A stretch of DNA of 44,726 bases, from positions 107,529 to 152,254 of the forward strand of contig VCMS01000370.1 in the NCBI GenBank assembly GCA_022539475.1. The letters are read 5' to 3'. Shown here piece after piece: positions 1 to 44,726 of the stretch. A program made the position numbers and the translations under genes. Every line of letters starts with the position of its first letter. The stretch's first letter is position 1. The notes beneath the pieces were generated by a model. The model was given only the letters and a program-made list of their open reading frames with translations, had not been told where the DNA came from and ran no database searches. The stretch comes from Gracilaria domingensis. Its lineage: Eukaryota > Rhodophyta > Florideophyceae > Gracilariales > Gracilariaceae.

Positions 1-3000
1 CTGCTGCCTTCTGCTCAATAGCTGAAATGGAAGCATTCGTCCACCACCAAAGGCGTGAGAGGTTCGTGCAATTTGAGAACCTTTCTTGTCAAACTCTCCT
101 GATGATACAGATTTTCTGCTCTACTATCATTCTCCTTATTCCCCATCTGAACAGCCGTCTTTTGTTGAGTGAGTCGATTGGAACGAATTGTTGCTCTTCG
201 GTTAATGGCACCAAAGCCCTCTGACGAGAGCCCAACTTTGGTATCTCCTCAACGTGAAGGAGACTCCAAACAGCTCTCTTTGTAGTGTTCCGGGCGATGT
301 AAAAGGGCATTGTAGAAGGTGGTGTCCTAATTGGCGTAGCATTTTGGGTAGCCGCACGGTTTGCCACACCCATTGCTGTGTTGAATAATTGTCGCTACGA
401 TACACGCTGTCATTATCAGGCTGCCAAAGAAAAACATTCGGTAGGCCACCAGCTTCTTTTCCGTCCCACCTTTCGAGATGTAGGGTAACCTGTCTGATTC
501 GAAGTTATGTTGTTTCTGCTGGACATACTACAGACAAACGGTACCATCAAGATAACTTTGTATGGAAGTGCAATAGAGAAAATGATACAGCAGTTTCTTC
601 ACTTGTGCACAGATAACTTGACATCAGGAGCTCCAGAGAGTAAAAGAGTAGAATGGGCGTTTGCGGAAATCGGCTACGAAGAGCTCCAGAGAGTCAATGA
701 GTAGACTGGGTGTTTGCGCACACTAATTTCCAGAAACGGGCAAAAGACGAACGCCGCAATCTACCGCGCGAGCACCGCCCGACGTACTGAGAAAAAGCCA
801 CGATCGCAAGCACCGAAGTGCAAACAACTGTAACCTGGAACAAACAAACCAACGACGCGAGCACGCAATTGTCTCTTTTGCGCGCACAAAGCGACAGACA
901 AGGACAGCGGCAGCGGAAATGTATCTTTGAAAGCAGGGTGCACGGAATGGTGTGTTGAGAAGATCGTTTGGTAGCAGAGTGTGAAGCAAAAGAGAATTAG
1001 TGAAGTGTGTGCTACTGTGTGATGGGTGTTGAATCGAAAAATGGAATCGAAAGAGTAGCGGTACACTCTAATGGGGGGCGCGTTTTGGGGCGCAAATCTG
1101 CGATGCACAGTATCCTTAAAGGACCATGTGGCAAGTTGTCCACCACTGCATCTTACAAGCAGCAAGTACGTGTAGCAAGTTGCAAGTTGTTGTACTGTCT
1201 GCATTTCTTTGTAAGAGCAATGACATACCTTGTAACTTATGAAACTCATGTTTGTATTCAAGGGGCGTTTTGGATTGAGTTTAACACGTTGTATAGTATT
1301 GAGCCTGTAACAACTGGGTCTCTTTGTGAACCGACGAGAGCCAGTTTAAAAGTTTTGTTCGACGCCTAACGAGTTTATTGAAGTTCGTTGTAACACTGCT
1401 TCAATGTGGCAGGTCTGCGCGCTTCAAGTATGTTATGACGCGTGTACCGTGCAGTACATTGCCGCTAGGCTCCTTCGCAGCTCCACTCGCGTGCACCTCG
1501 CGTGGGATCTGCGCCGTTGCCCGTCATACTGCACTCTGCATTACCCGCCGTAAACCAGGCCCTCCCGTTCGCTCACCGGACCTCTGCTTCCCGCCTCCGA
1601 ACCTTCTCGCGCGCTGCCACTCGTTCCCGTAGCCGCATCCTCCGTGAAGTCGTCGTCGCACGACCGCGCTCGCGACCGGTGCGTGCTGCTACTGGCTGGC
1701 TGCCAGAGCCCTCGCGTTTGCGTCGCATGCTGTAGTGAAGAGCATCACCGCAGCTACTACCAGTTCTCACTCCCATGGGCGCGGGACGGCCCGGACGTCT
1801 TCCTTCGGCCACCCAACAGGCCATCGCCGCCCGGTGACCCCGTCCTCATGCACGGGTTCAGCCGCGCATTACATGATACTAGCGCAGTCCGAGCAGGCCG
1901 CGACGGTGGCCCCAATGCTCGCGAGCCGTCAAATTCAAGCGCTGTACCTCTACAACGACATTGCACGTACGACAAAACTTACAACGGCTCTTCGACGTGC
2001 GAAGGTATGGATACCGTGCGCGCATTGCATGACCACCTCCAGCCAATGGAATGGACCTTCTTCTTGTGGACGCGCCCGAGGTTAAGGCTTAGCTATGTAA
2101 TTGGCGCATACATTAGTGGCTTGGCATCATTATCGACTTTTCCAACTCTGCGAACGCCGAAATGTGGCCATATTAACGTTTATGCCTCCCCACACACCCC
2201 CCTCCCCCCCCCACCTCCCTGTGGACGGAACAACATTGGAAGCCTGACCACGCCAGAGATGGCGGATACCGAGCTTTTGCGGGCTGCTCACGCTGACGAT
2301 ACTACCACCGTTCGCGTGTCACGTCCCAGCCTGCTCGATTGGGAATCTTCAACTTGGGCCGTTATGCAACCCACGCGCCCCACAACGCTGGCCATCACGT
2401 GCTTCAAGGTTTGGGGTGTAGCAGCCTGCATTCTCTCGTGCTGGCTACTAGCACTCCTGCTGAGACCGGCATTCTTCTGCGCCAACACGAGTCACAGCCG
2501 TCTCTCATTCCATCCATCGCTCACGTTGCCCACAACTTATCGTCCAATACATATTCGCAGCAGTCATGGGCAGTTCTGCTTCCGGAACTACGGCACGCCC
2601 ACGTGGTACTGTGACAGCACAACAGCGGAAAGGATCACAACTACAACAGCAGCAGAGCGAAATTCGCGCGGCTTACGGTGCCGCGTTTCCAATGGTAGCT
2701 CAGTGGTGTAGCACTGACAACACGCTCAACTGCTCCGCCTCCGCCATCAGCACCGATCGCAAACCCGCCCGCGCGCTCGCACCTCAGAGAGGACACCACC
2801 TCGTCGCTATCAGCTCTTCGGACCTGCAGGTGTCGAATGTAAACTCCATGACGTCCATTCTCAAGGCCTCGGCGACGAAAGCGCAAAGAAAGAAAGCTTC
2901 GACTGAGGGTGTGCGCCACTCATTCCGCAACCTCATTCGCGAGGCATGAGAACAAAAAGGGCGACATTTGGAGTTGGGTGGCCGTTTTGAAACCTTCTTA

Positions 3001-5880
3001 AGGCTATGCAGTGACTTGTCGTATGCTTCGGGCAGTTTTCTAGCCAGTTTAGAGCCTTTATAACTGGGCGTGCGCTTAAGTAGAAGACGCATAAAATTAT
3101 CCTGATTCGCATGATGATCTGAACGAGAGTTTGGTGGATCATCATGAGAGCATCACCGAGCAGTCTCCTGGCGGAAGTGTACCTTACATGTTCGTACTCA
3201 TTCAAGGCGCTTTGAAGAGTTGGCGTATACCATGTCATAAGCATGTCGTTGGACGTGCGAAAGTGAATCGAATGTCTAACACCACGATAAAATATTACTC
3301 ACCTTTGCGACTCATTGGCACGCTCGGGAAAGCAGATTAATCCTGAAAAGCCGTCACTGATGCACTCTATCGTCGTCATCAGAATCGTGGTCACGTTCCG
3401 AGTTCAGACATTACTTTTGCTGTCTTCTTTTACACACATGCACTCCGGATGAATGATGAAATTTACCACGCGCTTGCATTCGCGGCATGAACCATAGGAA
3501 CAACATCGTCTGGTGCTCACCCAGGTCTCAGCACAGATCCCACGATAACTCGAGCGTCAACACCGACCAAGTAAAGCGAATTACAATAGCTTCAGTTGCA
3601 GTCTCAAGCTTACTTGATACCTAGAATGAGTTAACAAGGCCGCGCTTTCCAAGTGAGTGGCCGCGCAGATTGCAGTTAGTGTCATAGTCGTGGACGGTCA
3701 CCAGTAGATACGTAAAACACACAGATAGCCCGACCCTCTTTGCCACTAACTCCCAAGCTCTACTTTCAACTCAAATAAGCCGCCTAAACTATATACACGA
3801 AAGCCAAACGCCTGCATGTTTAATTGCTACAATGCACCCAGGCTCGACATCTTCGTCTCCGACCCTCTGATCGCATGTAGCGTGTCTTCTACGACTCACA
3901 TCTTCATTGCCGAGAATTGGAAACGGACAAGTGATCAAGAACTTTTATACCCACTATTTCTAGCACGTTCTATACTGGGTCGTGAATGCGTTTTTGCTGA
4001 AGGTTTACTATGCGTTTACCAATGCTCAGTGCGCTCCAGGAGTTTCCGAAATTGAGTTCATGTTTTGAAAACGTTCGCGACACTTCTCAACGGCTGACGT
4101 ACAGTAGTCGAAATGTCAATCGTTCTGCATCAGTTTTAACACCACAGCAAATAAGTAACGTTGTTCTTCTACTTCACAACAGCCTGCCACCCCTGTGAAT
4201 TGAAGATTGCAGGCATCTGATGCTGCTTTGCACATACCTTTTGCACTTTCGCAGCTTTGTTGAGCATCAACAGCATCTGCATCAAGACCAGTTTCCAACC
4301 ATCTGCGACACATTTGGTAGCGCTAGCGTTTTACATCAGACGAGTTGGAGACACGACTCTGTACAAGTGAATTCCATGACTTTCTCGTACATGCAACGGA
4401 CTTCTCTGGTGTTAACCGGCACCCTTCCTCGCCGCATCAATTGCTGCGTCAATTCGATAATCACTTCTTTCCCCTCACGATCCGATTCGGACAGCAGGGG
4501 GCTGCACAACAGCTACGTCCCTACCGCCCCGAACTCCCACAAAGACTGCGCTTGAACAGAATCGCAAGCCCACATGGCCTAAGGGCAAATTACTGTCCTG
4601 TTCCAAATATGAACCTGGAAGCCACCGTAACAACGTATTTTGAAGCTTCGCGCACATGTACTGACATCGAACAATGTCACATTGAAACGCGTCGCGAGGT
4701 CCTAGCTGCTGCGGCGTTCCTTATCACAGCGGTACTCGACACAAAAAGTAGATAGCCGTTCTCACTATTTCCACTTCCTTGCGTACAAACAAGCGCTGAG
4801 TCTTGGCGCAACTTTATTTCGCAGCTCTTTCCAGTTCTTGCTGGCTCTACTGCGTCGTCGTTGTTTCACGCGCCATTATGCGAAGGAGTAATAGAGCTTG
4901 CTTCTCTGGGCCATCAGGCCCATCGCCCAACCAGCAGCGAGAGAGACGAGGCAAAGCGCGCGATCCGAGAATCTTCCGAGTGGACCTTCTTGCTAATATT
5001 GTTGCACCTACTTTGCAGCTTCATACGACGGGCACAACTTGAACCTCTGCCAGCGGCCTCTGCACCATGCCTTCGAAGCATTGCGTCTGCGCTCATTCCG
5101 CAGCGCTGCGCTGAAACTGCAGCTTTGCAGCATTGTTCCATGACCACTGCTCTGGATTGCAGCACGCTCGACATCAACCTTGCGTCGCATGCACGCGTCG
5201 GAATTCCCACTCCTATTGCGACGCTCATCGGCCCAGATTCGGAACCACTCCGCCCGCCGAATTGTCTCGTCAAGTTGCTCCATATGAGCCTTTCAGCGAC
5301 TCGATCAAGAGGAAGAGACATTACTCGATGCAGTGCCCAGCAGCGATTGGAGCAGCCTTCCTCCGGTGAGGCTACTGATACTCCGGTAGATAAGATCGCC
5401 TGGCTCCAGCTCTGTCGCAACCTCCAACAGATCTCGCGATCAAATACGCACAGACGACACAAGCGTTCCCATGTCGATGTGATCTTCGACAGAGTCTTTG
5501 ACACGAGCGCAGTCCACCCGCCGAGCTGTGTGATGAAAGAATTCATAAAAGCAAGACAGTCACATACGTCACCGCTTCATGCCGATTCCTCTTCACCCAA
5601 ATAGTTTGATTCCATAGATGTCAACCCCTCGGAAGTTGTCCGAGAGTGCCCTTCCAGTCCTTGAGCACTCCTTTCGCACACTTTTCTTGCATATCATCCA
5701 AGCCTCAGTGTGTCAGTCACAGAAATCCTTAAAGGTCCTACCTCCTCCCCTGTGCGGCGAGCAAGAACGTCGCGAAGCGCCGCGCACCGGCTTCCGCGAA
5801 CGCCATGCCGGAAACGATTGACTTGAATGCAGTGGTCCGTCACTGCAAGCAAGTGCCTGATCGCTAGGCCACTGAGCCGT
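1..5880. other. Gene-poor tract without a recognisable gene
   Basis: I find no intact gene here. Open frames are short, overlap on both strands, have no recognisable domain and no consistent codon use. The longest, a plus-strand frame of 355 codons (1644-2711), is rich in mixed Cys/Arg/Pro/Ser and shares its span with other open frames, which is typical of non-coding DNA of moderate GC. Some stretches look coding-like in changing frames (for example about 1870-2000, 2700-2950, 5190-5350 and 5400-5600). Given the decayed genes just downstream, these may be old gene remnants, but I cannot name them. A C-rich run lies at about 2197-2219. Confidence 0.5.
628..719. repeat. Imperfect direct repeat, 53-bp period, two copies
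   Basis: About 39 bp starting with GAGCTCCAGAGAGT at 628 recurs at 681 with about five mismatches. There are two copies only and no gene context. It looks like a small tandem duplication. Confidence 0.6.
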
Positions 5881-5898
5881 GACAAGAAGCCGTTGACA

Positions 5899-6090
5899 AC
5901 CGCGGATATAATTGAGCGCAATAGCAATGCGAACGCTCTCTATCGGGTGAAAGGCAAATCTTCCAAACCTTTAAGTACACATACAAGCGCGAGCAACAGA
6001 CTCTTCAGGTGCGGTCGAAGCTGTTCGGCCACGCATATACTATTGAAGAGGGAATGCCTAATGCTTGGCGCTTCGCCTGTTCCAGTTGAC
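5899..6090 (+). pseudogene. Possible remnant of a LURP-one/tubby-like domain protein
   Basis: Two consecutive plus-strand frames read like one protein interrupted by a frameshift. Near 5899-5960 the frame reads ...DIIERNSNANALYRVKGK, and from about 5973 another frame reads KYTYKREQQTLQ followed by VRSKLFGHAYTIEEG. The pattern (residue - YxVxGK - strand - VR.KLF....YTI) resembles the repeated beta-strands of LURP-one-related domains. The match is short and made by eye. No start, no flanking exon and no further domain are visible. It could be chance, but the neighbouring stretch does hold clear decayed genes. Confidence 0.25.
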
Positions 6091-6359
6091 CCTGTCCTGA
6101 GCCGGACTACAGAGCCTCCTCGTTGGACAAGCGCGGCCCAAGCCGTGTTGATCCACTCCACGCCGTGAACTCGAAAACCACTCCTTGATATGCCGGGACG
6201 CCTCACCGCAGGCCGCTTGCGGCGGTCAGCCAAGACAGGACGAGGTTTCCAACAATTCTTGCTGACGCCTTCGGGGGAACGTATAGATATCGAGAGACGA
6301 CGTCGCAGCAACGGAGACGAGAAGCGCCAAATACATCTCCCAAGGAGACTGGCGGGAGC

Positions 6360-7250
6360 ATGAGCGAGAAACAAGTCTATGCAGCTCATGCCGAGCGCGC
6401 GTTCTCCCCTGCTCGAGCAAGCGGGGGCGCAAACTCGCAAGCCAGCAGCAACCACCGCCCAGCCGCTGCGGAGCCGGCTGCGCGGTGCTCAGCGCACTCG
6501 CAGTGCGCGAAACGCGTCCGGTCGGCCGCGCAACAGCACGTGCCAGATTGGGCGGCGCAGCAGTGCAACGGCGCGCAGCGCAGCTGCTGCACAAGAAGCG
6601 CAGCGCAACAGCAGATTGCCGACACGGAGCAGCTACGCGGCGCTGTGGCGCTCGCAATGCGCTTCGTTCACTGCGATAAATGGGCGCAAGCGCGCGGGGG
6701 CGGCTCCGGCGCCAGCCCCCCGCGGGCGTGCGCGCAGTTTGCGCCGGCGCAAAGCCGGCAGCGGCAGAGTTGCCATGCGCCGTGGCTGGCGTTTCGGACG
6801 GCCGCGCAGGACGGTGCGTGTCAGCTAAGGGAAGAGTCTTCAGTCTCGTGCAGCGGCCGACGGCGCACCCCGGTACCCAGCGGCGCGCGATCGCAGCTGG
6901 CGAGCGATGAGCGATCCAGCGCGGGCGGCGGTGTAATGGAGGACGAGTAGCGCGGTGCTCAAGCGACGACGAAAGCGACAGCGCGACGAGCGGCTACTCG
7001 GGCGGTGCGGACGGGCGCGGGGGCGCGCGCCGCGGCGCTTTAGGAATAGCGTCGCGGGCGGCTTGGGGCTGGCCAGCACGCAGGACGAGATGCGGAGCGC
7101 GCTACGGTAGAAAGCGCTGGTGTGCGATGGCGCGGCGCAGCGCTCGCGGAAGAGCGGCGGCCTTCTGGTGGAGGCACCGCACTGCAATCGCGGCAGCGGG
7201 AACGGCGTGAGAGCGTTGTGTACCAGAGCGGTAGGAAGGAGCGCGCAGGA
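6360..7250. other. GC-rich intergenic tract without a convincing gene
   Basis: Local GC is clearly higher than in the surrounding sequence, which opens frames in several phases on both strands (196 and 149 codons on plus, up to 256 codons on minus). Their products are Ala/Arg/Ser-rich with no domain, signal or repeat that I recognise, so they are probably composition artefacts. The minus frame that runs on to 7610 has a hydrophobic patch but no homology I can name. Confidence 0.45.
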
Positions 7251-7689
7251 ACGTGAAGCTGAGAAGAGTAGCGAATAGAAATAAATGACGTGGAACTGGT
7301 CCAAATCATAATTGCGTCGTATGATCTGGGTCCAATGAAGACCATATTTCGTCACCATTATCTCTGCCGCTACCTTTTGTACCAATAACGATCCATAGAA
7401 TACAATGCGGCAAAGCATCCAAATGGCCACTGTACTGTTTACGCCCATTATACGGCCAATTAAATTTATTTTGGAAATAATTACGGCACTTATACATCGC
7501 ATTTTATAGCCCAAGAATTGATTGTTCATAAGGGACGAAGTCTTGAAGAGAGCTACAGGAGGAGACGTGATGCCCTTTGGTTGGGTTGGCTTCATCCAGC
7601 GCTCCGCCATTCAGGCCCTATGTCATCCGCGGCCAGAGGCATTCTCCCATGCCTCCGGACCTAGCTGCAAGGGTTACGAGGTTTCGTAA

Positions 7690-8440
7690 CTGTGGGCAGG
7701 TGCAATTTACCTGGGGTTGCTGAGGTTCTTGAAAGTGTTCAGATTCGTCAGTCCGGATGTCTTAGATCTAGTGTGGTGGTCAGCTTTCGGGCAATGTGTC
7801 TGTCTCTACGGGGTCGCTCTGACTTGTACGAAAGGCTTGGCGCGCCGTTGTAAAGATTTTGGTTAAGGAAAAGATGCCATGGTGGTTGGCCGCGTCTTAA
7901 CGACCGAACTGGCAGATCATCAGCTATTGTGGGTAGGCAGCGATATCGTCATATTGCCGGCCGAATGAAGTGACGCCGTCTCGTCGTGGTCGACGGTCGC
8001 TCATTCGGCGCCAGGATTCGCGTGTTTGAACATAATTTGGCAGAATCGTAGGAAAGTACTATTCTTGTTGGTATTGCTACGGGATAGCCTGACACAAGCC
8101 CTGTGGAAACGAATCATGACGGTTGTGGAGAGTATGTACTCAGTGGAAGGTCAGATGTGCATCTTTGCCAGGTTGTCGCAGTCAAAAATAAGAATGATGC
8201 CTGCTTGTACGTGGATGAGGCGCATTCCATTGGCGCGCTTGGACCGATCAAACGAGTGTTTCGGGGCATCATCACTTGATAGTGTAGATACGCGTAGTAT
8301 TGATATTATGATACGTACCTTCACTAAATCGTTCAGGACCGTTGGAGGTTACTTCTTTTCCAAATCTGCTCTAATTGAACGTATTTTCGCGCTTTCTCCA
8401 GCTTCTATCTATGCGTCGGCATCGTGTCTCCGAAATCGTG
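7690..8440 (+). pseudogene. LCB2: Decayed serine palmitoyltransferase, LCB2-type subunit
   Basis: An intact copy would encode the PLP-dependent subunit that condenses serine with palmitoyl-CoA, the first step of sphingolipid synthesis in the ER. In order along the plus strand, in shifting frames, I read AEVLESVQ (about 7717), the GKxDAMVVG segment (about 7865-7890), GSDIVI (about 7940), FGARIRVFEHN (about 8005-8035), IMTVVESMYSVEGQ (8116-8157), YVDEAHSIGALGP (about 8208-8246, the aspartate/histidine PLP site) and DIMIRTFTKSF..VGGY (about 8301-8352). The last contains the Schiff-base lysine, which points to LCB2 rather than LCB1. At least three frame changes and several stops separate these blocks. 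The N-terminal membrane region and about the last 120 residues are missing. Block order and spacing fit the family, so this is a degraded gene copy. Confidence 0.75.
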
Positions 8441-8549
8441 GCAGCAGCTGCATTCGAAAAGGCTAGGACTGGAAATAAAGGACGAAAGTGGATCTGTATC
8501 ATTCGGGAAGATGAAGGAAGCGTTCATAAGCTTCTGTAGTAGATGCGTG

Positions 8550-8875
8550 CGGATGTTTACGGGGTAACCGACACGGGAGTGATGACTGCGTACATCGCGC
8601 GATGGAGCAACTGCGAGTTAGTGGCAATGAAGCCGAGCCTGACGCTGCTGCGGGAACAGTACCGACACGAAAGGCATCATCTCCAACAGGGCTAGTTTGG
8701 CGAGGCGATGAAACTGGTCTGGGGTGTGATGAGCGCGCTGCCAATGGTTGTGGCGTCCAACGCGCGGGAGGCGGAGGGCGCGAAGACGGCATCGGTGATT
8801 TGCCGGGAGTACATGGTCGGGCTGTACCTGGAAGCGGCGGGACGCAGGACGAAATCGGTAGGCGACAACGAGTGA
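8550..8875 (+). pseudogene. COPA: Decayed fragment of coatomer subunit alpha (C-terminal domain)
   Basis: One frame reads ...LTLLREQYRHERHHLQQG, then a TAG stop (8693-8695), then FGEAMKLVWGVMSALPMVV and REAEGAKTASVICREYMVGLYLE, ending in TGA at 8873-8875. This follows the order of the conserved alpha-COP C-terminal domain: a helix ending in TxGKFxEAL, an SILxxIPLxVV helix, then REVDEVKELIxICREYVLGL. Alpha-COP is the large WD-repeat subunit of the COPI coat. Only about 100 residues of an expected 1,200 or so are present. The fragment begins about 110 bp after the broken LCB2 copy, so two unrelated gene pieces are joined. Identification is by eye; the in-frame stop is directly visible. Confidence 0.6.
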
Positions 8876-9298
8876 TAGGTGCAGTCGGCGGGGCTCTTCT
8901 CGCGGCAAAGAGCGCAAAGTAAGTAAAATTTGCGTCTAGAATTCTAAGGTGGGGAGCCATGATGGATGAGAATGAATAGCAGGGTGGTTGACATGAGATG
9001 AGTTGCGACTTGCATCGCCACTTGGGAGAAAATGGAAACGCAAACTAGCACGAGCACAGATTTGAGAGAGGGTCGCGGAAAAGAGTGGATGGGGTGGTGC
9101 GGCGAAGTAGAACCTCTACAAAAACTAGGAGACCCAAGAATTAAACTGCGCGAGATGAAATTCAATATTCCAAAATTTCTTAATTTTTTGAGTGCCAGCC
9201 TCTGCAACCCCCCTCGCGCGCCCCAAATAGCCCAAAACTAGCTTAGTTTCCAAAGCGAACAGACTATATTCCACTTTGCAGAACACAGACGATAGAGT
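8876..9298. other. Intergenic stretch at the 3' side of the retroelement
   Basis: No gene is seen. On the minus strand, reading out of the chromodomain frame, this is where a polypurine tract and 3' LTR should lie. There is one purine-rich run (complement of 9209-9225), but I find no sequence matching the leader/LTR region at 17119-18190, so the element appears truncated here. Confidence 0.45.
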
Positions 9299-9898
9299 TT
9301 ATTCCTCTTCTGAGTGTACTTCTTCCTCTTCGGAGGGCATAAACATTTGTCCTCTACCTGAGGGCATAAACTGTTCTCGGATCTCAACTCTTCTCTGAAG
9401 AGAGTGTCTCCTCACCACGCGAGTAGCGGTACAGTACTTCTCTGGAGGTTTTCGCAGCGTTCCTCGATTGAGTGTTGTCGTTCGTAGAACCGTTCGTGCG
9501 CGGTACGCGATAAGCCTCCGTCTCCAACGACGTGTGTTATCCGACCATCGCTTGATGTAGGTTAGCCGGCAACGCGTGTTAGTTCGACGAAGGTACTGCA
9601 CGATCTTCGATCGGGGTAAGTGCTCCAAGGGTTCGTCCGAATCCCGCGACGGCGGATAGCCATACCAGCGTACCTGGTACTGAACATACCCCTTCGGGTT
9701 CCAACTGTGTCCCACAATGTGGTCTACGACGAACTCTTTCGAGTATACGCCCGCTCGAGCTCTTCTGCGAAGGGTCGTCAGCGCGCCGCGGCGGTGCCGT
9801 AGCATCGTCACTAGCGGTGCTGTGAGTCTCGACTGACGCCTTCGGCGGTGAACGTGTCCTCTGTTGAGTGTTCGCTTCCCGTTTCCGGGCTCCTTCAA
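9299..9898 (-). pseudogene. Chromodomain end of the retroelement Pol
   Basis: The frame contains EFVVDHIVGHSWNPKGYVQY, then WYGYPPSRDSDEPLEHLP, then KIVQYL. This is a full chromodomain with the aromatic and acidic residues of the fold (V.HI..H, W.GY, EP..HL). In chromoviruses this domain follows integrase and steers insertion by binding modified histones. The frame ends in an acidic tail (SEEEEVHSEEE) and stops at 9299. It is not in frame with the integrase-containing frame upstream; a region with several frame changes lies between. Codon use matches the rest of the element. Confidence 0.85.
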
Positions 9899-10767
9899 GC
9901 AGCTTCGCCGTTTCGGCGGGTCCGCGAACGGCTAGTTCACGCGGTAGTTCCCGTCTTGACGGTGAAGGCGGACGCGGAGGCGGATTGTTCACCACGGCAC
10001 GTGCCGGTTCGCGGTGGTGGCACTGCCACGAGCTGTGATTGGGTCACTGTGTGGCGCGCGCTGCGCGCCCCAAGATTTGTGGTGCGCAAGCGCTCCTGCA
10101 GCTGCAGTGTGCGTTTTCCCTAAATCAGGGCTGTAATCCGTATTCCAACGAGCGGTGTGCCGTCATGACTTATCGAAACGTCATGACGTGCGACTTGCGA
10201 CTTCCCCACGGCTGGGTGCAACGGTGCACTACCATTACCCGAACAGGGGTGTGTGATCTTCGCTTCAGCGAGCGTCTTCTCTTCTTCCTGCTCTGCAGTG
10301 TCTAAGGTACCGGGATCTGCCGTGACTTCCTTAGCGCGCGCCGCGAAGGCGGTATGTGGCGGTCGTCAGCGACGGTTTGCGGCAACTGCGTTTCCGGAAT
10401 ACTCCGTGATACAGTATCCAGCTTTGCTGTAGCCTCACTCTGCCGAGAAGTCGAGTGTTCTTGATCAACTTCCGGCCTTGCCGTGGTAACGTCGTGAACG
10501 AGAGCATGCTGCGCGTCCTGCGCCGACGAGGCGATGGGCGCGTGTTCTGGCGACAATTCCCCAAGGGGGAGAGCGATACCAGTTTCCTGGGACAACCTCG
10601 AGTCCGTTCGTTGCGTGCGGTATCCTTCAGAAAGGTCGCGATCCTTCGTAGAAGGTTGTGCATCCTCCGCGGAGTTCTCCGCGACAGCGCCGACTGCAGC
10701 GCGTCCTTCGCGGCCTCAACACGCGATAGCGGGTGATCCTTCCCACTGTCAGTGGTGTCCGTAGCAA
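9899..10767 (-). pseudogene. Frameshifted linker between integrase and chromodomain
   Basis: Several overlapping minus frames (10302-10595, 10331-10852, 9579-9995) carry Pro/Ser/Glu/Arg-rich, low-complexity sequence expected of the variable linker after the integrase catalytic core. No single frame spans the region, so at least two frameshifts are required. There is no enzymatic motif. This stretch and its borders carry the densest set of perfect short hairpins in the coding part of the element. Confidence 0.6.
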
Positions 10768-12981
10768 CTACGTCTTCGACGGTGTCCTGAGGCGACTCCG
10801 CCTCCTCTTCATTATCTTCCCGTGAATCACGGTGCTGCGACGGTAGCGACACCGGTGACTCACTCTCCGCGACGACGCGTGAATCCTCCTCCCCCTCCCT
10901 AGGTGGAGCGTTACGGGAGCAGTCATCACGTCTGTTGACGGTGTAATAGACGCTGTGAAACGCGATTTCACCAGCGGTGTGTGTTCCGATATCTCGGCTT
11001 GCGACGATATAATCGGTACCTCTGCGAGACCCCTTACAGGGTGGCGAAGCCCCACAGTAGGTGTAGTGTTCTGCGACGAGATTTCTCGGTTCTGTGTCTG
11101 TCCAGCTTCTTGCTTTGAATCCGAAACTACTTCCGTGTGCACGGTTGGGCCCTGCACAACGCGATCGCGGGAGAAACGCTCATGAGCGTCGCCAACTTCC
11201 AGTACGACTGTGTCCGTATTCACGCTAATAACGCGGTATGGAACATCAGCGATGGGTGAAAGCTTGTGGCGCCTCTCCTTTTCAGGGTTGTAGTACTCCT
11301 TCCTGACAAAGGCGAGGTTTCCCACTTTCAGTGGCGGTAGTGGTCTCCGTACCCGGGCATCAAAGTTCTGCTTGTAAGCGTGTTGTGCTTTCGCCATTGA
11401 CGACCTGGCGACAGGTACCATTGCGGATAACCACTGGTGCCATTGCAAGTAGTGATCCCGTATTGACGGTGACGTATCCAGCTTTGCTGATGGTTCGATC
11501 GCAACTGGCGGTGGTGTGCGTGAGAGCACGAGCTCAAAGGGCGATAAACCAGTTACTCTGTGAACTTGCGTATTATACGCATACGTCACGGTATCCGTGT
11601 AGAGATCCCAAGTTTTCGGGTGTTCAACAGTATAAGCCCGCAACGCGGAGAGCATTGTCCGGTTAAACCGTTCGACTTGCCCATTGCATTGGGGATGATA
11701 CGTCGTCATGAACAGATTCTTAACGACGAGTATCCGACAGACATCCTGGAAGAAACGCGCAGTAAACTGCGCACCATTATCAGAAAGGAGATTGACCGGG
11801 GGACCGTAGACCATAACCCAATGGCGAACGAATGCCTCCGCAACACTGCGTGCTGTAATCGACTTCAACGGAACTGTCCGGTCTAGCTTACTGAATCTAT
11901 CCGTAATAACGAGTAAGAACCGATTTCCTCGGGAAGTATGCAAGAACTCACCCAGTATATCGATGGCAATAAACTCCAACGGCGCCCTTGCGGGGAAAAG
12001 TGTTAGTTTCTTCGCATGGCGACGCTGTTTAACTCGCTCGCGAGCACAATGTGTACAAGCCTTCACGGTGGTGTAGCAGTCCAACGCTAACGCGGGCCAG
12101 TAGAAATCCCGACGCAATGTCGTGTATAACCGCTTAGCACCCGGATGGGAAGCCATCCGCGAGTGATGCGAGAGATGCAATACCCTTGTTTGTAAGGAGT
12201 GAGGAACCACAATCTGTGGGGTAGAACGAACCACTCTGACGAGGTAACCTTGTGTGTTAACCCCGAACAGGATGTTAGCACCACTATTAATTTGGGAGCG
12301 TATCCTCGTACAGAACGGGTCAGATTGCTGTTCCCGCACCAGCTCTTCTGGAGTAATGGGGACGAAGGTACCGGATTCCGGGTCTTCAACGTCTGCGACG
12401 AGCAAATCATCACAGATGTCGTCCGACACGATGTCGTAGTCTTCATCACCCTCCTCCATGAGGAAACAAGGGATATCTTCATCCTCGTCATCGACGGGTA
12501 AAGCTTCACCTTCCGTTTCCAAACGTGAAAGAGCATCCGCTTGCGCGTTCAAACAACCCTTCTTATAGGTGACCTCGTAGTCAAACTCGGCAAGCCGAAG
12601 ACGCCAACGCATTAGGCGTCCGGAGTGCTCCGTGACTGACATTAACCAACGCAAGGCGGAATGATCCGTATTGAGGGTAAAGTGTACACCCATAAGATAT
12701 GGTCGTAGAGTCTGCAAAGCCCATACCATGGCGAGACACTCCTACTCGGATACCGAGTAATTGCGCTCGTGCACGTGGAGTGTTCGAGACCAATAGCCAA
12801 TTGGTTTGCGTTCCCCTTCGGGTGTAGTCTGAAAGAGAGCGCAGCCAATCTGGTAATCACTCGAATCCGTATCCACGGTGTACGGCAACTCGTTCTTCGG
12901 TAACGCTAACACGGGTGTCGTAGTAACAGCCTCTTTAAGAGAGTTGAAAGCTTCCACTTGCGTGGGGGTAAGTGGTCCCAA
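10768..12981 (-). pseudogene. RNase H and integrase part of Pol, one in-frame stop
   Basis: The N-terminal segment (12981 down to 12745) has the RNase H start with TDSSDYQIGCALFQ and NYSVSE. A TAG at 12742-12744 interrupts it, and the frame resumes with ECLAMVWALQTLRPYL and NTDHSALRWLM. Downstream is integrase: the HHCC zinc finger (HHSRMASHPG...CTHCARE) and a DDE core with D in AIDILGEF, D in LLSDNGAQFT and E in GQVERFNRTML. A GPY/F-like basic C-terminal region follows. Apart from the stop, 653 codons are open. The enzyme would degrade the RNA strand and insert cDNA. The catalytic residues I can see are intact; only the nonsense codon and flanking frameshifts disable this part. Confidence 0.9.
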
Positions 12982-13001
12982 TTTGGGCGGTTGTCCCTTC
13001 T

Positions 13002-14045
13002 TCAGGAGTTCGTTGAGCGCTCCCGCGATCTTCGCGAAGCGAGAAATGAACCGTCTATAGACGTTGCAAAGCCCAGAAAGGAGCGTAGCTCTGTCTGTGT
13101 AGTGGAGTGATTCGCCTCTTTGAGGGACTTCACGCGAGCTTCCTCGATCAGTAACCGTCCTGGACGTATGACATGGCCCAGATACTTCACTGAGTCAGTG
13201 AAAAACTCAAACTTCCTTAATTTGAGAGTAATTCCAGCATCCCGCAAACCGGTCATTATCTCCCGGACATGTTCGAGGTGATCGTCCAAACTGTTGGAAA
13301 ACACGATGATGTCATCGAGGTATACCAAGCAACTCCGCCATTTGAAGCGAGCTAACAAAATGTCCAGAGCACGCTGAAACGTAGCGGGGGCGTTCGTTAA
13401 CCCGAACGGCATACGCTCAAAGCGGTATAGTCCTGAATGACAGGTAAACGCGGTCTTGTCACGGTCTTCCGGCCTAACTGGTACTTGCCAGTAACCCCAG
13501 TTTGCATCCAAAGTGGAGAACACAGTAGCATCGCCAAGCGAGTCGATATACTTGTCCATACGAGGTATGGGGTACACGTCTTTGACGGTGACATCGTTCA
13601 AGCGACGATAGTCGATACAAAAGCGCCAGGACCCATCGGGTTTCGGAGCCAGTACAACTGGAGATGCCCACGGCGATTGAGCCGGTTCTATCACGCCAGC
13701 GCGGAGCATTTTGTTGATCTGAAACTCTTCCTCTTCCCGTGCTTTCGGGCCTGCCCTGTAAGGGTGCTGAGCAATCGGCTTGGTCTCCGGCAGGAGGTCA
13801 ATCCGGTGTTCCGTAGTTGAAACCTCTCCGAGGGAACCATCCCACATTGGTGTAAACTCTCGCAACATGTTGCGCAACTTCTCACGGTGTGAAACCGGTA
13901 CATGACCGAGATTCAATTCTTCTAACTCCTTGATAGGGTCAATCTTGTCATAACTCGTAGGAACGGTCCTAACTTCCGAATCATTCTTGTGTTCAACCGT
14001 CTGAGACCGGTCCGACGCAGAGGAGTGCGACGATTCTCCCTCCCC
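13002..14045 (-). pseudogene. Reverse transcriptase part of Pol
   Basis: The frame contains the Ty3-type RT blocks in order: APKPDGSWRFCIDYRRLN, VYPIPRMD, FSTLDANWGYWQV, FRPEDRDKTAF-like sequence, MPFGLTNAPATFQR, the catalytic YLDDIIVF (near 13308-13325), and KYLGHVI. At about 13067 one T is missing after FLGF, so the frame leaves the normal path (a YRRFI-type block continues in another phase) and ends at 13002. The N-terminal border with protease is also out of frame (about 14045). RT copies element RNA into DNA. The YxDD active site is intact. Confidence 0.92.
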
Positions 14046-15034
14046 TTCTTAGGGTGAAGCACACCAGTGCGTTCTTCAGCCATCCCGAGCATCTCGGCGG
14101 CAGTCACCTTTGTAGGGATAAGCGCCGTAGGGTGCGGTAAGACAGTACCAATTACTTGGTTCTTAACCAGATACTGGGGCTTCTTGCCAAAGTTGGCCAA
14201 CATAACCCGAAAGGGGTGTTCGCTGTTGATTTGAACAACTCTGTTCGCTAACGCGACCTGATACTTCTCGTATAACGAGTTCAATGGTTGAACAACCCGC
14301 AAACCACGCGGGGCGGCAGTAACATCAACCCAAACCTGGGATTCTGGCGGAATAGAAATTGGGCGCGCTACGCGGAGCTTCGGCGACTCCTTCGGAGGTG
14401 AGGAATCCTGTAGAGGAGCGGGTAGTGGTACCAGCTTAGCTGACGCTCGGCGTAATGAGCGACGGACAATCGGTACAACCGAACTATCTTCCATTTCCAA
14501 TTCCCGCGCACGCGGTCGTATGGCTTCGACATATCTGTCGCAGAAGTCACACTCTAGAATGACAGGGGCAGCGAGCGTCTTGCAGACGATGAATTCTACC
14601 TGCTCGATGCAGATACCAATCCTGACAATCAATGAAACCATTCCAGCCGTTTGTGACGGGTTATTGTTAGCATCTGCCACGTCCATGACGGGTCCATAGC
14701 GGATTCGACAACGGACTTCCGGCGGCAGTAACGACTCAATAATGAAGTTGGGGCCGGCACCTGTATCCAAGAAAGAGAGATGACGCACCATATACTGGGT
14801 GGATAGGCCAAGGTCAGCAAATATCTTGTAGTTTCGCTTGGCCAGCACCATGACTCGATCCGGGATCCGGTTGTTCCTGAACCGTATCCACGGGCGACGT
14901 AACACACTGATGGTGGTAGAGTCCACGTCTAAGACGGTCTGTTTCCTCGAAAGGATTTTGACCTGGGAGCGAGGCGGTGACGCCTCGGGCGCCGTAAACC
15001 TCGACTCGGGCGCCTCTCCATTGGAGACTCCCAC
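13922..15034 (-). pseudogene. Aspartic protease part of Pol (retropepsin-like)
   Basis: The minus frame of 370 codons has the retropepsin motif FLDTGAGPNFI (about 14737-14775), followed by VILECDF, which corresponds to the second conserved strand of the fold. Upstream is a basic segment; downstream a long linker leads toward RT. The last about 40 codons are out of frame because of a single-base shift near 14045. The alternative phase after that point joins smoothly to the RT frame. The protease would cut the Gag-Pol polyprotein. Confidence 0.8.
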
Positions 15035-15036
15035 AC

Positions 15037-17118
15037 TCAGTTTAACTGAGTTCCATCCGTTCTAACGGGAACGGCGTCCTGCGCAGCAGGCATCTTCACA
15101 GATTCCTGTGGAACAGCGACAGAACTACGCGCAGTAGCGGTTGCCGCCACGGCTTGAGCCGGTGAAACGTTGGCCTGGGTCGAACCAGAGTGCAGTAACG
15201 CAGCCAATTCTGCAGCAGAAACCCTACGGGGGTACTCAGCCTTCGCACGCAGATATGCGGCTACCGGCACTGACGCCTGTTCGGCGGGGGTCAGCGCTTC
15301 AAAATTCGCCACAACCGTGGGCATTTCCCTCATCGAGAGGTTGCAGTTCGGAGCTGCATGACCGTGGTTGTAACACGTGAAACAGATCAAAGGTGGTCTT
15401 CCGGAACTCCGTGGGTCTTGATATTTCACCGTTCGCGGGTCTACCCAACCAGGTCGCTGGGAACGACTCCCTGAATAGGGAACTTGAGGACCGCGAACGC
15501 GTGGACGGTCTGCGTAAAGCAGTGCATCTTCCGTCTTCGACGAGGCTTCCGATGTGGAAGGCAACTCCGTAGTCGGGATAGAATCCAGGTCCACCTGTGC
15601 GAGATGTAAGTTATCCACATCGTGGCCAGAAAAGTCCTGCGGTAGCAGTGAAGCTGATGACGACCCTCCTTCGAGGTGTAACGCTTTGGTTGAAACCCGG
15701 TATCCGGTGCGTGCGCGCAAGGCGTCTCCCTCCGCCTTCGCGTACTGCACTAACTCCAGATAGGTAGTCTTCTTCCGGTGTTCCCGTCGCTGGGCAACCA
15801 GAGTACGAATAGCCGGATTCAATCCGTTGATAAACAGCGTACAGCGCTCGTTTGACGAGTAAACATTGCCACAACGGTGGAATGCCTTATTCAGGCGTAC
15901 CGAGTACTCGGTCTCCGACTCCTTCGGGCGTTGTTTTGTCTCCCGCAACGCGGTGATTGCTTCCTCGATAGAGGTATTTGTCGCATACGAGCGCAACAAA
16001 TACTGCACTGCTTCGGGCCAGCAGGTGACCCCTCCTTCAGAGGCGCGAGATGAACCTCTTACAGAGTTATACTGATCTTCAGCGAGTCCACGTAGAAAAT
16101 ACGGTAAGGCAACATAAGCTTGCCCTCACTCATGCCGAGGATGTCAGCTTCCGCTACAAAGCGTGAAAGAAAGTCAAGCACCAGAATGGGATCCTCCCCA
16201 GTGAACAACTGGTTTCGAAAGGTTAAGGACATGCGTTTGATGCAGTCCTTCACCTTACCCGTGCCACGGGGCGTCCGGTTCAGACTTGAATCTTCCAAAC
16301 GGTAATACCGGTAAGATAACAACCTTTTGAACAAGGGATTCGTCGGCTCCAGTTCCCTCAAACCTGAGTGCTTTCGCCCCGTTTCCGGGTACAACAACAC
16401 CATAGGTGGACGTAGAACTCCGCGAACGCGTAGAACGAGCGCGACGTTCACCGTCACTTGACGAGCTTGATGATAACGAACCCGCCGAGCGGTTTGAAAT
16501 ACCAGAAGACTGTGACGAATCCGAGTCATACTCGTCGACATTCCTCTTCTTAGAGCGACTCTTCCCGGACTTCCGGTCACGTGCACCACGAGACACTCCC
16601 GCAGAAGCGGCAGCAGGGCCGTCATCCTCACGGATGGTGGCCTCTAACGTCTCAAGACGGCCAAGAATCCGAATGAACTTCGTGTCCACCTCCTCGGTAA
16701 CACTGGGATATACTTGAAGAACCTCCAAGAGGGCATTAACATCCTTCCGTAAAATACGTAGATCATCTGATACACCTCTGTTGAGGGCTGCGTCAACCTT
16801 CAAACGAAGTGTGTCGATCTCGGAAACGAGTGCTTCATGAGAACTCTTCATGACAGCAGTCTGAGCCTCAAGCACACGAACTTGAGTCTCCAACTCGTTT
16901 ATGAGCGCATCCTTCGCCGCGACAGCGGGTATAAGTCCCTCCAAAGGAGCAGATGGGGGCCCAGCCACTGGGGCGTCAGACGACTTGAAAGGCTGTTTCC
17001 GGTTTCCGGGTTTCTTTCCATCACCCTGTAGAGGTTCAGGAACAAACCGCAGACGCGGTGGCAAGCCAGAGCCAACGGAGTGAGACTTCGTAGGGCCCGA
17101 AAGCTTGCCCGACACCAT
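15037..17118 (-). pseudogene. Gag-like capsid/nucleocapsid protein of the retroelement
   Basis: I place the start at ATG 17118-17116 (MVSGKLSG). The N-terminal third has a heptad-like helical stretch (LINELETQVRVLEAQ...) and an acidic/Ser-rich segment (SDSSQSSG). The capsid-like part follows in a second phase (FRNQLFTGEDP and FLSRFVAEAD) and a third (YLLRSYATNTS and RLNKAFHRCG). A zinc knuckle CFTCYNHGHAAPNC (CX2CX4HX4C, about 15340-15387) lies near the C terminus. Two single-base shifts (about 16360 and about 16090) break the frame. Gag packages element RNA; the zinc knuckle identifies the nucleocapsid region. Confidence 0.85.
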
Positions 17119-17793
17119 CGTCCGCGACAAGATACAACCAGAAAACTGGGAACAGGAACGCAAACAAACAAATTAACCTCGAATGAGCGTAGCGTCCTCA
17201 CACGAGTGACGATAACCGACAGATCGGACGAACCAAACGTACCAACGGGAACAGACGTATACGCAATTAGGGCTGATTCGACCAGAATGATGAGAACAGT
17301 AGACACCCAAACGGGGTGACAACAACCGTACCGACGGGAATCACACACTACGGAAATAGGTAGTGCCACCGGTAGTAAACCGTGTCCAAACAACAACCCA
17401 AAATGAGGAAAGCAGTACCAACACGACGTCTGTCGGCAAAGCCTTCCAATGAAAACTGTGTAGTGTATCTCCACGACCAGAAACAAAACGGCAAACCGGA
17501 AATTGATCAGAAAACCAACTTGCTGGATCAACACGACTTCTAAGTCAGGAGACCAATTGTTGTGCAAAACCCAGCGATGGGGAAAGACACGCAAAGGCGG
17601 TTCAGACCCTCTCTCAAGAGGCGAGCACAGCAGTAGAGCGCTCCCACAGGTACGACACGGCAATGCCGGGTGTAAGACCGGGGTCGAATCTTCCCAAGTA
17701 ATGGAGGGAGCGATGCGGCGAAGAAGACGCGTCCAGCGGTAGAGAACGCACGACGCAAGTCGGCAGTAGTGTCACGTGCATAGCACGCGGTAC

Positions 17794-18130
17794 CCACGAG
17801 TGTGGCGATGACACGCGAGAGCGGTAATAGTCCACGCGAGTGTGTCGAGCCACGAACGGTATGCACCGGTACACCAAGTAGTGCTACCTGTATAACAGGG
17901 ACAGAAATAAAGAAAACACACACAAAGTAAACACGCGAAAGCGGTAGTATTGTTAATGATGCCGCGAGGCGGATAGCGAACCCGACACACGGTGGTGACT
18001 CTCCGCAAGGAGGCTATTACACACCGAGAGTGGTAAGTTAGAGCCGAACACTCGGTTGGGTTCGTTTACTTCCCCAGCAATGGGTGCAGCTCAACCTACT
18101 AAGTAGTGTATCTATGCCACTGTCAAGTGG
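17794..18130. repeat. Cluster of short perfect hairpins, several with GNRA-type loops
   Basis: The plus strand holds at least 12 mini-hairpins, often 19-24 nt from start to start. Examples (arm-loop-arm) are CCAC-GAGT-GTGG at 17794, CGC-GAGA-GCG at 17814, CAC-GCGA-GTG at 17833, CGGT-ATGC-ACCG at 17857, CCTGT-ATA-ACAGG at 17887, CGC-GAAA-GCG at 17934, GCC-GCGA-GGC at 17961, CTCC-GCAA-GGAG at 18001, CCGA-ACAC-TCGG at 18044, CCCA-GCAA-TGGG at 18073, CTAC-TAA-GTAG at 18096 and CCACT-GTCA-AGTGG at 18117. Arm sequences differ; the architecture repeats. Confidence 0.7.
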
Positions 18131-18179
18131 TGCAACCGAGCTAAAATAAAATAAATAATAATATCTAAAATATCCCAAA

Positions 18180-18190
18180 GTTGGGCGCCA
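18180..18190 (-). promoter_or_regulatory. Candidate primer-binding site, tRNA-Lys-like
   Basis: The sense strand reads TGGCGCCCAAC, the reverse complement of GTTGGGCGCCA, which is the 3' end of tRNA-Lys(CUU) as known from animals. Primer-binding sites of LTR elements start with TGG, complementary to the CCA end of the tRNA. The same bases also form a small hairpin (GTTGG, loop GCG, CCAAC), so coincidence is possible. The tRNA of this alga was not available for comparison. Confidence 0.35.
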
Positions 18191-19470
18191 ACCGTCCATA
18201 CACGTGTGTCACCATCCAGCAATGCTGTGCCAACCCGTCCGACGTCACTGACCTCAACTGCACTGCAGATGCAGTGACTTCACCGCAAAAAGCGAGCACA
18301 TACCGCAAATTGCGTTGCAATACAGTCGCGCGAAGCACAAAGCCATCTATATCGCGCGGAAACGGGGTTACTCCTGCGGCCGCTTCACTGCAACGGATGA
18401 TCATAAAAGAAAGCGCCGGTCATGGTCTCGCGACTCCGGCGACAGGATCGCAAGGTGATAAACGAAGTGTTATCTCTGGGGAAAGCAATGATCCACGCCC
18501 AAAGATTCCATCCTCAGCGAACCGGTTATTCGCGCAGCAAAAGCTCATATCACTGAGTGTCAAACTCCAAACCATCAAGCACTACTGTAAGGTAATTGAC
18601 AATTGCACCAAGTTTTGCTCAACCAGCTACAAGAACCTCGACCATCTTGACGAAAAGATCGAAAGATACATCAATTACGTGTACGATACAGATGCACGAC
18701 TTGTGAGAAAGCAAGAAATGACAAATCTTTTGTGCGATCTCTACATTATACATGCTCGCACAAAACTGGACTTTCGTTGTCCCACAGAAGCATAAAAGGA
18801 TGAAATAAAACGCATATGTCACAGCCTTCTACACCATTCACAATGGAAAATATTTATGCACTCATCACGCAGCTGCGTATTTGGAAGGACCACCAAAGTG
18901 CAATGTTTCTGGCAATTTCATGGGCAGCATACTTGAAAATCAATGAAGCACTATGCACACAGGTGAACAATGTTGGGTTTTGTGGTAATCCTAAAATTTT
19001 AGCGTATGGATTTGGTATGGCTGGAGTGGCAATTATAGATACAAAGGCAGGTCCACTGCACTTTGTGGCTATCAAGGACAAATTATGCATTGCGTTGCTA
19101 AAGTTCTATCCTAAAAAGCTTTCCAATGCGGAGAAATGTTTGTTTTTAATCAAGTATGGAAGGTGTTCTATTAATCTGAAAACCGCTTTAAGTGCTCTTG
19201 ATCTATCGCATTTAAAGTTTACTGCGCACTCGGCAAGAATTGGAGGGGCGTTACATGATTTTATGATTGCAGTTGAAGCCAAAAGCATTATTTTAATGGG
19301 AAGTTAGAATTTCATGTCATCACTGCCTCACTACCTTACTAACGGACGCGCGTGGCTTATGCAAATGAAGATATCAGAATGTGGTAAAAGGACTATCGAA
19401 GATCTGAGGTCTGAGATTGTGAAAATTATAGACCGCTATCGCAGATGTATCTAGGAAGACACAGATTTTC
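18181..19470 (+). pseudogene. Tyrosine recombinase of a Crypton- or DIRS-like element, decayed
   Basis: Two plus frames (to 18795, then 18816-19307) read as one protein. The first ends in a helical core-binding-like domain (SVKLQTIKHYCKVIDNC, KIERYINYVYDTDARL). The second is the catalytic domain: AISWAAYLKINEAL, then TAHSARIGGALHDF with the H-x-x-R pair (about 19226), then MGS, a TAG where Trp is normal, and HYLTNGRAW with the presumed nucleophile Tyr. The first catalytic Arg (normally in RISEAL) is Lys here. A stop and frameshift at about 18790, the TAG, and the Arg-to-Lys change show inactivation. No gag or RT of the DIRS kind is attached, which favours Crypton. It directly abuts the chromovirus. 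Confidence 0.6.
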
Positions 19471-19484
19471 GGGAGTTTGGGGAG

Positions 19485-19534
19485 CCTTTGCGCCAAGCAG
19501 CGCAAGGGTGTGGCACGGAAAAGCTCCGTGCCAC
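19485..19534. terminator. Two adjacent strong hairpins after the recombinase remnant
   Basis: Hairpin 1 has arms CCTTTGCGC (19485-19493) and GCGCAAGGG (19500-19508): nine pairs with one G-T wobble and a 6-nt loop. Hairpin 2 has arms GTGGCACGGA (19510-19519) and TCCGTGCCAC (19525-19534): ten perfect pairs and a 5-nt loop. They lie just after the last recombinase codons. A role as transcript end or element end is a guess. Confidence 0.5.
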
Positions 19535-20106
19535 TCCGATGCCAGCAATGCAAGAAAGCTGTCTTTACCAAGCTTGAACCGATTAAAATAATTGGCATTG
19601 TTCAACGTGTATGATCTTCCGTTACGTTTTACATTTTTAATGCCTCTCTGTAGGGCTCACACGTAAGACAACAGGTCGTTTTGTGTTTAACGTGTAAACG
19701 TGTACGAAGAGTTGACTAACTAAATTTTTTCTATAGTAGTTAGTTAGGTCCTATTTTTTGCTATAATTAGTCAGTCATGTGTATAATACTGGGCTGACAC
19801 AAAGTCGTGAAGAACAGGCTTTATCAGCTTCCAAAAAAGAGCCTGTCCTAATGGAACTTCAGTGCGTGGCGTTCCATGTCATTGTACGTTACGCAGGGTA
19901 ATTCGCGGTAGCGCCGTGGAAGGGCTCCGTGTCCAAGCCTTCAATTACGACGCTAGCCGCCACTACGGAGGTGATTCACCCACCCTCAAACTCATTCAAA
20001 TTGCACGGACCACCGCAGCACTCATGAAACGCCATGCGTTGTTTCGCCCCGATCTAATGTCATATAACGATGAGTCACCCCAGTAAATTAACCGTCCATC
20101 TCAACC

Positions 20107-20161
20107 ACCAAATGTAACCGATCATTCATGCAAGTTGCATGAATGATCGGTTAGATTTGGT
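20107..20161. repeat. 55-bp near-perfect palindrome
   Basis: The left arm (20107-20133) begins ACCAAATGTAACCGATC and ends in CATGCAA. After a single central G (20134) the right arm (20135-20161) is its reverse complement, with one mismatch in 27 positions. This is far beyond chance. It could be a tiny foldback element, a recombination site, or a rearrangement scar near the dead recombinase. Confidence 0.85.
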
Positions 20162-20172
20162 TAGTTCACGCG

Positions 20173-20180
20173 GTATAAAA
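20173..20180 (+). promoter_or_regulatory. TATA-box-like sequence TATAAAAG
   Basis: TATAAAAG flanked by GC-rich sequence, 12 bp after the palindrome. It has no convincing downstream gene; a frame of 112 codons starts at 20346. Confidence 0.3.
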
Positions 20181-20727
20181 GACGCGGACTCTCTGAGTAG
20201 GCCCGAGACCTACTGAGTTTTGTCTGTACACACTTCGCGATAGCATCCTCACCTGCGCACCATAGAGTAGCGGGAAGAATATGCTAGGCTTCTCGATGAT
20301 CAATGCACAATGATGGTGGGAGGCTAGCACGAAATTGCGCAAGGGATGCATAACGAGGCCTCTTTTACTTGCAAGTTTTCAGATCGGCACTTCAACCGAA
20401 ACTTTCGATACGAAAGAAAAGTTATCGAGAAAATACGAGTGCAATTGCAGGTATGGTCGTACTGCATCCAACCTGGGAAGGCGGGCATGACATGTACTCG
20501 ATCAGTTGATCATCTCGCATCTAGTATGCATCGGATGAAACAACGCCAATCCTTCTCGAGCGACCTAAAGCATCGGCAACAGCGACTGCGCTACGCATAC
20601 ATCCGATGCAACACAATCTTTACTGAAGGTTGGCACCTAGATTCATGCGTTACTCTGCTTATCAGTTCTAGAAGCACACCTTAACGCACACAGGGTTCTA
20701 TTTACCCGCGCACACGCAAGTACACCC

Positions 20728-21246
20728 CTAGCTAGACCTCGACACACTGTACCGCACCATCGCGCTCAACGCACTTAAATCCCGGAAAACAATCCACCAA
20801 CGCACACGCGGCAGGGCACATGGACTGGGCGCAACAACCAGATTGCCCGAATTACACCCCGTACACTCACAAGTATTTTCAACAGTCTTCACGTCACCAT
20901 TCTTGAAGCGGCAGCACACGGGGTCTACGACTTGGCCACAGGGACAGTAAAACAGCCTGCTCGTTGGCGCGGGAGAATCCGGGACACAGTGGGCTCCAAG
21001 TTCACTTTCAACGCAATGCGTGCCCTTGCTGCAGAGTGTCACCGCGCATGAGGAGGGTGGGAACAGAGGGATGGGGATGGGGATACACTGAGGACCTGTT
21101 TCGGTGTTGACGCAGCGGGTGTCGGCGGGGCAGAGAACGACCGCGCAAGATATAGGGAGTGTCGCGCCGATTGGGATGGGGCCGCCGGCGAGGGTGAGAG
21201 AGAGGAGGGATGCCAATAGCACGGTGGTGAACATCGGGGACTTCAT
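20728..21246 (-). CDS. Secreted cysteine-rich protein with Kazal-like domain
   Basis: I chose the ATG at 21246-21244 because it gives a clean signal peptide (MKSPMFTTVLLASLLSLTLAG). A longer frame upstream lacks one. The mature part has two copies of a short Cys module (SCAVVLCPADTRCVNTETG; SCAVTLCSKGTHCVESELG) and then a Kazal-like segment (CPCGQVVDPVCCRFKNGD...NTCECTGC). Kazal domains commonly inhibit serine proteases, but the reactive site is not predictable here. Length is 172 residues. Twelve or more cysteines predict an extracellular, disulfide-bonded protein. The C-terminal about 35 residues are not cysteine-rich and have no known match. The next gene, on the same strand, lies about 650 bp upstream. 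Confidence 0.6.
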   Translation of the reverse strand: MKSPMFTTVLLASLLSLTLAGGPIPIGATLPISCAVVLCPADTRCVNTETGPQCIPIPIPLFPPSSCAVTLCSKGTHCVESELGAHCVPDSPAPTSRLFYCPCGQVVDPVCCRFKNGDVKTVENTCECTGCNSGNLVVAPSPCALPRVRWWIVFRDLSALSAMVRYSVSRSS

Positions 21247-21892
21247 GACGGCGGGTGGGTCTGAGAGACTCGAGAGGTTGACGATGGGAGGGGGTGCGAC
21301 AGGAGAAGCGGTGCTTTCGTCATTGATAAGGCAACTGACAAGGGGTGGATACGGGCAGTTTGAATTGAGGATGACATTGCATCCGGGAAGACGATTGCGT
21401 ACAGTCATGGAAGCAAAGACGAGCCCATGTCCATCTCAAAGGTGCTTGGCGCAATGCACCACTGACGCTCAAGCATGGCGTACACAGACTTGAAGTTCAG
21501 GCGGGAAGATTGTGCAGTGGTGGATGATGGTAGGAACCGTGAACATGAATTCGCGCGGCGGCATGGTTGCGAGCGTTTAGAGTCTGCCACGATGCACAGG
21601 GGCATAATCGCCAGGCGGGTCGGTTCCACTGCATGGCTGTGGGGCTGCGAGTGTGGAGGTTGGCGCGGTGCTTTGGGAGCGGAAGCGAAAAAGGTGAGCA
21701 GCGAGCAGATGTCGGTGGGATGCTGTTGGGGACGAAATTCGTCGAATGCGCTTTGAGCTGCTCCCGATCAGCGCCATCGCCAAGCGCAGCTGTAACGTGG
21801 TTTCATACACGTGGATGGATCACGGATGGATCGAAGTCTCGACTGCGTATCGATACCTGTAGTGACTACAGTGTAGTCGCTGGCAACATGTT
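21247..21892. other. Intergenic region between two minus-strand genes
   Basis: No gene recognised. It holds the 3' flank of the receptor-like gene and the promoter of the Kazal-like gene. Plus frames across it (21475-21756, 21567-21896) have no identifiable features. Confidence 0.5.
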
Positions 21893-23462
21893 TTAACCCC
21901 CGGCAGCTTTTCTCCTTCTCCAGAAAGCTTTGCACAGCAGCACGACCCCAATGAGCCCAAGAAGCATGAAAGAAAGCACAAAGAACAGTTCCAGCTTCTT
22001 GGCGCCAACGGTTGTAGCATGATTGGCTTCGCAAGTACTCTGGGTCAAGAAGTATTTGCGCATTCTCGGGCTGTCGGCCTCATCTTGCAATCGCAGCGTG
22101 GCCTCACTCATATATTTCGTCATGTGCGAGTTTCTCGGAAGTATCATGGACATCCCCCCAGTGTATAACTCGTCACCAGTGAGTGTGAAGCGCCCGCAAT
22201 ACCGATTGTGGATAGCTTCCCTGGCTGTTGATTCTAGATGAAGCCCGTATCGGCATTTTCCTTGCGATACATGGGCGAATACTTCTTCGTACGTGCGGAG
22301 GAATAACGGCGATTCATTACGATGACAATCCCTGTTTGTCGCATCATTCATGAAGCAATGAAACGTGTTGCAAGCAAGTGGGTGGCGGTTAGTACTATCA
22401 ACGACACAAGAGCAATCGCATACAGCACATGATGTTCTCAATGTAACGTACTTTGTCGCAATCACCTTCCACCAGAACGTCTCAAACGTGCCGCCCTTCA
22501 ATGTACATACATCTGATGGCCGGATTCGGCATGACATGAAGTCGCCAGCATCGCGGAAATCGGACGATAAGGGAAAGTTCACCAAGGACGCAGTCATGAT
22601 GGCGTCATATATCAGCAGAAGAAACACGCTGGATACGGCCTGAACAAAGTCAATAAGCCATTGTGTGGCATTTCTGTTGTCGTCCAAGTCCGGAGAAAGT
22701 ATCATGCGACTCACTTTTATGCATTTGCAGAAAACAAGTGTTAGATGCGCTATTGTTCCAAAATGCGGCAGGTATCAACGTACGAGTAATGCGAATGGAG
22801 CGACGGATGCGATAGGGCAGTGGATGATTCAATAAGCAGTTAACAATGCGTTTGAAATAGGCATCGCTAGGAGGCAAGCACTGAAACGGCGGAGCAGGCG
22901 CAAAATGCGGGTCCATAACTCTCAAGAGCACAACAGTAACAACCTGAACAGCAACGAGTATCCAAACACTGGTGCTGAACGACGTGAGAAAGAAATGAGG
23001 CTCAAGATCGACGGCGGTATTCGACAGTTCCACAAACACGCGATAGCTATCAACGGTGAACGCCGGAAGAAAATCAACCTGATGGAAGCGAGAAGGGGTT
23101 TCAAACCAACCGCCAATGCCGATATCACAGATGCAGCGGGGATGCGCCTTAATGGATCCGTTTTGCGAACAGAATTCCATCATGTCGATAAAGGCCGAAA
23201 ATCCAGTGCTGGACCCGTCGTCGAAAAGCGTGAGCGACGCACATGTCCAGTTGAGATATGCCTGCAGTTCTGCGACGTACGAAGCGGCAATTCCTTGCAA
23301 GCCGTTGTTTATCCAGGTGGCGTTGGACAGGGAGGCTATGGGCGGCTCATGCATGACGCAGCAGCGCAGCGCTCGGCCGTTGAGCGCGCCGCGGGTCGAA
23401 TGCGCCGTGCTCGGGAGTAGGATGGAAAGAATCACAAGAGCGAGGAGAAGGGCTCGAGACAT
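21893..23462 (-). CDS. Ionotropic-glutamate-receptor-like membrane protein (one intron)
   Basis: Exon 1 is 23462-22784 and exon 2 is 22713-21893, giving 499 residues. The protein has a signal peptide (1-20), a first ligand-binding half with a Cys-rich segment (about 30-150), a membrane helix (SVWILVAVQVVTVVLL, about 165-182), and a second helix (FVQAVSSVFLLLIYDAIMTA, about 249-268) resembling the SYTANL-type pore helix M3. The second binding half contains GGMSMILPRNSHMTKYMSEA and LRLQDEADSPRMRKYF, the typical last helices of iGluR/periplasmic-binding folds. A final helix (FFVLSFMLLGLIGVVLL) and basic tail follow. The order S1-M1-M3-S2-M4 is that of ionotropic glutamate receptors. The amino-terminal ATD is absent and the pore loop is not recognisable, so channel activity is uncertain. 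Without the intron the frame breaks; with it both halves fuse exactly. Confidence 0.65.
22714..22783 (-). other. 70-bp spliceosomal intron in the receptor-like gene
   Basis: On the sense strand it begins GTACGTTGAT and ends ATAAAAG, with a CTAAC branch-point motif about 30 nt from the 3' end followed by a T-rich run. Removal joins codon ...ACT C/TG AGT in phase 1 and restores one frame. The 5' site GTACGT and the branch motif are the same as in the 93-bp intron of the light-harvesting gene. Confidence 0.7.
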
Positions 23463-23919
23463 GTTGATGAGGACGGGCGCGGAGAGTGGCGCGAGTGGAG
23501 AGGAGGGGGCGTTGGAGCAGCGCACATGCTTTGAGCGCAAGTTGCTCCTTGATGCGTGTTGAGTTGGTGGCTCTTCTCACGGAGCTAAGCGGACAGCAAT
23601 GAAGATCGCAACAATTGGGACAACGCCCTAACTCTACGAAAGTTGTCGCCCAACAGTAGTCGGCGCTGCTGCCGCACGTCACGTTGGCTCGTATCCGCGT
23701 GGAAGGAGTGCGCGGGCTTTCCCGCCAAAGACTTTTTGGGGAAGGCTACCAAGGGTATCCTTGAGGGCTACCTTCGCAGGTGTCGTGTTTGCAGCTCGCG
23801 GGCTTGGAATCGTTGTGGCGACGGTTGGAACACGGCTGTTGCTTCCCAGCTCCGTTCCGCAACGGGTAGTAGAAGGCTACCTCTCTGGTAAACACGGAGC
23901 AACGGTCATGAAAAAAGCA
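23463..23919. other. Promoter region of the receptor-like gene and 3' flank of the tRNA
   Basis: No gene seen. At the right end, six T on the sense strand of the tRNA (complement of 23911-23916) form a probable RNA polymerase III terminator. Confidence 0.5.
23911..23916 (-). terminator. RNA polymerase III terminator
   Basis: A run of six T on the minus strand begins four bases after the discriminator base of the tRNA, as expected for class III transcription end. Confidence 0.7.
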
Positions 23920-23992
23920 AGCCACCACCGAGATTTGAACTCGAGACCTCTTGATTACTAGTCAAGCGCTCTACCAACTGAGCTATAGCGGC
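23920..23992 (-). tRNA. tRNA-Thr (anticodon AGT)
   Basis: 73 nt, no intron, no encoded CCA. The acceptor stem GCCGCTA pairs with TGGTGGC (two G-T wobbles) and the discriminator is T. The D arm is GCTC..GAGC with the TAGCTCAGTTGGTAGAGC box A. The anticodon stem CTTGA/TCAAG encloses loop CTAGTAA, giving anticodon AGT (Thr; A34 read as inosine). The T arm is TCGAG-TTCAAAT-CTCGG, with GTTCAAAT as box B. Confidence 0.95.
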
Positions 23993-24142
23993 CAATCACG
24001 TCGCCGCTTGCGCAGCGCCCATCCAAGCCTCATAAACGTCGCAGACACGCGCCAACAAAAACTTTATACACGCGCGCAGCGCCGCTGCGCACCTCAAGTT
24101 GCGAGTCACAAGCGCCAACAACGCCAAACCACCGGCAGACAG

Positions 24143-24153
24143 CTACCCCACCA

Positions 24154-24198
<45 letters not shown>

Positions 24199-24352
24199 CG
24201 CCCGCCGCGCCGCCTCCACTCAGCCACGCGCCAAACCGCCGTCTCTCGACGCTCTTCCGCGACCACCCCAGCTGATCCACGCTCACGCGCTCCCGCGCCT
24301 CCCGCAGCGTGCTGCCGATGCGCCCCAGCGCGCGCCGGCCCCTTCCGCCAAC

Positions 24353-24385
<33 letters not shown>

Positions 24386-26569
24386 GCGCTCCTCGCCCAT
24401 GTCCGCGCTGCGTCTCCGGAACACGGCGCGCACGGCGTCCACGCTGCCGCGTCTGCCGCGCGCGCCGCCGCCGTACCGCACGCCGTTCTCCGCGCTTCCA
24501 TCCGCCTCCGCCGCCGCGCGTCGGTTGTGCGACAGCGCCGAGCGGTTATTTCCGTGTCGCGCCACGTAAGCGCCTGACGCTCGCACGCGTGACGCCGCGC
24601 CGCCTCCGTTGCCCGCCGCTTCCTCCGCACCGTCCGAAGCCGCCACAAGACCCTCGCGCACGTTTTGGCGGAACGTCGCGTGTCCACTCGCTTCGCTACA
24701 CGTCCACGCCCATCCCGCGATCGCCCACGTTTCCACTTCCGTGCCCTTGTTGTGGATAATCGCCGGGAATTCCGCCGTCGCCGACCGGTCGTCGTCGTCG
24801 CTGAAGCTCACGTGTCGCCACTCCTCCGCGTTGATGTTGCGTAGTAGGTAACGGTCAAGCGTCATGGAGCTGATTTCCTGCGCGTCCACGCGGCCGTACA
24901 GTCCAGTGTTCGTCGATTCCACTCCAAACTGCTGCGCGCGCGCCTCGGCCAACTGCTCCACCTTCTTGTTCTTCTCCTTGCTGGCCACCAGTTTGCTCAC
25001 GTCGTCCGCGTGCGCTTCCTTCCTCGCCACGCGCACCCAGTCCACCCCTCGGAAGAACGGGTGTTTCTTCACGTCCTCGAGCGAGCACCGTCGGTTGGGA
25101 TCCAGCTGTAGCAGCCCCTTGATGAGCGACACTGCCTCAATGCTGAGAGACGACGAAAAGCGAATCTGCTTGACGCGCTGAATCTCGGCCATTTCCTCCA
25201 TGGTCTTATTCTTGAAGTCGAACGGCGTGCGTCCGCACAGGATGTGGTAGATGAACACGCCCAGGCACCACAGGTCCAACGCAAAGTTGTACGGGCGCGA
25301 GTGCAGCATCTCGGGCGCGGCGTACGCCGTTGTGCCGCAGATGGTCTGCGTGAGGTAATCCTGCTCGCTCTTGAGCACCTTGGCCAGTCCAAAGTCGGCC
25401 AGGCGCACGTGCCCGTTGCCGTCGAGCACGACGTTTTCCGGCTTCAAATCGCGGTAAACAATATTGCGCTCGTGCAGACACGACAAGGCGAGCACAATCT
25501 CGGCAATAATGCGGCGCGCATAGCGCTCCTGCAGGCGACCGCGGTGGTTTTGCAGCAGCGAAAACACGTCGCCGCCGTCGTAAAAGTCGGTAGCAAAGTA
25601 AAGATGTGAGTCGGTTTGAAAGGCGTAGCGCAGCTGAATGATGAACGGACAGCCGGAGCAGGTCTCCAGCACGAGGCGCTCGTTGATGACGTGCTGAAAG
25701 TTGAGCTGCGTGCGGAAGACGCGCGACTTGTCCATGACCTTGAGCGCGAGGCGGGCGTTGGTGCGGTTGTCGCGCACGAGGAAGACCTTGGCGCTGGCGC
25801 CCTTGCCGATGGCGGTGATCCAGTCAAAGTCGGCCAGGCGCATGGTGGTGTACTGAAAGGTGTGGGTCTGCAGGGCGACGACCCACTGCTGCGCCTCCTG
25901 CGGCGTGGTGAGGCGCATGACGAGGCTCTGCGCATCGGATCGGCGCAGTTTGAGCTGGGAGTAGTATGCGGTGTTCTTGAGGTCTATGATACAGTTGGTG
26001 GCGGTGAACACAAGCTTGATGTGGCGCGCGACGGGGTGCATGTAGTCGGTGCTGGGATCGGAAAACAAAAGCATGCCGCCGCGGAGCTCGGCCCAGAAGG
26101 GCATCCACTGCGAGCGGAACAGCGCGGAGAGCTTGGACACGTCCCTCTTGACGAAGATCCAGCCGTGCGCGTGGCACGGCAGGGCGCGCACGAGCGCGAG
26201 CGCGTCGAAGGCGAGCTGGCGGCGGAGCGCGGCGCCGTCGGCGGGCGGCATGTTGTTGGAGGCGCGCTGCGCAATGGTGTTGGGGATGTAGAAGGCGCCG
26301 GGCACGGGGGTGATGGAGCTGCCGGTGCTGGTGGCGTCGATGCTGGGGACGGAGCGGGTGGGGACGGAGGAGTTGGGGACGTGCGAGTGGGAGGAGGGGG
26401 CGGTGGTGGAATGGGGGGAGGCGAACGAGGGGAGCAGGTTGGAGGAGGGGTCATTGGAGTCGCGGTGCACGGGGGCGGGGCTGACGTGCTGCTGCTGGCC
26501 GTTGAGCGAGTCGATGCGCGAGGAGAGGCTGTAGCGGATGCGCGACACGGTGTGGCGGAGGTCGACCAT
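24143..26569 (-). CDS. AGC-family Ser/Thr protein kinase with N-terminal PH domain
   Basis: 808 residues from ATG 26569. After a Ser/Pro-rich N terminus comes a PH domain (about 134-238, HAHGWIFVKRDV...QQWVVALQ), which would bind membrane phosphoinositides. The kinase domain is about 249-507: Gly-loop GKGASAKVF (255-263), ATP-binding Lys277 (LALKVMDK), catalytic YRDLKPEN (372-379), DFG (392-394), activation-loop TQTICGT with Thr409 at the PDK1-site position, and APE (418-420). The order PH-kinase and the YRD form fit Akt/PKB-like AGC kinases. A clear C-terminal hydrophobic motif (FxxFS/TY) is not seen, and the last 200 residues are Gly/Arg/Ala-rich, ending in poly-Gly encoded by a CCG repeat. 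Upstream frame extension reads through poly-Pro and is probably untranslated. All catalytic residues are present. Confidence 0.88.
24157..24197. repeat. CCG trinucleotide repeat, about 13 units
   Basis: Uninterrupted CCG run that encodes poly-glycine at the C terminus of the kinase on the minus strand. A shorter run of about eight units lies at 24354-24378. Such runs are length-unstable. Confidence 0.9.
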
Positions 26570-26572
26570 GGC

Positions 26573-26658
26573 GGGGGGGGGGGGGGGGGGGGGCAGGAGG
26601 GGAGGAGGGGAGGAGGGGAGGCGGGACGCGAGGTGGCGCGGGGGGGGGGGGGGGGGGG
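26573..26658. repeat. Two homopolymer G tracts (21 and 19 nt)
   Basis: Plus-strand G runs occupy 26573-26593 and 26640-26658; the region to about 26790 is also full of G runs. On the sense strand of the kinase gene these are C21 and C19 in the 5' leader, the first ending only three bases before the start codon. The plus strand could form G-quadruplexes. Confidence 0.85.
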
Positions 26659-26860
26659 TGGGGTGGGGGGAAGGGGGCGGTGGGGAGTGCGGACGCGGGG
26701 GGTGGACGCGGCGCGGCGCGCAGGGTGGGGGGCGCGGGTGGGAGCGGAGGTGGCGCGGGCGGCGCGGGGGGGCGGGGTGGGGGGGGCGCGCGCGCGCGAG
26801 CGCGGAACGTAAAAGCGGCGCGGGGCGCGGCGGGGCGCGCGCCACGCTGGCGCGGCTTTT

Positions 26861-27787
26861 TTACTGGAGCTTGGCGAGGCGCGCCTTCTTGCGCAGCGCG
26901 CGCGCGCGCATGGACCGGTGCAGCGCGTCCAGGCGCGCGGTCTGCACGGCCAGCGGCAGCGCGCGCACGGCGGCGCCCATGGCGTGGTGCGGCCAGTACG
27001 GGTTGAGGCGCGGCGTGAGGCCGACCTGCTGCAGCGCGCGCTCGGCGAAGGTGGCGGGCGCGGGCACGGTGAGCGAGCGGCGCATCTTGGCCATGGCGCC
27101 GGCCACGAAGAAGGGCGTGAGCGAGTGCACGTGCACGCCGTGCGCGGCCACCTCGCCGGCCACGCTCACCGCGAACGCGTCGATGTACGCCTTGGTGCCC
27201 GCGTACGGCGACAGCATGGGCGCGGGCGTGACGGCGCCGCCGCCGGACGCCAGGCACAGCACCACGCCCTTGCGCGCGGCCACCATGGCCGGCAGCAGCA
27301 TCTTGGTGACGCGGTTGGTGGAGCGGATGTTCACGTCGACCAGGCGCTCCACCAGCTCGTCGGGCACGTCCACCAGGTCGGTGGGCATCTCCAGGCTGAT
27401 GCCGACGTTGTTGACCAGCACGCACGCGCGGTGCGCCGCCAGCGCGGCGCGCAGCGCGTCCCACTCGGCGCGCGAGGCGGCCGCAAAGTCGAACGCGTGC
27501 ACGGCGGTGCGCACGGCGAAGTGCTGCTCGACGTCGCGCGCCACGTCGGCCAGCCGCGGCGCCGAGCGCGCCACCAGCGCGACGTTGAGCCCGCGGCGCG
27601 CCAGCGCGTGCACGAAGGCGCGGCCGATGTCGCCCGACGCGCCCGTCACCACCGCCCAGTCGCCGCGGAACGGCGCCCACGAGAAGCGGTACAGCGCGTA
27701 CTGGCGCAGCAGCGCCGCCAGCCGCGCCGCCGCGTACAGCAGCGTGAGCGCGCCGACGGCGCGCAGCGCGTGCGAGAGCGCGTCCAT
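26861..27787 (-). CDS. Very-long-chain 3-ketoacyl-CoA reductase (KAR/HSD17B12-like)
   Basis: 308 residues from ATG 27787. An in-frame ATG farther upstream at 27865 adds a charged, unlikely N terminus, and 308 is close to the family length of about 310-345. There is an N-terminal membrane helix (ALRAVGALTLLYAAARLAAL), a Rossmann NADPH site TGASGDIG (48-55), NNVG (126-129), catalytic Ser181, and YxxxK with Tyr195/Lys199. SLTPFFVAGAMAKM and the P-A-P-ATF-AE segment are typical of the 3-ketoacyl-CoA reductase of the ER fatty-acid elongase. It reduces 3-ketoacyl-CoA to 3-hydroxyacyl-CoA in very-long-chain fatty acid synthesis. The final KKARLAKLQ is basic but not an exact KKXX signal. Third-position GC is extremely high. 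The gene is divergent from APC5, with 281 bp between the starts. Confidence 0.88.
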   Translation of the reverse strand: MDALSHALRAVGALTLLYAAARLAALLRQYALYRFSWAPFRGDWAVVTGASGDIGRAFVHALARRGLNVALVARSAPRLADVARDVEQHFAVRTAVHAFDFAAASRAEWDALRAALAAHRACVLVNNVGISLEMPTDLVDVPDELVERLVDVNIRSTNRVTKMLLPAMVAARKGVVLCLASGGGAVTPAPMLSPYAGTKAYIDAFAVSVAGEVAAHGVHVHSLTPFFVAGAMAKMRRSLTVPAPATFAERALQQVGLTPRLNPYWPHHAMGAAVRALPLAVQTARLDALHRSMRARALRKKARLAKLQ

Positions 27788-28068
27788 CGCCGTGATGATG
27801 AGGCTGTCGCGCACCGCCGCCGAACGATCGCGTCGATGGTGTGATCGCGCGCGATCGCTGCTCATTGCCCTGTCTTGATCAACGCACACGTGCGCCACGT
27901 CCGATCATATGATATGATTCATATCTATCGTCACCAGCTGATCATAACCTGTATCACCACGCGGCTGGCTGTTGTCGGAACCAGGCGCCGCCCGCCGCGC
28001 GTCCCGCGTCCCGCACCGCGCGTCCCCGCGTCCGCGCGTCCCCGCGTCCCCCCCCGCGTCGCCCCGCC
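27788..28068. promoter_or_regulatory. Shared divergent promoter, ketoacyl-CoA reductase / APC5
   Basis: 281 bp between two start codons pointing away from each other. The middle (27895-27960) is AT-rich with the near-palindrome ATCATATGATATGAT, unlike the very GC-rich flanks. A C-rich block (27990-28068) precedes the APC5 start. Confidence 0.5.
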
Positions 28069-30066
28069 ATGGAGGCGCGCACGGCGGCGCGCTTCCTCAC
28101 CGCGCACAACTTCGTGCTGGCGCTGGCCGCCGCGTCGCCGGCCGTGGCGCGCCCGCTCGCGCCCTTCTACCCGCGGCTGCACGCGCTCATCGCCGCGCCG
28201 CCGCCGCACGCCGCGCTCATGGCCGCGCTGGCCGCGCTGCACGTGCAGCCCAACGCCGCCGCCGTCGCGCCCTTCGTCGCCGCGCCGCTGCCGCCGCGCC
28301 CCGCGCCGCTGCTGCGCCTGCTCGCCGCGCTGCTGCGCCGCGCGCTCGCGTCGCCGCACGCGCTCGCGCAGCTCGTGGCGCTGCTGGAGACGCACACCAG
28401 CGCGCAGCTGCTGGGCGCGTACCAGCGCGACTCGCGCGTCGCGCTCTTCCTGCGCAAGGTGGTCGTCGCCTTCCACTCGCTCTCGTTCGAGGCGCTGCTG
28501 CGCCTGCAGCGCGCGCTGCGCCAGCAGTGCCCGCCCACCTTCGACCTGCCGCGCCACGCCGCGCGCCTGGCCGACGGCCACCCGCTGCCGCGCGCCGTCT
28601 TCGCGCAGCTGTCCGCCCCGCCGCGCGGCCCGTCGCCGCTCTCCATCATCGCGCACCTGGAGGCCGCGCGCCGCGCCGACCTGCCCGCCGCGCTGGCCGC
28701 CGCGCACCGCCACTTCGACACGCACGCGTCGCAGCTGCCGCCGCACCACGCCGCGCTCGCGCTGGCCATCCTGCACGCGCGCTTTGCGCACCGCGCGCAC
28801 GCCGCCGCCGCGCTGCGCGACGCGCTGCGCGCCGCGCAGGCCGCGGGCGACGCGCACTGCCAGCGCGTCGCGCTGCAGTGGCTGGCGCGCGTCGAGCCGC
28901 CCGCGCACGCCAGCTCGCTGCTGCACCACGCCGACGACCGCGTCGCGCTCGTGCGCCACCGCCTGCTCACCGCCGCCCCGCCGCCGCCGCGCGTCTTCTC
29001 CGCGCTGCGCACCGGCGTGCAGGAGCTGCTGCTCGCCGCCGCCGCCTGGCAGCTGCGCGCGGCGCTGCCCACCGCGCTCTTTGTCGCCGGCGCCGCGCTC
29101 CGCCGCGCCGAGAAGCACGACGCGGTGCCGGACGCTGTGGTCAGGGCCACCGTCGCCGTGGCGGAGCTTTCGGCGTTGCACGGCGACGCGCAGCCGGCGC
29201 TGGACATGCTCAACCGCTGCATCAAGCGCTTTGAGCGCCCGCCGGATGCGTCCACCGCCGCGCCGGAGATTTTCATGCTGCGTCGCTCGCTCACCATGCT
29301 GCAGTTTGAACGCAGCGTCAGCGCCATGAACCTGTCGCAAGCCGGCGCGCTGCGAGATCGTATCAACGCGTTTGCCATGTGCACGCGCGCCAACGCGCTC
29401 GCGTTCAGCGCGGAGGACGTCGAGCTGGACGCCATCGAGGCGCACGTCAAGTGCCTGCTCATGGCGCGCGACGCGCGCGCCGCCGCGGACGAGGCGCTCA
29501 ACCTGGCCAGCAAGGCCGCCGTGCGCAGCAGGCCGCAGCGCGTCGTCACCGCGCTGCGCATGCGCGCGGAGGCGTTTCTGGGCGCGGGGGAGGCGGGCGG
29601 CGCGTTTTCGGACGCGCTGGCGGCTGTGTCGTTGGCGAGCGCGATGCGACTTGATGCCGCGCACGTGAGGGCGTCGCTGACCGTCGTGGAGGCGATGCTG
29701 AGGATGGATTCGCCCGCGAGTCAGGCGTTGGCCACGCTGGTGCCGGTGCTGCCGGTGGCGCTGGAGGGGCTGGGCTGCGTGGTTCGCGCGTATGCGCGCC
29801 ATCTTCATGCAGAGTGTCTGGCAAAGATGTGCTCTGAAGACGGCTCGGTACCGGATGAGAAGGTTGTTAGACTTGTGCAACAGGCACTTGATGGTTATCG
29901 GGCTAGTGGTCATGTCAATGGTGTACGCGACTGTCTCTACATGCTAGCGCGCATCCATCACTGGCGAGATGAAATCGCGCTGCGGAATCACATGTCATGT
30001 CTGTTTAGGCAGCATGTTCGCGGAATTGGGAGACGAAAAACTCCATCGCTTGCGATCGAAACCTGA
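28069..30066 (+). CDS. APC5: Anaphase-promoting complex subunit 5 (TPR protein)
   Basis: 665 residues; human APC5 has about 755. The protein is all-helical and Ala/Leu-rich. The region about 225-290 matches the APC5 TPR signature: LPPHHAALALAILHARFAHR, then AAALRDALRAAQAAGD and RVALQWLARV. Near the C terminus GHVNGVRDCLYMLARIHH fits the last TPR. APC5 is a scaffold in the platform of the APC/C, the ubiquitin ligase that drives exit from mitosis. The 5' two-thirds have GC above 75 percent with nearly all third positions G or C, while the last about 250 bp drop to normal. The start lies directly after a C-rich leader. The gene converges on the RCC1-repeat gene with 133 bp between stops. Confidence 0.75.
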   Translation: MEARTAARFLTAHNFVLALAAASPAVARPLAPFYPRLHALIAAPPPHAALMAALAALHVQPNAAAVAPFVAAPLPPRPAPLLRLLAALLRRALASPHALAQLVALLETHTSAQLLGAYQRDSRVALFLRKVVVAFHSLSFEALLRLQRALRQQCPPTFDLPRHAARLADGHPLPRAVFAQLSAPPRGPSPLSIIAHLEAARRADLPAALAAAHRHFDTHASQLPPHHAALALAILHARFAHRAHAAAALRDALRAAQAAGDAHCQRVALQWLARVEPPAHASSLLHHADDRVALVRHRLLTAAPPPPRVFSALRTGVQELLLAAAAWQLRAALPTALFVAGAALRRAEKHDAVPDAVVRATVAVAELSALHGDAQPALDMLNRCIKRFERPPDASTAAPEIFMLRRSLTMLQFERSVSAMNLSQAGALRDRINAFAMCTRANALAFSAEDVELDAIEAHVKCLLMARDARAAADEALNLASKAAVRSRPQRVVTALRMRAEAFLGAGEAGGAFSDALAAVSLASAMRLDAAHVRASLTVVEAMLRMDSPASQALATLVPVLPVALEGLGCVVRAYARHLHAECLAKMCSEDGSVPDEKVVRLVQQALDGYRASGHVNGVRDCLYMLARIHHWRDEIALRNHMSCLFRQHVRGIGRRKTPSLAIET

Positions 30067-30199
30067 ACTGGCAGAAAAGAACCAGTCACCACCCACACGT
30101 CTCTTACAAACTAGTCCAAGACATCGGCGTACTGACCCCTGTACATGCAGGTGAATCATATAACCTCCCCGCCCTCCCACCCGCCCCCTTGGCCCCGGC

Positions 30200-31618
30200 T
30201 TAAAATGGTAGTGCGGCGCTGATTTCCTCGTGGTCTAGGTTTTCTTTTGTTCGCAGCGCTTCGAGAGTGGTCCGACACGCGCGTTGTTTCGCGCTGTACG
30301 TTTCTAGAAGAGCCGCGAGTTGTTCTCGCGCCTCCTCTTCCTGTCGCCGCGATTCTTCTACCGTGTGTCCCTCCTTGTTAGTATCAATGGCCGATGCGTT
30401 ATTGAATCGCCGCGGGGACAGCATTGTCGGCGCCGACGATGTCTCTGGAACATCCATCCACATGATGCAGTGGAAGTGCGCACATGACACACGAGATACG
30501 CGGGCAGTCGAGTTGATAATGACCTTGACCGGCACTTCGCTCTTGCCGTTTCCATTATTTCCTAGTTGACCGTACGTATTGTTCCCCCACGCAAACACTT
30601 CATGATCGGAGTTCATCACCATCGTAAAGTTATGTCCGCACTTGACGTCAACCACAAACTGGTCGACGAGACCTTCAACAAGCTTCGGTCGCACTACGTC
30701 GCGAAAATCGGAGTGACCGCACTGGCCGTCTGATCCACACCCCCATGTATACACGGCGCCCGTGTTTGTGACAGCGGCAGAGTGTCGATCCCCGCTCGAA
30801 ATGGCCACAACCACCAAACCCTGCAAGCCCTCGATAAGCTTCGGTCTCAAGACGGTATCGCCCTTCTTGCCGCGTCCCAACTGCCCAAACTCGTTCGAAC
30901 CCCAGCCAAACACACGGCCGTCCTTGGTGATGGCAAACGAGTGTCGATCACCGCACGACAGATAGCAAACGCTTTCGTGCGACAGTTCGGGGATGACGGT
31001 GGGCACGTCGCGATCCTTGGTGTCACCGAGCCCGAGCTGGCCGTGCGCACCCCAGCCCCACGACCAAACCTCGCCGTCTTCGGAAAGCACCAAGTTGTTG
31101 TGATAGCCCGCGGTGATAGCCATCGCGGTATGGGAGATGAGACTTTCAACGCACGTCGGCTGTGCGCGAATCTTCTCATCTCCGTGTCCGAGGCGACCAT
31201 TCTTGCCGCCGCCCCAGGTAAACACCAGCCCGGTGGTGGTGCGCGCAATGGTATGGTAGCGTCCGCAGTACACATCGGCGACGGGAAGCGAGGAGCTGGC
31301 TCCGTCCTTTGAGGCGGTAATTTCGGCTGCCTTCTTAACGCTTGCCGGAGGTATCAGAAACACCTGTGTGGCATCGCACATATCGATACGATCCCCGAGA
31401 CCAAGCTGGCCATATTGGCTGTACCCAAAGACGAAGAGGCGGTTGTCAGCAAGCACGACGGCGGTGTGCCCGCCGCCACAGGCGGCCTGCCGCACGGAGA
31501 CGCCCTCGAAGCCGGAGACCTTCTCTGGAATGCGCGCGTCGGTGCCGACGAAGGCGCGACCCAAGCGGTAGTTCTTGGCTCGGCCCCATGTCCACACGGT
31601 GCTTTCCGCGGCGGCCAT
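30200..31618 (-). CDS. RCC1-repeat protein (seven-bladed propeller)
   Basis: 472 residues from ATG 31618, the only in-frame ATG upstream of the first blade. Repeats carry the RCC1 pattern (VWTWGRAKNYRLG, VFGYSQYGQLGLGD, VFTWGGGKNGRLGHGD, VWSWGWGAHGQLGLGD, VFGWGSNEFGQLGRG, VYTWGCGSDGQCGH, VFAWGNNTYGQLG), each followed by a CGxxHS/T-type strand. This makes one complete seven-bladed propeller over about residues 5-380. The C-terminal 90 residues are charged and predicted coiled coil (EESRRQEEEAREQL). RCC1 itself is the Ran nucleotide-exchange factor, but many RCC1-like proteins do other jobs and the coiled-coil tail is not a feature of RCC1. The specific partner is unknown. Confidence 0.88.
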   Translation of the reverse strand: MAAAESTVWTWGRAKNYRLGRAFVGTDARIPEKVSGFEGVSVRQAACGGGHTAVVLADNRLFVFGYSQYGQLGLGDRIDMCDATQVFLIPPASVKKAAEITASKDGASSSLPVADVYCGRYHTIARTTTGLVFTWGGGKNGRLGHGDEKIRAQPTCVESLISHTAMAITAGYHNNLVLSEDGEVWSWGWGAHGQLGLGDTKDRDVPTVIPELSHESVCYLSCGDRHSFAITKDGRVFGWGSNEFGQLGRGKKGDTVLRPKLIEGLQGLVVVAISSGDRHSAAVTNTGAVYTWGCGSDGQCGHSDFRDVVRPKLVEGLVDQFVVDVKCGHNFTMVMNSDHEVFAWGNNTYGQLGNNGNGKSEVPVKVIINSTARVSRVSCAHFHCIMWMDVPETSSAPTMLSPRRFNNASAIDTNKEGHTVEESRRQEEEAREQLAALLETYSAKQRACRTTLEALRTKENLDHEEISAALPF

Positions 31619-31911
31619 GGCGCTAGAGCTCTGCAGCGTATGGGCGAATGAGGAGCTAGCGCGGCGCACTCATTTACATTGACAAAGGCCAAGAGGTAAG
31701 GATGACGGGGGGGCAGCGCTGTGGGGAAGGTCGCACGGGAATGCTGATATGTGGGGAGGGGGGGGAGGGGGGTCGGGGCTGTCAGGCGCGGTGGGTGCAC
31801 CGCGATTTATTGTTGGTGAAAGGGAGCAGACTATGAAACGTAGGTACCGTTGCACGTGGGTGGAAGCCGCGCGCACATGACAGTAGCGCCGCCGCGTGGC
31901 GCTCGCAGCTC

Positions 31912-33471
31912 TCAGCAGCAGCCGAACACGCGCAGCGCGCCATCGTCGCCGCCAGTCACGATCACCAGCCCGCTGGTCACCGACTTGGAGAACGCCGCGC
32001 GCGCGCTCAGCGCGCGCTCCGGCACCATCTTGGGCGCGAACACCGCCGCCGTCACCTCGCCAGCGTCCTGCGCCACAAAGTACTCGTACGCGTTTCCCGC
32101 GTCCTTGCGCTGCTGCGTGCTGCTCTCGTCCTCGTGCACCGGCTTCTTCATCGTGCGCCCCACCGCCTTGGGCACGCGGTACAGCGAGTAGTCCACCTCC
32201 CAGATGTACACCATTCGGCCCTCCGAGCCGCACAGCACGTACCGTCCGCCCGGCGCGAACGACGCCGTCAGTCGCGAGTGGTTGTTTTGGTGGCCCAGGA
32301 ACTTTGTCAGGATCGACTTGTCGTCCAGTCTGTACAGCCGCAGTCTGGAATCGTTGGACGACACAATCACCTTGTCGCTCTTTCCGTAGAAGCGAAAGCC
32401 GCAAATCTTCTTCCCCTGCGCGTTCTTGGCGCGTCGAGAGCGAACGTCCAGCTGCGTGGTGTGCTTGAACTGCCATTCGCCCTGAATCTCATCAAACAGC
32501 CCGTAAAACTTGCAGCGACCTCGGTTGGTGCCTACCAGCGCAGTAGTACCATCCGGCGTGATTGCGCACGCCGTGATCAAATCATCGGTCTCCGCCTCGC
32601 AGAGCGACTTTCGTTCCTTGAGATGCCACATGGTCACAGTTCCGTTGGCCATACCAGATATGCATATTTGCTCATCAGTAGGATGAAACGCAATGCTGGT
32701 TACAAAGTCATTATGTAAAAGGCGTCGCAGACACGCCTTTGAGTTGGGATGCCATAAGCGAATGGTCTTGTCCATGCTGGCCGACAGCAAAAAGTCGTTC
32801 TTGCTCCAGCTCAACGCAGTGATATCGGAGGTATGCCCCTTGAAAACGGCCGCCGGCGCGTCTCTCCTAATGTACGTATAGCCCGACTGCACACGCGAAC
32901 CAGAGCTGGAAGAAGCAGACTGCCGCGAAGCAGCAACAGACTTACGCCCATCCTGAAGATAACAGTCCACATCCCACAGCTTAATCAGAGCATCCTGTCC
33001 CGCCGACGCCAAGTAAGTGCCCAGTTTGTTGAACTCAATGACTCGAATGGCGCCATGATGCGCAGCAACGTGCTGCCAGCGATACAAGCTACCGAAACGT
33101 CGATCCCGCTCGCGCTTCCTGTGCACGATGACGCGCACGTGGTCCGACGGTCTCAGTGTCCTGTAAACGTTCTGCAGCTCATCCGACCGCGCGCGCTTCT
33201 GCAGCGACGGAGCGGGACGCGCCGCCGAAGGCGGCACAGGCGGGCGCGCCGAATTCGGTCGCGGCGGAACGCCCTGCATGGCGGACTGCGCGCGGCTGGC
33301 AACCACGACGGGAACGGTGGACTTCTCCACCCAGTCGTGGTCCGTCACATAACTCCTCATGCCCGTATCCAGGTCCTTGAGCATGAAGTGCTCGATTCTC
33401 GGCGGCTTCTGCGCGGACGCCGCGGCCGCGGCCGCCACGGTGGGCGACGACGACGCCGAATTGGACGCCAT
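31912..33471 (-). CDS. WD40-repeat protein, WDR44-like
   Basis: 519 residues from ATG 33471 (MASNSASSS). An upstream in-frame start at 33789 would add Arg/Ala-rich sequence inside the shared promoter. WD repeats run from about 135 to the end: GAIRVIEFNKLGTYLASAGQD..IKLWD (140-167), GHTSDITALSWSKNDFLLSA..KTIRLW (212-240), DFVTSIAFHPTDE..TVTMW (255-282), then a block with GTNRGRCKFY, a conserved VRSRRAKNAQGKKICG, VIVSSNDSRLRLY and GSEGRMVYIWE. The SWSKNxFLLS, DFVTxIAFHP and SNDSRxRLY phrases are diagnostic of the WDR44 group; animal WDR44 binds Rab11 on recycling endosomes. The N-terminal segment has MLKDLDTGM. The Rab-binding part is not clearly conserved. Confidence 0.85.
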   Translation of the reverse strand: MASNSASSSPTVAAAAAASAQKPPRIEHFMLKDLDTGMRSYVTDHDWVEKSTVPVVVASRAQSAMQGVPPRPNSARPPVPPSAARPAPSLQKRARSDELQNVYRTLRPSDHVRVIVHRKRERDRRFGSLYRWQHVAAHHGAIRVIEFNKLGTYLASAGQDALIKLWDVDCYLQDGRKSVAASRQSASSSSGSRVQSGYTYIRRDAPAAVFKGHTSDITALSWSKNDFLLSASMDKTIRLWHPNSKACLRRLLHNDFVTSIAFHPTDEQICISGMANGTVTMWHLKERKSLCEAETDDLITACAITPDGTTALVGTNRGRCKFYGLFDEIQGEWQFKHTTQLDVRSRRAKNAQGKKICGFRFYGKSDKVIVSSNDSRLRLYRLDDKSILTKFLGHQNNHSRLTASFAPGGRYVLCGSEGRMVYIWEVDYSLYRVPKAVGRTMKKPVHEDESSTQQRKDAGNAYEYFVAQDAGEVTAAVFAPKMVPERALSARAAFSKSVTSGLVIVTGGDDGALRVFGCC

Positions 33472-33904
33472 ACGCGCGCTAGCGCAATTCACGACGCGCG
33501 GACGGCGCGGGTTTCGCGCGGCAGAGGGCGCGAGCGGGTTCGGTGGGACGGGCGAGCGGCGCGCGCGCCATGACGTAGACGGGCGGGCGCGGCAGCACGC
33601 GCGGCTGGCGCAGCCCGACTGGCGGCGCGGAGGCCGCGTCCAAGGAGGGGCGCTGTCGAAGGCGCGGCTCGACGTGGCGGCCCGCACAGCTGGCACGCGT
33701 GGCCGCGCGCGCGCGCTTTTGGCGCGAAACGCGCCGACCGAAACAACGACCGCCCGCCGCGCCAACGCGCCTCGCCCCTTCCGCCCCACATCGCCGCCGC
33801 CGCCGCCATCGCCGTCGCCGCTTCACACCTCCGCCACTATCTATCCATCTTACCTCCCGTCCCCCTTCCGCCCCCCCCTCCGCCCCTTCCCTCCCCCCCC
33901 CTCC
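33472..33904. promoter_or_regulatory. Shared divergent promoter, WDR44-like / CAF-1 large subunit
   Basis: 433 bp between two start codons in opposite directions. GC-rich, with C-runs (33868-33902) immediately before the CAF-1 start. No TATA box seen. Confidence 0.45.
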
Positions 33905-36901
33905 ATGTCCGGCCACCCCTCCACAGCGGCCGCGTCGCCGCCCGGCGTGCCCTCCCTCCCCACCCCCACACCCGCGCCCCCGCGCGCACCCGCGCCCCCG
34001 CACGCACCCGCGCCCGCGCCGCGAAATTCGCACCCCGCCCCGTATCTGCTGCCAGCAGCCGCCCCGCGCGCGCAGCAGCTGTCCACTTCTCCCGCGCCGT
34101 CACAAATTTCCGGCGCGTCTGCCGCGGCGCGAGTGTCTCCTCACCCAGCGCAAATAGCGCATCAGTATCCGCCTCAACCCTCTATGCGCCCTCTTGCTGT
34201 TCATCCGTCGATGATGCCTGCCCAGCGTCGCGTCGTCGTGCCGCACATGTCCGTACCCGCCCGTGCTATACACGATGGGAGATCGGCGATGAATGCCACG
34301 GTGACGCCGTACGAAGCCGCTGTCCGCCAGATGCTTTATTTGGCTGGACGTCTGCCGCCGCCCGCTGTGGAGCCGAGTCGCGCTGCGGCCGTGATGCCGC
34401 CTTCGCAGTCGATTCTCCCGTCTTCTCGTCAGCCGCCTTCGCAGTCGATTCTCCCGCCTTCTCGTCAGCCGCCTTCGCAGTCGATTCTCCCGCCTTCTCG
34501 TCAGCCGCCTTCGCAGTCGATTCTCCCGCCTTCTCGTCAACCGCCTTCGCAGTCGATCCTCCCGCCTTCTCGTCAGCCGCTTTCGCAGTCGACTCTCCCG
34601 CCTTCTCGTCAGCCGCCTGTGCCGCAACGTCAGGTCTCCAGTCTGCCGACGTATCCAACAACCCACCCTGTGCACCCACAAGCCGCCCAGGTAGCCCGTT
34701 ATCAGCCCTCCGCTGTTTCCTCCACCCCTGTTGTTGCTCGCCAGCCCGTACCGGTTCAGCGTCCGCCTACTGTCGCCGCGCAGACAGCCGGAGCTGGCCA
34801 AGATACGCAGCAATCCAAGCAATTTTCTCGAAGTCGCCTTGTTCCGCGCCCGCGAGAGCCTACTTTGATGCATTACTACGAACGCTTGGACAAGACAATT
34901 CAAGAAGCCACCGACTTTTCCCGAAACCTTCGCTATCCGCGAGACGGTCCGCCTCCAGATGGTACGCAGATTGCTAGAGTCGTCGCTCAGGATCTACAAG
35001 GTGTTCTTGGGTCTGAGCTGTATACTTTTCTAACCAAGCATGCTTCGGAAGAGGCCTACATTGAAGCCGTGCGTTCTAAGGTTGCTGGTGACTTTGTGGA
35101 ATATGGAGTATCTGGCAATCAGCTCTTGCTGATTGCAGATGCACTCATGGCCACGCCTGAACACTCCCCGTCTGCTATGCAGAATCTTCTACCACCGCAG
35201 CAGAAGCATCCGCATCCCATTGTTGAACGAGCGCGCGTCCGAGTGTTTGAAGCTGAAATTACTCATCTACCTTTGGCTTTCGTCGAGAAGTTGGTGAAGA
35301 CGCGCCGTTCGATGCGCCGCTTCAAATCCCGCATTGATTTGCATGTGCGCATCATCCTTGCACTGGAGGGGAAAGGACGCAAGGCAAGCGACGCGCAACT
35401 GGATCGATTGAAACTGCAACTGGAGAAGGCAGATCAGCAAGCTGAAAACGAGCGCAAACGAAGGGCTGCGGCGGAAGCGGCCAGGCTGGAGAAAGAACGG
35501 CGTGGGAAGGAGGCCGCTAAGCAGAGTGAAAGGAGTGGACTGCGAGAGAAGCAACTCAAGAAGCGCCGCCGACAGGAGCATGCGCAGGCCTCTTTCATGA
35601 AACGTTTCGTGAAACCGAAAATCGAAGAACGGCAGGGGGAGGACGCTCAAGAAGTTCGGTACGTGCCTCGAGAACGTTCTGGGTATTACGCTCAGGAGGT
35701 TGCGGGCGATCCAGACGTAATGAGCGTCGATTGGTGGCTTCTTTCTGAGCTGCAATTTGTGTCAGTTTCCAAACTGGATGAACAACTAAAGGAAGGTGCA
35801 AGCGATCTGAAATCTCACCTCAGGGCCTGTGCTGTACGAAGAAAGGAGGCGGAGAAGAATATCAATGGCGTTCTACAGGACTACCGTGCTCGGCGTCGCG
35901 TACCTTGCGACGATCGCTACCCGCGATTTACCAAAAGGCGAGCTGAGGTGCGGGGGCGTTGGACGCAGGGCCCCATTAAACTGCTGCAGTTTGATGAGAA
36001 CTACCGGCCTGCTTACTACGGTACTTTTCGCAAGTCAAAAGTGGTTTCGGGTCGTCGGCCGTTCAGAAAGGACAGTGAACTGAACTACGAGCACGATAGT
36101 GAGGCTGAATGGGAGGAGGAAGAGGGAGAAGATATCCAGGATGTAGAGGACGACAAGGAGCGCGCTAATGAAGAAGCCGAGCTGAGGAAGTTGTACGGCA
36201 GTGATGATGAAGATGATGATGACTTCCTGGACGATGACGAGGCTGGCGATGACGACGATGACGACGATGAAGAGGACGAGAATGGGGATCAGGACGGCGA
36301 GGGTGATAAGAAAGACAAAGGGGGCGATATTGTGGACTTGACAAAGAATACGGGGAAGGAACTGCAGAAGGCACGGGATAGTGGGCGAGGGAAGCGCAGA
36401 AAGTCGTCGGTCGGATCTGTGGTTATCGAGAGCGTCAGCTTCACTGGGGCGAGCAAGTTAGACGCATATCCGGTAAGCACGTTGTTGAACTCGAAACCAA
36501 TACAGATGTTCAACCCGTTTGTGTTCTCGGCGTCAGACATTGTTGCCGAACATTTGAAGGCCAAAGTGCCGTCTACTCGACCATCCAGACCGAGCAACAT
36601 CGACGAGCAAGCGAAACTGGACCTGGCGGTGGCTCTGGTGAACGACGGGTCAAATCGCGATCGAATCGTGTTGCAGTTTTGTGAAAACCGACGAACCAAA
36701 GGGCTGAATGTGCCGGCGAAGAGTGAGGTGGTTAGGGCGATTTCCGAAATGGCCACCAGGGAGAAACGCGACGGGGACAGCAGGGCGGTTTGGCACCTAA
36801 ACGACGCCAAGTTGGAGCGAATGGTGCAGCAAATGGGTAGCGCGCGACGAACGGTTCCTACGGCAGGACCTATCACCACGCCCGTGTCGGCGATGAAGTG
36901 A
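33905..36901 (+). CDS. CAF1A: Chromatin assembly factor 1, large subunit (p150/FAS1)
   Basis: 998 residues from ATG 33905 (MSGHPSTAA), the first Met after the C-rich leader. The N terminus (1-300) is Pro/Ser-rich and includes a 12-residue tandem repeat (about 162-238). The KER region (about 488-571; LKLQLEKADQQAENERKRR and onward) is highly charged coiled coil and ends in SFMKRFVKP. The family-defining block follows: KLLQFDENYRPAYYGTF, RRPF..DSELNYEHDSEAEW and EEEEGED (about 692-738). Next is a long acidic ED region (about 750-800) and a C-terminal winged-helix-like domain. CAF-1 brings H3-H4 to PCNA at replication forks; this subunit binds PCNA and histones. There are no frame problems. Codon use is ordinary compared with the GC-extreme genes to the left. 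Confidence 0.92.
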   Translation: MSGHPSTAAASPPGVPSLPTPTPAPPRAPAPPHAPAPAPRNSHPAPYLLPAAAPRAQQLSTSPAPSQISGASAAARVSPHPAQIAHQYPPQPSMRPLAVHPSMMPAQRRVVVPHMSVPARAIHDGRSAMNATVTPYEAAVRQMLYLAGRLPPPAVEPSRAAAVMPPSQSILPSSRQPPSQSILPPSRQPPSQSILPPSRQPPSQSILPPSRQPPSQSILPPSRQPLSQSTLPPSRQPPVPQRQVSSLPTYPTTHPVHPQAAQVARYQPSAVSSTPVVARQPVPVQRPPTVAAQTAGAGQDTQQSKQFSRSRLVPRPREPTLMHYYERLDKTIQEATDFSRNLRYPRDGPPPDGTQIARVVAQDLQGVLGSELYTFLTKHASEEAYIEAVRSKVAGDFVEYGVSGNQLLLIADALMATPEHSPSAMQNLLPPQQKHPHPIVERARVRVFEAEITHLPLAFVEKLVKTRRSMRRFKSRIDLHVRIILALEGKGRKASDAQLDRLKLQLEKADQQAENERKRRAAAEAARLEKERRGKEAAKQSERSGLREKQLKKRRRQEHAQASFMKRFVKPKIEERQGEDAQEVRYVPRERSGYYAQEVAGDPDVMSVDWWLLSELQFVSVSKLDEQLKEGASDLKSHLRACAVRRKEAEKNINGVLQDYRARRRVPCDDRYPRFTKRRAEVRGRWTQGPIKLLQFDENYRPAYYGTFRKSKVVSGRRPFRKDSELNYEHDSEAEWEEEEGEDIQDVEDDKERANEEAELRKLYGSDDEDDDDFLDDDEAGDDDDDDDEEDENGDQDGEGDKKDKGGDIVDLTKNTGKELQKARDSGRGKRRKSSVGSVVIESVSFTGASKLDAYPVSTLLNSKPIQMFNPFVFSASDIVAEHLKAKVPSTRPSRPSNIDEQAKLDLAVALVNDGSNRDRIVLQFCENRRTKGLNVPAKSEVVRAISEMATREKRDGDSRAVWHLNDAKLERMVQQMGSARRTVPTAGPITTPVSAMK
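34395..34615 (+). repeat. 36-bp coding minisatellite, about six copies
   Basis: A 36-bp unit coding PPSQSILPPSRQ repeats about six times within the N-terminal part of the CAF-1 gene. Copies differ by single bases (for example ATT/ATC, CCG/TCG), and the last has L for P and T for I. The length is a multiple of three, so copy changes keep the frame. Confidence 0.9.
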
Positions 36902-37372
36902 GGAGATCGAAGAGTTGAAGAAGAAAGCTAATGTGTATTGTTGTAAACAAATGTGTCTCGAGCTCCAAAGGTGCAAGCCAAATCTGAACGTGGCTGTGCG
37001 GTGGGACTCGTGTGGTGACGCGCGCTCGCGATATTTTGGAACGACACCGACAACGGCCGATTTTTCGCCCAAACGACGCCACACGTCGGCCACGCATCCC
37101 AAACGGCGCGCCGTGGGCCGGTAGGGATTTGCGCGTGCGAGCTGCGTTTGGGGGATCTGCGAGCAGTGCGTGCCACGATTCGCGTGCCGCTCAGCGCATT
37201 GCTCGCGCAGATTTGCGCAGCTGCGTTGACCACCATTTCACTGGCGTGTCTGGCACCAGTACTTGTTTGTCTCGCTCGCGCTCGCACGCCTTGCTCGGCT
37301 CTCAACCAACTCTCTTGTCCCCTTCGTAGCAAGTCTTCGTTCCTTTTCGTCTGCTGCCGGTTGTTGTCAAGA
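36902..37372. promoter_or_regulatory. Intergenic region with the promoter of the light-harvesting gene
   Basis: 471 bp between the CAF-1 stop and the Lhcr start. No obvious TATA box. The last 120 bp are pyrimidine-rich, ending TGTTGTCAAGAATGG around the start codon. Frames through it have no domain. Confidence 0.5.
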
Positions 37373-38107
37373 ATGGTTGCCTTCATTACTCCCGTTGTCA
37401 CTGGTTTCTCGTCCGCCCTGCGCGGACAGGCTGTGTGTCATGCGCCGGCTGTCTCCCGCTCCGCGGTGTCTATGAAAATCTCGCCGGCCATGCCGTTCAT
37501 GGAGCAGCCCCCCACTCTTGACGATGACACCATTATTGGAAACGTAGGCTTTGACCCGCTGAATCTCTCCAAGGTTTTCAACCTCAAGTTCATGCAAGAA
37601 GCTGAAATCAAGCATTGTACGTCCATGCATCATATCCTTCACCACATATGTCTCACTGTGCGTCGTGCTAACTTCTCCTGCTCCCTTGTTTCTTATTTTG
37701 TCGCCGTAGGCCGCGTTGCTATGCTTGGCGTCCTTGGATACATTATCCCAGAGGTATTTCAGTTCCCGTGGGGAAAGCCACTCAACCCAGTTGAGGCACA
37801 TGAGTTCTTTGTCAAGACAGGTGGAATGTCTCAACTGCTTCTGTTCTTGGGTTTCCTAGAGATCTTTGGAGCCATTGCGCTCAAGGAAACTCTTGAGGGC
37901 GACCGTGCACCAGGATACTTTGGATTTGACCCACTTGGTTTGGGTAAGGATCCGGAGAAGTTCAAGAAGTACCACTTGTCTGAGATCAAGAATGGCCGAT
38001 TGGCTATGTGCGCATTCGGCGGCTTGTATCATGCTACCCTGCTCACCAAACAGGGTACTTTGGAGCAACTCACTCACTTCCAGGCTCTTCCCGGTCATCT
38101 GTATTAA
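37373..38107 (+). CDS. Light-harvesting chlorophyll-binding protein, red-algal Lhcr type (one intron)
   Basis: Exon 1 is 37373-37616 and exon 2 is 37710-38107, giving 213 residues. The N terminus MVAFITPVVTGFSSALRG is a plastid transit sequence with the Phe near the start usual in red algae. The mature protein has IGNVGFDPLNLS, helix 1 with the chlorophyll-binding E78-IKH81-C-R83 and AMLGVLGYIIPE, helix 2 (MSQLLLFLGFLEIFGAIALKE), the second GYFGFDPLGLG, and helix 3 with E173-IKN176-G-R178 LAM. Three helices, about 180 mature residues and the E-x-x-H/N-x-R pairs identify an LHC antenna protein. In red algae these serve photosystem I in the thylakoid. The intron is a multiple of three with no stop, so retention would insert 31 residues. 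Confidence 0.92.
   Translation: MVAFITPVVTGFSSALRGQAVCHAPAVSRSAVSMKISPAMPFMEQPPTLDDDTIIGNVGFDPLNLSKVFNLKFMQEAEIKHCTSMHHILHHICLTVRRANFSCSLVSYFVAVGRVAMLGVLGYIIPEVFQFPWGKPLNPVEAHEFFVKTGGMSQLLLFLGFLEIFGAIALKETLEGDRAPGYFGFDPLGLGKDPEKFKKYHLSEIKNGRLAMCAFGGLYHATLLTKQGTLEQLTHFQALPGHLY
37617..37709 (+). other. 93-bp spliceosomal intron in the light-harvesting gene
   Basis: Starts GTACGTCC, ends GCCGTAG, with GCTAAC about 45 nt before the 3' end followed by a pyrimidine-rich run. It splits helix 1 between His81 and Cys82 (phase 1). Without removal the conserved IKH-C-R-VAML motif is disrupted. Confidence 0.85.
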
Positions 38108-39149
38108 GCTTGTAACCTTTATTGTTTTGCTTGCGCCTAAATTCTTGACCGTGCTTGAGAAGAGTGCTTGTTGTGGTGAAGCTGTGGATGGGATCTTTTC
38201 TCTTTCTAGCAAATATTTTTTCCTGTTATAAACAAACGCTCATCATTCTTCTCGCATGTCTCTCATTGTTACTTTCTCGCGCGCAATTCCCTCAGCCCTC
38301 GCAACCACCAGGAAGGTTCCACACTCCATCACGATGATGATGATCATCATCACGTGCACGTGAAGAATATTTCAAAGCAATCTCCACCATTTCTCACGAT
38401 TGGGTTTTGTCAATGGTCTACGAACGTCAATAAAGATATAGGCTGCGTTATGAAGTAGCAGATACTTAATTGCACTGAGAGACGTTAGATTACATAGGAC
38501 GCGGCATAGGGGCCTGTGATTATAAAACATTGCAATCTGGAAAGTTCAATCGGGATGAGACTCTGGCGTCTGCCTCGGAGCTATCGCCTTCGATTACAAA
38601 ACTCATGATTTTGTCTGTTTCGTACACGCACTTGTTTTCGTCGTCTTGTCCGCATCTCTATCACCCATGATGCACGTAAGCTGTAAAGTGCATTACTAAC
38701 GCATTCTTCCGTTCCTTGATCTTGCAGCTCATAACACTATCCCATTCTATTTCGCAGTTTCACATCAAGTGTATGACTGACTATGCCTCTGAAGATAAAG
38801 ATTACTAAACTCTCAAAATTTCTCTACCGTGACGTCCTTTAAAGAAGTTGCTTGTTTTTGTTCACATTTGCTTGAAAATCGTCAAGGAGATACACATACG
38901 CCCGCGACTGCCTCCTGTGCTAGCCTACGCCGGACATGCACCGCAACTGACAAACTATCGGTCACAATCAGAAGATGACTGCTTGAGAACTATCAATACA
39001 AAAGTTACAATCATATCTATCAGTAACTTTATCATTCTGACTACAGTGTTCTGGCGAAGTAATACACATCATGAAAAGCACAGATGGTTCCGCGCATACC
39101 AACAGATTAGGTGTTAAACACTCTCTTCCTAGAGGACCAAGCAGATTAT
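38108..39149. other. Intergenic stretch downstream of the light-harvesting gene
   Basis: No gene found. It contains the 3' region of the Lhcr transcript and, at 38335-38362, two adjoining palindromes (see separate entry). The rest is AT-rich with only short frames. Confidence 0.5.
38335..38362. repeat. 18-bp palindrome next to a doubled G-box
   Basis: TGATGATGATCATCATCA (38335-38352) is a perfect palindrome. It overlaps CACGTGCACGTG (38351-38362), two G-box cores (CACGTG) in tandem that also form a palindrome. G-boxes bind bZIP/bHLH factors in plants. The position, 230 bp after the Lhcr stop codon, is unusual for a promoter element of that gene. Confidence 0.6.
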
Positions 39150-40613
39150 TGGATTAGTGCAACCCGCATCATAAACCATGTTTGAGAGAACTTTTTGGAA
39201 GGATATGGGCCATAACGTTGCCCGAAAAGCTTTGACATCAGGTAGAACATTGCGGCATTTCTTTCAGATTCAGACTTGCGCTGGCAGAGTCTGCCAGACA
39301 GACAGCGCCAGGAACCAAACCACTGCCCCCCACAGGAGTTGTTGGGTTCTTTCACCGCCTGTCATTATACTCCAGACAAGATTCATAAAGCTCAAAGCCT
39401 GCTTGACAGCAGAATTATCACAGCTGATTCCGTCTCAAGCCAAGCGTCTTCTGATGTCTAATTTCCATATCGAAGAAGAAGAAAGCATTTCCGTCAAGTT
39501 CGTGAAAATGTAGACTTGTGCTCACAGACGAATCCAAATGTCAAGCAACTCCCCCCACAGGAACTGCTGGGCTTCTGCATTTCTGGCAAGCATAACATGA
39601 GCCAAGTTGATAACCAAGATAGAAAACTCACAGAGGAATCCAAAGAGCCAAACAACTCCCCCTACAGGAGCTGCTGAGCTTCGGCATTGCTTGCGAGAAC
39701 ATCGTTTTCCAGGTCTACAACCATGAAACAATCTTGACAGTATTCTTGTCTGGCTTCCTTCAGCCTTCGGCAAAGATTCTTCGTCCTTCGTACACATGCA
39801 CTCGTGCTCACGGGCAGAGCAGAGAGCCCAACAACTACCCCCCACAGGCGTTGTTGGGTTTAAACATTGTCCGTTACCACATCGTACAGTAGGCGTACAA
39901 ATAGAGAAGAAACAGTGTCTGCGCCATTGCCCAAATCGCTTCGTTCACAGTAGAATTGTATAGCCTTCCTTTGCCTTATGTATTGATTTCTCTTCATAAT
40001 TCGTTCACAGTCGCGATCACGGATAGAATCAAGACCCATGAACTGCCCCCCACAGGAGTTATTAGGATCCTTCATCTTCCGCAAACACATCGTAGAACCA
40101 AGGTACAAATCGAGGAGAAAAACTTTCTGCGTCATTGTTCAAGTCGTGTCCTTGCTTCATAAAGCGCTCTCTCTCCAGATCTTGCACAGGCAGAATTAAT
40201 GACATAAACAGAGCGAGAAGCCAAAGCATTCCCCCCACAGGAATTTTCGGCTTTCGTCAATGTCCTTTGTCGCATAATATACCTGCTTCGCATAACTGGA
40301 CACAATCCTTCCCGCAAGGTTGACAAAAGGTTAGCTTCGAACCTCTTCCTCTTCATATAGCCTTCTTGATCCGACTTTCAGTACAAAAACCGCACCGTGC
40401 ATCAGAGTGACCATCAGTCTAACAACTCCCCCCCACAGGAAGTGTCGACCTTTAAAATCTTCCACATCTGCAAAGTGGTCCAGCAGCCTATCCCGAACGG
40501 ATTGTGGACGCAGCGGTTTTCATATGTCTCAAACACACCACCCGGAACGAAGAGTACTTGCATCACCATTCATAGCCTCTCGTCTCATGCACCCTCTTCG
40601 CCAGTAACCACTT
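39150..40613 (-). pseudogene. Decayed continuation of the cysteine-rich repeat array
   Basis: Past the stop of the repeat protein at 40614, the minus strand still shows repeat-like pieces in changing frames: PGGVFETYENRC (about 40520), RSVYVINSACARSGERALYE (about 40150-40225) and NNSCGG/TTPVGG-type segments. The core corresponding to the PVGG end of each unit recurs at about 39330, 39555, 39660, 39843, 40050, 40235 and 40433. No open frame longer than about 90 codons remains. Either the gene was once longer or these are separate broken copies. Confidence 0.6.
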
Positions 40614-42200
40614 CTATAGCGAGGTACGCATCTCAAAATTCCCATCTATACCCATAACACCCATCAAAGTGGTTAGGGCATTATGATCAAGCGCAATGTG
40701 ACCAAACATATAACTTTGCACCGCACAAATGGTTCCGTGTTCACACAACGCTGTCCTTTTTCGACTGGCACCGGCGCTGTTTGAAATGTAATCTCCTCCC
40801 TCACGTACTCTGCATAACCCTCCGCGGCATAGTAAACTTTTTGCCAATACCCAGAACGCATTCCATCCATACGGCTTTCCAGCGCTCATCGGAACTACAC
40901 ACTTCTCTTTCCCATGACAACTTGCACAGGGCGTCTCGTGGGTGCCTTTAGTGTTCGACGTGCCAGAGCTTCCTGTACGAGCCTTGCATAATCCTTTCTG
41001 GCACGTATGACCTCGATCACAAACCCGGAAAGGATCGCGCCCGCAACGGAGTCGCGCTCTCATCGGTCGCACACATTGTTTGCTTTGGATTGTCCCAGCG
41101 CAAACAGTTCCATCAACACGCACGGATCCTTGTCCTGTGCAATCTCTATGCAAAGGAGTTCGACAGATTCCATTCTCATAAATCAGCCCTTGAGCACAAA
41201 CATAGAGATCTCGATTGTAGTGAAATCCACGTTGCCTTGGAAAGACGCCTTTCTTTAAAAGCGTATTCTTCGCGCATACTGCTTCATGCTCGCACAGCGG
41301 ACGCCTTGCCTTATTCAGGTCCTTCCGCCAAACGGTGAACTGGTTATGCCCGCATCGATAACCAACTGGCGTTCGCAGCGTGCACTGCTTCCTTTGCTCT
41401 GTATCAGCGCAGACATTCCCACGTATACCAAAAGATCTGGAAGCCGAACCATTTTCTCCAAGAGAGATATTTCGCTCTCTGCATCGTCTTCGCATCCAAT
41501 ATAAACTAGATCTGAAAGCCCGAAACGGTTTCTTTCCGCAGCAGGACTTCGTAGACTTTGACTTCATGGGAAGCTTCTTCATCGCTGTCCCAGCAGGACC
41601 AGCACTTGGTATGTAGACAGAGTCAAGAGTCCTGAGATTTCCCCCCACAGGAATTTTTCGGTCCCGGCAACGTCCATTGTCACATTGTAGATCTTCTGCG
41701 CATGCCGAGCACGGATCTTGACCGCTACGCCCTCCTACTCGCTCTGGCGTCACGCAAATCTTCTGTCTTGCAGTTCCCACGCAAACTGATCCAGGCACAC
41801 AGACAGATCCAGCAGCCATACAACTTCCCCCCACAGGAGTTGTTGGCCTCTGGCGTCGTCCGTGGACAATCCTTAAACAAGCAGAGAACGAATCATATCT
41901 ACAACGGTGTCCTACATACGTTCGTTTCACGCAAAGCGTCTCGAGTACCGTCCCGGGGCAAACAGAATCAGGGCAACACACTGACTTTGAAGTGATATTG
42001 ATATCCCCCACCGATACCATAGATCTTCTCCATAGCATGTTTGGGCTTTGCAAACCTGGATGGCAGTAGCAGGACAGATTTTCTCCACGATTCCTGAACG
42101 GCCTTGATGTTGTCAAAAGCTTTTCAGTCGCGTTCGAAGAATAAACAGAATGGTGAATGTAAACGTCACCGAAGCGAATTCCCCCCACTGGAATTTTTGA
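39311..42200. repeat. Array of stem-loops with near-invariant loop CCCCACA
   Basis: On the plus strand the 7-nt loop lies at 39328, 39553, 39660 (CCCTACA), 39841, 40048, 40233, 40431, 41643, 41829 and 42183 (CCCCACT). In nearly all it is closed by CC on the left and GG on the right. Stems differ among copies but remain largely complementary: copy 39841 has CCCAACAAC..CC with GG..GTTGTTGGG; copy 40233 has AAGCC...ATTCC with GGAAT...GGCTT; copy 41829 has GCCATACAACTTCC with GGAGTTGTTGGC (two bulges). Spacing is often 180-225 bp, matching the 186-bp coding unit. The loop codes the PVGG part of the unit where the frame is intact. Confidence 0.7.
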
Positions 42201-42593
42201 CATGTATCGATCCTTTTCACGTAGTAGATCTGTTTCGCAAATCCATAAAGGATTTTGTCCACAGCGATGCCCGGGCCGCTTACGTAAAAGCCTATGCTTC
42301 TTCCTTGCCATTCCAGCACCAACAAAATTGGTGCTCCAAGTCAGGCCTTCCGTGATGACAAAGTATGGATCAATTCTACGTGTCACATTGACAGCCTTTA
42401 GAATCACATTTCGCATCCAGTGGCCGGGCTTTGTAACAATTGAGTCCTTTGAGAAGGACATATTAATGGACCCAGTGCTCACATCTTCCTGGTGTGCGGC
42501 AAGTATTTTGGTCCTTTCATACTCATAGGAGAGTTCGGTGACACCGCTTGCCACCACCAAAACAAAAAGCAACGTGAAAAGCAGGGAGCACAT
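40614..42593 (-). CDS. Secreted cysteine-rich tandem-repeat protein
   Basis: 659 residues from ATG 42593. The signal peptide is MCSLLFTLLFVLVVASGV. The rest consists of degenerate units of about 62 residues; the best one reads SVCVPGSVCVGTARQKICV, then VGGRSGQDPCSACAEDLQC and DNGRCRDRKIPVGG. The general pattern is GSVCxGT, C, VGxRCGxDPF, C, C, GxCR, (I/T)PVGG. I count about nine to ten units. In many, expected cysteines are replaced (for example SAGPAGTAMKKLP), so disulfide pairing must be incomplete, yet the frame is open throughout. There is no domain name I can assign; a cell-surface or extracellular-matrix role is a guess from the signal peptide and Cys repeats. A TATA box lies about 121 nt upstream. 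The array continues in broken form past the stop codon. Confidence 0.6.
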   Translation of the reverse strand: MCSLLFTLLFVLVVASGVTELSYEYERTKILAAHQEDVSTGSINMSFSKDSIVTKPGHWMRNVILKAVNVTRRIDPYFVITEGLTWSTNFVGAGMARKKHRLLRKRPGHRCGQNPLWICETDLLREKDRYMSKIPVGGIRFGDVYIHHSVYSSNATEKLLTTSRPFRNRGENLSCYCHPGLQSPNMLWRRSMVSVGDINITSKSVCCPDSVCPGTVLETLCVKRTYVGHRCRYDSFSACLRIVHGRRQRPTTPVGGSCMAAGSVCVPGSVCVGTARQKICVTPERVGGRSGQDPCSACAEDLQCDNGRCRDRKIPVGGNLRTLDSVYIPSAGPAGTAMKKLPMKSKSTKSCCGKKPFRAFRSSLYWMRRRCRERNISLGENGSASRSFGIRGNVCADTEQRKQCTLRTPVGYRCGHNQFTVWRKDLNKARRPLCEHEAVCAKNTLLKKGVFPRQRGFHYNRDLYVCAQGLIYENGICRTPLHRDCTGQGSVRVDGTVCAGTIQSKQCVRPMRARLRCGRDPFRVCDRGHTCQKGLCKARTGSSGTSNTKGTHETPCASCHGKEKCVVPMSAGKPYGWNAFWVLAKSLLCRGGLCRVREGGDYISNSAGASRKRTALCEHGTICAVQSYMFGHIALDHNALTTLMGVMGIDGNFEMRTSL

Positions 42594-44010
42594 CCCTCAT
42601 GGGCTTCCGCCTTTATTGCACGCGGATTGATGCAAACGGTTCCTTGTCAAGTAACCCGACAAAATTCGGCTGAGAATGAGGGGAGAACGGATGAACTGCG
42701 GTCGAATGTCCGGCTTATATACCCTCGGAAACGAGGCAGGAGAGGCCAGAGGAGTGCTGCCAACGAAAATTCTCTGACAATTCGAATCACGAAGAACGCA
42801 GGCGAGGAGATAGCGCGTTCAAATGCATCCAAAGTACACGTTCTCTTCAAGCGCCGTTCTGACACTATGAATTAGGGAAGTGAGAGTATCAGATACGCTC
42901 CGCACGCCCCCTGATTACATCAACCTCACAAAAGCATCGAAGCTGTCCCATGACGCGCGCAATTCGTACAACGACGCATAATCACGCCCCAGAAGATTTC
43001 TAGACCGCTTCGTTTTCATGGGAGATTTAGTCAAAGAATAGAGAGAGGTAAAGTACTGACGGCACACGGGGAGTTTGATAATGCAATTTGTTCAATTTCT
43101 TGCTGCCATCACGCCAAACCTTCGATACGCATTTTCAGTCTCTTTCCCAACATGAAAGATACAAACGGAATGATGCTTGATAATAACAGGATCGCAGATG
43201 CTTTGAGTTTCTAGAGCGACAAAAACCAAGGTGGACATGTCTTCAGTCAGACATTAGAGACATTTCCGCACTATCCAGATCACGTTTGGAAAATCAGTTT
43301 TGCAATTGAAACACCTCTGCGAGGAGTTCTCCCAGGCTCACAGCCGCATAGTAAAGCCGTTGACCAGGAAAATCATCTCAGTTCGTGTGCAACAGATTTT
43401 CCAGTGGTGAGAATGCAAGCACATGCTGCGGCTGTTTATCATCTTCGATCACGTGAACATGTTCTCCGCGTAGAGAACTAATATCAGAAGTCCATTTCAA
43501 ACCCATTCTGATGATTTTGGGTTCACCAAGTCTAGTACTGCAGAACAATTCGAATGAACATAGCTCAATAGCAATTCACTACGTTGTGCACAGGTTTGAC
43601 GGTCAAGCTTTGACCGATCGGAAAGTGCTTCATAGTCATTCATTATTCCCAAAATGTTTTCGGAGGAAGACCTTCTACAATTGTACATTGTGAATGGTGC
43701 AAATGTTCCAAAGCTGAGTTCATCCAAGCGCGACGATGAAGTCTGATCTGATCAGCTTGTACCCAAGGCACTGAATGTACCGTTCTACCGACGACACCTA
43801 TGGGTACCGTCGTAGCGCGAATGTGCCATTATACCTTCGTACCCTTGGCACTAAACTTGTATTTGGTAGTTCAAAGTTCCTAGATGTACCTGCGAAGGTA
43901 GGATAAGATCCATTCGTAAATTTCAGAAATTTCTGTTAGGTATTATCCGATAATACCTTCGTATCTCTTTGTGCAGCACACAATGTGCGTGAAGGTAAAA
44001 AGGTTAGGGA
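42594..44010. other. Intergenic stretch, no gene recognised
   Basis: Contains the promoter of the cysteine-rich gene at its left end. Frames are short and featureless. At 43760 and 43849 the motif GTACCC(AA/TT)GGCACT occurs as a direct repeat about 90 bp apart. At 43938-43958 there is a hairpin (AGGTATTAT, loop CCG, ATAATACCT), preceded by the 12-bp palindrome CAGAAATTTCTG (43924-43935). These may mark a small non-autonomous element. Confidence 0.45.
42714..42721 (-). promoter_or_regulatory. TATA box of the cysteine-rich repeat gene
   Basis: The sense strand reads TATATAAG, about 121 nt upstream of the ATG at 42593, a plausible distance for a gene with a leader of roughly 90 nt. Confidence 0.5.
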
Positions 44011-44585
44011 CTATCGGTCATATATATGAGCATCATGATATGATCTTGGCCCTCTTACTCTCGGTACTTCTAGAGTTAGGAAGGCCACCATAGCCATCCC
44101 AGCAACCAGAGCTTGTCGCACCTCGAGATCGCAGGCTCGATAATCTCCAGAATGCTTTGTATAGACGGAGTGTAAGAGCTGCACTGCACACATGGACGAC
44201 ATTCTGAACAGCCCATGCTCAGCTCCAAGCAGAGGCGAATCTTCCGAAACCGAACTGCTGGAACTATCAATCGGGAGAAGAGTTGGGCTGGTGTTGTCGC
44301 TTAGGACGGAGACATCGATTGAGCCTCTTTGAATGGGTGTATGGACGAAGGGAAGAGAAGAAGCTGCTAAAAGCACTTCGGCACCTTTCAGACGTTCGGT
44401 GGTTAATGGAGAGGACGTGTCTAGCACTGACAACACAGCCTGAACTCGAGACAGAAGGTTGAACTCAGAACTTGTGCCTCTAAAAACTGGCCTTGCACAG
44501 TAGTGGTGGAAATTGAAGCAGGGCTGTTCCGAAAGCGTGAAGTGCTGTAATTGCAGTGCGTAGTCAAGAATAAGGACGTCCGGAA
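44011..44585 (-). CDS. C-terminal part of an unidentified protein (partial)
   Basis: The minus frame is open from about 44585 to the stop at 44011 and reads like a real protein: DVLILDYALQLQHFTLSEQP, then RLKGAEVLLAASSLPFVHTP, a Ser-rich stretch, then ACDLEVRQALVAGMAMVAFL. I do not recognise the family. There is no ATG in the part that looks coding. The sequence just upstream on the sense strand (GTAGTATAGTAG) contains stops but also possible AG acceptor sites, so this may be a last exon whose earlier exons lie at or beyond the window edge. A decayed gene is also possible. Confidence 0.35.
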
Positions 44586-44663
44586 GAGCCTACTATACTA
44601 CCCTGCACCGACGGTTTAACGCAGTGCGCATTTTATCTGCTTTGACACTGACGAGGGCAGAGC

Positions 44664-44685
44664 TCTTAAGCTTTTGCTTAAGAGG
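44664..44685. repeat. Perfect 9-bp hairpin with T4 loop
   Basis: CTCTTAAGC, loop TTTT, GCTTAAGAG. No gene context is visible at this edge of the window. Confidence 0.6.
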
Positions 44686-44726
44686 AAGGGTTGCTGTCTA
44701 CGCCGAACTTGGGTTTTCCTTCTCGA

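Follow-up and report, generated by a model that had tools for sequence, protein, structure and literature searches.

Hairpins with a nearly constant UGUGGGG loop in decayed cysteine-repeat arrays of the red alga Gracilaria domingensis: a candidate structured RNA

A decaying cysteine-repeat gene of the red alga Gracilaria domingensis carries an array of hairpins on its sense strand. The 7-nt loop of these hairpins is retained beyond the protein framework and coding no longer explains it, and the stems covary in three paralogous array lineages. Compensatory change goes beyond shuffled and shifted controls, as expected of a structured RNA element under selection; over all units the covariation is biased to the sense strand, and a promoter-like box has been retained. 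On the basis of these results, we see an even chance that the element is a sense-strand RNA hairpin that originated from P-V-G-G codons and is kept by selection on RNA in copies lacking a reading frame.

Occurrence of the hairpin array

The window, that is, the whole stretch of 44,726 nt analyzed here, corresponds to positions 107529-152254 of contig C370 (genome of 78 Mb in 680 contigs). The degenerate cysteine-repeat protein encoded on its minus strand (P0001; Table 1) has an N-terminus resembling a signal peptide, as judged by eye. Its best matches to the repeats of an intact gene in contig C140 had 46-51% identity, and a Pfam search of it returned no match. Cysteine-repeat units run on past the 659-aa frame, without a frame, to about position 39300. 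Long open members of the same family are present in C140 (1146-aa frame) and C58 (977 and 482 aa; a protein on C58 is named FGB62_58g042). A decayed array precedes the C140 gene on its upstream side (L009:1142-3632), and decayed arrays of greater age were found in C25 (two) and C201 (one). The 659-aa frame contains no stops, and its cysteine content (6.5%) is half that of its relatives (12-13.5%), which implies that it stayed open while the framework decayed. In addition, divergence between the open part of the window copy and the intact gene showed an excess at third positions. The 659-aa frame argues for recent coding of part of the window copy.

Contig C364 (99% identity to C370, with 27 gap openings and 9 mismatches across 5.5 kb) was handled as the same locus; its annotation, FGB62_364g01, spans just 448 aa of the 659-aa frame. 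Contig C369 was considered as an independent decayed copy and dropped, since after about position 40765 its indels were nearly as frequent as substitutions relative to C370 (154 mismatches and 138 gap openings in the alignment), a pattern that looks like unpolished long reads. The three contigs are nearly identical, apart from one-base indels, up to abrupt splits near 40765 (C369) and 39273 (C364). Past these splits, gaps were about as numerous as substitutions or more so (one stretch of 866 columns had 73 gap openings against 33 mismatches), again as in unpolished long reads. The split between C370 and C364 adjoins a palindrome, CTGGCAGAGTCTGCCAG, at window positions 39281-39297. Both C364 and C369 were left out of all counts, except for the count of TGTGGGG stems given below, in which C364 duplicates window copies.

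Eleven hairpins were identified on the minus (sense) strand between 39308 and 42209, with the loop TGTGGGG in eight of them and a one-base variant in the other three (Table 1). The first-pass annotation had claimed at least ten stem-loop copies, seven of them beyond the point where the frame is lost. Ten hairpins are indeed where it placed them, 7 of the 11 lie beyond 40614, where the 659-aa frame ends, and the eleventh, at 42012 (7-bp stem), was absent from its list. On the plus strand, CCCCACA occurs at eight places (39328, 39553, 39840, 40048, 40233, 40431, 41643 and 41829), with one-base-different copies near 39661 and 42182; in the entire window, both strands included, it was found 17 times against 4.2 expected from shuffles. 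The copies are also paired, as had been claimed, though hairpins 1, 2 and 4 are weak: duplexes between the own arms of the ten copies comprised 11-18 pairs, with energies of -8.0 to -23.1 kcal/mol. Individual copies do not all stand out by pairing alone. When 3313 centers along the array were scanned, four copies came within the first 13, another four fell at ranks 176 to 303, and two (42191 and 41651, both within the open frame) were at about rank 1000; some strong hairpins were located away from the core. Of 140 heptamers occurring at least four times in the arrays, TGTGGGG had the strongest mean stem. The number of hairpins per locus ranges from 4 to 11, and their spacing is mostly 107-241 nt, with larger gaps of 1.2 kb in the window and 0.7 kb in the C140 array.

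Table 1 Features of the hairpin array in the window (energies in kcal/mol)
Feature	Coordinates	Strand	Loop	Energy	Remarks
Promoter-like box	42697..42721	-			TATATAAGCCGGACATTCGACCGCA; common to paralogous loci; genome pattern search
P0001, degenerate cysteine-repeat protein	40614..42593	-			659-aa open frame; contains hairpins 1-4
Hairpin 1	42163..42209	-	AGTGGGG	-8.0	weak stem
Hairpin 2	41986..42032	-	GGTGGGG	-8.1	stem TGGTATC/GATATCA; core altered, yet hairpin retained; energy of the fold
Hairpin 3	41809..41855	-	TGTGGGG	-23.1	17 pairs
Hairpin 4	41623..41669	-	TGTGGGG	-8.0	weak stem
Hairpin 5	40411..40457	-	TGTGGGG	-13.4	frame lost from here onward
Hairpin 6	40213..40259	-	TGTGGGG	-17.3	
Hairpin 7	40028..40074	-	TGTGGGG	-12.1	
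Hairpin 8	39820..39866	-	TGTGGGG	-17.4	
Hairpin 9	39640..39686	-	TGTAGGG	-21.2	17 pairs
Hairpin 10	39533..39579	-	TGTGGGG	-13.1	
Hairpin 11	39308..39354	-	TGTGGGG	-13.4	

Several other features were observed in the window. A retroelement frame with matches to RNase H, H2C2 and integrase core is located on the minus strand at 10768-12729. A 36-bp tandem repeat (34396-34618; 6.2 copies, 95% match) sits in a frame (33359-36901) with a match to the CAF-1 subunit A dimerisation domain.

Retention of the loop

On the sense strand, the core CC-TGTGGGG-GG reads as codons for P-V-G-G in the linker that separates cysteine repeats, an origin that the first-pass annotation had missed. To compare the core with the rest of the repeat, units were aligned after a search with a profile in which the 12 core columns were masked, and the 40 columns with a constancy of 85% or more among 32 intact units were taken as the cysteine framework. 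In 22 decayed units, 65-69% of the framework columns were retained (262/382 in 11 C370 units and 247/382 in 11 units of the decayed C140 array), whereas retention of the 12-base core was 86-93% (123/132 and 114/132, respectively). When only rows matching at 8 or more of the 12 positions were considered, the values were 117/120 (10 C370 rows) and 103/108 (9 C140 rows); the latter excludes C140 row 1517, which slipped by one column (6/12 despite an exact 11-mer), and includes C140 row 2484, which has another type of linker (8/12). The intact 12-mer was present in 14 of the 22 rows, against about 1% expected if the core survived like the framework. The mean identity between pairs of decayed units (19 units, leaving aside the three non-PVGG rows W 3182, C140 1142 and C140 2484) was 0.91 in the core and 0.43 beyond about ±25. 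For 21 intact units, a set that includes non-PVGG linkers, the corresponding values were 0.43 and 0.56. Intact units of C140 and C58 vary at the synonymous sites of the core, whereas only 2 of 19 copies from C370 and the C140 array differ there; the cores of the three intact C140 PVGG units are similar. Inter-core segments of the window (for example, 40439-40241, 40241-40056 and 40056-39848) contain stops in all three frames, and no open reading frame could be followed through the array.

Further evidence came from the older arrays. A core-masked model trained without the C25 and C201 rows (E up to 0.1, one strand) identified 12 units in the C25 and C201 stretches (L018 and L035), and the loop was present in all of them (10 exact and 2 with a one-base difference). 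In random stretches of L018 and L035, the exact heptamer was found in 0 of 3051 cases and a heptamer within one mismatch in 141 of 3051. The closing pairs had changed in most C25 and C201 units, several of which are still paired (for example, TTTC/GAAA and TTTTCT/AGAAAG), whereas the loop had been kept; thus, the constant part of the element is the 7-nt loop. Hairpin 2 of the window was recovered by a core-masked model trained on C140 rows only. The loop also changed slowly between paralogous arrays: 1 of 28 positions differed between C370 and C140 (background 291/1034; p=0.0012), 1 of 28 between the two C25 arrays, C25a and C25b (p=0.0017), and 2 of 28 between C25a and C201 (p=0.022); between C25b and C201 (3 of 28) it was not significantly slower than the background (p=0.23). 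The loops that the first-pass annotation proposed to look for in related cysteine-repeat loci are therefore present in the C140, C25 and C201 arrays, and its claim that the protein cannot account for core and pairing agrees both with the difference between framework and core retention and with the loops kept in C25 and C201 without most of the closing codons.

Next to the C201 array, L035:5223-6508 contains a 348-bp direct repeat (94% identity) and several near-palindromes of 33-93 bp.

Covariation of the stems

The arms flanking the loop had a mean pairwise identity of 0.44-0.55 (left) and 0.50-0.65 (right) against a background of 0.43. Arms that drift at nearly the background rate yet stay paired, around a loop that is nearly frozen, form the pattern of an RNA hairpin that is read at its loop.

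In 26 decayed units, duplexes between a unit's own arms averaged -14.6 kcal/mol, compared with -10.4 kcal/mol for arms crossed between units (p=1e-5; 100,000 permutations of the 3' arms). The difference was significant in each of three loci: C370 (n=10, p=0.0095), C140 (n=8, p=3e-5) and C25 (n=8, p=0.00065). When the arm length was varied, the CC/GG pairs were included or omitted and orthologous units were removed, p ranged from 0.008 to 0.09 in C370 and from 5e-5 to 0.011 in C140. Of 32 other centers, taken every 5 nt between -80 and +80, one gave p<0.05 (+20, p=0.014). In six intact coding units, arm covariation was not significant (p from 0.055 to 0.81), a sample with little power. It should be noted that the permutation and strand tests were carried out without C140 3517 (a near-duplicate of 3282) and without the C201 units, and that hairpin 2 (42012) was in none of the permutation tests.

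We also examined a named structure of 12 pairs, which was read from one of the tested units and is hence biased toward these units. Its covariation in 19 units was 0.225, compared with 0.165±0.020 after shuffling and at most 0.120 for slid versions; two-sided change was seen in 8 of the 12 pairs, a number equaled by 9 of 500 shuffles. In 26 units, the covariation was 0.245 against 0.169±0.019 shuffled; by one of five measures, the 26-row alignment did not go beyond shuffles (8 pairs with both partners altered vs 6.1; 71/500). The sequence-only model R1 was applied to the examined loci only. RNAalifold on a plain MAFFT alignment of the 26 units recovered only five inner pairs and no covariation, probably because the bulge and mismatches differ among units.

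Relatedness among units was removed by a simulation on pairs of paralogous units (C201 excluded), in which substitutions equal in number and kind to those observed were placed randomly, without indels (two of the nine pairs have one). The sum over the nine pairs was -149.4 for the real sequences and -96.4±11.1 for the simulated ones, and none of 4000 simulations was as low. Taken singly, 3 of 9 pairs were below 0.05, and 4 of 9 in the reverse direction. The strongest pair, 41837 and C140 2204, differs by 10 substitutions in 44 positions; its stems have energies of -23.1 and -24.3, compared with -11.6±3.8 in the simulation. Thus, the constant loop on variable but paired stems, as described in the first-pass annotation, was recovered in both its parts: the loop is retained, including the 12 of 12 loops of the masked C25 and C201 search, and the stems covary significantly against three controls (3'-arm permutation, a slid structure or moved center, and simulated substitution in nine unit pairs).

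The advantage of own over crossed arms was -4.2 on the sense strand and -2.6 on the antisense strand, and over all units this difference exceeded the expectation from crossed arms (p=0.0009). By locus, it was significant in C25 (p=0.012) and not in C140 (p=0.07) or C370 (p=0.18). Such a difference counts against both a DNA cruciform and template switching, which predict none; strand-biased mutation could mimic it.

Distribution in the genome and databases

We searched the genome for the 21-mer CAACTCCTGTGGGGGGAGTTG with up to three mismatches and obtained 16 matches, 15 of which were in the cysteine-repeat family, while the reversed control gave none. A dispersed palindromic or transposable element was thus rejected as far as near copies are concerned. 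The shorter 11-mer CCTGTGGGGGG occurred 42 times genome-wide, compared with 67 for its reversed control; 31 of these were in C370, C364, C369, C140, C25 and C201, and the 11 elsewhere appeared to be unrelated judging by their flanks. In the examined sequence stretches, 33 of 55 TGTGGGG sites had stems of -12 or better. Four of the 33 were outside family genes and arrays (window 2384, 21638 and 33970, and one in L017), two were in the intact C140 gene, and the C364 entries (L012) duplicate window copies. Among 21 arrangements of the same letters, TGTGGGG had the best mean (-12.2), followed by GTGGTGG (-11.7).

The promoter-like pattern TATAWAAGCSNNNCWTTCGNNCGCA had five matches in the genome, all upstream of members of the cysteine-repeat family, including the decayed C140 array, and none for the reversed control. 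A box shorter by one base precedes the first C25 hairpin by 0.7 kb and recurs at another place in C25, where a hairpin was looked for and not found. This second place (L041, C25:781500-788000) contains a 955-bp block with the box, which is 92% identical to the C25 array locus and stops about 60 bp short of the expected first hairpin stem, with no hairpin after it. Downstream of both hairpin arrays, L018:1925-1958 and L009:3844-3877 share a 34-bp stretch (88% identity) composed of a CT repeat followed by TTTATGGGC and TAGCTTAA; it is possibly a shared 3'-end signal, or a mere CT repeat.

In Rfam 15, no family was found for 39200-42800 either above the gathering threshold or at E up to 1; the sole Rfam match in the window was a tRNA elsewhere. 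No title or abstract on the loop or the arrays could be found in the literature searched, which covered few subscription papers, and UGUGGGG together with hairpin, as whole words, gave no match. As far as these searches reach, the sequences suggest a new RNA family, which would work like known hairpin-array RNAs.

Possible function and alternative explanations

How might such an array function? The heptaloop UGUGGGG, on a stem of about 11-18 pairs, would have arisen within the P-V-G-G linker codons. In frameless copies, selection on RNA would hold the loop nearly frozen, whereas the stems would drift yet stay paired. The loci would be transcribed from the sense strand, and a protein would read the loop, largely indifferent to the sequence of the stem, so that the array could act as a multivalent binding platform or decoy similar to CsrB or NORAD. 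For the copy with the 659-aa frame, the array could alternatively serve as a control region in the 3'-UTR. The element is best read as an exapted hairpin-array RNA, probably of the multivalent, protein-binding kind, and broken gene copies may have been reused as structured RNA.

The main rival holds that template-switch (quasipalindrome-correcting) replication errors copy one arm to the other, leaving stems complementary without any function. Such events have been reported to create or maintain hairpins and compensatory changes (excerpted text of PMC8794818), and the bulged A was lost in units 39561, 39668, C140 3282 and C140 3517, a change of the quasipalindrome-perfecting type. However, template switching leaves the frozen 7-nt loop unexplained and predicts both occasional inverted loops, none of which was seen in the arrays, and equal sense and antisense signals, in contrast with the difference observed; we regard it as rather unlikely. 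A cruciform or hairpin acting at the DNA level, which would promote gene conversion or expansion of the array by serving a recombinase or by acting as a break site, appears quite improbable. Palindromes are known fragile sites, and C370 and C364 diverge close to another palindrome, but the stem arms are not homogenized among units, which disfavors gene conversion, the covariation is strand-asymmetric, and near copies are not dispersed (15 of 16 21-mer matches being in the family). The first-pass annotation had left the choice between a structure recognized by a protein and one used in recombination, by which the array might expand or be exchanged. Constant loop and paired, variable stems speak for the former; the latter finds no support in arms that are not homogenized, arrays without inverted loops and strand-asymmetric covariation.

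Two further explanations concern translation. Core and palindrome might be left over from the P-V-G-G linker in arrays that died recently, and the in-frame reading of the core, the third-position excess in the open part and the similar cores of the three intact C140 PVGG units would fit this. We consider residual coding improbable: the framework is down to 65-69% and the core is not, core synonymous sites that vary in intact C140 and C58 units differ in just 2 of 19 decayed copies, and intact genes had no significant arm covariation (six units, with little power). It is also disfavored by the C25 and C201 hairpins, most of which lack the closing codons while loop and pairing persist. Alternatively, the hairpin might stimulate programmed -1 frameshifting at GGGGGGA, by which the array would still be translated. 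The string G_GGG_GGA fits the form of a slippery heptamer, but the segments between cores are closed in all three frames, and several C25 hairpins lack GGGGGGA; frameshifting through the array was therefore ruled out, and we give it hardly any probability.

To return to the selected RNA hairpin, its broadest form would be an undescribed eukaryotic family of hairpin-array RNAs that originated in the linker codons of a degenerating cysteine-repeat gene and whose UGUGGGG hairpins titrate or localize an RNA-binding protein. We put this forward tentatively, as possible but somewhat doubtful. If true, the path from a protein-coding repeat to a structured non-coding RNA would be traceable, and a single genome would hold the intact (C140), half-dead (window) and fully non-coding (C25 and C201) stages. 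Two open questions are addressed: how coding sequence gives rise to structured RNAs, and whether function or template-switch mutation underlies the covariation of stems in non-coding DNA. A nearly frozen loop in a staged series of decay helps to separate function from template switching. The present evidence is from one species. According to the excerpted text of PMC10388701, related Gracilaria species have been assembled from PacBio data and mapped RNA-seq is available in a browser, and both questions are therefore testable.

Comparison with known hairpin RNAs

Bacterial sponge RNAs of the CsrB/RsmZ type contain many hairpins with a fixed loop motif on varying stems, and the present array likewise has a constant loop motif on many variable stems, its binding through the loop being putative. 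As far as available descriptions of these RNAs go, their motif is GGA, bound by CsrA, whereas the loop of the array is UGUGGGG; in addition, the array is eukaryotic and derives from coding repeats. In Smaug/Vts1 hairpins and iron-responsive elements, a protein reads the loop and the stem may vary; their loops, CNGG(N) in the Smaug recognition element and CAGUGN with a bulged C in the iron-responsive element, do not match UGUGGGG. The Smaug recognition element was rejected as a candidate, since the loop does not start with CNGG; TGTGGGG was present at 25 places in the scanned array stretches.

The mammalian lncRNA NORAD contains 12 or more repeat units, which have diverged to the point that just short motifs of sequence and structure can be recognized (excerpted text of PMC4947167), and the units of the array have similarly diverged around a short retained motif. 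In contrast, the core of NORAD, as far as that text describes it, combines a linear Pumilio site with separate stem-loops, whereas the conserved string of the array is the loop itself and its units derive from a protein-repeat gene. Finally, hairpins maintained by template switching share compensatory stem changes with the array (excerpted text of PMC8794818), but such maintenance leaves unexplained the nearly frozen loop and the strand bias observed here.
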